From a virus: DNA of 43,245 nucleotides. Positions 1 to 43,245 of this stretch are shown here, in pieces. A model generated the notes under the pieces. That model was not told where the DNA came from and did no database searches. It saw nothing but the letters and a program-made list of their open reading frames with translations. How positions within the stretch are numbered: position 1 is the stretch's first letter; each line of letters opens with the position of its first letter. The stretch covers positions 1 through 43,245 of IMG/VR virus record IMGVR_UViG_3300010397_000061; one strand, given 5' to 3'. The translations under genes and the position numbers were made by a program.

Positions 1-206
1 CAGCTCCCGCTCCAGCTCTTGCTCCCGCTCCCGCTCCCGCTCCAGCTCTTGCTCCAGCTCTTGCTCCCGCTCCAGCTCTTGCTCCCGCTCCCGCTCCCGC
101 TCCAGCTCTTGCTCCAGCTCTTGCTCCCGCTCCAGCTCCCGCTCCAGCTCCCGCTCCAGCTCCCGCTCTTGCTCCAGCTCTTGCTCCCGCTCCAGCTCCC
201 GCTCCA
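1..206. repeat. Hexamer tandem array, left end (GCTCNN)n
   Basis: Thirty-four uninterrupted hexamers GCTC+NN (NN = CC, CA or TT) preceded by 2 bases. The order of the variants itself repeats every ten units, giving a 60-bp higher-order period; bases 3-60 and 63-120 are identical. The same array with the same period ends the window (43095-43245), and the outermost 9 bases of the two ends are the same, so the molecule was probably opened inside one array of at least about 350 bp. It is GC-rich in an AT-rich genome. No spacers are present, so it is not a CRISPR array. All three minus-strand frames are open through this part. Confidence 0.95.
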
Positions 207-245
207 ATAAAGCGTATTAATATTTCCAATAGTAGCGATATTCAT
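1..245 (-). CDS. Possible Ser-X dipeptide-repeat protein, N-terminal part (runs off window)
   Basis: An ATG at 245-243 lies 7 nt after the stop of the upstream gene (253-600), as in the rest of this packed operon. It opens a frame of 13 ordinary residues (MNIATIGNINTLY), then Ser alternating with Trp, Gly or Lys through the whole array to base 1. If the window ends are joined, with or without the 9-bp overlap, the frame continues at 43245 and stops with TAA at 43091-43089. That TAA overlaps the ATG of the HNH gene. The total would be about 130 residues. No good ribosome site is seen. The alternative frame (Glu alternating with Arg/Leu/Gln) is also open, so coding is only a hypothesis. Confidence 0.3.
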   Translation of the reverse strand, partial: MNIATIGNINTLYWSGSWSGSKSWSKSGSWSGSWSGSWSGSKSWSKSWSGSGSGSKSWSGSKSWSKSWSGSGSGSKSWSGS

Positions 246-252
246 GCTATTT

Positions 253-600
253 CTATTTCTGTTCTTTAGGCAGTGAATGTTTCCAAATAAAGAAGTCAAC
301 TACGGTATCCATATTAAGAAACATCTCACCAACTGGCTCGATTTCAGAATTAGACTGAACGCCGTCTTTAAGGAAATTCATAAAACGTCCTGTGTCGGCC
401 ACCCATGAAGCAGTCTTTAAGTGAACAAACCGCCCCACAACCTTTTTAACCTCACCCATCGCGTGATAGGTAACGGTACGAAAAAACACTTTTTTACCGA
501 CTAAATCCTGATAACTCTCAATTTCCTTACCCCCGTCAGCCAAAAGCTGGTCTTTTAACGCTTCGTAAGTCTCATCGCTTATTTCCACTACTTTCGTCAT
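253..600 (-). CDS. Conserved phage protein of unknown function (115 aa)
   Basis: The protein starts with a short helical segment (ISDETYEALKDQL). A compact beta-rich domain follows with the motifs GKKVFFRTVTYHAMG, ASWVADTGRFMNFL and VDFFIWKH near the C-terminus. I recognise this arrangement as a recurrent small phage protein with no assigned role; it has no catalytic signature. It is the last ordinary gene before the hexamer array on the minus strand. The start is the first ATG, with a weak purine-rich AAGAAAG upstream. Confidence 0.8.
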   Translation of the reverse strand: MTKVVEISDETYEALKDQLLADGGKEIESYQDLVGKKVFFRTVTYHAMGEVKKVVGRFVHLKTASWVADTGRFMNFLKDGVQSNSEIEPVGEMFLNMDTVVDFFIWKHSLPKEQK

Positions 601-644
601 AAATTTGTTTCTTTCTTATTAATTAATATGCCTTTAAAGGCGAG

Positions 645-803
645 TTATTTTTTACGTTTAAATTGTTCTTTCCTGAACCAATAGCACTCGATTAAGTATT
701 CAAATAAGAAATCCCAACTTTGGCCTCGTTTCTTTAGCTTTTTTAAATCCTGTTTAACCTTCTTTGAGAGACGATATGTAGTAATTTCCGTTATTTCTGC
801 CAT
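645..803 (-). CDS. Small basic ribbon-helix-helix-like protein (52 aa)
   Basis: The preferred start is the internal ATG at 803, giving MAEITEITTYRLSKKVKQ..., because residues upstream of it in the longer frame look unstructured. A strand (ITTYRLSKKV) is followed by two helices (LKKLKKRGQSWDFLFEYLIECYW) and a Lys/Arg-rich tail. This is the size and order of a ribbon-helix-helix DNA-binding protein. That assignment is by pattern only. It is the last coding sequence before a 230-bp structured gap lying upstream of it. Confidence 0.6.
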   Translation of the reverse strand: MAEITEITTYRLSKKVKQDLKKLKKRGQSWDFLFEYLIECYWFRKEQFKRKK

Positions 804-848
804 AAAATGTATTACAAATGTATTACTTCGCCGTCCCATTCTTAGCAC

Positions 849-1079
849 CCAAGACCTCTCCCCTCTCTGCTCCCCTGTGTCCTTCCCCCTCCGTTTCCTA
901 AAGCGCAGGCGCTTTGAGGTATCCGGTATGGGTATGAAGTTTTACAGGTTCTTCGAGGGCTTGCACCTAAGCCTGCAAGTAGCTACTCCCAGTCTTATTA
1001 ACTGGTCGCTGGTGATATTCTTCGGCTTGATACGATTACTCGCCTAGCTGAACAGGGCGTAAGCCCATACCACCAACAA
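849..1079. other. Gene-free stretch with several inverted repeats (candidate structured RNA)
   Basis: I see no credible reading frame here. Inverted repeats are dense: a 7-bp stem AAAGCGC/GCGCTTT with a 2-nt gap at 899-914; CTTGCA/TGCAAG; CCAGT/ACTGG; GGGC-GTAA-GCCC, a GNRA-type loop when read on the plus strand; and a long-range 8-bp match GGTATGGG/CCCATACC spanning about 135 nt that shares its CCC with the preceding hairpin. It could be a plus-strand RNA or a leader for the minus-strand gene at 645-803. There is no convincing promoter or terminator. Confidence 0.4.
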
Positions 1080-1247
1080 TCAATCAACAAGTTTTATAAT
1101 AGTCCAGCATTTTCTTTCTGGGCTAATAGCTCTCCAATAATCTATACTTTTCCCTGTTGTTTCGTGAGTCTTTTCTATCTCAATTTCAATAAGTTCGGGG
1201 GTTCTGTCGCGCTTTCTACTGGGGTTTGTATCAAATATTACTTTCAT
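1080..1247 (-). CDS. Small hypothetical protein (55 aa)
   Basis: An ATG-to-TGA frame begins MKVIFDTNPSRKRDRTP, has an acidic/basic middle (LIEIEIEKTHETTGKS), and ends DYWRAISPERKCWTIIKLVD. The amphipathic strand ELIEIEIEK and the aromatic-rich end look like a folded miniprotein. It fits between neighbouring minus-strand genes, 21 nt after the gene at 1269-1466. The ribosome site is weak (AGAAG). No family is recognised. Confidence 0.55.
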   Translation of the reverse strand: MKVIFDTNPSRKRDRTPELIEIEIEKTHETTGKSIDYWRAISPERKCWTIIKLVD

Positions 1248-1268
1248 AGCTTCTAGTATAATTGTGAG

Positions 1269-1466
1269 TTAAACTTTAGACTTTTCGTTTTTTTCTTGAA
1301 TAATATCCACAAGAATATCAACCGAAGATTTAGCTAATCTATCTGCAAGCCTAGCAAAATCAGCACTCGTTAAGCCGAAGTCTTTCAAATATTCCAACCA
1401 TGATGCGCTTAATCGTATAGAAAAACTGTTTTTGGAAATAATTAAGTCGTTTTCTTGTTCTATCAT
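1269..1466 (-). CDS. Small hypothetical protein (65 aa)
   Basis: The sequence begins MIEQENDLIISKNSFSIRLSASWLEYLKDFGL and continues with a helical segment (TSADFARLADRLAKSSVDILVDIIQEKNE). A short strand followed by two helices would suit a small DNA-binding or regulatory protein, but there is no diagnostic motif. It lies 24 nt downstream of the zinc-binding gene at 1491-1724, which also starts MIEQ. Confidence 0.6.
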   Translation of the reverse strand: MIEQENDLIISKNSFSIRLSASWLEYLKDFGLTSADFARLADRLAKSSVDILVDIIQEKNEKSKV

Positions 1467-1490
1467 ATTATCTGGGTTTAATTAGGGGGA

Positions 1491-1724
1491 TTAATTAGCT
1501 TCCTTGATTTTATTTATCATTCTATCTATGCGTTCTTTTTTAGGTTCAACCTTGAAATGTTTATCGGCACAATTACCGCAAAATACAAATCGGCAGTAGT
1601 AACAACGATAACCACATTCAGCCCCAAACTCTGTTAAGAATACCGTTCTTCCACAGTCCGAGCATTTCTTCTCGTCAGCTTTTTGCAATCGGTCTAATTC
1701 AATTTTTGCTACTTGTTCAATCAT
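1491..1724 (-). CDS. Zinc-binding protein with clustered CxxC motifs (77 aa)
   Basis: A central domain has Cys pairs in order CSDC, then C(GYR)C and CYYC, then CGNC followed by a His (ADKH). This is a cross-braced double-zinc pattern of about 40 residues, flanked by helices rich in Lys and Glu. Such folds usually mediate protein or nucleic-acid contacts; no enzyme motif is present. It belongs to the unusually large set of zinc miniproteins in this genome. Confidence 0.7.
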   Translation of the reverse strand: MIEQVAKIELDRLQKADEKKCSDCGRTVFLTEFGAECGYRCYYCRFVFCGNCADKHFKVEPKKERIDRMINKIKEAN

Positions 1725-1752
1725 ATTTTACCTATTGTTAAAAGATAACTGC

Positions 1753-2040
1753 CTAAAATAATACGTTTTCCTTTACAGGCTGTACTTCTTTAGATTTAGA
1801 GGGATACATTTGTAAGAAGGTTCTGACGTTCTCGCTTTGTTTGTATCTATAGCCAATAATTGCTCCGTTCTTCATTACACGCTCGATATTAGGAGATTCT
1901 GAGGCTCTGAGGCGTCTCTCATAATTGCTGATTTTATAGCCCCAGAGCTTAACCTGGCGTTCTATAGCGTCAACATAAACAATCCGGCCTTCTTCAGCTT
2001 TGATCCAAGTGTTTAGTTTTTGTTTGAGTCCGTCAGCCAT
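1753..2040 (-). CDS. Predicted winged-helix DNA-binding protein (95 aa)
   Basis: The start is placed at the ATG at 2040 (MADGLKQKLNTW), not the upstream ATG at 2097. It has an AAAGGA site inside the 3' end of the 56-aa gene before it, whereas the upstream ATG lies inside that gene and has no ribosome site. The segment VKLWGYKISNYERRLRASES, followed by VMKNGAIIGYRYK, matches the helix-turn-helix plus wing layout of phage replication or regulatory proteins. The function is inferred from this layout. Confidence 0.65.
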   Translation of the reverse strand: MADGLKQKLNTWIKAEEGRIVYVDAIERQVKLWGYKISNYERRLRASESPNIERVMKNGAIIGYRYKQSENVRTFLQMYPSKSKEVQPVKENVLF

Positions 2041-2044
2041 ATGT

Positions 2045-2215
2045 TTAATATCCTTTAATTCGAGGGTAGGGAAAATGATTTTTGCCCGCAAAAGCATGTT
2101 TGTGGTAGCCTGGACGTTTCCTCATACCCGTGCGAGTTCTATATGGACCTGACCGTCCAGGCTTGGCAACTAAATATTTTTCTTTCAAAGGAATTGAAAT
2201 CGGAGTCTCTTCCAT
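2045..2215 (-). CDS. Small basic protein, Gly/Arg/Tyr-rich (56 aa)
   Basis: A complete ATG-TAA frame starts MEETPISIPLKEKYLV and is followed by a strongly basic tail with PGRSGPYRTRTG and RKRPGYHKHAF. It fits the 180-bp space between the zinc gene at 2225-2722 and the winged-helix gene, and its last codons contain that gene's ribosome site. The basic tail suggests nucleic-acid binding. No family is recognised. Confidence 0.55.
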   Translation of the reverse strand: MEETPISIPLKEKYLVAKPGRSGPYRTRTGMRKRPGYHKHAFAGKNHFPYPRIKGY

Positions 2216-2224
2216 AAAGGTTAA

Positions 2225-2722
2225 TTAGTTAGATAGAACTTTTAAACATAATTTTCGCATTTCCTTTTTAAACAATTCCAGTTCGCCGACTTTGTAATTC
2301 ACATCTTGCGGACTTATCGGACTTGTTATTAAGTGGTTAGGACAAATGTCGCACCGATATTGCAAGCCTTGATTTCTTTTCAATACCCTGCCTTTTTTAA
2401 AAACTTGGTTGACTGCGATTCTTCTGAATTTCAACCGCTTATACTGTTTTTTAAGGAATATTCTGTATTGAGGAGAAAAGTTACGCCATTCCTCGGCCCG
2501 TTTATTGACATAATCAATATATTCTGGCGTTCCTTTGACTTTTGCGTACCATTTATCGTGGTTTACTTTCGCATATGCTTGCCTTTTTGGGTTATTACTT
2601 CTTTTTTTATCCCAACAACTTATACATAATCCTCGCCCCTTATGTCTTTTTTCCTTAGTACTGCACCTGATACATTGATCATATTTCCACGCCCATTTGC
2701 CGGGGGGTATTGGCGCGCACAT
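2225..2722 (-). CDS. Zinc-finger protein, basic (165 aa)
   Basis: The N-terminal zinc ribbon has CIRC (17-20), then GRGLCISCW (30-38). A long Lys/Arg/Tyr-rich helical region follows, and a second Cys pair lies near residue 124 (CDIC). The layout of a small N-terminal ribbon plus a basic helical body is common among phage homing-endonuclease-related and DNA-binding proteins. However, no HNH or GIY-YIG residues are visible. The start has GGGAG about 11 nt upstream. Confidence 0.7.
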   Translation of the reverse strand: MCAPIPPGKWAWKYDQCIRCSTKEKRHKGRGLCISCWDKKRSNNPKRQAYAKVNHDKWYAKVKGTPEYIDYVNKRAEEWRNFSPQYRIFLKKQYKRLKFRRIAVNQVFKKGRVLKRNQGLQYRCDICPNHLITSPISPQDVNYKVGELELFKKEMRKLCLKVLSN

Positions 2723-2726
2723 GAGC

Positions 2727-2888
2727 TTATAAAACTCCCTTAACTACTAATTTTAAGTCGTTTTCCAATTCAGAATCGCCACCGTTTTCTTGACGATAAT
2801 ACTTCAATGCTTTAATAATCTGCTTAATCTCGCCAACGCTTAATAAAACGCATTTCCCTAAATCTCTTGTTGTTTTTTCTTTTTCCAT
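2727..2888 (-). CDS. Small hypothetical protein (53 aa)
   Basis: The ATG is preceded by AGAGGA at a suitable distance. The product MEKEKTTRDLGKCVLL... has one predicted amphipathic helix (GEIKQIIKALKYYRQ), an acidic turn and a short C-terminal helix. Its stop lies 5 nt before the next gene's ATG (2722), as expected in this operon. No family is recognised. Confidence 0.6.
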   Translation of the reverse strand: MEKEKTTRDLGKCVLLSVGEIKQIIKALKYYRQENGGDSELENDLKLVVKGVL

Positions 2889-2901
2889 TATCTTTTATCC
2901 T

Positions 2902-3309
2902 CTAGTGAGGGGAAATTAGTTTGTTTTCAAGTAGATAAATAAGCATTTTAGCGCGGGCATTAGCTTCAGTAGGAGCAGTAACTAAGCTTGTATGCATAGT
3001 TCGTCCGTTCGCCTTGTTAATATATGCTTTCCATTTATGCATTGGGTCAGGATAAGGCCATGTTACGAAGTTATAAGGATATAAGCCTTTATCATCATCT
3101 TGATTTAGCGTTCTATCTGGCAACATTTCTCCAAGCTCGGCAACGGTAAAAGCAGTGTATCCTTCTTGAAAACTGAGGCTTTCAGTTATATACCATTTAC
3201 TTCGATCTACGTTGTCATGAACCCAGCGGAATAACCCTTCTTGCTTCATTCCTAATTCTTTAAGCCGTTTAGCAATATCAACTGAGCAAACTTGTTGTTC
3301 TAGTTTCAT
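2902..3309 (-). CDS. Conserved phage protein of unknown function (135 aa)
   Basis: The N-terminus carries a helix-turn-helix-like stretch (VDIAKRLKELGMKQEGLFRWVHD). The middle has AFTVAELGEMLPDR, and the C-terminus has APTEANARAKMLIYLLEN. I recognise this combination as a recurrent phage/prophage family without an assigned biochemical role, often found near recombination and replication genes as here. No signal peptide or membrane segment is seen. Confidence 0.75.
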   Translation of the reverse strand: MKLEQQVCSVDIAKRLKELGMKQEGLFRWVHDNVDRSKWYITESLSFQEGYTAFTVAELGEMLPDRTLNQDDDKGLYPYNFVTWPYPDPMHKWKAYINKANGRTMHTSLVTAPTEANARAKMLIYLLENKLISPH

Positions 3310-3348
3310 GATGAGGGAGGATTAATAAGGGATTCCATCAACTACTTC

Positions 3349-4044
3349 CTATACTTCTTCGGTCATAGGTTCGACTTCATCAAACGGCGTACCAGAGGGT
3401 TCAGGGTCTTGCGTAGGCTGAATTTTGGTCTTGGCTTCTAAAAGGAATTTGATTACTTCACTCGCCGGAGTGTTCTTGTTGATTCCGTCATCTTCCAGGC
3501 TCGCTAAGGTGTAGCCTTTTTGAGCCATTAGCTTCTTTATCAGCTCTTTCTGTTTAGGGGTTGACTTGCCTGATTTTGGGCTTTCAGGGGCTGTTTGCGT
3601 AGCCAAACCTTTGTAAACGTCCATGCCAATACCGAGATAAGAGGCCATTTTAGTCAAAGCGTCCGTTACCGCTCCCTTAAAAGCGTCTCCCTCGTCCACA
3701 TTATCGTTACCGCCGAAGTTATCCAGGTAAATTCCATATTCGGGAATATCAATAAACGAATGGACGGTTTTCATTTTCCCCTCGTCGCTGATAACTTCAT
3801 TTCGCTGTTGCCATTTACCAATGCCGAACACATCATTTAATCGCTCAACAACGTAAATAGCTTTGATTGAGGACAGATAAGGCTTTGTGGGGTGAGCAGA
3901 AACCGCTTCTTTCGGCAGCGGAGCTTTGAGTTGGGCGACCATTTCAGCCGTCAATGACTTGAATGCTTTAGGTTTTTCTGGTAAAATGGGTTTAGTAGTC
4001 GCTGGCGCGCTCTTCGGAGTTGTGCCAGTTTTTTGATTATCCAT
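3349..4044 (-). CDS. Rad52-like single-strand annealing protein (231 aa)
   Basis: Residues about 30-145 contain LKAPLPKEAVSAHP, YLSSIKAIYVVERLNDVFGIGKWQ, a beta region with YGIYLDNFGGND, and GDAFKGAVTDALTKMASYLGIGMDVYKG. This matches the order of the Rad52/Sak annealing fold. The C-terminal third is a lysine-rich linker (SGKSTPKQKELIKKLMAQKGY) and an acidic tail (DEVEPMTEEV), as in many annealing proteins that recruit SSB or partners. It would anneal phage DNA ends during recombination-dependent replication. No partner exonuclease or SSB is recognised nearby. Confidence 0.75.
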   Translation of the reverse strand: MDNQKTGTTPKSAPATTKPILPEKPKAFKSLTAEMVAQLKAPLPKEAVSAHPTKPYLSSIKAIYVVERLNDVFGIGKWQQRNEVISDEGKMKTVHSFIDIPEYGIYLDNFGGNDNVDEGDAFKGAVTDALTKMASYLGIGMDVYKGLATQTAPESPKSGKSTPKQKELIKKLMAQKGYTLASLEDDGINKNTPASEVIKFLLEAKTKIQPTQDPEPSGTPFDEVEPMTEEV

Positions 4045-4046
4045 AA

Positions 4047-4571
4047 TTATTTGGTTAATTTAACAAAATCACCTGTAATAACTTTCCGAGCGTCTTCCTT
4101 GTCATTAGATCGGATAGAGATAAATTCAGTTTCCTTGATCTGCATACCCTCTAATAGCTCTTGCTTACCGGCAGCCATCAGTTTCTTGGGTTCGTCAAAC
4201 AATTCATTAACGGTTTCGGAGATGTAATCAGTAAGTCCGGCGGCTTTTAACTGCTCGACAACCTTAGCCTCATCAATTACTTGGGCCGTTTTGCGGACTG
4301 ACAGAGAGATTGTGGCCCCAGCTACACGACTAGAGAACTCACCAGGCCGTTCTTCTTTGAAAACCTTAGTAATTTCCAGTTTGATAGCTTTCTCGGCTTC
4401 CTTCAGAGGCTCTAATTTGGCTTCCAGTTTCTTGATTCGATCTTTGGCTTCCAAATAACCGGCTACAAGCTGGGTCAAAGGCGTTAAAACCTTGACATTA
4501 TCCTCTTTTTGGGGTAAACTGACCTTAAGACCTTTCTTCGCGGACGGGTCTTTTTTATTACCTTTGGGCAT
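4047..4571 (-). CDS. Coiled-coil-containing hypothetical protein (174 aa)
   Basis: The internal ATG at 4571 (MPKGNKKDPSAKK) is preferred because the longer frame would overlap almost half of the preceding 65-aa gene. The sequence has a basic N-terminus, a helical heptad segment (VAGYLEAKDRIKKLEAKLEPLKEAEKAIK), then a mixed domain (AGATISLSVRKTAQVID...). The gene directly precedes the Rad52-like gene, so a recombination partner or accessory protein is plausible. No catalytic motif is present. Confidence 0.7.
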   Translation of the reverse strand: MPKGNKKDPSAKKGLKVSLPQKEDNVKVLTPLTQLVAGYLEAKDRIKKLEAKLEPLKEAEKAIKLEITKVFKEERPGEFSSRVAGATISLSVRKTAQVIDEAKVVEQLKAAGLTDYISETVNELFDEPKKLMAAGKQELLEGMQIKETEFISIRSNDKEDARKVITGDFVKLTK

Positions 4572-4755
4572 CTTGTTTGGCTCTTTCTGCGGACAGAGTA
4601 TGTTCATAATCCGCTTGATTAAATTTTTCTTCTTCGCGGTCAAATTGATGTACCGCCCCTCTCACTTCCTCGTATTCCGGCAGTTCCAGGAAACTAGGCT
4701 GTAACATTAACTTTCTTAAAGACTTTTCGGATAGGTTAATTTTGGCGTATTTCAT
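4558..4755 (-). CDS. Small hypothetical helical protein (65 aa)
   Basis: The product MKYAKINLSEKSLRKLMLQPSFLELPEYEEVRGAV... is charged and predicted helical, ending SAERAKQDAQR. Its ATG overlaps the stop of the previous gene as ATGA (4752-4755), and it overlaps the next start (4571) by 14 nt, so it is embedded in a translationally coupled chain. No family is recognised. Confidence 0.65.
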   Translation of the reverse strand: MKYAKINLSEKSLRKLMLQPSFLELPEYEEVRGAVHQFDREEEKFNQADYEHTLSAERAKQDAQR

Positions 4756-4925
4756 AGTCTTGCTTTCTCTCTCTTAATGTTAGCTAGAGCTAGAATAATT
4801 GATCGCTTAGTAACAGGGTTTAGGAGGTCTGCGGGGGTAAAACTGGTCTTTATTCTTGCCCGGCGTTCTTCAAGATCGTGGAGTTTGGGGAGGTTGTTAA
4901 ATTGGGATCGGATTTCGGGGGTCAT
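4752..4925 (-). CDS. Small hypothetical helical protein (57 aa)
   Basis: Begins MTPEIRSQFNNLPKLHDLEERRARIKTSFTP and ends with a helix LLNPVTKRSIILALANIKREKARL. ATGA overlaps at both ends (4925 with the YopX-like gene, 4752 with the next) support translation as part of the chain. The basic helical character could suit nucleic-acid or protein binding. Confidence 0.65.
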   Translation of the reverse strand: MTPEIRSQFNNLPKLHDLEERRARIKTSFTPADLLNPVTKRSIILALANIKREKARL

Positions 4926-5338
4926 TGTAGTAATTCCTTATTCTCATAAATGTTGCCGATGACTTCATTTATCTTAATTCCACCTAGGTCGCCAAATTCT
5001 AGGAGGTCTTTTGCGCTTTTAGACTTTACATCTTCGACGAGATATCTACCGCCCTCATAGACAACCTGACAGATACCAACACAATTCGGTAATCGCAAAT
5101 CTCGCTTAATCAAATCTCCCTCATAAATCTCTTTTCCGTTCTTGTCTAAGAGTCCGGTGAATTGCATGGCTTCTCCATTAAAAGGATAAAGGAGTTGAGT
5201 GTTATGTATTGCTGGACGAACGATTTTATCTTGCAACCTTTCAATACAGCCCATAAAAGGGAACAAGGCAAAACCGCCAGTGCTGTATTCCATCTTGTTG
5301 TCGTCTCTATTCCAAGCGCGGAACTTAATTTGTCTCAT
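4922..5338 (-). CDS. YopX-family phage protein (138 aa)
   Basis: It shows the hallmark YopX layout: N-terminal MRQIKFRAWNRDDNKM, central MQFTGLLDKNGKEIYEGDLIKRD, and C-terminal VIGNIYENKELL. Length is typical of the family. YopX proteins are widespread in phage early regions but their role is not firmly known. It is joined by ATGA overlaps to the genes on both sides. Confidence 0.9.
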   Translation of the reverse strand: MRQIKFRAWNRDDNKMEYSTGGFALFPFMGCIERLQDKIVRPAIHNTQLLYPFNGEAMQFTGLLDKNGKEIYEGDLIKRDLRLPNCVGICQVVYEGGRYLVEDVKSKSAKDLLEFGDLGGIKINEVIGNIYENKELLQ

Positions 5339-5511
5339 TTTGCAGGTAAATTACTTGTTGCTGAATAAACTGCTAATATTGATAAAGCTGTAAACCCTAT
5401 CCATAATCCGAGAATAATCCATAAATGGGCGTTTTTGTGATTAGGTAACTTTTCTAAATTCAGTATGGGGTCGTAAGAGCCTGATTTGTTTTTGCGGTAG
5501 ATATATCTCAT
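5335..5511 (-). CDS. Small single-pass membrane protein (58 aa)
   Basis: A basic N-terminus (MRYIYRKNKSGS) and a polar segment precede one hydrophobic helix (HLWIILGLWIGFTALSILAVY) and a short polar tail. The ATG overlaps the stop of the DUF3268 gene (ATGA at 5508-5511), and its own stop overlaps the YopX start. The topology suggests an N-in membrane peptide. The role is unknown. Confidence 0.7.
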   Translation of the reverse strand: MRYIYRKNKSGSYDPILNLEKLPNHKNAHLWIILGLWIGFTALSILAVYSATSNLPAK

Positions 5512-5900
5512 TTTTGTTCAATAAATTCCTTATTCTTAAATGCTTTGATAAATTTTTGGCATTCTTGTTCGTTAAACTTTGCTATATGTGCTTCGTATTC
5601 CGTCATGCCCATTACTTGTTGCATTTTTTTATAGGCTTCCGACCTTGTATAGCCCCATTTCTGAGGTTGTTGCCATAAGTTATCGAAGTAACGATGACAC
5701 TGCTTTTTTAATTCCCTTAACTCGTAATTAGCCATTCTTCCTAACGGTTTATGGTCTTTGCTGTTTTTATGCGTTCCCACATAGCTATCACATTTAGGAT
5801 AATTCGCACAAACCCACACGAACCCATAACTTTTACCGTATATAACTGAACTGTCTTTCAATTGCGCTTTAGCCCCACAATATGGACATAATATTTCCAT
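5508..5900 (-). CDS. DUF3268-type zinc-finger protein (130 aa)
   Basis: An N-terminal zinc ribbon CPYCGAKAQLKDSS... is paired with CANYPKCDSYVGTH, followed by PLGRMANYELRELKKQCHRYFDNLW and a helical C-terminus with AHIAKF. This is the DUF3268 pattern, found in phages and mobile elements and presumed to bind DNA or protein. It has one of the best ribosome sites in the genome (AAAGGAG, 4 nt from the ATG) and opens the early minus-strand unit that runs to 253 and probably across the array. Confidence 0.85.
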   Translation of the reverse strand: MEILCPYCGAKAQLKDSSVIYGKSYGFVWVCANYPKCDSYVGTHKNSKDHKPLGRMANYELRELKKQCHRYFDNLWQQPQKWGYTRSEAYKKMQQVMGMTEYEAHIAKFNEQECQKFIKAFKNKEFIEQK

Positions 5901-5925
5901 TCACTCCTTTCTTAGATCATACGAG

Positions 5926-6384
5926 TCCCTGGGTTACTCTCGCTTACGCAGGGATAGCCCGTCTGATTGATTAATTGAACTCTTTGAGTGCTGGTAGATG
6001 GCTTTGTGGATGATTGTCCATCTTGAACCGCGATTGCTCCTGCGGACTAATTCACCAGCACTGATTGGAGGGTTTACCCCTCACCAGCTGTTTTACCAGC
6101 GACCCGCAAAAGAGAATGAACAGGCTGTGGTTTATTAGCCCCTTGCTCGTTTGCGAGTCGCCAGCCCCGACTAGGGATAATCAGGGAGGCGTTTATGCAA
6201 GTTGGCAATCAGCTTGTACTGATTTGGTCGGTTGTAAGGAGCTAGAGACTAGCCACGCTGTCTAAGAGCGTTACCGTGCCAAGTTTCTTGCTCACCCCCC
6301 AGCGCAAGCTCACGAGAAGCAACCATACTACTTCCCACGAACGGCTGGAGAGGGCTGCCATAATCCCCATCTTTCGATGAGGGG
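5926..6384 (-). ncRNA. Candidate large structured RNA or long leader of the early operon
   Basis: I see no credible reading frame here. Perfect stems include TCCCTG/CAGGGA (5926/5949). A three-way junction is formed by a 9-bp closing stem (5987-5995/6054-6062), a 6-bp arm directly abutting it (5996-6001/6018-6023) and a CCGC/GCGG arm. Further hairpins lie at 6068-6082, 6087-6100, 6207-6224, 6241-6253 and 6365-6384. Read on the minus strand, loops are A-rich and one is GAAA closed by CATC/GATG, a GNRA-type tetraloop, so I favour the minus strand. It lies between a terminator (6391-6416) and the first early gene. Strand and function are inferred. Confidence 0.45.
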
Positions 6385-6390
6385 CGAACA

Positions 6391-6416
6391 AAAAACGACC
6401 CAAATTGGGTCGTTTT
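6391..6416. terminator. Bidirectional intrinsic terminator
   Basis: An almost perfect palindrome (AAAACGACCCAA, one base, TTGGGTCGTTTT). On the minus strand the stem is followed by T6 then GTT, and on the plus strand by T4. It should stop minus-strand transcripts coming from the integrase/50-aa region and insulate the early operon leader. Confidence 0.85.
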
Positions 6417-6420
6417 GATT

Positions 6421-6615
6421 ACTTAATGATTAGAGAGGTTGTCTCATTCTCTGCTGATGTTCAGGGATCATGAGGTATCCGCATTTCTTGAATTAACTGC
6501 GGGAACCACATGGTTTTCCCTTTATTTGTTGCTATTTCGCTCTATATAATAGAGAGGATACCCACACGACCCGCATGGATTATCTAGCTATTGATTTGTC
6601 AAAGAGGCTGTCGCA
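6421..6615. other. Gene-free spacer between terminator and 50-aa gene
   Basis: No credible frame is seen on either strand. A TATAAT hexamer occurs on the plus strand at 6545-6550 without a matching -35, and a 10-mer GAGGTATCCG (around 6475) also occurs in the other structured gap at about 915. Being next to the integrase region, it is a reasonable place to look for attP, but I cannot identify a core sequence. Confidence 0.4.
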
Positions 6616-6768
6616 CTAATCTTCTTTAATCTGGCTTGTGATCTTACTGATTTTGGCTACTAATGGCTTGATCTGGAGTAGGCGTTCTTTATTCCTTTTG
6701 GCTTTTGCGTACTCTTTCTCGGTGATTTTGTAGCTTTTCTGGGGCTTTTTCTCGTTGTCGCTTTTCAT
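6616..6768 (-). CDS. Small basic protein beside integrase (50 aa; candidate excisionase or regulator)
   Basis: ATG-TAG frame: MKSDNEKKPQKSYKITEKEY..., then a Lys/Arg-rich helix (KAKRNKERLLQIKPLVAKISKIT), 16 or so basic residues in total. It lies 66 bp downstream of the integrase stop and has no ribosome site. A TTGACA-N17-TAATAT promoter ends only 6 bp before the ATG, so the message should be leaderless. Size, charge and position suit an excisionase or small repressor. That role is inferred from context only. Confidence 0.6.
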   Translation of the reverse strand: MKSDNEKKPQKSYKITEKEYAKAKRNKERLLQIKPLVAKISKITSQIKED

Positions 6769-6774
6769 ATAGGT

Positions 6775-6803
6775 ATATTACCAGAACTCTAAAACCTTGT
6801 CAA
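6775..6803 (-). promoter_or_regulatory. Promoter for the 50-aa gene (leaderless)
   Basis: Minus strand: perfect -35 TTGACA (6803-6798), 17-bp spacer, -10 TAATAT (6780-6775). The ATG follows after 6 bp, so transcription would begin at about the A of the start codon. It overlaps the intergenic gap just past the integrase stop. Confidence 0.75.
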
Positions 6804-6834
6804 GAGCAGGGTGTCGCAAGTTATCCCCAACTCC

Positions 6835-7722
6835 CTATTTTCTCTTGAATTTATTGTATTGTTCGGCCATTTGAGACCCGTTTAATATGGTATAAACTTG
6901 CGAACTTTGGATACTGGCATGCCCCATAAGGGAGGATATAGTGGCGTTATTGGCTTGTTTTATAGCCAAATCCCGGCCAAACCGATGCCGGAAACTATGG
7001 GGATTAGCGTTCTTTTCCAGCTTAGCCAGTTTGGACAGCCTCCTCATAACTTCCTCCACTCCCTTAGAATTTAAGCGATCCCCTGTTTTGATTCCGGCGC
7101 AGGAGATAAATAAGGCTTCTTGGTCGGTTAAAGTTGTCCTTTTTACAAGCCATTTTTTTAGGTACTCATTTGTTTCGATAGTCCAGAATACCTTGCGAAT
7201 AGGGTGCAGGGTCTTGGCTTTTTCCGTTTTAATTACAGCCTCCATCTTACCCAAATCTAAATGCCCAACATTCATAGAGACTAGCTCCCCTACTCTCATG
7301 CCTGAATCCCATAAAAGCCCTATCATCGTCTTGTTCCTAATGTGCCTGGGATCGTTGTTATCGGGAATAACAGCCATTATGCGAGCGTAAGTGTTATCAG
7401 TGGCTATGTTGGGAAATTTGTACTCCCTGTCAGGAATAGGGATCATCTGGGGATCTAAAACTTCCAGTTTCTGATTGGTAAAGAACTCGAAGAATTTTCG
7501 CAAGGCTATACATTTGACCATGAAGCTGTTTTTATCCCACCCCAGCTCGTTCATACCGTCCAAATAAGAGATTACATCGCCGAATTTGACCTGTCGAATA
7601 TCACAGTTATGCATAAACAGGGCAAAATGCTGTAAATGGATTCGATAAGAAATAGCCGTACTGTTTTTTACGTCATACTTCTTCCAAGCCCCAAATTGTG
7701 GTATTGCTTCACTAAACTTCAT
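6835..7722 (-). CDS. int: Tyrosine recombinase / phage integrase (295 aa)
   Basis: The N-terminal half is a SAM-like core-binding domain (YRIHLQHFALFMHNC, GWDKNSFMVKCIALRKFFEFF). The catalytic domain holds Arg in SGMRVGELVSM, Lys in IKTEKAKT, His-x-x-Arg in NPHSFRHRFG, His in LMGHASI and the nucleophile Tyr in SQVYTIL. All the expected active-site residues are present. The start is put at the ATG at 7722 because GGGAG lies 9 nt upstream, rather than at the TTG at 7761. It would integrate or resolve the phage genome by strand exchange at att sites. Presence of an integrase argues for a temperate lifestyle. Confidence 0.93.
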   Translation of the reverse strand: MKFSEAIPQFGAWKKYDVKNSTAISYRIHLQHFALFMHNCDIRQVKFGDVISYLDGMNELGWDKNSFMVKCIALRKFFEFFTNQKLEVLDPQMIPIPDREYKFPNIATDNTYARIMAVIPDNNDPRHIRNKTMIGLLWDSGMRVGELVSMNVGHLDLGKMEAVIKTEKAKTLHPIRKVFWTIETNEYLKKWLVKRTTLTDQEALFISCAGIKTGDRLNSKGVEEVMRRLSKLAKLEKNANPHSFRHRFGRDLAIKQANNATISSLMGHASIQSSQVYTILNGSQMAEQYNKFKRK

Positions 7723-7737
7723 AAAATAAAACTCCCG

Positions 7738-7750
7738 CCCACTGAGTGGG
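7738..7750 (-). promoter_or_regulatory. Hairpin in integrase leader
   Basis: A perfect 5-bp inverted repeat (CCCAC-TGA-GTGGG) lies between the integrase promoter and its ribosome site GGGAG. The stem borders the ribosome site and could affect initiation or act as an operator. Function is unproven. Confidence 0.4.
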
Positions 7751-7771
7751 TAAGAGTTCAATTAATAGGAC

Positions 7772-7799
7772 AGGATAGCATGTATAAAGAACTTGTCAA
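7772..7799 (-). promoter_or_regulatory. Integrase promoter
   Basis: Minus strand: perfect -35 TTGACA (7799-7794), 16-bp spacer, -10 TATCCT (7777-7772, 4 of 6). This gives a leader of about 45 nt before the ATG at 7722. The -35 lies in the small palindrome CTTGACAAG. Confidence 0.65.
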
Positions 7800-7827
7800 G
7801 TTAAAATCAAGAAAAACTGGAGGGAAA

Positions 7828-7850
7828 TAAAAAAACGTCCTAGAAAGGAC
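7828..7850 (-). terminator. Intrinsic terminator upstream of integrase
   Basis: On the minus strand, stem GTCCT/AGGAC with loop TTCT is followed by G and T7. It stops transcripts arriving from the 8071-8160 gene and the region above, so the integrase is transcribed from its own promoter. Confidence 0.85.
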
Positions 7851-7926
7851 ATTCACTGGATTCCCTAAAAAGGTTGTTATTTTCATTTTTCTCCCTATTT
7901 TCAAACCCCGCCTGTAGCGTCCCCCG

Positions 7927-8016
7927 GCTTGGAAGTCGAGTTGGTTACAGACAGGGTCTGAGACATAAACACGGTTTCCAAGCTCCCCGAAGGGTTAAAG
8001 GTTTGTGTCCTGTAAC
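7927..8016. other. Gene-free stretch with interleaved inverted repeats (possible pseudoknot)
   Basis: Two perfect inverted repeats interleave: GCTTGGAA (7927-7934) with TTCCAAGC (7976-7983), and GTTACAG (7944-7950) with CTGTAAC (8010-8016). This 1-2-1'-2' order is that of a pseudoknot. Local hairpins (CAGAC-AGG-GTCTG; CCC-CGAA-GGG) offer alternative folds. No reading frame is seen between 7851 and 8070. It might be an RNA element or, being beside the integrase, an attachment/arm-binding site. Confidence 0.45.
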
Positions 8017-8070
8017 ACTACTCCTATTATGAAATAAAAAGAAATCCACAGGCTGGGGACAAGTGGATAA

Positions 8071-8160
8071 TTAAGTGTGGGTGAGAACAAAGCTGATTAG
8101 GGCGATAAGGAAAATAACGACCAACGCTGCGATTGTTAGTTTATACTGGTTATCGCTCAT
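8071..8160 (-). CDS. Very small membrane peptide (29 aa)
   Basis: The ATG has a perfect AGGAGG 5 nt upstream. The product is a short polar N-terminus (MSDNQYKL) and one hydrophobic helix (TIAALVVIFLIALISFVLT). The strength of the ribosome site makes translation likely despite the size. It ends the minus-strand unit before the terminator at 7828-7850. It could modulate lysis or the envelope; nothing specific is known. Confidence 0.65.
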   Translation of the reverse strand: MSDNQYKLTIAALVVIFLIALISFVLTHT

Positions 8161-8177
8161 TCATTCCTCCTAGCGAG

Positions 8178-8206
8178 ACAGTAAGCCTTTTAGGAGAAAA
8201 TGTCAA
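8178..8206 (-). promoter_or_regulatory. Possible promoter for the 29-aa membrane peptide
   Basis: Perfect -35 TTGACA (8206-8201) with 17-bp spacing to a poor -10 (TACTGT). The predicted start lies at the edge of the AGGAGG site, which weakens the call. Confidence 0.4.
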
Positions 8207-8225
8207 GGTATACAAAAATCACCGT

Positions 8226-8558
8226 TTAAGTGGTTAATTGGCAGATAAAACCATTATTTTCTTCCATAAACCTATATTTACCCATAGGCATGATTTTTTT
8301 TAATGTAGATGTATTGATAACACGCTGATCGTACTTTCCCATTTTAGCAATTTTTATATCATTTGTATTAGGAATAATTTTTATTAATTTATTTTGGTTA
8401 TCGTATTCGATGCTCGCATAATTAGGTTTTCCCATTTTACGATAAAAATCTACAGTGAATCGGATAGTTGTCTCATTTAAACTAAACCCCATGTAGCTTC
8501 TATGTTTGCCTTTGTCAAGTTTGCCTTTGTCAACAAATGGTTTAAAATTTAATTGCAT
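8226..8558 (-). CDS. Unknown beta-rich protein from a leaderless message (110 aa)
   Basis: Basic N-terminus (MQLNFKPFVDKGKLDKGKH), then FSLNETTIRFTVDFYRKMGKPNYASIEYDNQNKLIKIIP, and a C-terminal part repeating short beta strands. The strand-helix-strand core resembles small phage regulators with an AbrB-like look, but I cannot name a family. There is no ribosome site. A TTGACA-N17-TACATT promoter ends 6 bp before the ATG, implying leaderless translation, as for lambda cI from PRM. A maintenance regulator is therefore a reasonable guess. Confidence 0.7.
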   Translation of the reverse strand: MQLNFKPFVDKGKLDKGKHRSYMGFSLNETTIRFTVDFYRKMGKPNYASIEYDNQNKLIKIIPNTNDIKIAKMGKYDQRVINTSTLKKIMPMGKYRFMEENNGFICQLTT

Positions 8559-8564
8559 GTTTTA

Positions 8565-8593
8565 AATGTAATGTTATTTTTTACATTTGTCAA
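8565..8593 (-). promoter_or_regulatory. Promoter for the 110-aa gene (leaderless)
   Basis: Minus strand: perfect -35 TTGACA (8593-8588), 17-bp spacer, -10 TACATT (8570-8565), then 6 bp to the ATG at 8558. This is the same architecture and spacing as at 6775-6803. Confidence 0.75.
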
Positions 8594-8604
8594 GAGGCGG
8601 GAGA

Positions 8605-8628
8605 GGAGCATAACACCGAATATGCTCC
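8605..8628. other. Perfect 8-bp hairpin between genes
   Basis: GGAGCATA and TATGCTCC are separated by 8 nt, just upstream of the 8565-8593 promoter and downstream of the 39-aa gene. There is no T tract on either side, so it is not a standard terminator. It could be an operator or an RNA-processing site. Confidence 0.5.
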
Positions 8629-8644
8629 CCTGTTTTAGGCGGGT

Positions 8645-8764
8645 CTAGTGTTTCGGGGTTCCAGTAGCGGTCTTTTTGGGGTGTTTGGACAGGCTTTTAA
8701 TGCGTCTGGCGTCTCTTATTCGTTTCTTGGCGTCGCTAAACCGGCTATGGATGCTTTTACTCAA
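8645..8764 (-). CDS. Very basic small protein with TTG start (39 aa)
   Basis: A TTG start lies 6 nt after a perfect AGGAGG (8776-8771). The product MSKSIHSRFSDAKKRIRDARR... is rich in Lys and Arg throughout and ends KKTATGTPKH. A 6-bp hairpin (CTAGCC/GGCTAG, 8781-8796) lies just before the ribosome site. The strong site and operon position support translation. The charge suggests nucleic-acid binding. Confidence 0.5.
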   Translation of the reverse strand: MSKSIHSRFSDAKKRIRDARRIKSLSKHPKKTATGTPKH

Positions 8765-8811
8765 CCTAATCCTCCTTTACCTAGCCAATAGGCTAGAGGG
8801 GATGCGGGAGG

Positions 8812-9018
8812 TTATCCGCTTTTCGATTGACGCAGATTGTTTCGTCCTCGCCACATCCTCCCTAGACCGCTCACTACGGTCAAAGGGTGGAAGGTTTGTC
8901 TATGCTCTCTTAATTGGTCCAGGGTGAAAAATCTCACTTTGGGCCGTGTTTTGCAACGCCAGCAAACAAAGATGTTTCTATCCCGGACGGGTTTAGTTAG
9001 GGGAATCAGTCGTCGCAT
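8812..9018 (-). CDS. Small protein with a C2H2-like zinc finger (68 aa)
   Basis: Residues about 18-44 read CWRC, a 16-residue spacer ending FTLDQLRE, then H-x4-H, a single C2H2-type finger with the usual hydrophobic positions. Flanks are basic. It overlaps the end of the preceding membrane-protein gene by 26 nt. No clear ribosome site is visible, so the start is uncertain. Confidence 0.5.
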   Translation of the reverse strand: MRRLIPLTKPVRDRNIFVCWRCKTRPKVRFFTLDQLREHRQTFHPLTVVSGLGRMWRGRNNLRQSKSG

Positions 9019-9235
9019 CTACTGGCGTGATGTCAGACATAATCTTTGCACTTTCGACTTTCTTGTCTCCATTCCGGTCTACCGTGCGAACAGTAATTGC
9101 CGCCGCGATTATTCCTTGGATTATCAGAATTAAGCCTTGAGCATGTGTATTATCGATTATGTTAAACAGGACTAAGGCTTGAAGAAGACCTATTACCAGA
9201 ATACCTATAAATCTAGGGCTTTTAAATAAATCCAT
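8993..9235 (-). CDS. Holin-like membrane protein (80 aa)
   Basis: Two hydrophobic helices (FIGILVIGLLQALVLFNII and GLILIIQGIIAAAITV) are joined by a short polar turn. A charged, soluble C-terminal tail (DRNGDKKVES...) follows. Size and topology fit a small two-helix holin. It lies downstream of the endolysin in the lysis cassette. Assignment is by topology and context. Confidence 0.65.
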   Translation of the reverse strand: MDLFKSPRFIGILVIGLLQALVLFNIIDNTHAQGLILIIQGIIAAAITVRTVDRNGDKKVESAKIMSDITPVDATTDSPN

Positions 9236-9248
9236 ATAATTTAGTTAA

Positions 9249-9464
9249 TTACCGACACAATAGACTGGCACAAGTAGTAAAGTTCAAACTACTCAACACA
9301 CCGATAAGCACCAGAATTACTACCAAAGCCACGACTATAAGGGCTATCGTCTTTGCCGGGGCTGGAAGTTCCAGCATACCGAGAATCAAATTAATGACGT
9401 AAACCACTATCGCTATCACGAACAATACTACTAACACCGAAATTAATGCCCAAATTAAATGCAT
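9249..9464 (-). CDS. Small two-helix membrane protein (71 aa)
   Basis: A long hydrophobic N-terminal helix (IWALISVLVVLFVIAIVVYVINLILGML) is followed by the motif ELPAPAKTI and a second helix (ALIVVALVVILVLIGVLSSL). Such proteins are frequent in phage lysis regions and may be holins or holin regulators. The gene lies between a 36-aa membrane peptide and the 80-aa holin-like gene, all on the minus strand. Confidence 0.7.
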   Translation of the reverse strand: MHLIWALISVLVVLFVIAIVVYVINLILGMLELPAPAKTIALIVVALVVILVLIGVLSSLNFTTCASLLCR

Positions 9465-9477
9465 AATTTGTCCTTTC

Positions 9478-9588
9478 TTAAGTTATTTGTTTTGTTACTA
9501 AAGCGTTCATTATCCTGAGACTCCAAAAGATAATCACTCCTATAAAGCCAAATCCGAGAAGTAAAATTAACCAGTCGTATTTGTCCAT
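9478..9588 (-). CDS. Small single-pass membrane peptide (36 aa)
   Basis: The ATG lies 1 nt after the endolysin stop (TAA-T-ATG), so it should be translationally coupled. The product has an acidic/aromatic N-terminus (MDKYDW), one membrane helix (LILLLGFGFIGVIIFWSL) and a polar end (VTKQIT). A lysis accessory role is inferred from position only. Confidence 0.65.
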   Translation of the reverse strand: MDKYDWLILLLGFGFIGVIIFWSLRIMNALVTKQIT

Positions 9589-9589
9589 A

Positions 9590-10738
9590 TTATTTTTTGG
9601 TTACTACTACGCCAGTGGCGACCTTGAACTTAGCAAACTCACTGGCTGGAAGTTCTACAATCGGATTAGACGCAAAGTCTATCTGGTATGTGGGAAAATC
9701 GCTTGCAAATGGAACTAACGTATTTCCTACGCCAAAGTATAGGGTTGCCGAGCCTTGTGCTTTGAAAATTGGTTGCATGATTGCTCCTTTTATTAATGTT
9801 GCTAATTTGTCATAATCTACTGTTGCCAGAATATCGTTAAATTTTCCTTTTGAAATATAATCGTGGACTAAATTCGGATTATCAGTAGGCGTTTCTTGTC
9901 CAGTTATCTGTCTGAATGTGTGATCTAATTCATGTTCGGCAAAAGCAACAAACATCGGTAGGTCGGGATTTCCTTGCCCTCCAGTGGTCATATTTTCATC
10001 TGCCGCAACCTGAATTTCCTGCGGAAAGCCATCGTCAAAAAAGCTATAGCCTGAAATGCCCTGAGAGCCTTGCCAATCGCTCAGGGGTATCAGAAGCATG
10101 ACCCCATCAAAACCAGCCCCTAAAGGGCGAATATTGGCCTTAAACCACGCCCTAGAGACGCCTTTTAAGGTTTCCGAGTAGTTTTCGTAAGGAATGTTGA
10201 CGAAATTAGTATTCTGTACCGTGATGTCAAGCTGTAAACGACTAGCAGATCCTGATAAAATACGCGCTTTTAACTGCTCAATCTTGTTGGATAGGGTGGC
10301 CCAGTTTGTGTTAGTTACAAGTTTTAGTTTGAATGTAAGCATAGGATTCCAATTAAATTTTTCAGGATCTATAAAATTACTTTTATCGTAGATATTTACT
10401 GCGTGCTTTGAAATATCTAAATGCAAATGAGGCTTATCAGATATACCTGTGTTATCACTGACAGCGATCTGTTGTCCCTCCGTAACGTGGCCTTTGGCGC
10501 TGAAACTTTTTAAGTGCAGAAAGCGAATAATGACGTCTTGATTATCAGGCTTGAACCACAGTGTATTCCCCCCTTGAGGTGCTTGGCTGGCAGGGATAGT
10601 CTGAATAATCGTGCCGTCAAAGGGAGCGTATATGGGGGTCTTATCGGCTTTATAGTCGGTTCCTAAATGGAACTTGCTATAAAAAGTCGGCTCTCCGAAA
10701 GTGTATCCACCTATTATTCTTTCTTTAAGTGGAAACAT
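9590..10738 (-). CDS. Endolysin with M23 peptidase domain and a second HELDH metalloprotease motif (382 aa)
   Basis: The N-terminal domain (1-130) is an M23/LytM peptidase: H24-x3-D28 in FHLGTDY, H75 and H104-L-H106 complete the zinc and catalytic set. These enzymes cut peptide cross-links in peptidoglycan. The C-terminal half is separate and carries FVAFAEHELDHTF at about 263-275, an HExxH zincin signature in a mixed alpha/beta domain that I do not recognise. The protein may thus hold two zinc proteases. No signal peptide is present, so release would rely on a holin or similar. It is flanked by membrane-protein genes on both sides. Confidence 0.85.
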   Translation of the reverse strand: MFPLKERIIGGYTFGEPTFYSKFHLGTDYKADKTPIYAPFDGTIIQTIPASQAPQGGNTLWFKPDNQDVIIRFLHLKSFSAKGHVTEGQQIAVSDNTGISDKPHLHLDISKHAVNIYDKSNFIDPEKFNWNPMLTFKLKLVTNTNWATLSNKIEQLKARILSGSASRLQLDITVQNTNFVNIPYENYSETLKGVSRAWFKANIRPLGAGFDGVMLLIPLSDWQGSQGISGYSFFDDGFPQEIQVAADENMTTGGQGNPDLPMFVAFAEHELDHTFRQITGQETPTDNPNLVHDYISKGKFNDILATVDYDKLATLIKGAIMQPIFKAQGSATLYFGVGNTLVPFASDFPTYQIDFASNPIVELPASEFAKFKVATGVVVTKK

Positions 10739-11125
10739 TTAGCTAAGTTTAGTTATTAAAAATCCAATAATCGCAATTCCGGCAAGAATCCAGCCCAATG
10801 CTTGAGCGATACCGACTCCCTTGCCATCTGACCTAGTTTGATTAGAAGTGATAACTGTTATCTTATCCTCTACCACCTTAAACAAGGCTTCTGTTTCTGC
10901 TCTGGGCATAAGAGTGCGCTGTTGGTCCGATAGAGTATTCCTGAACTCATTAACAGACTCAAAGCGCTTTTCAGCGGCCATCTCTGCTTTAGTGACGGCT
11001 TTCTCCGCGGCAGCTAAAGCCGCATCTACGGCAATTTTCGTGTCGTTAAATCGTTGCTGGTATCTTTTATCAGCTTCTTCGAGCAAATCCTCAAAATGTT
11101 CTTTTAGGGAAATTGTATCGGGCAT
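10739..11125 (-). CDS. Coiled-coil protein with C-terminal membrane anchor (128 aa)
   Basis: About 70 residues of heptad-like helix rich in Ala/Glu/Lys (LLEEADKRYQQRFNDTK..., AALAAAEKAVTKAEMAAEKRF) lead to TLMPRAETEALFKVVEDK. One C-terminal membrane helix (ALGWILAGIAIIGFLITKL) follows. This tail-anchored layout with the 'lMPRAE' motif recurs in phage lysis cassettes. It abuts the endolysin start without a gap. It probably works at the cytoplasmic membrane during lysis. Confidence 0.75.
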   Translation of the reverse strand: MPDTISLKEHFEDLLEEADKRYQQRFNDTKIAVDAALAAAEKAVTKAEMAAEKRFESVNEFRNTLSDQQRTLMPRAETEALFKVVEDKITVITSNQTRSDGKGVGIAQALGWILAGIAIIGFLITKLS

Positions 11126-11126
11126 A

Positions 11127-11456
11127 TCATCTTATTGCTTTATAAAACACATACAAAACTACTGGTAAAATAATTACTTGGCAGACTACCAATGCTCCTA
11201 TAAACTTCCACACCCTAGTCTCTAAGGCTCTGATTCTAGTTTCGTGATCTCCGGCTTGTACGCCGACTTCTTTAAAACCTTCAGCGAATTGACCACGAAT
11301 CGTATTTAGTCCATCAGTGTATTCCCGCCGACTGATAGAATCGTTTTTGATGTCTTTAACGTCAGCTTTAACCTCACGCAGATCCCGTTGCAGGTAATCA
11401 AGTTTTACGTCTACGCTGTTTTGAAATTGCGGCTCTGGCTGTGTCATGTCGTCCAT
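11127..11456 (-). CDS. XhlA-like coiled-coil protein with C-terminal membrane anchor (109 aa)
   Basis: N-terminal heptads (VDVKLDYLQRDLREVKADVKDIKND) and a second coil (AGDHETRIRALETRVWK) precede one C-terminal membrane helix (FIGALVVCQVIILPVVLYVFY). Size and topology resemble the haemolysin XhlA family, which cooperates with holins. It is the second gene of the lysis cassette, 1 nt after the 48-aa membrane peptide. Confidence 0.7.
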   Translation of the reverse strand: MDDMTQPEPQFQNSVDVKLDYLQRDLREVKADVKDIKNDSISRREYTDGLNTIRGQFAEGFKEVGVQAGDHETRIRALETRVWKFIGALVVCQVIILPVVLYVFYKAIR

Positions 11457-11457
11457 G

Positions 11458-11604
11458 CTAGATAAAGATTAATAACGCCAAGACTACAATTACGGCTATT
11501 GCTAGGGCGACCTTTAGATGTTTTGTATTGATGTACCATTTACTTGGATCTCTTGGCTCAATTATCTGCGCCAAGTGTTCTTTATATTTATATCTTTTGT
11601 GCAT
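11458..11604 (-). CDS. Small membrane protein opening the lysis cassette (48 aa)
   Basis: The ATG has AAAGG 6 nt upstream. The basic/polar N-terminal 30 residues (MHKRYKYKEHLAQIIEPRDPSKW...) are followed by a C-terminal hydrophobic helix (VALAIAVIVVLALLIFI). The stop is 1 nt from the next ATG. It is the first gene after a hairpin-rich leader (11605-11788). Confidence 0.65.
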   Translation of the reverse strand: MHKRYKYKEHLAQIIEPRDPSKWYINTKHLKVALAIAVIVVLALLIFI

Positions 11605-11788
11605 CGTTTGCCTTTCTTATCCCTAGTTTTTCCACAGTCTTTAGATTTTCTTTATCTAACGATTGATATAATTAGGGAGCTTGTGGAGCAAGCGATGGGT
11701 TAGTTCTTGTGACCTGTCGTAGCTCCACTACGATTGGTCTAGGGATTTATCCCGGCCTCTCTTTCTGTCTCACTCGGAAGGAGGGGCT
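11605..11788 (-). other. Leader upstream of lysis cassette with two hairpins that have complementary loops
   Basis: No reading frame fits here. On the minus strand, hairpin CGTAG-TGGAG-CTACG (11732-11718) and hairpin GCTTG-CTCCA-CAAGC (11693-11679) have perfectly complementary 5-nt loops (TGGAG and CTCCA). They could form a kissing complex. A third small hairpin, GGGAT-AA-ATCCC, lies upstream. The element sits between the 73-aa gene and the first lysis gene. It may control lysis timing; this is inferred. Confidence 0.45.
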
Positions 11789-12010
11789 TTAAATTACTTT
11801 TGCACCTGCACTGGTTTTATCCATATCGTCTAGTAACTCGCTAATAGAATCGGCTTGGGCTTGAAAATAGTCTCTTTGGATTACCAGATTATCGCGATTT
11901 AAAACTGTAACTTGTGGTTCAGGTTTAGTTACTAAAACATATGCGTCATCTTTGATTAAAATTTCGACTAAACCCTGACTCTTTTTTTCTGCATAGTTTT
12001 CTGTGAACAT
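11789..12010 (-). CDS. Small hypothetical protein after the fibre gene (73 aa)
   Basis: MFTENYAEKKSQGLVEILIKDDAYVLVTKPEP... gives two or three short strands. A helical end follows (DYFQAQADSISELLDDMDKTSAGAK). It follows the fibre gene by 17 nt and may be a fibre chaperone or attachment factor, by position only. No family is recognised. Confidence 0.6.
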   Translation of the reverse strand: MFTENYAEKKSQGLVEILIKDDAYVLVTKPEPQVTVLNRDNLVIQRDYFQAQADSISELLDDMDKTSAGAKVI

Positions 12011-12027
12011 TGTTTTATTGTTAATTA

Positions 12028-13122
12028 TTAAGCTATTTGCATAATATTACCTTCGACATTATAAGTTACGCTCGTATAAGTACCTCCTGAATTAGTACGA
12101 ATAGTAATCGACGTAGATGCTTTACAACGGATATGCAATGGGACTCCTTCATAAGGGCCAACTCCAGTTATATTAGTTATGGAAGTAACAAGCGTCCCGC
12201 CTAACTGTTGAACGTTGAATGTAACTGTTCGGGCAGTGCCACCTTCATCAGTGTAGGCGCACTCTAATTGAAAACTGTGAGTCGTAGAAGCCGTTACCAG
12301 TACATTACCTGAAATGATGAACGAACCATCAGCTGCCCCAACAGTGTATGTTGCCACACTGGAATTAGCCGCAGTTTGTCCCGTAGCACGACCTGAACCA
12401 TAAATTGATGGAACGCCCATACCAGCCGTAGCGATATTATTATATCTGGCAAATACTCCTGATTTATTGACACTTAATAAAACATTATTTGAAACATCCT
12501 GCCATTGGGTTAAGTCAGCCGTTTGAGATGTAAAACCCTGAATAATCTGGCCTATGGTACCCGCATTTTGCGTCAGGGTATATGTTCTTTGAGCCGGGGA
12601 AGCACTTGTATAAATAATAAATGGGTAAATTGTGTAGGCTAAATTTTCAAAAGCAATAACACTATTATGATTAAAACTAAGTTGACTATTATCACTTTGA
12701 ATAACAGCAGTTGGAGTTTTTATCCATTCGCCAGCCGTTGCACTTGGGTCAGCACCTAAACCAATTCTGTTGAACTTTGCATTACCGTTAACTTCTAAAG
12801 GAAACCCTGGCGTGGCCGTTCCTACACCCACTCTTTCATTAGTTTCATCTAAATATAAAAGAGTATGATTATCTGATGTTTTAAACTCTACTGGTATAGT
12901 AGAAGTCATCGTATACAGGGATTTAGTGGCGTCGGTGGAATTGACTGAAACATCTGCCAATGTTACTGAAGCATCAACCCCAGAGGATATATTAATATCA
13001 TTGCCTACCTGTAAGAGAGTAATATTCGCACCTGCCGTTAAAGTAACATCTCCTGTCAAAAGAGGCTGTCCCGTAACCGAGATGCTTTCTACTCCTCCAC
13101 CGCCTGATGATTGTACTTCCAT
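12028..13122 (-). CDS. Tail fibre / receptor-binding protein (364 aa)
   Basis: The start is set at the ATG at 13122 rather than the TTG at 13131; neither has a strong ribosome site. Sequence is Ser/Thr/Gly/Asn-rich beta throughout. It includes a linker-like GGGG near the start and TNERVGVGTATPGFPLEVNGNAKF, a pattern common in fibres. The C-terminal 110 residues are a beta-sandwich-like domain (TTHSFQLECAYTDEGGTARTV...). It probably binds the host surface. It is separated from the other fibre genes by internal-virion genes and the plus-strand unit. Confidence 0.75.
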   Translation of the reverse strand: MEVQSSGGGGVESISVTGQPLLTGDVTLTAGANITLLQVGNDINISSGVDASVTLADVSVNSTDATKSLYTMTSTIPVEFKTSDNHTLLYLDETNERVGVGTATPGFPLEVNGNAKFNRIGLGADPSATAGEWIKTPTAVIQSDNSQLSFNHNSVIAFENLAYTIYPFIIYTSASPAQRTYTLTQNAGTIGQIIQGFTSQTADLTQWQDVSNNVLLSVNKSGVFARYNNIATAGMGVPSIYGSGRATGQTAANSSVATYTVGAADGSFIISGNVLVTASTTHSFQLECAYTDEGGTARTVTFNVQQLGGTLVTSITNITGVGPYEGVPLHIRCKASTSITIRTNSGGTYTSVTYNVEGNIMQIA

Positions 13123-13124
13123 GC

Positions 13125-13153
13125 TTGACAATTAACTATTAAGGGTTTATATT
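13125..13153 (+). promoter_or_regulatory. Consensus promoter for the plus-strand unit
   Basis: Perfect -35 TTGACA (13125-13130), 17-bp spacer, -10 TATATT (13148-13153, 5 of 6). The predicted start near 13160 leaves only about 3-5 nt before the ATG at 13164. It overlaps the upstream edge of the divergent fibre gene. Confidence 0.85.
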
Positions 13154-13163
13154 GGGCTATATT

Positions 13164-14177
13164 ATGAGCTTATTCAGAAAATCGTTTATATTGGCCTTTA
13201 TAGGCTTTTTATCGCTAGTTTCTCTGGCCCATGCTTCGTTTAATAACAATGTGAAGTATGGGACTAGAAACAGTGATTTTGTCCGTGAAATCCAAGAATT
13301 TCTTACGGATCAGGGCGTTTATTCTGGCCCTATTACGGGAAACTTTTATGCACTTACCTTAAAGGGAGTAAAAGCTTTCCAAAATAGAGAGGGAATCAAA
13401 CCGGCTAATGGATATTGGGGACCGGGTACAAGAGATGTTGCTAATCGTTTACTTGATACGTCTGAGAGCGATAACGAGGCTTTAGGGGAAGATAACGCAC
13501 CTACTTCTGATAATATTGTTGCCATTCGTTTTCCTGATGGATCTACTTATAACTCAAACGGCAAGCAACTCTCAGGACCAACACCGATAGACCAAAACTT
13601 CGCTAACGATCTATGTAATAACTTCGCTGGTGTTCAACTCGTTCCTCCCGCAGGGTATATGCCAGCTTCTAACGGTGATTGTGTTATTATTCCTCCTAAT
13701 GTTGTATATATACCCACGCCTGTATCAAATCCAGCCCCTCAGCCAATTCAGGCTCCTACACCCACCCCTACTCCAGTTCCCCAACCAATCTTTTTACCAA
13801 TACCCACGCCTTCTATCGGAGTTAACTGCCAAATTACTTACTATTCTTGCACTAACACAACCGGTAAGAGCATTGTTGTAAAATCGGTTAAAGTAACATC
13901 CTACATGGATCAAGGTACTTCTACTGGAAAATTAAGATTACTAAACGAATATGGGCAGGATCTTAATTCTATTGATTTAGTACGTCCCTCAAATTATCCT
14001 GGGGGAACATATACTTTTGAATCTCTTATTCCTTTATCTTCTTCTATAGAAATCGCAAGTGATTCTAGTAAATTTGTCGTTAAAACTTACGCGACTTTTG
14101 TTAGAGTTGCAGAAGTCCGTTACATCATTATAGTAGACGGAATAGACAAGGAATATTTAACACAAATCAATTATTAA
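13164..14177 (+). CDS. Exported peptidoglycan-binding protein (337 aa)
   Basis: The start is the ATG at 13164, because the TTG at 13152 lies inside the -10 box. A signal peptide (basic MSLFRKSF, hydrophobic ILAFIGFLSLVSL, AHA cleavage site) is followed by one PG_binding_1 domain at about 30-95 (SDFVREIQEFLTDQGVYSGP..., VKAFQ, GIKPANGYWGPGTR). A Pro/Thr linker (about 190-220) and a beta-rich C-terminal domain follow. The repeat signature is typical of Patescibacteria wall proteins. Being on the opposite strand with its own promoter, it may be expressed in the lysogen to alter the host envelope. Confidence 0.85.
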   Translation: MSLFRKSFILAFIGFLSLVSLAHASFNNNVKYGTRNSDFVREIQEFLTDQGVYSGPITGNFYALTLKGVKAFQNREGIKPANGYWGPGTRDVANRLLDTSESDNEALGEDNAPTSDNIVAIRFPDGSTYNSNGKQLSGPTPIDQNFANDLCNNFAGVQLVPPAGYMPASNGDCVIIPPNVVYIPTPVSNPAPQPIQAPTPTPTPVPQPIFLPIPTPSIGVNCQITYYSCTNTTGKSIVVKSVKVTSYMDQGTSTGKLRLLNEYGQDLNSIDLVRPSNYPGGTYTFESLIPLSSSIEIASDSSKFVVKTYATFVRVAEVRYIIIVDGIDKEYLTQINY

Positions 14178-14216
14178 AGAACCAAGCAGTTTAACGTCTT
14201 ACTAAGGACAAACTAT

Positions 14217-14309
14217 ATGATTGGATTACTCGTTGGAATAATTGTAGGAATTGTTATCGCACTAGCAATATTAATTGGTAAGGCAATTATTTCTGCGATC
14301 CGAGATTAG
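14217..14309 (+). CDS. Very small membrane peptide (30 aa)
   Basis: ATG with AAGGA 8 nt upstream; the product is almost entirely one hydrophobic helix (MIGLLVGIIVGIVIALAILIG) with a short tail (KAIISAIRD). It follows the peptidoglycan-binding gene by 39 nt on the same strand and overlaps the 3' end of the convergent 14287-16017 gene by 23 bp. It resembles small toxic or holin-like membrane peptides. Function unknown. Confidence 0.65.
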   Translation: MIGLLVGIIVGIVIALAILIGKAIISAIRD

Positions 14310-16017
14310 ATATACTGATACCACCCTTAGTCGTCAAGCCTTTTAACGCGTTATAAATAAGAAGTTTTTGTGTAGGAGATGCATTATTTATGTAAGTTAA
14401 AAGCTTAGAAACAGAACTCAAAACAGCGGCACTTTGCATTATTCTAGACCCCACAGCAGCGCCCACACCTAATAAAGGCATGCCAGTACCTAAGCCTACC
14501 AATGTCCCTGCTCCTCCGATTCCTATATCCATTAAACCAATTCCCGTTCCTGCAATTCCTTTACCCTCTGTTCTAGCGAGGGTTTTTTCTAATGCTTTTC
14601 TTACTTGAAGATAAACAGCCTGCTTTTCATTAAGACTTTTGGCTTCAGGGATAATTTTTTCTATCTCTCTCTTAAGACCGGCCGCAATAGCTTTTTGTGC
14701 TTCTGTTTTTGCTGGAATCTCCAAAAGACCCTTACCGTAACTCTTTGAAATGAGACCATAAATATCTCTTTTTAGCTGGTTTGCTTCTAGTGGAGTCAAA
14801 GATTTTTTAGACAGGAAGTCTCTCATCACGTTATTGATTGTGTCAACCGACCCTTTTTCTCCAGGAATATTACTATAAGCAGTTCTCAAATCATCTAAAT
14901 AAGGCGCAATTTTAAGTGTTCCTATTTTTTGATTAGAACCTGAAAGTAAATCATCCAAAGTAACTTCAATTTGTTGAATTGCTTGTTGAGACTTTTGTAA
15001 AATGGCCTTTCTTGAAACGCCTGCTAGCCCAGTTTCTGCTATTTGCCCAGGCAATTTAGGATTCTTTGCTGCCTCTGTAGGCGTTCTTTTTAATATAGAG
15101 GTCCATGCCGTTTCGGGTATTTTTTGTAAAATCCCTTCAATGCTTTTTGCCGCAACACCAAAAATTCCACCAGTAATCCCAGCTGTTTTAATGTCTTTAG
15201 GAGTACCGCCTTGTAGCGCTGTAACACCGGCTGCGCTTCCACCTTCTAAGCCAGCGATGGCTCCTAATTTTAAGCCAGTTTGCACTAATTTTGGTAATTT
15301 AGTAGCTCCTATCCCTAGTTCAGCGGCTTTACCTACCCTAGAAACTGCCCCACCAGGAATAAAGAACTCCCCTACTTGTTCAGCACCATAGCCAACCTTT
15401 TCTGCGGTTCCTTGAGGTTTGAAGTTTTCTTTGTACGGAGCTAACTTATTACCAATCGCCCCTACAGTCTTAGCAGCCATAACTGCGGGAGCAAACGGAG
15501 TAGCCAAAAGACTATCAGGAATCCTAGAACTTACTTTATTGAACAGCCCACCGACATTCGATACTGTGTTTAATGCCCCTTTTACTGCTCCAAGTCCAAG
15601 ACCCTTCAATCCCCTTTCGCCTTGTGGTTCTGGTTGTGATTGCATTCCAAAACCATATTTAGATTTAAACTGGTCTACTGCCGTTTGAATTTCTTCTGGT
15701 TGACGCCCGTCTAAAGTCATTCTATGGACTACGTCATTTAGCTTATCCCTATTTTCAGGAGCTAATTGCCCCTGCTCTAATGGGGTAAAAGATTTTTGAT
15801 TATCAATTGTCCCAACGCTACTAAGCTGTGGTTGATTAGCAGGTTTATTGGCAACAGACAAATTAGGTTGAAACGATAAAGGCTGCACTTTAACCTGAGG
15901 TGTAGGTGTAGATTTAACAACGTTTAAAGACGGCAATGACTGAGGTTTAGCCACGCTTATGTTTGGTTGTTGCCCTTGTGGGACTGATAAGACTTTTGGA
16001 TTTAAAGTAAGTGCCAT
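14287..16017 (-). CDS. Putative internal virion / DNA-ejection protein (576 aa)
   Basis: The N-terminal 110 residues are Pro/Gln/Ser-rich and disordered-looking. Several Gly/Ala-rich amphipathic or membrane-inserting stretches follow (GLGLGAVKGALNTVSN, LGAIAGLEGGSAAGVTAL, GLMDIGIGGAGTLVGLGTG). Helical segments with Lys/Glu separate them. This composition, the length and the position at the end of the virion block are typical of podovirus ejection proteins that form a channel through the host envelope. It abuts the 649-aa gene (adjacent bases). Confidence 0.55.
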   Translation of the reverse strand: MALTLNPKVLSVPQGQQPNISVAKPQSLPSLNVVKSTPTPQVKVQPLSFQPNLSVANKPANQPQLSSVGTIDNQKSFTPLEQGQLAPENRDKLNDVVHRMTLDGRQPEEIQTAVDQFKSKYGFGMQSQPEPQGERGLKGLGLGAVKGALNTVSNVGGLFNKVSSRIPDSLLATPFAPAVMAAKTVGAIGNKLAPYKENFKPQGTAEKVGYGAEQVGEFFIPGGAVSRVGKAAELGIGATKLPKLVQTGLKLGAIAGLEGGSAAGVTALQGGTPKDIKTAGITGGIFGVAAKSIEGILQKIPETAWTSILKRTPTEAAKNPKLPGQIAETGLAGVSRKAILQKSQQAIQQIEVTLDDLLSGSNQKIGTLKIAPYLDDLRTAYSNIPGEKGSVDTINNVMRDFLSKKSLTPLEANQLKRDIYGLISKSYGKGLLEIPAKTEAQKAIAAGLKREIEKIIPEAKSLNEKQAVYLQVRKALEKTLARTEGKGIAGTGIGLMDIGIGGAGTLVGLGTGMPLLGVGAAVGSRIMQSAAVLSSVSKLLTYINNASPTQKLLIYNALKGLTTKGGISISNLGSQK

Positions 16018-17967
16018 TTAGAATCCATAAATTGACCCATAATCAGGAGTCGCACCTGAGGGAATATTGTTATTGCTAGGGATTTGTCCATTATAAGCAT
16101 TAGCGGAACTTTGAATTAAACCGTTTAGGATAGCTTCTCTGTTTTGCTTCTTTTGGGCTAATGTCTGAGCAGTATCACCAGCTCTAGGTAGATATTGTTT
16201 ATAAGCATTGTCAAATTCACCAGAGCTAATAGCAGCGCCGGATTCTCTACGCAAAACAGAGTTGATCAAATTACGCGCCGCTTGGTCATAGGATTGATAA
16301 TCCGAAGATTGAAGGTAACTAGGAACGTGATTGTTGTACTCAAAAGTCAAAGGGTTCATTGAAGCTATTTTACTTTCTAAGCTGTCAATTATGCTTCCTG
16401 CTTGTTGTACTCTAGTAGCGTAAATAGACGATTGATATTGCGAATCAGACGGGGGCTTAGTATTGGCTGGGACCTGCTGTCCTGCCTGAGCCAGTCGAGC
16501 AATGACCGCAGTTTGTTGAGCCGATGGTAAGTTTCCTAAAACTTGAGGATTCTGTAATACTTGTTGAGCCAAAGTACCTATAATATCATTTCCTAAATTA
16601 CCCCCAGCGTTTTGAGTAAAGCCAGTCTCGAATTTAGCGATAGCCGCAGCCAATTTTACTGGATCAATACTGCCAATCTTAGTACTAGGAGTTACTCCCC
16701 CACCTATAAACTGGGCAACATTAGACGCAGTATATCCAGTTTTTCGGGTACTATTAGGGTCGCCTGTAATCCAGGTTTTAATCATTTGATCTAGCGTTGA
16801 GTTAGCGTTCATGCCCTTTGGTCCACCAGTCTGATATTTTTTAACCAAATCAACACCGGCTTGAAAACCCTCCGCAGGAGTGGCGTATTGACTGAATTTA
16901 CCATTTGGCTTGATTCCTAAGGGGTTATTAACGGCTGCTGCGCTACCTGGTGTTTGAGCGCCAGAAGGAAAGCTTCCTCCGGAACCACTGCTTGCACCAA
17001 GGCCACCACCGAACGGCAATCCAGTTTTTGAATCAAATAATTCTCCAGTTAAGGGATTGGCTTGATAACTAGGAGTAGCGGGATTAGAATAAAGAGCTTT
17101 CCCAGTAGTTGGATCGATTAAGGTAGCACCGGCCCCCAATTCAATTGGTTTCTGCGGAGCAGAGTATACAGATTCATATTGTCCAGTTTGCGGATTTAAC
17201 CTCACCAAACTACCACCTACTTCAGTAGGCTTACTTTGATCTAACAACGATTTTTCATAAGTCACTCTTGCATTGCCTTGATTGGCTAAAACAGTTTGAT
17301 AATCGGTAGCGAGTCCGATTTGTCTTTGTAAATTCGCTTCAGTAGCTTGATTTTGACGCAATAATCCGGCTTCTTGGCCTTGCACAAACTGAGAGGCTAT
17401 GGGCTTATTTCTGATCTCATTTACTCCTTGATCTTGTTGAGTAAGGAAATCAGCGTATTTTTGTTTAGCACCAGTAAGCTCAGGGCTTGGGGCAAGAGAA
17501 GCTATATACTTCTCATAGGCATCTTTATAGCCTTTCATGGGATCAACAATTGGCGTGCCAGGAGTAGTAGGTTGGCTAGATGTGTTTCCAGCACTATCAG
17601 GCACAGACATATTAGCCACTGGTCTTTGCCTAACTGCCACATTTCCAAAATTACCGCCAGCGCCTTTGAACTCTTGCTCACTATGAAAGGCATAATCGGG
17701 ATTACCTTGATAATTTCCGTATACAGTTGGATCATCTTCATATTTATAAGCACTCAGGCTATCCACATATTGTTGTTTAGGTGAAGTAGCCGCGGTATTT
17801 CCATAGGTAATCTTTTTAGGGGCAACGGGTTTTGGAGTTGGAGAAGGGGTCGAAGATGGTTGATTAAAAGTAGGCCCGATAAAACCACTACCACTGCCTT
17901 GAAGCATGGAGCCTATTGAATTTATATATTGGTCCTGTGGACGGATTACTGCTGGGATATTAGGCAT
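16018..17967 (-). CDS. Virion-associated protein with muralytic-like domain (649 aa)
   Basis: The N-terminus is Pro/Ser-rich. A Gln/Ala helical section (about 185-245) and Gly/Ser linkers (about 325-345) surround a domain at about 345-450. That domain contains NNPLGIKPNGKFSQYATPAEGFQAG, LDQMIKTWITGDPN, VAQFIGGG and LAAAIAKFETG. I recognise this domain from phage virion proteins linked to peptidoglycan digestion during entry, but the catalytic residue is not certain. The C-terminal 150 residues include RRESGAAISSGEFDNA, a pattern seen in phage structural proteins. It is probably an internal or tail-tip protein. Confidence 0.6.
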   Translation of the reverse strand: MPNIPAVIRPQDQYINSIGSMLQGSGSGFIGPTFNQPSSTPSPTPKPVAPKKITYGNTAATSPKQQYVDSLSAYKYEDDPTVYGNYQGNPDYAFHSEQEFKGAGGNFGNVAVRQRPVANMSVPDSAGNTSSQPTTPGTPIVDPMKGYKDAYEKYIASLAPSPELTGAKQKYADFLTQQDQGVNEIRNKPIASQFVQGQEAGLLRQNQATEANLQRQIGLATDYQTVLANQGNARVTYEKSLLDQSKPTEVGGSLVRLNPQTGQYESVYSAPQKPIELGAGATLIDPTTGKALYSNPATPSYQANPLTGELFDSKTGLPFGGGLGASSGSGGSFPSGAQTPGSAAAVNNPLGIKPNGKFSQYATPAEGFQAGVDLVKKYQTGGPKGMNANSTLDQMIKTWITGDPNSTRKTGYTASNVAQFIGGGVTPSTKIGSIDPVKLAAAIAKFETGFTQNAGGNLGNDIIGTLAQQVLQNPQVLGNLPSAQQTAVIARLAQAGQQVPANTKPPSDSQYQSSIYATRVQQAGSIIDSLESKIASMNPLTFEYNNHVPSYLQSSDYQSYDQAARNLINSVLRRESGAAISSGEFDNAYKQYLPRAGDTAQTLAQKKQNREAILNGLIQSSANAYNGQIPSNNNIPSGATPDYGSIYGF

Positions 17968-17972
17968 ATATT

Positions 17973-18950
17973 TTAGTTAAAACCACTCGCTTGCTGATAA
18001 GGGTAATAATATGGAGCCGTGATAATCGGATTAGTAGAACCAAAGGGCGGTATGTACGAACCTTCTTCCGTTTCCCCTTCATTGTCTAGCATTTGCAAGA
18101 TCAATCCGCCATAATCAGTTCTTATTCCTGCTTCCATTCCACCGTCGTACATCATCCAAAAGGTTTTTGCTAGATTGATATCCTGTCTTTGCCAGTAAAG
18201 CGCTACCGAACGATGGAGAATCGCCGGTTGGTAGGCCTGGGGAACAATGGGAACTTGTCCGATAATGCAAGCGGCAGTGCCACCAGAGATGCTTAACCCT
18301 TCGTAAGGTTTGGTTAAGGTTACTGAGGTTGAAGAGTTATACGCACCTATTTCATACCAAAAGCCATCTCCCCCGTTTGCTGCCGTCGTTTCTGTAATTT
18401 GAATATACCTACCCACCATATCAGCGGTCATTCCCCCACTCATTACTAAGGAAGTTCCACCGTTGGATATCGAACTTACAGTTAAATTAGTGACGTCTGC
18501 GATGCTTAAGTCTCTTACCTGCAAACGACCCCGAAGAATAATCAAATTACCTGTAGTTGAAGGAATAGGTTGAATTTTAAAGGTATTATTCTCAACATAA
18601 GTGAAGTATGGAACATCTTGAGTGCCTAGTTTATACTGTAAAATTGTCTTCCAGCGCACTGGATCAAAGACCATTTCTGGTGCGTAGATAACATCGGATG
18701 AACTACCCGACCCGGAGTAGATGTACATATCGATTAATTTTCGATATTTATTCGGTATTTGATACGTTTCTTGATTTACTACGGTACTCATGTTAGTAGT
18801 GGATTCCAGGAAACGAAGCTTACCACCTTGTAGATTGCAAATAGTGCGGATACTATCATTAATAATAGTAGCGCCAAAGGTTTGATTCTCAGCCGTAGTA
18901 TCGTTAGTAAGTGATTGAAATTGCGTAAGTAATTGAGAGTACGTCTTCAT
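17973..18950 (-). CDS. Head-to-tail adaptor / neck protein (325 aa)
   Basis: The N-terminus MKTYSQLLTQFQSLTND...GATIINDSIRTICN, followed by FLESTTNMSTVVNQETYQIP and KYRKLIDMYIY, matches a recurrent podovirus neck/adaptor family. PYFTYVENNTFKIQPIPSTTGNLIIL adds the family's beta domain. Such proteins bind beneath the portal and seal DNA. A start overlap of 4 nt links it to the upstream 528-aa gene. Name by pattern and context, not by search. Confidence 0.65.
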   Translation of the reverse strand: MKTYSQLLTQFQSLTNDTTAENQTFGATIINDSIRTICNLQGGKLRFLESTTNMSTVVNQETYQIPNKYRKLIDMYIYSGSGSSSDVIYAPEMVFDPVRWKTILQYKLGTQDVPYFTYVENNTFKIQPIPSTTGNLIILRGRLQVRDLSIADVTNLTVSSISNGGTSLVMSGGMTADMVGRYIQITETTAANGGDGFWYEIGAYNSSTSVTLTKPYEGLSISGGTAACIIGQVPIVPQAYQPAILHRSVALYWQRQDINLAKTFWMMYDGGMEAGIRTDYGGLILQMLDNEGETEEGSYIPPFGSTNPIITAPYYYPYQQASGFN

Positions 18951-20533
18951 GCCTGTTGTTTAGTTGCTATTGGCTTATATTCTATTTCCATACGGCTCAT
19001 CTTTACCTGATTTGCTGCATTAGTCGCTCCCCATAAAAGATTCAGTCTAATTTCATTTATATTGTTGATATTTTGGTTGAAAGGGCCATAACTAACCGCA
19101 CCGACAACTGGAGAAGCTGATCCGGGTCCGAGCAAAGAAGTCGTAAAGCTGATCGTGCCGAAATCGGTATAGCTTGTGGCATAGTTAGGTAAATATCTGA
19201 TGAGCATGTCTGCTCCTGTTGCTAAAGTAGGAAAAAATGTCTGAATACGATCTATAGTGGAACGTTGAGGAAAATCCTGACTTGTAAATTCATATTGAGC
19301 TGAGTCAGAATATTTAGAAGTGTCAGTCTTTTTGATATAAAAACTCGACGATCCACCTGCTACATGGAGAATGTCATTATTGGGATCTAACTGAGCGATA
19401 CAGCTGATATTCGCACTGGTTCCCATGATTTGCCATAGTTGTTTTTTCCCATCATCTCTAGGGCTTGCGTAGGCATATACGCTTCCCTGACTTCCAAAGG
19501 CGAAACCATCTCGGAATAATCCGAGTCCATGATGTTCTGGTAATGTAACAGGCACTTCGACAGTGTCTGGTTTAATATCAAAGCCTTGTCCATCAAATTT
19601 CCTAATATGACCATAGTTTGCGTTTGCGGTAAAAATATATAGCTCATTAGCGTCGGCCCATGAAGCACCACAGCTTTGAGCTTTTATGTAGTATTCTTCC
19701 TGAAAAGTATCAGGATCGGTAGTGTTCCATATAAATACGGCAACTTGACCAGCCATGCGAACACCGCTTACATTCTTTTGAGCTACCATAATTAGCTGCC
19801 CGCGATAAAAAGCCAAAGACTTAATTTTATAATCATTGGGAATATCAATAACATTCAGTTGGATAGCGGGGTCTTGAACCGTTGTATCTAAAGCATCAAC
19901 TACGTTACCACACGCAACATAGATAATTCCGTTCGTCCCTTTTACCATTGGTCGGTCAGCCCATAAATCAGTACTTCCGGCGACCTGAACCGTTCCCGTA
20001 CTCAAAGAATATTGCGTATCGGCAAATGTAGCTGAAGCAATTTGTAGTCTACCTAACCGCCCTGCTCCTAGGGTTGTGCTTAAGTTATACGAGTAAAGCA
20101 GGCAAAGGGTTTGAGTGCCTCCGATATTAAGCCACGTTACAATACAATCATTTCGATATCCAGCTTTGACATTTGCGATTACATGAGGCCAAGCGCCAGC
20201 ATTTGTAATATCATTAAAACCAGTTCCTGTAATTTGAAATAAGTTGCAATTATTGGACCCATCGGCATTGCATATGGCATAAGCTGCAACGGTTCCTGCT
20301 GAAATCCCTACATCCATAGCGTGAACCGCTGTAGTCACTAAAGAGGCGTCAGTGGCATCTACATCAGTTAATTGAAAGCCAGGCTGGATTTTTGAAGGGT
20401 CAGTGAATCCGTTGCAATTTAGCATAAACTGCGCCCATGTGCCTTCAGCATGTCGAATTGTTGGGGTCTCAAAAGGTTTAGTAACCCAATTTGGGACTAA
20501 TCCATTAAATTCTTTGTAAGTAATATTACCCAT
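18947..20533 (-). CDS. Beta-propeller-like tail/DNA-stabilisation protein (528 aa)
   Basis: Begins MGNITYKEFNGLVPNW and continues with many four-stranded beta repeats rich in Asn/Asp/Gly and aromatic residues (FYRGQLIMVAQKN, SWADANELYIFTANANYGHIRKFDG, GLGLFRDGFAFGSQGSVYAYAS). This resembles propeller-type tail-hub or packaged-DNA stabilisation proteins of P22-like phages. Its location beside the neck gene supports that. No membrane segment. Confidence 0.6.
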   Translation of the reverse strand: MGNITYKEFNGLVPNWVTKPFETPTIRHAEGTWAQFMLNCNGFTDPSKIQPGFQLTDVDATDASLVTTAVHAMDVGISAGTVAAYAICNADGSNNCNLFQITGTGFNDITNAGAWPHVIANVKAGYRNDCIVTWLNIGGTQTLCLLYSYNLSTTLGAGRLGRLQIASATFADTQYSLSTGTVQVAGSTDLWADRPMVKGTNGIIYVACGNVVDALDTTVQDPAIQLNVIDIPNDYKIKSLAFYRGQLIMVAQKNVSGVRMAGQVAVFIWNTTDPDTFQEEYYIKAQSCGASWADANELYIFTANANYGHIRKFDGQGFDIKPDTVEVPVTLPEHHGLGLFRDGFAFGSQGSVYAYASPRDDGKKQLWQIMGTSANISCIAQLDPNNDILHVAGGSSSFYIKKTDTSKYSDSAQYEFTSQDFPQRSTIDRIQTFFPTLATGADMLIRYLPNYATSYTDFGTISFTTSLLGPGSASPVVGAVSYGPFNQNINNINEIRLNLLWGATNAANQVKMSRMEIEYKPIATKQQA

Positions 20534-20993
20534 AATAAGTTAAATAAACTTTAGCGTGTCCTGCGGTCAGTAAACTCAAATTATTTACTGTTGAAGTAGC
20601 TCTAACGACTATTGCTGTATTTGCGGTCGCACTGTATACTCCCCTATTTGTAGTTAAATCAGTTCCTATGACATTTTTAAAGCCAGCGGTTTTAGCGTCC
20701 TGGGCTGTTAAAAGAGTTGTCGGTGTTGCACTTGGCCCTACAGAAAGAGTAAGAGTAGCGGTTCCAGCAAAAGCAATGTCTACATACATAAATGCGCTTA
20801 AAACTTCTACAAAGGCAGGAATATTTTGTATAGTGACATTTTGAGTAAGCCCCGCGGTAGAAAATTGAGTGTAATTAACATCAAAAGCAAATTGCTTGAC
20901 TGATTTAATTTCAGTCGTTTGGTCATAACCAAAATGGCGGTGTCTCCGCATATTTTCTTCTAAAGCTGATACGCGAGATGTTAAATCTTCCAT
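20526..20993 (-). CDS. Small fibre-like structural protein (155 aa)
   Basis: The short N-terminal coil (MEDLTSRVSALEENMRRHRHFG) looks like a trimerisation segment. It is followed by about 120 residues of Thr/Ala/Val-rich beta sequence ending HAKVYLTYYG. This is the usual layout of a short tail fibre or decoration spike. The start overlaps the previous gene's stop as TAATG. Confidence 0.65.
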   Translation of the reverse strand: MEDLTSRVSALEENMRRHRHFGYDQTTEIKSVKQFAFDVNYTQFSTAGLTQNVTIQNIPAFVEVLSAFMYVDIAFAGTATLTLSVGPSATPTTLLTAQDAKTAGFKNVIGTDLTTNRGVYSATANTAIVVRATSTVNNLSLLTAGHAKVYLTYYG

Positions 20994-21430
20994 TAATCGC
21001 CTTTTACTTGTAAATAAACTGTCGTACCATTGGCTGCACTTATGAATTGAATTAATCCAGCAATTACAGTTCCTAATCTATTTACCGTTACGGTTATTGA
21101 TTTTTTATTACCCGCTATTGCAAAACTCATCACAAAACTATCGGTTGCAGAAGGAGCAAAAATCTGAATACTTTCACTGTAAATATTAGTGAATATCGCG
21201 TTGCCATTTACCGTTCCGTCATCGGTTAGATAAAACACTACTGTACCGTTAGATACCGTTCCTGAAGTGTCGTACATCCAAACACTGGTTTTCTTAACTC
21301 CGCTTTTATAATATCTAGGAATTCCTGTAGCAGTTGTATTGGCTGTGTTCATAGTCATAGCGTCCTGGGGGTTTACAGGATCAGCTATGTTGCTTATTTG
21401 GGCGCCGCCCATGTTTTGCATAATTGGCAT
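20993..21430 (-). CDS. Fibre-like structural protein (145 aa)
   Basis: MPIMQNMGGAQISNIADPVNPQDAMTM is the kind of short attachment segment seen in fibre tips. The rest is beta-rich (VSNGTVVFYLTDDGTVNGNAIF, SITVTVNRLGTVIAGLIQFIS). It lies in a run of four fibre-like genes, 4 nt from the next. Probably virion surface. Confidence 0.6.
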   Translation of the reverse strand: MPIMQNMGGAQISNIADPVNPQDAMTMNTANTTATGIPRYYKSGVKKTSVWMYDTSGTVSNGTVVFYLTDDGTVNGNAIFTNIYSESIQIFAPSATDSFVMSFAIAGNKKSITVTVNRLGTVIAGLIQFISAANGTTVYLQVKGD

Positions 21431-21434
21431 ATAT

Positions 21435-22955
21435 TTATCGCTTATATTGCATTGTTGCTACTTGGAAAACAGTACGAGCAGTAGTACTTACGTTTGATAC
21501 GCTCCATTGCAAACTAATCTGATCAGTAGTCACATCAGGCATGTTAGAAGTAAGGTTAGTGGCTGAAGACCAACTACCGTTATTCTGTCGATAGTAATAA
21601 TCTACGCTAGAAGTTCCATTAACCTTGAAAGCAAGCTCAAGGGTATCATCTGTTGCTACCGTTATCAAAGCAGAGCTTGCGTTTTCGGTAGAGCCGTCAG
21701 CTTGAGTTGCATAGAGAGAAGCAGTACTTGCGGAAATAACGATCTTAAAGCCAATATGCTTAACAGTATAAGTATGTCCTGTTCCACCTACCGTTACATT
21801 CCCAATCCCGAAGAAAGAAGAAGCGGTCGCCCCCTTAGCTGCCATATAAACATTAGTCTTGAAAGTAGGACTACCGAAAAACGGATAAGCATGGAAAGCA
21901 GCGGTATCATATCGAATATAGGCAGAGCTTGTCGTTGTGGTAGAAGTATCAATCTGTACACCATAAGTACTGAAGGTAACGACACCCCCACTCACGACAG
22001 CGCTACTGAACCTTGCAGTATCTTCAAAGCTGGTACTCCATACTGATTCAGCAGTGGTTGATCCACCAGACGAGGCTGCGCTAGTCCAATTTGTACCATC
22101 AGAAGTCATCACATTACCTGAAGCACCTGGGGCGGCGTAGGTTTCGGTAGAGGCTACAAAATTAGTTCCATTGCCTTTCAAAATTTTACCCGAAGCAGCT
22201 GCTCCTCCAATTTGATAGCCTGTTGCCACGGTCAAGGTTGAACCAACACTTGTTAAAGAAGAAAGGGTCGCCACGTCTGTCGCAACTAAGGTTTTAGTAC
22301 CCGTTGGAAGAGTATAAACCCCAGTATCATCCGCAGCCGTAAAGCTCATTGTTTTCACAATGGATAGAGTTTTCCCTGCGGTTATACTTAAAGTATTGGT
22401 TCCATTAGCCGTAATTGTTAATCCATTTACAGTTGTAGGGGTGATGGCCCCAGCAACGATAGTGAGAGCCGGGGTTGCTCCCCCGCTTGAAGAACCGCTA
22501 AATCCATTGGCAGTCGCAATTGATACGGCAGTAACAGTACCGGATCCTTTGGCGTTAAGTTGGGTTTGGATTGCAGAGGTAACCCCTTTTACATAAGATA
22601 ATTCGGTTAAAGAGGGGTAGGTAGCTGTATCCAATGAAACAAGATTTTTAGAAGCATCAGTAGCGACAATTTGCGAAATTGTAAGCCCTGATATTTGTAC
22701 TGAGGAGGGAGTAATAGCACCCAAAGTAAGCGTAATCGCAGGGGTAGTAGTTGGGTTAGCTACGCTTCCTGAGACGCCATTAGCGGTGACTACAGAAACT
22801 GAGGTGACGGTGCCTGAAGCACTGGCACTATCCACTAAGAGACGTCCGGTTATTTCATCACCTTTAGCAGCCAAAACCACACCAGGATTAGTGGATGATT
22901 CGAGTAAAACTGTTGGTACATGATTAGCGTCTCGTGGAGCGTTTTCTGATGCCAT
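21435..22955 (-). CDS. Tail fibre protein (506 aa)
   Basis: The N-terminus (MASENAPRDANHVPTVLLESSTNPGVVLAAKGDEITGRLLV) resembles fibre attachment domains. Residues 45-300 contain repeated Ser/Thr/Gly/Val beta modules (VTSVSVVTANGVSG, VTAVSIATANGFSG). The C-terminal 200 residues form a jelly-roll-like domain (YRQNNGSWSSATNLTSN). It is the largest fibre gene and the most likely host-range determinant together with 12028-13122. Confidence 0.75.
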   Translation of the reverse strand: MASENAPRDANHVPTVLLESSTNPGVVLAAKGDEITGRLLVDSASASGTVTSVSVVTANGVSGSVANPTTTPAITLTLGAITPSSVQISGLTISQIVATDASKNLVSLDTATYPSLTELSYVKGVTSAIQTQLNAKGSGTVTAVSIATANGFSGSSSGGATPALTIVAGAITPTTVNGLTITANGTNTLSITAGKTLSIVKTMSFTAADDTGVYTLPTGTKTLVATDVATLSSLTSVGSTLTVATGYQIGGAAASGKILKGNGTNFVASTETYAAPGASGNVMTSDGTNWTSAASSGGSTTAESVWSTSFEDTARFSSAVVSGGVVTFSTYGVQIDTSTTTTSSAYIRYDTAAFHAYPFFGSPTFKTNVYMAAKGATASSFFGIGNVTVGGTGHTYTVKHIGFKIVISASTASLYATQADGSTENASSALITVATDDTLELAFKVNGTSSVDYYYRQNNGSWSSATNLTSNMPDVTTDQISLQWSVSNVSTTARTVFQVATMQYKR

Positions 22956-22958
22956 AAA

Positions 22959-23219
22959 CTATAGATCAATTAATACTTCACCATTTGCGTTACACACCCA
23001 AGGATATATTAATCCATCTGTTCCCTCCCAAAGCAAGACCTTGTTAAAATTCTCGTCTCTTTGGTCAATAGGGGTCATCGTAAAAGAAATCGTGTCCGTT
23101 TCATTGACCATCATCCCTCCATTGGATTCGTCAATCTTGATGGTCACTAAAGTGACCCCGTCCGTATTCAGAACGCCCATTTTTGCTCTTACAAAATTTT
23201 GATCCGCTGGGGCTTGCAT
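22959..23219 (-). CDS. Small beta-rich structural protein (86 aa)
   Basis: MQAPADQNFVRAKMGVLNTDGVTLVTIKIDESNGGMMVNET... has six or so predicted short strands and ends KVLLWEGTDGLIYPWVCNANGEVLIDL. It sits between a coiled-coil gene and the main fibre gene with gaps of 1 and 3 nt. Probably a fibre adaptor or decoration. No family is recognised. Confidence 0.6.
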   Translation of the reverse strand: MQAPADQNFVRAKMGVLNTDGVTLVTIKIDESNGGMMVNETDTISFTMTPIDQRDENFNKVLLWEGTDGLIYPWVCNANGEVLIDL

Positions 23220-23220
23220 A

Positions 23221-23709
23221 CTATTTCCACTTCACTGATTTTAATGCTTTAGAAAACGCATCAAAGGCTGTATCTAAATCTTTTCTATCCTGTAACTGCT
23301 TTTGAGCTTCTAGCTTAAATGCTTTCTTTTTATCTTCAAGTTCTTTTTCACTGGAAGCTATAACGCTTTCTCTTTTATCTAGCTCAACCTGCTTTTCTGC
23401 CTGTTTTTCTTTAAGCTGGCTATCTTCTTTCTGAGCCTTTGAAACGAATTCTTCCATTTGAGCAACAGAGGATTCGAGGCTCAGTTTCTTATTTTCTAAC
23501 TCTTGGTTCCCACTAATCAATTTAGCTTTTAATTCTTCTTGATACTCGCGCTCTCTGGTTGCTTTGACCACTTCTTTATTTAGTACGTTTAATTCCTTAG
23601 TGGTAACAGCAATATTATTCTCTAAATTAGAAAGACGCTTTGTAAAAACATCTAACGCCGCCAATTGATCGAAACTTAATTCCACATTTTTATCCGTTTG
23701 TGTAAGCAT
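23221..23709 (-). CDS. Coiled-coil protein (162 aa)
   Basis: Nearly the whole length is heptad-rich and charged (RLSNLENNIAVTTKELNVLNKEV, LENKKLSLESSVAQMEEFV, KRESVIASSEKELEDKKKAF). There is no membrane segment. With the similar gene at 24026-24550 it flanks a 104-aa structural gene. Such coiled coils may serve as fibre shafts or assembly factors. Confidence 0.65.
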   Translation of the reverse strand: MLTQTDKNVELSFDQLAALDVFTKRLSNLENNIAVTTKELNVLNKEVVKATREREYQEELKAKLISGNQELENKKLSLESSVAQMEEFVSKAQKEDSQLKEKQAEKQVELDKRESVIASSEKELEDKKKAFKLEAQKQLQDRKDLDTAFDAFSKALKSVKWK

Positions 23710-23711
23710 AT

Positions 23712-24026
23712 TTAGGCTGTTAATTCCGCAACGGTGTACCGAGGGCTAGTGCCTGCAATACTTATAATCCCCTGCCACATTGTTTCACCTTCCATAGCAA
23801 ACGTACCGCCTGATCCGTCATCGTTTCCCGTTCCGGCCTTTAGGACTACATGAAACACTGTTGACGAAGCTCCTGTGCCAAACCGAACAAATAAGGCGTT
23901 AGTCCCAAGATTCTGTATCATAAATGCACATCTGGCCGGATTAGCGGCTAGAGCCGTTGTGTCGCTCGCTATTGAGGGTATATTGGCCGTTCCAAGAGCT
24001 ATTTGCACACCATACTTATCTGCCAT
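23712..24026 (-). CDS. Conserved small virion protein (104 aa)
   Basis: Core motif NPARCAFMIQNLGTNALFVRFGTGASSTVFHVVLKAGTGNDDGSGG, then GIISIAGTSPRYTVAEL. I recognise this as a recurring phage structural family without a settled name; compact beta fold. It overlaps the next coiled-coil gene by 1 nt. Confidence 0.65.
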   Translation of the reverse strand: MADKYGVQIALGTANIPSIASDTTALAANPARCAFMIQNLGTNALFVRFGTGASSTVFHVVLKAGTGNDDGSGGTFAMEGETMWQGIISIAGTSPRYTVAELTA

Positions 24027-24550
24027 TATATTTTTCCTTCCTTGAGGCGCTTGATAGTTCGTTCCAATGTCCCCCTATCACTATCAAGTTTCCTCTGGTC
24101 ATTAGTTAATTTGATCCTAGCTGACTCCAAACTCTTTGAATCATTTTCAATCTGTACTTTTTCCGCCTTTAATCTTTGGCGAGTACTTGCTATCTCGTCT
24201 TGTTGTCGTCCAATATCTTGCTCCCATGCCACATTCCGTTCGTCAAAATCCCTAAGTAAGTCGGTTAAATTCTCTTGGAACTTCAATAACTTATCTACAA
24301 ACTCTGAAATTCCGCTTAATAATGCCTTAATTTGGGCATGATTCTGGTCTGCCTCTTCAACCATTTCCTTACTGTCGTCCACGACTTTCTGGATGCGATC
24401 CATTGCTTTCTTTTCGCGTAAAACCAGATATTCGGTTTCCTGTTCTTGTAATTTGAATAGTAGATTTGTGGCTTCTGATACTTTGAGATTAATATCAACC
24501 AGAGCCTTTGCAGAATCCATTTCTTGATGACTTATTGTATGTTGTTCCAT
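24026..24550 (-). CDS. Coiled-coil protein (174 aa)
   Basis: Long heptads cover residues about 15-170 (VSEATNLLFKLQEQETEYLVLREKKAMDRI..., RLKAEKVQIENDSKSLESARIKL) with few Gly/Pro. Similar in character to 23221-23709, suggesting a pair that could form mixed coils. Located between head and fibre genes. Confidence 0.65.
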   Translation of the reverse strand: MEQHTISHQEMDSAKALVDINLKVSEATNLLFKLQEQETEYLVLREKKAMDRIQKVVDDSKEMVEEADQNHAQIKALLSGISEFVDKLLKFQENLTDLLRDFDERNVAWEQDIGRQQDEIASTRQRLKAEKVQIENDSKSLESARIKLTNDQRKLDSDRGTLERTIKRLKEGKI

Positions 24551-24566
24551 AAAGGCTCTGTTCTAA

Positions 24567-25151
24567 TTAAACTAAAAGTTTTTCTAAACTAACTTTATTC
24601 TGTCGGCGATCAAACTTTATTCCCCGCTTCTCAAGTTCCGCTATAACCTCTTGCTTATCCTGAAAAACTACAGATTTAGGAACTTCGAGGCTCGGTGCCT
24701 TGACTTCTACTTGAGACTCTACCGGGCCTACTTTGGCCAATAATTCTTCTGTCATCTTCCGGTATTCTTCGACTTTCGCCATTAACAAGTCAGTCTGACT
24801 CTCGGCCACTGGCTTTTCTTCAGTGTACAAATCCGTCAGAAACTTATTTTTTTCCTGTTCCAAGCGTTCAGCGCTCCAAATCGGCACACCTGTCGGCACG
24901 CCTTTTTGATCTACTGTGGCCGCTGGGGAGGTGTTTAACACTCTCTTAGCCAGGTTAGTTGCTAACTGATGTCCTATGTGGTATGGAAGTACCACTGTTT
25001 CACCTGCGTCGATTCCCGGACTTCCCTTAGCTCCGTTAACAGCCCGACCATCGTACATACACCCCATTTCGGGAGTGAAACCAAATTCTGTAGAGTTGTG
25101 AAAAGAGACAACCTTATAGTCATTTGGATTTGAAACTACTGCATTTTCCAT
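24567..25151 (-). CDS. Conserved virion-region protein (194 aa)
   Basis: N-terminal domain has FHNSTEFGFTPEMGCMYDGR and VVLPYHIGHQLATNLAKRVLN, motifs I recognise from a recurrent phage head-region family of unknown role. The C-terminal half is a charged helix (LLMAKVEEYRKMTEELLAKV) and a basic end (LEKRGIKFDRRQNKVSLEKLLV), which resembles a small SAP/HeH-like or partner-binding motif. Confidence 0.65.
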   Translation of the reverse strand: MENAVVSNPNDYKVVSFHNSTEFGFTPEMGCMYDGRAVNGAKGSPGIDAGETVVLPYHIGHQLATNLAKRVLNTSPAATVDQKGVPTGVPIWSAERLEQEKNKFLTDLYTEEKPVAESQTDLLMAKVEEYRKMTEELLAKVGPVESQVEVKAPSLEVPKSVVFQDKQEVIAELEKRGIKFDRRQNKVSLEKLLV

Positions 25152-25188
25152 AGTTTCCTTTCCTTAATTACTTGGGCTTTGTCTTTCC

Positions 25189-25216
25189 CAAGATAGAACT
25201 AATGTTCTATATCTTG
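25189..25216 (-). promoter_or_regulatory. Strong hairpin between structural genes
   Basis: On the minus strand an 11-bp stem (CAAGAT-AGAAC/GTTCTATCTTG) with a 2-nt bulge and loop ATTA. No T tract follows, so it is not a normal terminator. It could set the level of downstream fibre genes relative to upstream head genes by processing or partial termination. Confidence 0.5.
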
Positions 25217-25245
25217 CCCCCCAAAAGAGGAGCAAAGACAGAACA

Positions 25246-25944
25246 CTACTGAATAAAGTAGCGAACTAAAGTACCCTGGTCCGCGGCGTCGTTTGCAACG
25301 ATGCAGTATCCAAGAGACTGTTCATCAAAGTCACCTTTAGCGGTTGTACCTTTAAGAACCTGACCAGTCGTATCATCCCCTGATACAAAAGATTCACCGA
25401 TAACGAGGACTTCACCGGCAATAGCTCGTCCATCACCTTGCTGTAAAATCCAGCCATAATCCCCAGAAACAGCCGACACCTGGAAGGCTCCCTGTGTCAT
25501 CTGAACTTTAGAGGTAATAGCTGCAATAACTACATTGGCCATTCCCCGATATACAAGATCGGAATCAGCTACTGCCAAAGCAGTCGCCAAAGCCGTTTCA
25601 GGATAAAGAGTAAGGGTGGTTGCACTATTGGTACGAATTTTGAAAGTCTGGCCAACACCAGTACCCTGGTTAACCACACCAATAGCGTCTTCATACGCAC
25701 CAACAGTTAAGCTGTTGGCCGCACGAGTAAGATATACAATGCGCCCCTGACCGTCCGTAGAAGAAGACCAAAGGTCAGTATCTACAGCAGCATCAGGAAC
25801 AACGATGTTACCCAATGCAATAGTCGAACCGTTTTTTACGAACTTCCACTCACGGCCATCAGGAGTTGCGGCCCGCTGTCCGAGCTTGAACTCACCCCTA
25901 GTCGTGATCGTCTGATAAACAGACTGAAAACTAATTTGATTCAC
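25246..25944 (-). CDS. Probable head decoration/structural protein (232 aa)
   Basis: GTG start at 25944. Beta-rich protein with FKLGQRAATPDGREWKFVKNG near the start and repeated Ala/Val/Thr strands (VVPDAAVDTDLW, ALAVADSDLVYRGMANVVIA). It ends with YCIVANDAADQGTLVRYFI. Composition and place two genes after the capsid fit a head-decoration or minor virion protein. A 6-bp hairpin (TGCGGC/GCCGCA, 25953-25967) lies in the gap before it. Confidence 0.6.
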   Translation of the reverse strand: MNQISFQSVYQTITTRGEFKLGQRAATPDGREWKFVKNGSTIALGNIVVPDAAVDTDLWSSSTDGQGRIVYLTRAANSLTVGAYEDAIGVVNQGTGVGQTFKIRTNSATTLTLYPETALATALAVADSDLVYRGMANVVIAAITSKVQMTQGAFQVSAVSGDYGWILQQGDGRAIAGEVLVIGESFVSGDDTTGQVLKGTTAKGDFDEQSLGYCIVANDAADQGTLVRYFIQ

Positions 25945-26002
25945 TTCTTTGCAGCCTTTAGGCTCTTAACCTATTGGCTATTCTGCGGCATCGCCGCATT
26001 AA

Positions 26003-27142
26003 TTAAGTTGCGTTGTAATAAGGAACCCACTGATCAGTACCGCCAATTCCAATCTTGAAGAATCCAGCAGGCGCATTCGTCTGTGGGGCAGCCGTTGAAC
26101 CGGTAGATGCGTTCATGTTGAAATTTTGCTTGGTAGCCGCAATACCCGTAGTGTCAATAGCTGCACCAGTCGTTAGACCAGCAAGCGTAAACTTCAGCCC
26201 AATACCTGAAGTCAATGATGCCGAGACAATAGACATCACTGTTCCAGATGTCAAAGCAGAAGCAGTTATCAATACCTGAGTACCAACAACAGAAGCTGTT
26301 GAAGATAGGTCCAACAATGCCCCGGTAGTAGTACTGGTATCGATAGAAGTTGAGCTAATACGCACTAAGGAACCACCGGAAGCAATCACTGACGTTGTAT
26401 GGGCAACAAGAAGCGCTGTACCAGTTGTTTGGCCCGTGGTGGTAACTGAAACCAATGAACCCGTTGTAGCAATAACGCCCGATGACGCAAGAGCCAAACC
26501 CTTTCCTGTGGTAAGTCCATTCCCTGTAATCACAGCCAAGCTACCGGTTGTAGCTGAAGCGGCCGTAATTGATAGCAAACCAGTCGTGCCGGTATATACA
26601 CCAGAGGTCGCAATTGCGATACCAGTTCCTGCGGTAGCCGCGCCCAAAGAGAGGTTGATGCCCCCACCGGAAGCGGTTACATTCGCACCACCACCCGTAA
26701 GAGCCATCAAGAAGCCATCAGTCAAACCAGTGGCTGACATTCTAAATAAGCCAGTAGAGGTGGTAGCGGAGTTTGCAACGATAGAAAGAACATCTCCAGT
26801 CGTTACGATCGTTCCAGCAGACGTTAATACAACTGCGTGGCCGCTTGTAAGCCCTGCGGCTGATAAAGCTACGATAGTACCAGTAGTCGCAGAATCTGCT
26901 GTGATTCCGACTACTTTAGAACCAGTAAAGATGCCTGTATTTGTAACCGTAAAGGCTGAAGCCGTTGTCGAGGAAGACGTAATATCTCCCAAAGCTACGA
27001 CTGCCGAGCCCCCGATTGTAGTGGTAGAGGGAAGCGTTACTGTCGCTCCACTCGCCACTGTGACTGCCAGTTCCGTGTAAAGCCCTTCGTTATGCTTTAT
27101 TACTGGAACATAATCTTCTATTCTCCTTGTCCCAATTGCCAT
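26003..27142 (-). CDS. Repetitive Gly/Ser/Thr-rich beta-solenoid-like virion protein (379 aa)
   Basis: The start is set to the ATG at 27142 (MAIGTRRIEDYVPVIKHNE) because AAAGGA lies 6 nt upstream. After about 40 residues the sequence is built from 12-13-residue units of the form G-L-T-[TS]-G-x-x-L-x-[IVL]. Examples are GLTSGHAVVLTS, GLTTGKGLALAS, ALTSGTVMSIVS and GLTTGAAIDTTG. The C-terminus (GFFKIGIGGTDQWVPYYNAT) looks like a cap. A head fibre or decoration protein is likely from its place just after the capsid gene. Confidence 0.6.
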   Translation of the reverse strand: MAIGTRRIEDYVPVIKHNEGLYTELAVTVASGATVTLPSTTTIGGSAVVALGDITSSSTTASAFTVTNTGIFTGSKVVGITADSATTGTIVALSAAGLTSGHAVVLTSAGTIVTTGDVLSIVANSATTSTGLFRMSATGLTDGFLMALTGGGANVTASGGGINLSLGAATAGTGIAIATSGVYTGTTGLLSITAASATTGSLAVITGNGLTTGKGLALASSGVIATTGSLVSVTTTGQTTGTALLVAHTTSVIASGGSLVRISSTSIDTSTTTGALLDLSSTASVVGTQVLITASALTSGTVMSIVSASLTSGIGLKFTLAGLTTGAAIDTTGIAATKQNFNMNASTGSTAAPQTNAPAGFFKIGIGGTDQWVPYYNAT

Positions 27143-27210
27143 GTATTTTCCTTTCAATCACCCTCTCGCGTAGTCTTTAAACTCACGGTAAACGGCGAAA
27201 ATACGTTAAT

Positions 27211-27294
27211 TTATTCTGCTTCTTCCTCTTCCGGCTCTAAATCTGCCGGAGGAACTGCCGGAGCTTCCTCAACCTTTTCTAATTCATCGCTCAT
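27211..27294 (-). CDS. Tiny acidic protein (27 aa)
   Basis: ATG overlaps the previous stop (ATGA, 27291-27294). The product MSDELEKVEEAPAVPPADLE... has 11 acidic residues and no hydrophobic core. Coupled placement right after the capsid region supports translation, but it is at the edge of what can be called. Confidence 0.4.
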   Translation of the reverse strand: MSDELEKVEEAPAVPPADLEPEEEEAE

Positions 27295-27494
27295 AGTTTT
27301 TTCTTAATGATATTTTTGACTACACTTTTTAGTGTCGTTTTTGGTTTAGCTTCTTTTTCTTTTTTAACCTCTTCTGGCTCATCAGGAATAAGTACGCCGT
27401 CTACGATTCGGCCACGATAATTGATAACCGTTTCCGTACCATCGGAATACTTGATAATCTGTTGAACCATGTGAGGCAATTGCTCTTCTGCCAT
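27291..27494 (-). CDS. Small protein after the capsid gene (67 aa)
   Basis: A folded-looking N-terminal half (HMVQQIIKYSDGTETVINYRGR) is followed by a Pro/Glu/Lys linker and a basic helical tail (TTLKSVVKNIIKKKL). It follows the major capsid gene by 10 nt. It may be a head accessory protein; no family is recognised. Confidence 0.6.
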   Translation of the reverse strand: MAEEQLPHMVQQIIKYSDGTETVINYRGRIVDGVLIPDEPEEVKKEKEAKPKTTLKSVVKNIIKKKL

Positions 27495-27504
27495 GAAATC
27501 CTTT

Positions 27505-28563
27505 CTAGCTTGCGCCGCTGAGTTGTCCCTGGAGTCTGTCCAAAGTGGCTACAAAGTTACCAGCGTAAATTAAGTAACCAACCTTAGTCAGTTGATCCAC
27601 AGGAGACATCATTTTACGGAACTGGAACCCACGAGTTGACTTTACATTCCCCGGAACACCAGAAGGAACAGCATCAGAAGTTTCCTTAAAGTTAGCAGTC
27701 ATGATGTTCTCGTCTTCGTAGTTGAAACCAACGAATCCGAATCCCTTGGTATTAACCAAGAAGAACTTGCCTGACGGCACTTGTTCGTCTTTGGCAATTG
27801 GAGTACCACGGAACGTCAAATAGACAAATCCCTGAGTACCGCCAAGTCCCGGACTAGCCGGAACACCACCCCAAGCATTCATGCGAGGGTAACCAGAGGT
27901 CGAGAAGTTGGCCCGAACTGAAGGAGTCAAGAGCGACTCGTAAGTAGACCAGATAGCCTTGGTAGTCAAAGCAAGATCAGGAGAATCCACGCCAATAGTA
28001 ACTGCATCATCAGCAGTAGCTAATTTAGCGAGAGTCAAAGCACCTGCGGAAGCCAGGTAATAACCCGACCAAGCTGTATAAGTCGAACGGGAAAGTCCGC
28101 CATAAGTGGCGAACAAAGTGGAATCCGAGGCTGCATTGGCCAAAGAATCCCAGTCATTACCTGTACCATTGCCTGTATACAGATTTTGAGCCATCAAGTT
28201 CATCAAAGACTGGGCTTGGGAATCAAATTCTGTATCTAACAGGTTTACGATTTGCTCGTCTCCCATGTTTGCTGTCGTTTCGGCGATTGCCACTACGACA
28301 GGCTTATTAGCCGCTTTCAAGTTAAACTCGGCAAACACACGAACATTCTGGCGATCCGTATCAAGTTTGTCGGCAATACCCATGTTCCCACCATTGGTGG
28401 TGTCCTGGTATTTAATCGGAAACTTATAGGAAGTACCTGAAGTCCATTCTTTCGGTTTTTGAAGAAAAGTCATCAACCCAGGAGTACCTGTGGTAACCTG
28501 GTCAAAAACCTTCTTCAATATAAATTCCCTAGTGGTCGTTGTAACGGCCGCATTGAATATCAT
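27505..28563 (-). CDS. Major capsid protein, HK97-fold type (352 aa)
   Basis: Length and content fit a capsid subunit: N-terminal arm (MIFNAAVTTTTREFILKKVFDQVTTGTPGLMTFLQ), then SYKFPIKYQDTTNGGNM, a helix-rich centre (TTANMGDEQIVNLLDTEFDSQ) with a Ser/Ala/Gly insertion, and a C-terminal part with GFVGFNYEDENIMTANF and VGYLIYAGNFVATLDRLQGQL. It lies directly after the Glu-rich scaffold gene (4-nt gap). Identification is from sequence character and gene order. Confidence 0.85.
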   Translation of the reverse strand: MIFNAAVTTTTREFILKKVFDQVTTGTPGLMTFLQKPKEWTSGTSYKFPIKYQDTTNGGNMGIADKLDTDRQNVRVFAEFNLKAANKPVVVAIAETTANMGDEQIVNLLDTEFDSQAQSLMNLMAQNLYTGNGTGNDWDSLANAASDSTLFATYGGLSRSTYTAWSGYYLASAGALTLAKLATADDAVTIGVDSPDLALTTKAIWSTYESLLTPSVRANFSTSGYPRMNAWGGVPASPGLGGTQGFVYLTFRGTPIAKDEQVPSGKFFLVNTKGFGFVGFNYEDENIMTANFKETSDAVPSGVPGNVKSTRGFQFRKMMSPVDQLTKVGYLIYAGNFVATLDRLQGQLSGAS

Positions 28564-28567
28564 ATTT

Positions 28568-29272
28568 TTATCCTAAACTCCTTAAAAACTCTACTGCGTT
28601 ACCGAATTGGCTAGGATCAGGTCTTGAACCTGTGGCCCCAGGAGACACGCTTACTGGGTCATTACGCTTAGCTATATTGTCAGCCGTAGTTTTCTGGACT
28701 TTCTTAGCTACATCAGCCATGTCTTTCATGTTCTGATATGCAAGTTTTAAGTCTTGAAAATGATACTTGGTAGCGTGTAAGAACAAAGCATTTTCATTGA
28801 GGTTGGGGTCAAGTTTCTTTACTTCTTCCAGTTGGCTAACAACTGTATTTTCAAGATTCTGCCTTGCCTCAATACGAGCCTGTTCTTTTGCCTCAATTTC
28901 CGCCAAAGTCTGAGCCTTAATTTGGTCAGCTAGTTCAGCGTAATCTTTGGGCGCGTAATTCGGATCAGCTAGAGGATTTTCGGGAGTTGCATTAATTTTA
29001 CTTTTCTCAATCTCAGCAAGAGTCTGAGATTTACGGGTAAACTCTGGTAAAAAGTTTTCTTTCCACTCTTTAGTTAAAGTTTCTCCGTCAACCTTTCTGC
29101 CATCAGGAAGCTCAAATAACTCTGCTTCTGGCTCGGCTGGTTGCGCCGCTTCTTCTACTTTAGTTTCTTCAGTAGTTTCTTCTGACTGCTCACTTGGTGT
29201 TTCCTCTGATGTTTCTAAAGGAACATTGCCAGATTCTTCACTGGGAGCTACGTCTATATTTTCTTCGTACAT
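28568..29272 (-). CDS. Scaffolding protein (234 aa)
   Basis: The N-terminal 60 residues are very acidic (Glu/Ser/Thr; ETSEETPSEQSEETTEETK). A short folded patch (EPEAELFELPDGRKVDGETLTKEWKENF) and a long helical domain (LADQIKAQTLAEIEAKEQARIEARQNLE) follow. The tail ends FGNAVEFLRSLG. This is the classic layout of a capsid scaffold located between portal and capsid genes. It should guide procapsid assembly and then leave. Confidence 0.8.
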   Translation of the reverse strand: MYEENIDVAPSEESGNVPLETSEETPSEQSEETTEETKVEEAAQPAEPEAELFELPDGRKVDGETLTKEWKENFLPEFTRKSQTLAEIEKSKINATPENPLADPNYAPKDYAELADQIKAQTLAEIEAKEQARIEARQNLENTVVSQLEEVKKLDPNLNENALFLHATKYHFQDLKLAYQNMKDMADVAKKVQKTTADNIAKRNDPVSVSPGATGSRPDPSQFGNAVEFLRSLG

Positions 29273-29385
29273 TTGTGTCCTTTAGGTTGCCCCTCACTAG
29301 CTTGGCCTTACGGCTGGAAGTGATTGCTTGACCTGTTAATTTGCACAGTTTCAGGCTCTCAATTGAAAAGCCCGAAATCTACAAA

Positions 29386-29691
29386 TTACTTTGATACCTT
29401 AAGATTCTGTCCTTTAAACAATCCTTGACTGATCTCGCCAGCATTATCTATGCCGCCGCTTTGGACAACATCACCCTGTACTGGGCGAACTTTCGGCACG
29501 CCTTTAGTTACTGGTTGAACTTTCTTTGCTTTAGTGCCGCCAATGATATCATTCATGCGGCCAGCTAAAGAACGACTTTTAGCTGGAACTGCGATAAGTT
29601 CTCCCGTGTCTTCTGCAGTAACTTTCATTCCCTTACTTTTCGCACTATTAATAAATTTCTGCGCTTTATTATGATAATTTCCTTGTGCCAT
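29386..29691 (-). CDS. Small basic head-region protein (101 aa)
   Basis: MAQGNYHNKAQKFINSAKSKGMKVTAEDTGE... is Lys- and Gln-rich with little hydrophobic core, ending LFKGQNLKVSK. It lies 12 nt after the portal gene and before the scaffold. It might be a minor head or DNA-binding protein. The 110-bp gap downstream has a weak inverted repeat but no gene. Confidence 0.6.
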   Translation of the reverse strand: MAQGNYHNKAQKFINSAKSKGMKVTAEDTGELIAVPAKSRSLAGRMNDIIGGTKAKKVQPVTKGVPKVRPVQGDVVQSGGIDNAGEISQGLFKGQNLKVSK

Positions 29692-29703
29692 ATATTTGTT
29701 AAT

Positions 29704-31749
29704 TTATTTATTCTTAGGTTGATTAGCTGTTTTTTCGCTTAATGCTTGGCTCTTCTCTGCCATCGTTTGACTATGGGCTTGGGCATCTGCTTTTAATTGA
29801 GCATCCTGACTGGCCTTCTGAGCCTCTGCGGTATGTTCAGCAAAAGTGATTGTAGGATCTACTTTAACCCCTATCTTCTCTAGGATCTGTACCTGTCCAT
29901 CAGGCTGAACATCTTTGTAAGCAATAGAAACTGAAGGAGGGTCACCTTGAGATTGAGGCTGTAATTGCTGTAATTCTTCAGGCGTAATCCCAACCGCAAC
30001 AGGAGGGTTTAATTTGTACTTAACTGCGTTCTGAGCGAGTTCTTTAGCGTTATCGTATTGAGCAATTTCCAGGTAGTCAGAGGGAGCCAAAAAGCCTTCT
30101 TTCACGTCATTCTGAGCCTGTTCAAACTTAAACTCGTCATCTACAGGTAAACTCTTACCAGCGATTATCTTTACTTCAATTCCGGCTTCAAGGTCATCCT
30201 GGATGATCTCTACCTCTTCTTGAGTTCCGTCTTTACCTTCAACTTTGGCACTGTGATACTCGGTATAACGGGTCTTGGCTAACTGCATGCCCCAATCAAA
30301 GACTTCTTTTGCTACATAATCCCCGACTTGTACGAGTTCATTAAGGCGCAAGAATGACTGTTGAATGAGAGCCAAACGTCCAGCTTTGGTTTCCTGTCCT
30401 TCTCTCTCGCCCCTAAAGGCACTTGAAGCGGCCATAATGTTGTCAATCTCGGAGCGAGAATCAATCATGTCGTCAAACACCATCTGTGGCAGGGGATTGC
30501 CTGTTTCGCGTGTAACCCCATCTTTTACTCCTTTACCCCATATAATTCCGCGAGTTTCAAAACGGATTCGCTGGGCATCACTCTTGCCCATTACCGAGGC
30601 ATCTACCTTGACTATTCCATTTACCAGTTCACAGTTCTCGTCAATATCCATCTTCCGCTTGTCTATCCCTCTCTGAAGTTCAGAAGACAAGGTGATCATG
30701 TCTGTCCGGCCTATGGGGGTATTTTCATTGTTAAAGATCGTAGCGAAGATATAAGGCTTGCGGGGATTCTCGAAGTAATTAAAAAAATACGGTTTATACT
30801 GCGGGGCTTGATCTTGAGGAACCTCCGGGACTTCGGGTTGAGGATTTATGAGATTCTTGACTGCCTTAACGCCTTTATCTATAAGCGTTTCGGCTGGCTT
30901 AGGAGCCACGCTAGCTTTTCGGGTATCTTGTTCTAACTTGATTTGTTGTAATAAATCCCTTCGAGCCTGTCCTTCTAATTGAGTAATTTGGGTTTCTTCG
31001 TCTTCGGTGATTAAAATCCCTTCCCAATCCCAATAAGGGTTTTTAACAGTATCAAGGATAATGTTATCTAATTTGAAAATTACATAATCACCAATCCAGG
31101 CTTCCTTGTACTTAACATCTGGATTTTTAATGTACAACTGAATTTCATCCGTAATCCCGTATTTCTTCATTAACTCAACTTTCTTTGCCGGAAAACGGTC
31201 AATTACTGCGCACAAATTATCTTCGATCTCTTCTATGGCAAATTCACTATCCTGTTCTTTGCGGGCGTACTTTCCAACCCTGATCTTCGTGGAATCTACC
31301 GCTCTAAAATCAAAATCATTTATGGTCGGATTCCAGAAAGCTTTGATAACAATCAAGCGTGCAAAATATAGATTTCTATACCCCATACGCATTGTTTCTT
31401 TCACATTACGATCAAGGTATTTTTTTCTAAAGAACCATTCCAATCGCCTAGCCGTATCTTGGGCAACCTGCCCCTTGCTTCCAGCTAAGATGTTAACTCC
31501 CGGTGGGTTAGCGATCAGAGAATTTATAACCGCTTCCATGTTCACGAAGATACGGTTTGCGTGTACCACCCAACGCTTACGATTAAATGGAAGCCAGCTT
31601 ACCCAATCGGCTTTATTAGCATAGATAGCCGTATTCTGCTTATAGATTTTATCTACTTGATCCCACAACTCAGACGAAGAAGTCCACCTTGCTTCTACAA
31701 GTTTTGATTGTTCGTCCTCCGATAAGGTTTTGATGTCTATCTTGGCCAA
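29704..31749 (-). CDS. Portal protein, podovirus-like (681 aa)
   Basis: Typical portal features: N-terminal ARWTSSSELWDQVDKIYKQN, NRIFVNMEAVINSLIANPPGVNI, a basic stem region (WFFRKKYLDRNVKETMRMGY), a crown/wing region with NIMAASSAFRGEREGQETKAGRLALIQQSFLRLNELV, and a Gln-rich C-terminus (EELQQLQPQSQGD...). Length is similar to the 725-residue P22 portal. The annotated start is TTG at 31749 with GGGGG about 14 nt upstream; a hairpin (ACCCC...GGGGT) precedes it. It would be the DNA channel at the capsid vertex. Confidence 0.88.
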   Translation of the reverse strand: MAKIDIKTLSEDEQSKLVEARWTSSSELWDQVDKIYKQNTAIYANKADWVSWLPFNRKRWVVHANRIFVNMEAVINSLIANPPGVNILAGSKGQVAQDTARRLEWFFRKKYLDRNVKETMRMGYRNLYFARLIVIKAFWNPTINDFDFRAVDSTKIRVGKYARKEQDSEFAIEEIEDNLCAVIDRFPAKKVELMKKYGITDEIQLYIKNPDVKYKEAWIGDYVIFKLDNIILDTVKNPYWDWEGILITEDEETQITQLEGQARRDLLQQIKLEQDTRKASVAPKPAETLIDKGVKAVKNLINPQPEVPEVPQDQAPQYKPYFFNYFENPRKPYIFATIFNNENTPIGRTDMITLSSELQRGIDKRKMDIDENCELVNGIVKVDASVMGKSDAQRIRFETRGIIWGKGVKDGVTRETGNPLPQMVFDDMIDSRSEIDNIMAASSAFRGEREGQETKAGRLALIQQSFLRLNELVQVGDYVAKEVFDWGMQLAKTRYTEYHSAKVEGKDGTQEEVEIIQDDLEAGIEVKIIAGKSLPVDDEFKFEQAQNDVKEGFLAPSDYLEIAQYDNAKELAQNAVKYKLNPPVAVGITPEELQQLQPQSQGDPPSVSIAYKDVQPDGQVQILEKIGVKVDPTITFAEHTAEAQKASQDAQLKADAQAHSQTMAEKSQALSEKTANQPKNK

Positions 31750-31834
31750 TATTTATGTGCTTACCCCCGTATTTCAGGGGTTTCACTAGCTATAAAAGCT
31801 GTGTGAAGTCGCAATCAAATGCGAGAGTAAACGC

Positions 31835-31884
31835 AAAAAAGGGCTGAACGCCCAACCCCAATAATGAGATTAGATGTTCAGCCC
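31835..31884 (-). terminator. Intrinsic terminator between promoter and portal gene
   Basis: On the minus strand a perfect 9-bp stem (GGGCTGAAC/GTTCAGCCC, 31884-31876 with 31849-31841) and a 26-nt loop are followed by T6. It lies about 45 bp after the start site of the promoter at 31928-31956 and before portal, so late transcription must read through it. Confidence 0.85.
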
Positions 31885-31927
31885 TCGTGATGTACACGTC
31901 AGACTTTTTTGATATTCAGTTACCCCT

Positions 31928-31956
31928 ATACTACACTAATATGAAGATTTTGTCAA
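31928..31956 (-). promoter_or_regulatory. Promoter upstream of portal/capsid genes
   Basis: Minus strand: perfect -35 TTGACA (31956-31951), 17-bp spacer, -10 TAGTAT (31933-31928, 4 of 6). It overlaps the 3' end of the 77-aa gene and is followed by a terminator, repeating the arrangement at 38650-38745. Confidence 0.7.
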
Positions 31957-32169
31957 ATTTATGCCTATGACAACCGTTTGCATAGGGTTGTTAATCCTTA
32001 CTGGCAACCCATTTTGGACTGTTAAGGTAAATGTTCCGTTACCCAAATTAGACGTGAAATCTACCACTTGCTTCCAAGCTGGCATCATGGCTTCATATTG
32101 GCTTTGGTGCTTACGAAAAGCCTTAAAAGCCTCTATTTCTGTATCATCCGTGAGTTCAATTTTGGTCAT
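31936..32169 (-). CDS. Small protein between TerL and portal (77 aa)
   Basis: The start is taken at the ATG at 32169 (MTKIELTDDTEIEAF), overlapping the TerL stop by 14 nt; a longer frame to 32262 would overlap TerL by over 100 nt. A helix (EAFKAFRKHQSQYEAMMPAWKQVVDF) is followed by a small beta hairpin (GTFTLTVQNGLPVRI). Similar small genes often sit between terminase and portal, possibly as head-completion factors. No name can be given. Confidence 0.6.
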   Translation of the reverse strand: MTKIELTDDTEIEAFKAFRKHQSQYEAMMPAWKQVVDFTSNLGNGTFTLTVQNGLPVRINNPMQTVVIGINLTKSSY

Positions 32170-33757
32170 TTGTTTGATTAATCTCTGCAAATGCTCGGCT
32201 AACGTCATAAATATTATCGGCGCCCAATACACTAGGAATATCAGCTTGTGTAACTTCGCCATAAAATACGCCTGATCCTGACCCTAACATAGCTAAATAA
32301 GCGTATAAATCAGCGAAAACATAGTGATCTTCCCCTGTTGTAGAAGCCCAAATATACCTCTCAATTCCCTTATTATTAACCACTTTTTCGCGCCGGAGTG
32401 TCTCATAATGTTTAATATATAGCTGAAATTCCTTATCTGTTTCTAGCCCAATAAGGTGTTTGGCCTCAATCATATTGGTTAAATGCTGGTCTAGGATGCG
32501 ATCTCTGTGGGAGTAAACAACGCCTGATTTATTAGATGCCTCGTCTCCTTGCCCCTTCCCCCACCACACTATCGTTTGGGGGTTATTGGCGTTTTCCATG
32601 AAGTAAGACATTTTCATAAAAGGATATTTATCCACAATATATCGGGACAAAGTAGCATCTGGCATGGCATCTATCACGCCGCTGGTAGGTTTCCAAAAGG
32701 CTATAATATCATCTAAATCACTCGGTTTGGTAAATCTACCTATCTTAAACAGCCCCTTAGAGCTTCGCAAAACATAATGTTTGATGTTTCCTACATCTAT
32801 TCCGATAAATCTTTCACCAATATCCATAGGTTTTGGCGTCCAAAGGTCTAAAATCGTGGTCTTTGAGACGCTTAGATCACCAGGGCTATATGACTTTCCA
32901 AGCACAAAGTTATTAAAATATGCCGGATCACCCTCGGAATCTTCGATTATTTCCGCCGCACTAATCCACACACACATTAAATGGGAGATATGGTAACCAC
33001 TTATCGTACTGCCTGGATTCTGGGCAACCCATTTACCTTGACGTAAGGTATCATCACTCAAAGGCTCTTTACAGGCCCGGCAAATGCGTATTTTACGCTC
33101 TAGGTCAATTGAATCGGGCCAGATGAGATAATGTTCGTCTTTACACTTAGGACAAGTAATAACCCACTCACGCTGATTGCTCTTTTGCCAGACTAAATCA
33201 AGTTCATCCCTCTCTGTTCCGGGGTTAGAAAAGATATATCTTCCTTTATATTGACTGGCTTTAGTACGGGACTTATAAGTATTTATAGCTCCTTGGTCTG
33301 AGCGACTTATTTCATCATGTACAAGTAAATCTGCTGTAGTAGAAATAGCCGCAGTTTTGCTTACTGTACCTTTAAAAAACCAAAATCTACCATCAACCTC
33401 TTTCCGTTCAATATTGTCACTATCCATGCCTTGAAATTCATGACGATTGGCTTGAATAAACTTATTTACTTTAGAGGCTACAAATTCTTTAACATCATCA
33501 TCAGTAGGAAAAGTCGTGATAGTATTAAATTTAAAATGTTTAAGGGCAAAACTAACCTTAACCATAAAAGTCACGCTTTTCCCGACCTGCGCACAAGCTA
33601 CAAGTACAATTTGTGGAGTCCAATCGGTGAGAATATCTATCAACCAAGGCCTGTCTACATAACTAAACGGTTCCCCCTTTTCATCCAAAATACCCTTTTC
33701 AACTATCCATTGTAGTATTGAATAATATTGCTTATTTTCTTTAAGTTCTTTTGCCAT
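32156..33757 (-). CDS. terL: Terminase large subunit, GpA-like (533 aa)
   Basis: The ATPase domain has Walker A ACAQVGKS (about residue 49), adenine/coupling region FPTDDDVKEF, and Walker B DLLVHDEISR. A CPKC...CRAC zinc ribbon (about 210-240) is as in GpA-type terminases. The nuclease domain has FIGIDVGNIKHYVL, GVIDAMPD and YVFADLYAYL as acidic positions. It packages DNA with TerS and portal. The start at 33757 (MAKELKENKQ) overlaps the HNH gene by 17 nt; an upstream ATG at 33802 is possible but neither has a strong ribosome site. Confidence 0.92.
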   Translation of the reverse strand: MAKELKENKQYYSILQWIVEKGILDEKGEPFSYVDRPWLIDILTDWTPQIVLVACAQVGKSVTFMVKVSFALKHFKFNTITTFPTDDDVKEFVASKVNKFIQANRHEFQGMDSDNIERKEVDGRFWFFKGTVSKTAAISTTADLLVHDEISRSDQGAINTYKSRTKASQYKGRYIFSNPGTERDELDLVWQKSNQREWVITCPKCKDEHYLIWPDSIDLERKIRICRACKEPLSDDTLRQGKWVAQNPGSTISGYHISHLMCVWISAAEIIEDSEGDPAYFNNFVLGKSYSPGDLSVSKTTILDLWTPKPMDIGERFIGIDVGNIKHYVLRSSKGLFKIGRFTKPSDLDDIIAFWKPTSGVIDAMPDATLSRYIVDKYPFMKMSYFMENANNPQTIVWWGKGQGDEASNKSGVVYSHRDRILDQHLTNMIEAKHLIGLETDKEFQLYIKHYETLRREKVVNNKGIERYIWASTTGEDHYVFADLYAYLAMLGSGSGVFYGEVTQADIPSVLGADNIYDVSRAFAEINQTNDQN

Positions 33758-34268
33758 AGGTAAACGTTGTTTTATGGCAGAGGAAACACAATGTTCTACC
33801 ATTACTCAAATCAAACCTCAATTCAGGATAATAAGCAAAGGGTTTTATGTGATCCACTTGTAATCTACCGCCTTTTTGACCACATAATTGACAAGTATAA
33901 TTGTCCCTTTCAAAAATCGTTTTGCGCCATTTTGCATATTTTCTTGAAGCTCTTACTTTTGCATTTTGAGAAGTTATCCCACCTTTCCAATTATGATGCA
34001 AATTACCACTTCTCTTCTTGTTATTTTTTATTAAAGCATCTACTTTTTTCTTAATTGCTTCTGGAGTAAATACTTGTTTTAAACGAGCTTTTCTAATCTT
34101 TTCAATAATTTCAGGAGTACGTTTATACTTACCAGCCTCTGATAATTTGCAACTTTCACTTATTTTTCTTTTCCATTCAACAGAAAACGGCTGTCTTTTT
34201 ACCCCAAGTTTTTTTAACTTTATCTTTAAAGCTCTTTCTGTCGGATTTTTAAATATTCCTCTAGGCAT
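33741..34268 (-). CDS. HNH homing endonuclease with NUMOD-like repeats (175 aa)
   Basis: The N-terminal half has repeated basic helix motifs (PFSVEWKRKISESCKLSEAG, RTPEIIEKIRKARLKQVFT) of the NUMOD DNA-binding type. The C-terminal HNH domain is WRKTIFERDNYTCQLCGQKGGRLQVDHIKPF, then LSNGRTLCFLCHK, with the CxxC zinc pairs and the DH core intact. It is a free-standing homing nuclease lying between groEL and terL, a common insertion place near packaging genes. No intron boundary is evident. Confidence 0.88.
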   Translation of the reverse strand: MPRGIFKNPTERALKIKLKKLGVKRQPFSVEWKRKISESCKLSEAGKYKRTPEIIEKIRKARLKQVFTPEAIKKKVDALIKNNKKRSGNLHHNWKGGITSQNAKVRASRKYAKWRKTIFERDNYTCQLCGQKGGRLQVDHIKPFAYYPELRFDLSNGRTLCFLCHKTTFTYGKRT

Positions 34269-34286
34269 ACATAAAGTATACCATAC

Positions 34287-35849
34287 CTACCGTTCTTTCT
34301 CTACCTTTTCATCTTCATTAACAATAGCGGTTTCAATGCTGACCAAGCTCATAGCGATAGCAGTAGCCGATTCTAAGGCTAAACGGACAACTTTGTAAGG
34401 GTCAATTATGCCAGCGTCGAACATATCTATAGCCTGTTTTGTCTTAAAGTCGTATCCATAGTTTTCAAAATGCTCTTTGCTTCCCAAGGAAATCTTAGTA
34501 TTATGCACAACCATATAAGAATCCATCCCTGCGTTTTCTGCCATCTGTTTTAGAGGAGCAGAAAGAGCATTTTGAAACATAGGCTCGCTTACCTCTAACT
34601 TTGCCAACGACACGCCACCACCGGCCACAATCCCCTCTTGAAGTGCCGCCTGAGTCGCGTTAATAGCGTTCTCAAACTTGTATTTCTTGGCGTTAAACTC
34701 AGTATCAGTATAAGCTCCTACTCGAATCACTCCTATTCCACCTGTAAGCTGGGCTAAACGTTCTTCTAAAATAGATTTAGAGTATTCACTAGTAGTATTG
34801 GCTATCTCCTCTTGGATGCCCATAATCCGCAGTTGAAGGTCTTTAGCGGTCTTGCCACCGATAATCGTCGTGTTGTCTTTAGTTACTATCACCTTCTCAG
34901 CCCGACCACAGACATCACTCTTGGCTTCATCAAGTTTCATCCCCTTTTCCTCGCTGATTACAGTAGCACCGGTGAGAGCAGCCATGTCAAACAAGAACTC
35001 TCTGGCGCGGGACGCTGAATAAGGGTTTTGAACACAGGCGATATTGGCAATCTTATTAACCGCATTTTGAGCTAGGGTAGCCAAGGCAACTGACTGTACT
35101 TGGTCGGCGATTATCAGGATATCCTTACCTGTACCTATTGAGTTTAAAAGGGATAGAATCTGCTCATTAGTCGAGATAACCCGATCCACAAGGATGATAT
35201 ACGGATCGTTTAACACTGTAGACTGACTCTCAGGGTCGTTTATAAAATAAGGCGATATCAACCCTTTATCGAATCTTGCGCCTTTAACTATCTCTTTTGA
35301 ATAACCTAATTGCGCTCCCTTTTCTACTGTGATAACCCCGTTGATCCCTACTTCCTTGATGACTTCAGCTATAAGCTTAGCTACTTCAGGATCAAGGGAG
35401 GAGATAGTAGCGATTCGCTCAATATCGTCTTCAGTTACTTCACGCTTGAGTTTTGAGAGTTCTACCAATACTTCTTCCAAGCCTTTTCCAAGTCGTTCTC
35501 GTACTTCTCGGATTTTGGACGAATCGTTAGCAATCTCTTTGAATGCTTCGGAAACAAGTGCTTGAGTAAGGACTGTAGTAGTCGCTGTTCCGTCTCCGCC
35601 TTCAGTTGACGTTCGGAGAGCTGCTTTACGGAGCTTTGAGAGTCCAAGGTTTTCATATTTATCTTTAAATTCTAGGTTTTTAAGTATAGTAACGCCGTCA
35701 TCACACTCGATGGGGTCGAGGCCGGGATACTCAATAATAGCGCTCATCCCTACCACACCGAGCGTGGGACGTACAGCATCAGCGGCTTTATCTATACCAC
35801 CCTTAATCTTTGTTCTTGCTTCGTGACCGAATGATATTTCTTTACTCAT
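34287..35849 (-). CDS. groEL: Phage-encoded chaperonin GroEL with Asn at the Asp398 position (520 aa)
   Basis: Full-length group I chaperonin: equatorial ATP site with DDGVTIL (Asp52 equivalent) and GGDGTATTTVL (Asp87 equivalent), apical domain with DKGLISPYF and LSLLNSIG, and NATQAALQEGIVAGGGVSL. In E. coli GroEL the segment VEDALHAT holds Asp398, needed for ATP hydrolysis; here it reads FENAINAT, so the catalytic Asp is Asn. The apical VKAPGFGDRRK segment is replaced by VQNPYSASRAR, Tyr199 aligns with Leu, and the Gly-Gly-Met tail is missing (ends VEKER). It would fold phage proteins, probably capsid. It overlaps the 65-aa gene by 8 nt. Confidence 0.97.
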   Translation of the reverse strand: MSKEISFGHEARTKIKGGIDKAADAVRPTLGVVGMSAIIEYPGLDPIECDDGVTILKNLEFKDKYENLGLSKLRKAALRTSTEGGDGTATTTVLTQALVSEAFKEIANDSSKIREVRERLGKGLEEVLVELSKLKREVTEDDIERIATISSLDPEVAKLIAEVIKEVGINGVITVEKGAQLGYSKEIVKGARFDKGLISPYFINDPESQSTVLNDPYIILVDRVISTNEQILSLLNSIGTGKDILIIADQVQSVALATLAQNAVNKIANIACVQNPYSASRAREFLFDMAALTGATVISEEKGMKLDEAKSDVCGRAEKVIVTKDNTTIIGGKTAKDLQLRIMGIQEEIANTTSEYSKSILEERLAQLTGGIGVIRVGAYTDTEFNAKKYKFENAINATQAALQEGIVAGGGVSLAKLEVSEPMFQNALSAPLKQMAENAGMDSYMVVHNTKISLGSKEHFENYGYDFKTKQAIDMFDAGIIDPYKVVRLALESATAIAMSLVSIETAIVNEDEKVEKER

Positions 35850-36039
35850 AGGTTATTGCTTTAGGGTCGTCCCAATCTTTTAATGGTGAGAAAATAACAA
35901 CTTTACCTTTATGTTCAACCCCTCCGATGTTTACGCTTGGCGATTTCCAACTAAACCCTTCCGGAACGCCGTCAATCTGTATAGGCTCAAAACCTCTTTC
36001 CTTAGCATATTTCTCTACGTTAGCGCGAGTTATCTTCAC
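35842..36039 (-). CDS. Small protein between GroES and GroEL genes (65 aa)
   Basis: MKITRANVEKYAKERGFEPIQIDGVPEGFSWKSP... with one N-terminal helix and then several short strands (HKGKVVIFSPLKDW). Overlaps the 86-aa gene by 4 nt and groEL by 8 nt, so it is translated with the chaperonins. Unknown; a chaperonin cofactor is possible from position. Confidence 0.7.
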   Translation of the reverse strand: MKITRANVEKYAKERGFEPIQIDGVPEGFSWKSPSVNIGGVEHKGKVVIFSPLKDWDDPKAITYE

Positions 36040-36296
36040 AAAGGATCTATTTTGGTTAATACATAAATACGAGCACCTCTTCCATTCACTTCGTCATCAA
36101 ACATTTCTGTCTTTCCTTCCCATTCAAATGTACATTTTGTAGCTAAAGGTCTATCCATCATCTTATGTTCCGAAAAACCATCACCATAAACCTGTATTGG
36201 TTGTGTTAAAACTAAGCTAAATTGAGTTCCAGTTTCTTCAGGCACTTCCATATAACCTACCAACCTTTGACCAAATGCTGATAGTCTTATTTTCAT
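36036..36296 (-). CDS. Small beta-rich protein in the chaperonin cassette (86 aa)
   Basis: MKIRLSAFGQRLVGYMEVPEETGTQFSLVLTQPIQVYG..., all short strands, ending GARIYVLTKIDPL. It overlaps groES by 4 nt and the 65-aa gene by 4 nt. No similarity to GroES is obvious, although the all-beta pattern and size (86 versus 88) are alike. Unknown. Confidence 0.7.
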   Translation of the reverse strand: MKIRLSAFGQRLVGYMEVPEETGTQFSLVLTQPIQVYGDGFSEHKMMDRPLATKCTFEWEGKTEMFDDEVNGRGARIYVLTKIDPL

Positions 36297-36559
36297 AAAA
36301 CCGCCAATATATCATTGGTAGCTACAAACTTAACCTTTTTGCCATCTACGTCAATCTCGTGCGTATCAGGGCTGTACTTAGCGAATAACACCACATCACC
36401 AACTGTTACAGGCTTATTGCCCATGTAAACAGGAGCTTCGGGGATATGAGTTACTTTGCCTTTATAAACATAGTTATCCTGCACCTCAACCGCTTTAAAG
36501 CCTTCCTTAGCTTCTTCTTCTAGCTTAGTAACAACTATATAATTGTTAGATATTTGCAT
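36293..36559 (-). CDS. groES: Phage-encoded co-chaperonin GroES-like (88 aa)
   Basis: Shows the GroES order: YIVVTKLEEEAKEG (start of barrel and mobile loop), YVYKGKVTHIPE, KPVTVGDVVLFAKYSPDTHEIDVDGKKVKFVATNDILAVL, which is the conserved second half. It is about nine residues shorter than E. coli GroES. The mobile loop (EGFKAVEVQDN) lacks a clear Ile-Val-Leu, which may match the altered apical domain of the phage GroEL. First recognised gene of the chaperonin cassette. Confidence 0.92.
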   Translation of the reverse strand: MQISNNYIVVTKLEEEAKEGFKAVEVQDNYVYKGKVTHIPEAPVYMGNKPVTVGDVVLFAKYSPDTHEIDVDGKKVKFVATNDILAVL

Positions 36560-36561
36560 GA

Positions 36562-36645
36562 TTATTTTCCAAATATTAATGTCAATAGCATTAATCTTAT
36601 TTTTTCTCTTGCTATATCAACCCTATCAGGATAATTAAATATCAT
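36562..36645 (-). CDS. Very small protein upstream of groES (27 aa)
   Basis: ATG overlaps the preceding stop (TAATG) and has AAAGGA about 5 nt upstream. The product MIFNYPDRVDIAREKIRLML... is a single amphipathic helix, and its stop lies 2 nt before the groES ATG. It may work as a leader peptide coupling groES translation, or encode a true microprotein. Confidence 0.45.
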   Translation of the reverse strand: MIFNYPDRVDIAREKIRLMLLTLIFGK

Positions 36646-36908
36646 TATTTTCCTTTAGTATTAAAGCCATGACTAAATTTCCCATTTCTGTAACTCCACT
36701 TCTCATTTTCCACTGACAAAAATTTCAAACAATCACAAGAAGATTTTATGTCACCCAAACATTCATCACTTTTTGGATGATGCCGATAAAATTCATGGCC
36801 ACATTCGCATATTCGATATCCTGGCCCCGTACCAAAACTAGGTGCTTCTATCTGAGGAAAAGCTACATCAAAAGGTTGAATTCTAGCATAAACTTTATCT
36901 TTTGCCAT
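36645..36908 (-). CDS. Zinc-binding protein with Cys/His cluster (87 aa)
   Basis: The ATG at 36908 (MAKDKVYARIQPF) is chosen because it overlaps the upstream stop by only 14 nt. Centre: YRICECGHEFYRHHPKSDECLGDIKSSCDCLKF, that is CxCGH, HH, C, CDC, a compact zinc site that I have seen in small phage proteins. Flanks are unremarkable. Unknown function. Confidence 0.65.
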   Translation of the reverse strand: MAKDKVYARIQPFDVAFPQIEAPSFGTGPGYRICECGHEFYRHHPKSDECLGDIKSSCDCLKFLSVENEKWSYRNGKFSHGFNTKGK

Positions 36909-37332
36909 ATAACATATTAAATCCTGTTTCATGAGGCTGGACTGTATCGGCGTAATGGTTCCCTCGGTCTAAAGCTACAAGCTTGCTCTTAGCCCAAAAC
37001 TTGTCCTTATGCCGGTCAGTAACCAAACGTATACACCAATGCCCCTGGAAACATTTAGTTTTATAAAACGCTATACTCTGCTTGGAATTAGTCCAGTCTA
37101 TCTCAACTTGTTTGACGGCTTGGGCTTTAAAGTCTTTACCACACCTATCACAGAAGAAGTCAGTTAGAGCAAATGGTTGACTATCAGCTATCAAACTATC
37201 ACGATCTTCTAAGTCTTTTACTCTATTGCGGTGGTACTGCCGATCAGCCGAGCGTTTTTCTTGGGCGTTTATGAGATCCTGAATATGATAATGGTCTTCA
37301 ATTTGAGGATGAGGCGTTTGGTCAAAGTTCAT
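36895..37332 (-). CDS. Zinc-finger-containing protein (145 aa)
   Basis: A charged helical N-terminus (LINAQEKRSADRQYHRNRVKDLEDRD) is followed by FFCDRCGKDFKAQAVKQVEID and KCFQGHWCIRLVTDRHKD, giving CxxC...CxxxHxC zinc ligands. Overlaps the 77-aa gene by 4 nt. It may bind nucleic acid in the packaging module. No family is recognised. Confidence 0.65.
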   Translation of the reverse strand: MNFDQTPHPQIEDHYHIQDLINAQEKRSADRQYHRNRVKDLEDRDSLIADSQPFALTDFFCDRCGKDFKAQAVKQVEIDWTNSKQSIAFYKTKCFQGHWCIRLVTDRHKDKFWAKSKLVALDRGNHYADTVQPHETGFNMLYGKR

Positions 37333-37562
37333 TCCTGAAACAATTTATCTACGCCGAATTTATCTTTGCGTTCCTGATCTTCAAACTCTTCTTGTGTACC
37401 AACGCCTAGAAATTCAGCTTTGCCATCGCCGACTACTCCTGCATTGCTTGTTTTTGTTATTTCATCAAATAACTGTCTAGCTTCAGGAGATAATTTAGAG
37501 CGATCCACCAAAACTGTATCAGGGGTTTGCTTACTAAATAATCTTTTAAGGGCCTTGAACAT
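37329..37562 (-). CDS. Small hypothetical protein after TerS (77 aa)
   Basis: MFKALKRLFSKQTPDTVLVDRSKLSPEARQLFDEI... has a basic amphipathic N-terminus and an acidic C-terminus (EEFEDQERKDKFGVDKLF). Overlaps the TerS gene end by 17 nt. Unknown. Confidence 0.6.
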   Translation of the reverse strand: MFKALKRLFSKQTPDTVLVDRSKLSPEARQLFDEITKTSNAGVVGDGKAEFLGVGTQEEFEDQERKDKFGVDKLFQE

Positions 37563-38004
37563 GCGGTTTTATTAATTCTGCCTTAATAGAATCTTCAATC
37601 TGCTTAACCTTTTCTTTAGTTTCCGCCGAGAACATAAAGTTATAAGTGGTATGCGTAGATCTTGGCTTATCATCAGGATCATCGCGCTTCACCATTCCAA
37701 GTATTTCAGCGCCTAATTTAAGTTCTCTGACTCTATCTCGTGGTTTTCCGTTTATATCTTCAACTAAAGCTGTAGTGACTAAATCTTCCGTAAGTCCTAA
37801 TTCAGCCAGTGCGATTTTGAAACCTTTGCTTTCTAAAACCCTCTTAGGCTGGATTTGTAGCCCTCTCCCATAACCTACATTTTTCAACACGGACCCTAAA
37901 GAAGCCGGATGGTCTTTAGCTAGATTTTCCAGAATCGCTTTCGCTGCCTTCGTCTGCCGCGGACTGGCTATTGTCTTGTGCTTTTCTTTCTTTTTCTGGT
38001 TCAT
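37546..38004 (-). CDS. terS: Probable terminase small subunit (152 aa)
   Basis: The N-terminal helix-turn-helix-like region ASPRQTKAAKAILENLAKDHPASLGSVLKNVGYGRG is followed by LGLTEDLVTTALVEDINGKPRDRVRELKLGAEILGMVK. That is the usual small-terminase order (DNA-binding helices, then oligomerisation helices). The C-terminus is a short helix with Lys/Glu. It lies upstream of TerL with the chaperonin cassette between them. The first 89 nt overlap the preceding gene in another frame. Confidence 0.65.
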   Translation of the reverse strand: MNQKKKEKHKTIASPRQTKAAKAILENLAKDHPASLGSVLKNVGYGRGLQIQPKRVLESKGFKIALAELGLTEDLVTTALVEDINGKPRDRVRELKLGAEILGMVKRDDPDDKPRSTHTTYNFMFSAETKEKVKQIEDSIKAELIKPHVQGP

Positions 38005-38128
38005 CTATACGTTTTACTAGTTCAATAGTGGTCTTAGTCTGCATCTCGGCACCATGCTTAGCCAAAACCTCCTGAAGATCTTTGGTTAATGCTTCCCCTT
38101 CGGCCTGATTTAATTCTCTGTATTCCAT
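37916..38128 (-). CDS. Small acidic-tailed protein overlapping TerS (70 aa)
   Basis: MEYRELNQAEGEALTKDLQEVLAKHGAEMQTKTTIELVKRI... is helical followed by a disordered Ser/Glu/Asp tail (SAADEGSESDSGKSS). Its last 89 nt are shared out of frame with the TerS start. Its own start touches the stop of the 130-aa gene (1-nt overlap). Both frames look genuine, so this appears to be a true overlap. Confidence 0.55.
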   Translation of the reverse strand: MEYRELNQAEGEALTKDLQEVLAKHGAEMQTKTTIELVKRIDEPEKERKAQDNSQSAADEGSESDSGKSS

Positions 38129-38520
38129 TAGAATTTGCTTAATATCCCATCAATAATCTCCGCTTCCATCACCTTAGGCCTATAATCCGATTTCTCTAGG
38201 ATTGCTTTAATTTGTGCCGGATTATCGGTATTTACTTCCACTTCCTCATCAGCGAGAATCTGGAGTTCTTTGTTAATTTCATCCAATCTTTCTTTAGGGA
38301 ATTGGTATTTATCGCCGTCTAACAAATCAGGGGTTCCGTCTTCCTTTTTAAGACAAAACTCTACATAAATCTTGTTTCGATCGTTAAAATAGGTTTGGGT
38401 GGTTTCAGATAGGGGCTTGATAAAACTGTCCCGTACACGGGATTCTGCTAAGTTTAACTGACCTTCTGTGCCTTTTGCTAAATTAAATAAGGCTTCGAGG
38501 CTGCTTTTCTTTAAATTCAT
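38128..38520 (-). CDS. Conserved phage protein, DUF1617-like (130 aa)
   Basis: Begins MNLKKSSLEALFNLAKGTEGQLNLAESRVRDSF, continues YFNDRNKIYVEFCLKKEDG and KERLDEINKELQILADEEVEV, ending ILSKF. Size and spacing of these helices resemble the DUF1617 phage family of unknown role. That match is tentative. It is among the first genes of the packaging unit. Confidence 0.55.
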   Translation of the reverse strand: MNLKKSSLEALFNLAKGTEGQLNLAESRVRDSFIKPLSETTQTYFNDRNKIYVEFCLKKEDGTPDLLDGDKYQFPKERLDEINKELQILADEEVEVNTDNPAQIKAILEKSDYRPKVMEAEIIDGILSKF

Positions 38521-38529
38521 TGGTTTTTA

Positions 38530-38649
38530 TTAATTTTCTGATTCTGGTTCATTGCTATACCTTTGCTCCATAATAGTAAAAGGATTGCCTGACCATGAGA
38601 CGTTTATTGGGGCATCTTTTAAAGGGACTTTTGTTATTGTAATAATCAT
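38530..38649 (-). CDS. Small protein at the start of the packaging unit (39 aa)
   Basis: The ATG lies directly after the T tract of a terminator hairpin. The product MIITITKVPLKDAPINVSWSGNPFTIMEQ... has short strands and a polar end. The ribosome site is poor (AGG 7 nt upstream, partly inside the hairpin), so translation may need the hairpin to be open. Confidence 0.45.
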   Translation of the reverse strand: MIITITKVPLKDAPINVSWSGNPFTIMEQRYSNEPESEN

Positions 38650-38687
38650 AAAAACGGCCTAACGAGCAAAAAGCTCAGATAGCCGTT
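38650..38687 (-). terminator. Terminator/attenuator in the leader of the packaging unit
   Basis: On the minus strand AACGGC pairs with GCCGTT and an inner GAGC/GCTC closes a T5 loop, with a 5x5 internal loop; T5 follows the stem. It lies about 25 bp after the start site of the promoter at 38717-38745. As with the portal promoter, transcription must pass a terminator at once. Confidence 0.75.
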
Positions 38688-38716
38688 CTGATGAAAATTG
38701 ATTAGATTGTAGTTAA

Positions 38717-38745
38717 AGTCTAAACGATTGAGAGGATTTTGTCAA
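38717..38745 (-). promoter_or_regulatory. Strong promoter for the packaging/late unit
   Basis: Minus strand: perfect -35 TTGACA (38745-38740), 17-bp spacer, -10 TAGACT (38722-38717, 4 of 6). Start near 38710 gives a leader of about 60 nt, mostly occupied by the terminator hairpin. It lies in the only gene-free gap of the region. Confidence 0.8.
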
Positions 38746-38782
38746 CTATCCCCCACTCCCCTTAATTATGATTGGTTAGAAG

Positions 38783-38917
38783 TTAGGGCTTTGATAATTT
38801 AATCCAGCTATATCCGTTGTCCTCGTAGTAGTCGTTTATTTCCCAGCCGTCCTTAATTAAAGCACTTAGGGCTAAACAACTAATAGCATCTTGATTAAAC
38901 TGAAAATTATAAATCAT
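38783..38917 (-). CDS. Small protein ending the early unit (44 aa)
   Basis: The ATG at 38917 (MIYNFQFNQDAISCLALSALIKDGWEINDYY...) is chosen, overlapping the upstream stop by 11 nt. A helix followed by an aromatic hairpin (NDYYEDNGYSWIKL). It is the last gene before the promoter at 38717-38745. Unknown. Confidence 0.55.
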   Translation of the reverse strand: MIYNFQFNQDAISCLALSALIKDGWEINDYYEDNGYSWIKLSKP

Positions 38918-39125
38918 TGGGTTCTTGTTTTTTAGTATTTTTAATACAATCCGTACTACTCCAATGTTCACTTATTACTACCCCACAAGAATCACAACAT
39001 ATTGCTTCGCGCATTGCCTTACACTTAAAACACTTTTCCATTAGATGAACACGATCAGGAATTACAACCCATTTATGATTGCAATTCTTACAGATAAGTT
39101 CTTGGAATTCAATATATTTATTCAT
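38907..39125 (-). CDS. Zinc-ribbon protein (72 aa)
   Basis: Three Cys pairs: CKNC (13-16), CFKC (33-36) and CCDSC (about 43-47), with one more Cys near the end. This could hold two zinc ions in a short ribbon. Typical of small phage regulators or inhibitors of host proteins; nothing more specific. Confidence 0.65.
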   Translation of the reverse strand: MNKYIEFQELICKNCNHKWVVIPDRVHLMEKCFKCKAMREAICCDSCGVVISEHWSSTDCIKNTKKQEPNDL

Positions 39126-39168
39126 ATTTTTTACTAGTGGGGGCTGACGTTAATTCGCCGTGCATATG

Positions 39169-39336
39169 CTAGGACGTCCGCCCCCCATTAATAAATAATA
39201 ATTCTCTTTCTGTATCTTCTATCGCTAATTCTAATAACTTATTAGCAAACGAATGGCTTCGCTCATTACCCCAAAATTCAAGAGTAGAGCGTGATTCAAA
39301 ATGTTTTTTAAGCAATTCTAATGTTTCTTCTTTCAT
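39169..39336 (-). CDS. Small helical protein (55 aa)
   Basis: ATG with AAGGAG 7 nt upstream. MKEETLELLKKHFESRSTLEFWGNERSHSF... then ANKLLELAIEDTERELLFI, two amphipathic helices joined by an aromatic turn. Fits exactly between its neighbours. Unknown. Confidence 0.6.
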   Translation of the reverse strand: MKEETLELLKKHFESRSTLEFWGNERSHSFANKLLELAIEDTERELLFINGGRTS

Positions 39337-39340
39337 ATAT

Positions 39341-39604
39341 TTACTCCTTGTTTAATTCTAGGGGGGATATTTTTTCAAACCAAATCACTCTACCTTTTTT
39401 GTATTTTATTGGATTAGCCATGCTTGGTACTTCTTCAAATTGAGTTAATTGGTAATGTGGATTTTTTCCGCCACGTTTTAATTTACATAGTTTATTCTTG
39501 CTTTTAAGATAATTTTCCAATGCTTCACGGGCATTGTTGCCTTCTGATATTGGATAGTCCATTAAAAGAGGTGCTGATATATCAAAAATAGAATACTTTT
39601 TCAT
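39341..39604 (-). CDS. Small hypothetical protein (87 aa)
   Basis: MKKYSIFDISAPLLMDYPISEGNNAREALENYLKS..., an N-terminal strand-helix unit reminiscent of small alpha/beta folds, then a basic loop (KRGGKNPHY) and a strand (GRVIWFEKI). Start overlaps the stop of the 66-aa zinc gene by 4 nt. No family is recognised. Confidence 0.6.
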   Translation of the reverse strand: MKKYSIFDISAPLLMDYPISEGNNAREALENYLKSKNKLCKLKRGGKNPHYQLTQFEEVPSMANPIKYKKGRVIWFEKISPLELNKE

Positions 39605-39801
39605 TTGTAACGTAAATAAATCTGTTTAATAACTGCCAATGCTCCTTCTTCTTTGTAAATGTCTTTAATCATATCCCAAAGTGGCATTAAGCAAAGCGGG
39701 CAATAGATTGGCCAATCCTCAATACTCTCGTAATCTTCAGGTACAAAACTCCATACTTCATCACATTGTTCACAGCGATATTCTCCAGTTTCTTCTTTCA
39801 T
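39601..39801 (-). CDS. Zinc-ribbon protein (66 aa)
   Basis: CEQC (10-13) and CPLC (34-37), 20 residues apart, form a rubredoxin-like ribbon. A helix follows (WDMIKDIYKEEGALAVIKQIYL). Small adapter-type protein of the early region; partner unknown. Confidence 0.65.
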   Translation of the reverse strand: MKEETGEYRCEQCDEVWSFVPEDYESIEDWPIYCPLCLMPLWDMIKDIYKEEGALAVIKQIYLRYK

Positions 39802-39832
39802 TTGCTTTATGTTAATTCTAAAGGGTTAAAAA

Positions 39833-39994
39833 CTAAGCAATAATTTCTTCTAAAGCGTAACAATCAACCTGCCGTATTTCCTTAACTTTTTTATAGGCTT
39901 GTTCTTCGTTTTCAGCTTCTAGCGTGATTTTTGTATGTCCATAGGTATATCCGTAAGTTGGGCTTTTCATATAAGTATCGTAAATAAATTTCAT
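39833..39994 (-). CDS. Small protein (53 aa)
   Basis: ATG with AAAGGA 5-6 nt upstream. MKFIYDTYMKSPTYGYTYGHTKITLEAENEEQAYKKVKEI... gives a beta hairpin with a helix, as in small dsRBD- or phage-inhibitor-like miniproteins; the ITLEAENEEQAYKKV segment is typical of such folds. Unknown function. Confidence 0.6.
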   Translation of the reverse strand: MKFIYDTYMKSPTYGYTYGHTKITLEAENEEQAYKKVKEIRQVDCYALEEIIA

Positions 39995-40031
39995 ATTTTT
40001 CCTTTCTAAAGTTTAGTTTCTGCTTTTAATA

Positions 40032-40079
40032 CCCTTTTAATCCCCTCCCTGCCCCGGCCGATCACGGCAAACGATCGGC
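40032..40079 (-). promoter_or_regulatory. Hairpin next to G-rich tract in leader of the 53-aa gene
   Basis: Minus strand: a perfect 7-bp stem GCCGATC/GATCGGC (40079-40057) is directly followed by four G runs (GGGG, GGG, GGGG, GGG) with loops of 2, 1 and 7 nt. That matches the usual G-quadruplex pattern. No gene covers it. It could affect RNA stability or transcription in the early unit. Confidence 0.45.
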
Positions 40080-40095
40080 TAGGATAGGGAAAAGA

Positions 40096-40200
40096 TTACT
40101 CCAATAACCTCTCAAACCATCTATCAATCCTGAATAACCAGTATTGATACCAGCTTAAATACCCTAATCTTTTATTCTTCTCGTCCCAGATTATTTTCAT
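40096..40200 (-). CDS. Very small aromatic protein (34 aa)
   Basis: MKIIWDEKNKRLGYLSWYQYWLFRIDRW..., rich in Trp/Tyr and Arg; amphipathic. No ribosome site is visible. It fits between 40231 and the hairpin, so it is kept as possible. Confidence 0.35.
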   Translation of the reverse strand: MKIIWDEKNKRLGYLSWYQYWLFRIDRWFERLLE

Positions 40201-40230
40201 TTACATCGACTTAATGTTTTTGATTAACTC

Positions 40231-40386
40231 CTATCTCTTTTCTTCTTCCAATCTTTCTTTTTCGTCTAAATATTCAACAATGGCTTGGATTTCACAATCC
40301 CTTGATAGATCGTTAGCGTCTAAATTATGGTTTGATTCTCCAAATAATTGCTTTGCCCTGATAAAGATTTGTTCACTTGGTTTCAT
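40231..40386 (-). CDS. Small acidic helical protein (51 aa)
   Basis: MKPSEQIFIRAKQLFGESNHNLDANDLSRDCEIQ... ending YLDEKERLEEEKR; helical and acidic. Overlaps the preceding gene by 14 nt. Unknown. Confidence 0.5.
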   Translation of the reverse strand: MKPSEQIFIRAKQLFGESNHNLDANDLSRDCEIQAIVEYLDEKERLEEEKR

Positions 40387-40540
40387 TTTCTTTTTCGTTA
40401 AGGTAATCGATTATTTCGTTGATTCTATCGGCCATATATAACAAGTATTCGTTTCGCGCTGTTGTATCGATAACTTCATTGAATGATTCCAATCTAGTAA
40501 GTAATGGACTTTTAGGGCCGGTTGATAGTTTCTCAATCAT
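40373..40540 (-). CDS. Small helical protein (55 aa)
   Basis: ATG with AAAGGG about 8 nt upstream. MIEKLSTGPKSPLLTRLESFNEVIDTTARNEYLL..., then MADRINEIIDYLNEKENETK; mostly helical. Overlaps the preceding gene by 8 nt. Unknown. Confidence 0.55.
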   Translation of the reverse strand: MIEKLSTGPKSPLLTRLESFNEVIDTTARNEYLLYMADRINEIIDYLNEKENETK

Positions 40541-40703
40541 CTCTTTGCCCTTTCTCCACAGGATAGGTTAAAAATACTTTTAGAGTGCGCCCGTCATCTT
40601 GCAGATCTAAGTCAACACTCACATCATATTCAACCATTACCCGTCCCTTAACTGGAAAGCGATGATCAATAACTTCAAATCTTGTTACTTTGTCAGTATT
40701 CAT
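40533..40703 (-). CDS. Small beta-rich protein (56 aa)
   Basis: ATG with AAAGGA 7 nt upstream. MNTDKVTRFEVIDHRFPVKGRVMVEYDVSVDLDLQDDGRTLKVF... forms alternate strands, ending EKGQRDD. The size and acidic character would suit a DNA mimic or inhibitor, but that is speculation. Confidence 0.6.
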   Translation of the reverse strand: MNTDKVTRFEVIDHRFPVKGRVMVEYDVSVDLDLQDDGRTLKVFLTYPVEKGQRDD

Positions 40704-40851
40704 TTGTTTTCCTTTCTATGCCACACCGGTAGCAAAAATTTATTGATTCAATCCATCTTCTTATCAAGAAGGGATAATTTTTAACAATTTTGCTATAAGG
40801 TTTTGTAAATTTATGTCCGAATAATAGGGAAGCTAATGTACCGATTCTCAT
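40693..40851 (-). CDS. Small basic protein with one CxxC (52 aa)
   Basis: MRIGTLASLLFGHKFTKPYSKIVKNYPFLIRRW... ends FCYRCGIERKTNEY, so there is a single Cys pair and strong positive charge. Overlaps the next gene by 11 nt. Unknown. Confidence 0.5.
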   Translation of the reverse strand: MRIGTLASLLFGHKFTKPYSKIVKNYPFLIRRWIESINFCYRCGIERKTNEY

Positions 40852-40854
40852 AAA

Positions 40855-41004
40855 TTATTTAGTTAGTTCTACTAAATCCTGTATAAAACAAACACCTGTT
40901 ACCACAAAGATGACTAATAACCTACAAAAAATTTCCATATTACTCCTGGGGGGTGCGAATGTCGCCATAAACCATATACCCAATAAAAATATTCCCGTTC
41001 TCAT
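40855..41004 (-). CDS. Small membrane protein (49 aa)
   Basis: Two hydrophobic stretches (IFLLGIWFMATFA and ICRLLVIFVVTGVCFI-like) with a short basic connector. Start overlaps the preceding stop (ATGA at 41001-41004). Unknown membrane role in the early region. Confidence 0.55.
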   Translation of the reverse strand: MRTGIFLLGIWFMATFAPPRSNMEIFCRLLVIFVVTGVCFIQDLVELTK

Positions 41005-41258
41005 AAAATCCCTTTCTCTTTTAATACTTTTTGTATTTTAGATTGTTGGTCGGAGATGGCTTGCTGTCTTCCCATTTCAAAAGCATGGTTTGATAAATCT
41101 TTTTCATTTATAGGTTCAATCTCCAATTTCACTTCAGCCATAAGAGAAAGAACGTAGGATTTGAACCAATCAAGAATCTTATCTGTGTCCGCGCCTCCTA
41201 TTGCCATGTATTTGTAAGCTTCGTAAGTTTTCTTAAATTCGTCCTCTATTGTAGCCAT
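41001..41258 (-). CDS. Small hypothetical helical protein (85 aa)
   Basis: MATIEDEFKKTYEAYKYMAIGGADTDKILDWFKSYV... then MAEVKLEIEPINEKDLSNHAFEMGRQQAI, mostly helical. Overlaps the preceding gene by 13 nt. Unknown. Confidence 0.6.
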   Translation of the reverse strand: MATIEDEFKKTYEAYKYMAIGGADTDKILDWFKSYVLSLMAEVKLEIEPINEKDLSNHAFEMGRQQAISDQQSKIQKVLKEKGIL

Positions 41259-41506
41259 TTTGATTTAAGTCCTTGTTTAAGAGTTTTCATACTTCTAGTT
41301 ACTTTGTATTCTACATAAACATTGTCAGGTATATCATTAATTAGTCTTTCTAATTGGGTGGAGATGAAAGACTTAATGTCCCGCATATAGGCACGTTGCA
41401 TGTCATCCAATGCTCCTTGGGGAAACTCAAAATCAAATCTATCTTCCCAACTTTCTGGATATAAACTCTGTTTTTTTACTGGTGTATTCCTTATTTCTGC
41501 TGCCAT
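41246..41506 (-). CDS. Small hypothetical protein (86 aa)
   Basis: MAAEIRNTPVKKQSLYPESWEDRFDFEFPQGALDD... then a helix (RAYMRDIKSFISTQLERLINDI) and a basic end (RSMKTLKQGLKSKWLQ). Coupled with the 85-aa gene. Unknown. Confidence 0.6.
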   Translation of the reverse strand: MAAEIRNTPVKKQSLYPESWEDRFDFEFPQGALDDMQRAYMRDIKSFISTQLERLINDIPDNVYVEYKVTRSMKTLKQGLKSKWLQ

Positions 41507-41559
41507 ATATGCGTTTTTAATTATTTACTAAATACTTTTTTCAAACTATTCTTTCCACG

Positions 41560-41973
41560 TCATGGTTTATTGGTTAATAATTCCTGCCACCACTTTTCTG
41601 TATTTCCACCAGTTAGGACTAAATGAAAATAATTTAGTGCTTCTGCTAACCACCTATCTACCCCGATTTCATCTTCATCAAATGGATTCTTTTTCAAGTT
41701 GAACCCCCACCCCAACGCCTTACCGAGTGCTTGCCAAAAGAGGGGGTCTTGGATAATAAAGGCTTGTTCGTAAAGGGATAGCTCTTGTTCTAAACGCAGT
41801 GTTGTGTCCAAGATACCAATCTCGTTTTTATACCCACCCTTTTTTATGGCAACTCGGCAGGTTTCATTAAAACTATTTTGCATATAATTGTTTAGCTCTT
41901 TCTCCATAAGTCTTACCGCTCCACTCATCAGTACCTCGCCAGCCTTCCATAACTGTGTAAAATCCCTTATCAT
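41560..41973 (-). CDS. Hypothetical protein (up to 137 aa; start uncertain)
   Basis: The C-terminal 100 residues look folded (NSFNETCRVAIKKGGYKNEIGILDTTLRLEQELSLYEQAF, FWQALGKALGW, RWLAEALNYFHLVLTGG). The first ATG at 41973 would overlap the 44-aa gene by about 100 nt. Later ATGs at 41907 or 41883 reduce this. No strong ribosome site decides it. Unknown function. Confidence 0.6.
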   Translation of the reverse strand: MIRDFTQLWKAGEVLMSGAVRLMEKELNNYMQNSFNETCRVAIKKGGYKNEIGILDTTLRLEQELSLYEQAFIIQDPLFWQALGKALGWGFNLKKNPFDEDEIGVDRWLAEALNYFHLVLTGGNTEKWWQELLTNKP

Positions 41974-42007
41974 AACAACTTTGGCAAATTGGTTTCTTGG
42001 TTTTCAT
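41873..42007 (-). CDS. Zinc-knuckle miniprotein (44 aa)
   Basis: ATG overlaps the preceding stop (TGATG). MKTKKPICQSCYDKGFYTVMEG... has one CxxC and the 'C..C...GF..V.EG' pattern seen in phage zinc knuckles, ending KTYGERAKQLYAK. Overlaps the start of the following gene's longest frame out of phase. Confidence 0.5.
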   Translation of the reverse strand: MKTKKPICQSCYDKGFYTVMEGWRGTDEWSGKTYGERAKQLYAK

Positions 42008-42366
42008 CAGTCTAGGTATTTAGTTTGGTAGCCAGTTATCACTCTTTCCATTTCTTTTCGGTAAAATTCAGTCCATTCGGTTTTAGGTAGGTTCTTTTGC
42101 GCGGCAAGGGCATATATCGACCCCCGCAGCCTCTGAGACGGGCTTTTCTCACTGTCATCGACCTTTGGATCGTAGTCGGGTACTTCCTCGTCCTTAAAGG
42201 CAGTCGGTTTAAACAAGAGGAACCCAAAGTCATTACGATAGCCCATAATATTGACGGCTTCCTCGGCGCTTACTTCTTGGGTATGGAAACTAAGGGATAA
42301 GCTCCCGTCTTTAAGAGTGGATATGCCGTTTAGGGAAGAAGGTATTTGTATAGGTTTTCGCTCCAT
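42007..42366 (-). CDS. Conserved phage protein of unknown function (119 aa)
   Basis: N-terminal beta region (SLNGISTLKDGSLSLSFHTQEVSAEE), FLLFKPTAFKDEEVPD, then the motif KSPSQRLRGSIYALAAQ and EFYRKEMERVITGYQTKYL. I recognise the SPSQRLR...fY..kme..I pattern as a recurring small phage family with no assigned role, usually close to recombination genes. Confidence 0.7.
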   Translation of the reverse strand: MERKPIQIPSSLNGISTLKDGSLSLSFHTQEVSAEEAVNIMGYRNDFGFLLFKPTAFKDEEVPDYDPKVDDSEKSPSQRLRGSIYALAAQKNLPKTEWTEFYRKEMERVITGYQTKYLD

Positions 42367-42377
42367 TGGTTTTGTGT

Positions 42378-42689
42378 TTAGGGGTTAGTTTTGAAAGCTC
42401 TTCCGTAATCTTTATCTGCTATCTCTCGTATGTTATCCATTTTTTCAGCAAGACATGTAGGGCAAATCAAGCGATTGCCATGACCAGGATGACGACCTCT
42501 AACAAAAACCATTAAACCGCCACATATTCCACAACCTTTTACATCGGGATCGTTAACTAAACCATTCATCGAAGGACTATCTGCTTTCTTCCCCCAATTT
42601 GGTTGACAATCTGAATAATGGTGCTTAGCACAAGGATTTAGTTGCATACATCGGCAATGCGGACGTAAACACTCAACTTCCATCTCCAT
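42378..42689 (-). CDS. Cys/His-rich zinc-binding protein (103 aa)
   Basis: Two parts: an N-terminal Cys/His cluster (CLRPHCRCMQLNPCAKHHYSDC) and a ribbon CGICGG...CPTC at about 53-82. The start at 42689 has AAAGGG 5 nt upstream. Likely nucleic-acid or protein binding. Unknown. Confidence 0.65.
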   Translation of the reverse strand: MEMEVECLRPHCRCMQLNPCAKHHYSDCQPNWGKKADSPSMNGLVNDPDVKGCGICGGLMVFVRGRHPGHGNRLICPTCLAEKMDNIREIADKDYGRAFKTNP

Positions 42690-42714
42690 ATTTACCCTTT
42701 CTTTATATCTTTAA

Positions 42715-43089
42715 TTAGTTGTTAAGGCCGTTTAAAAGCTGTTCAAATTCCTTTATTGCCTGCCGTTCAGTTATCATGGTTTGCGCTTTTTTGATGATTG
42801 CCTTGTGTCGTTCAGGAAAAGTCTTTTTAAACCATTTCTCAAACTTTTCAGGAGTACGATGTGCCGAGAATTCATTATTGAACGTGTGATGTGACGGACA
42901 AAGAGAAATGCCATTATCAAGCATAAATCGTGTAGCCTTGCACGCGCGTCCTTTGATGTGATGTGCCGCCAAGTATTGATTTTTGAAACAACTAGGAGCC
43001 ATACAATGCTTTTGTCGCGCCCTTACAAGAGTAGACCAAACAATGTCATGCTTTTTTAGTCTTATCTTTTTTATTTTGAGATAGCCCAT
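42715..43089 (-). CDS. HNH endonuclease (124 aa)
   Basis: HNH core: CMAPSC (zinc), LAAHHIKGRACKATRFMLDNGISLCPSHHTFN. The AHHIKGR...DNGISLCPSHH pattern matches phage HNH/NinG-like nucleases used in recombination. The basic N-terminus (YLKIKKIRLKKHD) aids DNA binding. The ATG at 43089 has GGGAG 7 nt upstream, supplied by the last repeat unit. The frame stays open upstream through the array as Glu alternating with Arg/Leu/Gln, so an N-terminal extension is possible. Confidence 0.8.
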   Translation of the reverse strand: MGYLKIKKIRLKKHDIVWSTLVRARQKHCMAPSCFKNQYLAAHHIKGRACKATRFMLDNGISLCPSHHTFNNEFSAHRTPEKFEKWFKKTFPERHKAIIKKAQTMITERQAIKEFEQLLNGLNN

Positions 43090-43245
43090 TATACGCTCCC
43101 GCTCCAGCTCCCGCTCCAGCTCTTGCTCCCGCTCCCGCTCCCGCTCCAGCTCTTGCTCCAGCTCTTGCTCCCGCTCAAGCTCTTGCTCCCGCTCCCGCTC
43201 CCGCTCCAGCTCTTGCTCCAGCTCTTGCTCCCGCTCCAGCTCCCG
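43089..43245 (-). CDS. Possible Ser-X dipeptide-repeat protein, C-terminal part (enters from window edge)
   Basis: Continuation of the frame described at 1-245. Ser alternates with Gly, Trp, Lys and one Leu, then Val and TAA at 43091-43089. The stop overlaps the HNH ATG (TAATG). The one odd unit (GCTCAA, 43173-43178) changes Trp to Leu in this frame. Coding is unproven. Confidence 0.3.
   Translation of the reverse strand, partial: GSWSGSKSWSKSWSGSGSGSKSLSGSKSWSKSWSGSGSGSKSWSGSWSGSV
43095..43245. repeat. Hexamer tandem array, right end (GCTCNN)n
   Basis: Twenty-five hexamers plus one base of the same array as 1-206, with the same 60-bp higher-order order of variants (units 6-15 and 16-25). 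One unit, 43173-43178, is GCTCAA where the pattern predicts GCTCCA. The array abuts a TATAAT hexamer (minus strand 43093-43088) that overlaps the HNH start codon. Confidence 0.95.

Follow-up and report, generated by a model that had tools for sequence, protein, structure and literature searches.

The timer of the GroEL cycle depends on Asp398, the catalytic residue of Escherichia coli GroEL, which is invariant in the other chaperonins examined here save one bacterial paralog group. GroEL carrying D398A binds ATP normally, has 3% ATPase and still encapsulates and folds (PMC3326522). HSP60 carrying the same mutation holds its lid more stably and forms football complexes, and its refolding of rhodanese is close to that of the wild type (PMC5855711); both mutants hydrolyse at 2–3% of wild type (PMC3326522, PMC5855711). 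Among phage-encoded chaperonins, EL keeps the catalytic Asp (Asp412), has an ATPase about 8-fold faster than that of GroEL and has no interaction with E. coli GroES (PMC7185714). Our literature search found no paper on a D398N chaperonin, and among reports of catalytic-Asp loss in Chlamydia or other paralogs it found no residue-398 case.

We describe a phage GroEL in which this residue is Asn. Its source is a virus record of metagenomic origin, 43,245 bases long and here termed the window. New here are D398N as a fixed lineage trait, the GroES partner of the chaperonin and a convergent bacterial case; the phage protein is a variant of the group I chaperonins. Residue positions follow E. coli GroEL unless stated otherwise.

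The chaperonin gene

The ORF for phage GroEL (Table 1) has a single Pfam match, Cpn60_TCP1 (PF00118, 2.7e-44), and matches PHROG 5725 ‘chaperonin groEL’ at 4.5e-116. Its nearest solved structures are GroEL proteins (phmmer, 1e-98 to 1e-115), and its AlphaFold model (mean pLDDT 82.6) matches GroEL structures in Foldseek with E down to 5e-51 and TM up to 0.85. By full-length Cpn60 homology and by fold it belongs to the group I chaperonins (GroEL/Cpn60). The ATP-site motifs of that group, namely D52, GDGT with D87, and D495, are all present and invariant across its clade (defined below), and a predicted co-chaperonin of the GroES type accompanies it, syntenic in relatives. Catalytic Asp398 is the group I character that it lacks. 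That character is functional, not phylogenetic, and the phage protein is a member by descent; as judged from its sequence, a normal ATPase cycle cannot be assumed for it.

Asn394 of phage GroEL aligns without gaps to Asp398 of E. coli K-12 GroEL (KARVEDALHATRAA / KYKFENAINATQAA). The original prediction, made from the letters of the window, had read this residue as a catalytic Asp replaced by Asn with codon AAC, and both residue and codon are borne out; no alignment placed an Asp at 398. It was also right that the Asp52 and Asp87 equivalents are kept (D51 and D86 in phage GroEL numbering), as the Asp495 equivalent is too, and that the apical segment has been rewritten (VQNPYSASRAR where E. coli has VKAPGFGDRRK). 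The Gly-Gly-Met tail that it described as lost is indeed missing, but this is not notable: none of the other phage chaperonins sampled has GGM, and we reject its loss as a special trait. K51D, T90A, A480F, E257V, the upstream GroES gene and the clade-wide extent of D398N had been overlooked.

Promoter, terminator and Rfam scans gave no signal above chance.

Table 1. Features of the window, with coordinates, strand and supporting evidence
Feature	Coordinates	Strand	Evidence or remark
Phage GroEL, group I chaperonin, 520 aa, D398N + K51D + T90A	34287..35849	-	Pfam, PHROG, model + Foldseek
Asn394 codon AAC, counterpart of catalytic E. coli Asp398	34668..34670	-	Alignment + codon reading
D86-G-T-A89 codons (E. 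coli D87-G-T-T90)	35583..35594	-	D87 kept, T90A fixed in clade
Asp50-Asp51 codons (E. coli K51-D52)	35697..35702	-	Clade-specific K51D adjoining conserved D52
Small ORF, 65 aa	35842..36039	-	Overlaps GroEL start; recognisable in 9/40 relatives
Small ORF, 86 aa	36036..36296	-	Overlaps GroES stop; no family match; not recognisable in relatives
Phage GroES co-chaperonin, 88 aa, mobile loop shortened and rewritten	36293..36559	-	Pfam Cpn10 (PF00166) at 36299-36544, 27.5 bits vs cut-off 21.1; PHROG co-chaperonin GroES
HNH endonuclease ORF	33741..34268	-	Between GroEL and terL; overlaps terL start
Terminase large subunit (terL), downstream of GroEL	32156..33802	-	Syntenic in 39/40 relatives
Probable portal protein	29704..31749	-	Weak PHROG match
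Major head protein, candidate client, 352 aa	27505..28563	-	PHROG 9953 ‘major head protein’, 1.8e-33
Peptidoglycan-binding-domain protein	13152..14177	+	
Tyrosine integrase	6835..7761	-	Phage_integrase, 2.8e-30
ORF with marginal Rad52/Rad22-family match	3349..4044	-	20.8 bits vs cut-off 20.3

Asn398 across the phage clade

We scanned 2.9 million viral contigs with the phage GroEL protein and with a profile, and the matches fell into two clear groups. The clade is the group of phage GroEL itself, 39 distinct sequences at 59–81% identity. Position 398 is Asn, position 51 Asp and position 90 Ala in 39/39 members, with D52, D87 and D495 retained. A survey of relatives had been proposed with the original prediction; the same Asn throughout the clade rules out a one-off mutation, and the single odd protein that the prediction implied gives way, on the sequences sampled, to a fixed trait of a lineage of phages of roughly 40 kb.

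The Asn398 codon is AAC in 21 members and AAT in 18. On the clade tree it has undergone at least 11 synonymous changes and no replacement, where a single A-to-G change is all that a return to Asp requires. For the nearest clade pairs dN/dS is about 0.05–0.18; phage GroEL is under purifying selection. The gene is not decaying, since no class of positions that was measured is more conserved inside the clade than the ATP-site columns (95%); the helix M hinge region is 92% identical. Low dN/dS and the synonymous-only codon changes rule out a pseudogene. It could be objected that the Asn is an artefact of alignment, sequencing or decay, the true Asp lying elsewhere or the gene dying, and the origin of the locus in a metagenomic virus record is the sole point in favour. 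The survey refutes this, with alignments gapless in every comparison, both Asn codons among distinct sequences, low dN/dS and intact ORFs, and we give it next to no probability.

Outside the clade, all the phage chaperonins sampled retain D398, even at 20% identity; these include the EL-like, Staphylococcus S6, Kosakonia, crAss-like and TM7 phage chaperonins (20–40% identity). Over all viral contigs, a DNA pattern written for the Asn-bearing motif, strict enough that divergent cases could escape it, matched 12 GroEL genes, every one in the clade. The sister sequence L024 (54% identity) has D51 and S90 with D398 still in place, and therefore K51D preceded D398N. A substitute acid adjoining 398 in helix M was considered and rejected, since residue 397 is E, D, Q, V or N across the clade.

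Asn398 in Planctomycetota

On the tree (70 sequences, quick method, SH-aLRT only, trait columns masked) D must have changed to N exactly twice, on the stem leading to the phage clade (support 100) and within a Planctomycetota group. Over 294 Planctomycetota genomes the Asn-form pattern matched a GroEL gene in three (L204, L205 and L206); a D-form control pattern matched 55/59 genomes. The three proteins have the motif ENALNATRAA and R51 or N51, and they retain T90. Asn398 as a phage-only state is thereby rejected, and its independent origin in a Planctomycetota GroEL paralog shows that the state is evolvable.

The remodelled ATP site

Set against 30 other group I sequences, the clade has fixed replacements that include T90A, E386D, R395K and D398N. 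Asp51 is invariant within it, and among the sequences outside an acid at 51 occurs in L024 only. Position 480, Ala in E. coli, is Phe throughout the clade. No member has Glu at position 257, where Val, Leu, Met or Ile takes its place, with Val in phage GroEL; E257 is reported to be a sensor linking substrate binding to hydrolysis (PMC3326522). In GroEL simulations the weak contacts with ATP include K51, T90 and A480, and T89, T91, N479 and D495 are stronger (PMC3053311). In the clade the weak-contact positions 51, 90 and 480 are changed; T89, T91 and D495 never vary, and position 479 has either Asp or Asn. The K51 carbonyl and the T90 hydroxyl help hold the activating potassium ion of GroEL; the potassium dependence of phage GroEL may differ from GroEL's.

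These replacements raise the alternative of a rewired but active ATPase, in which Asp51 would activate the water or bind metal in place of D398, T90A and A480F would tune the site, and hydrolysis would proceed at an ordinary rate despite N398. An invariant new Asp adjoining D52, found elsewhere in L024 only, supports this, and the choice of weak contacts (PMC3053311) suggests local re-engineering. L024 can be read both ways: with D51 already in place, losing D398 could have become tolerable, but a D51 older than N398 was not a response to it. The Planctomycetota paralogs, moreover, have no acid at 51, and the geometry differs, since D398 is on helix M and swings in over the nucleotide whereas position 51 ends the equatorial stem loop (general knowledge and PMC3053311). 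We hold a rewired site to be possible, though on balance improbable.

Segment 431–475, which holds ring-ring contacts, is shortened and is the least conserved (34% versus 47% outside); the inter-ring contact positions 109, 434, 452, 463 and 464 are not conserved. The signalling between rings by which GroEL releases its lid may thus be missing, as might be expected of a hydrolysis-dead, ATP-gated holdase or scaffold, one that binds ATP and GroES, does not cycle and serves a single time, as a stable capsule or a platform for assembly. The active-site losses suit it as they do a slow cage. Nevertheless, the other catalytic residues and the helix M hinge region are conserved very strongly, beyond the needs of a static scaffold, and D398A GroEL itself still has 2–3% activity. 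We consider a dead holdase unlikely.

The GroES partner and the head module

Over 40 related loci the gene order is ORF145, GroES, GroEL, terL, portal, ORF234, major head protein. GroES and terL are each absent from one contig only, which in each case ends inside GroEL, and GroES is upstream of GroEL in every relative whose contig spans the region. Phage GroEL is thus a complete, selected chaperonin within a head-morphogenesis module and no decaying gene. The phage GroES has a Cpn10 domain with a mobile loop that is present but shorter, a conserved EGFxxVEVQDxFVYKG standing in place of GGIVLTGSAAAKSTRG. Matching apical positions of GroEL are also altered (V264 mostly Q, Y199 mostly L), and at the sequence level the two sets of changes look like co-adaptation. 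Between GroES and GroEL are two small ORFs with overlapping ends.

The major head protein is 84–92% identical to the window's in phages whose GroEL is only about 60–75% identical, and across relatives it is much more conserved than GroEL or GroES. Its structure model is poor (pLDDT 29) and its identity rests on the PHROG match. The HNH endonuclease ORF has a recognisable homologue in 5/40 relatives only, at varying positions, which suggests a mobile insertion of the homing type.

Elsewhere in the window, the tyrosine integrase gene indicates that the phage is probably temperate. The peptidoglycan-binding-domain gene, on the strand opposite to nearly all other large genes, is probably a lysis gene, and the marginal Rad52/Rad22-family match makes its product a possible annealing recombinase. 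A bacterial genome scan found a relative on one contig only (L086/L203), of 40,646 bases, in a Candidatus Scalindua MAG, with 72% GroEL identity and the same phage gene order (20 kb read). This phage contig or prophage is a possible lead to an anammox host; as a single contig binned into that MAG it does not establish a prophage host.

Proposed mechanism

The likeliest reading, to which we give about an even chance, is a complete phage GroES-GroEL chamber with a selected, remodelled ATP site, slow hydrolysis and a closed cage of long dwell. Phage GroEL would bind MgATP and its own lid and enclose phage clients, for which the highly conserved major head protein is the obvious candidate. Lacking the residue on which fast hydrolysis depends, it would hydrolyse slowly, and the closed cage would then dwell long, giving nearly one fold per loading. 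With the E257 sensor lost, hydrolysis would be tied still less to client binding. The lid might come off through residual slow hydrolysis or through separation of the rings. Since D398A mutants bind the lid and fold, by analogy the phage pair is expected to close and to stay closed long; the barrel probably closes normally and reopens slowly.

The original prediction had offered either a slow or single-turnover cage or a substitute residue, and both alternatives survive. Several observations favour the slow cage: an Asn that is invariant with AAC and AAT mixed, a strongly conserved ATP site keeping its other Asp residues, loss of E257, a GroES encoded in every testable relative, and the published behaviour of D398A GroEL, with which the prediction's account of that mutant agrees (ATP and GroES bound, very slow hydrolysis; 3% ATPase in PMC3326522). 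Against it, the published mutant is Ala and not Asn, the K51D carboxylate adjoining the phosphate site could bring the rate back up, making hundreds of capsid subunits by a slow cycle seems costly, and the characterised phage chaperonin EL keeps Asp412 and has a fast ATPase. The functional claim for phage GroEL rests on sequence, with which a slow cage and a rewired site are both compatible.

A more specific version is a ‘slow-clock’ chaperonin with a matching lid, in which a long-lived, nearly single-turnover chamber for head proteins replaces rapid ATP cycling; we put this somewhat short of an even chance. If it is true, the residue whose loss is fixed in this lineage is the one mutated in the laboratory to keep GroEL closed and ATP-bound. 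A natural D398N in a complete GroES-GroEL pair can be used to ask whether a chaperonin working in a cell needs rapid ATP turnover or cage closure only, with L024 (D51 and D398) supplying the evolutionary order and the Planctomycetota paralogs an independent replicate.

Comparison with known chaperonins

Phage GroEL shares with the E. coli system the group I fold, about 38% identity, D52, D87, D495, GDGT and a GroES encoded nearby. It differs in D398N, K51D, T90A, A480F, E257V, the rewritten VKAPGFGDRRK, the short inter-ring segment and the lack of GGM, and its GroES differs in a shorter mobile loop without the IVL triplet.

The chaperonins of the jumbo phages EL (Pseudomonas) and AR9 (Bacillus) are likewise GroEL-related and phage-encoded. 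In our survey the jumbo-phage proteins retain the Asp and are about 20–24% identical to phage GroEL, which is not of EL type: it has Asn398, its own GroES and a separate tree branch, the long jumbo-phage branches being unsurely placed. Flavobacterium immuto-type and Cellulophaga/Bacteroidetes phages also encode a GroEL, some with a GroES neighbour, but all have D398, and KDG and GDGTTT are canonical in most.

The Planctomycetota paralogs share Asn398, acquired independently, but are bacterial, about 57% identical to E. coli GroEL, with R51 or N51 and T90 kept. From engineered D398A GroEL and HSP60, phage GroEL differs in being natural and lineage-fixed, in having Asn rather than Ala and in its further ATP-site changes; with them it shares the loss of the same catalytic carboxylate.
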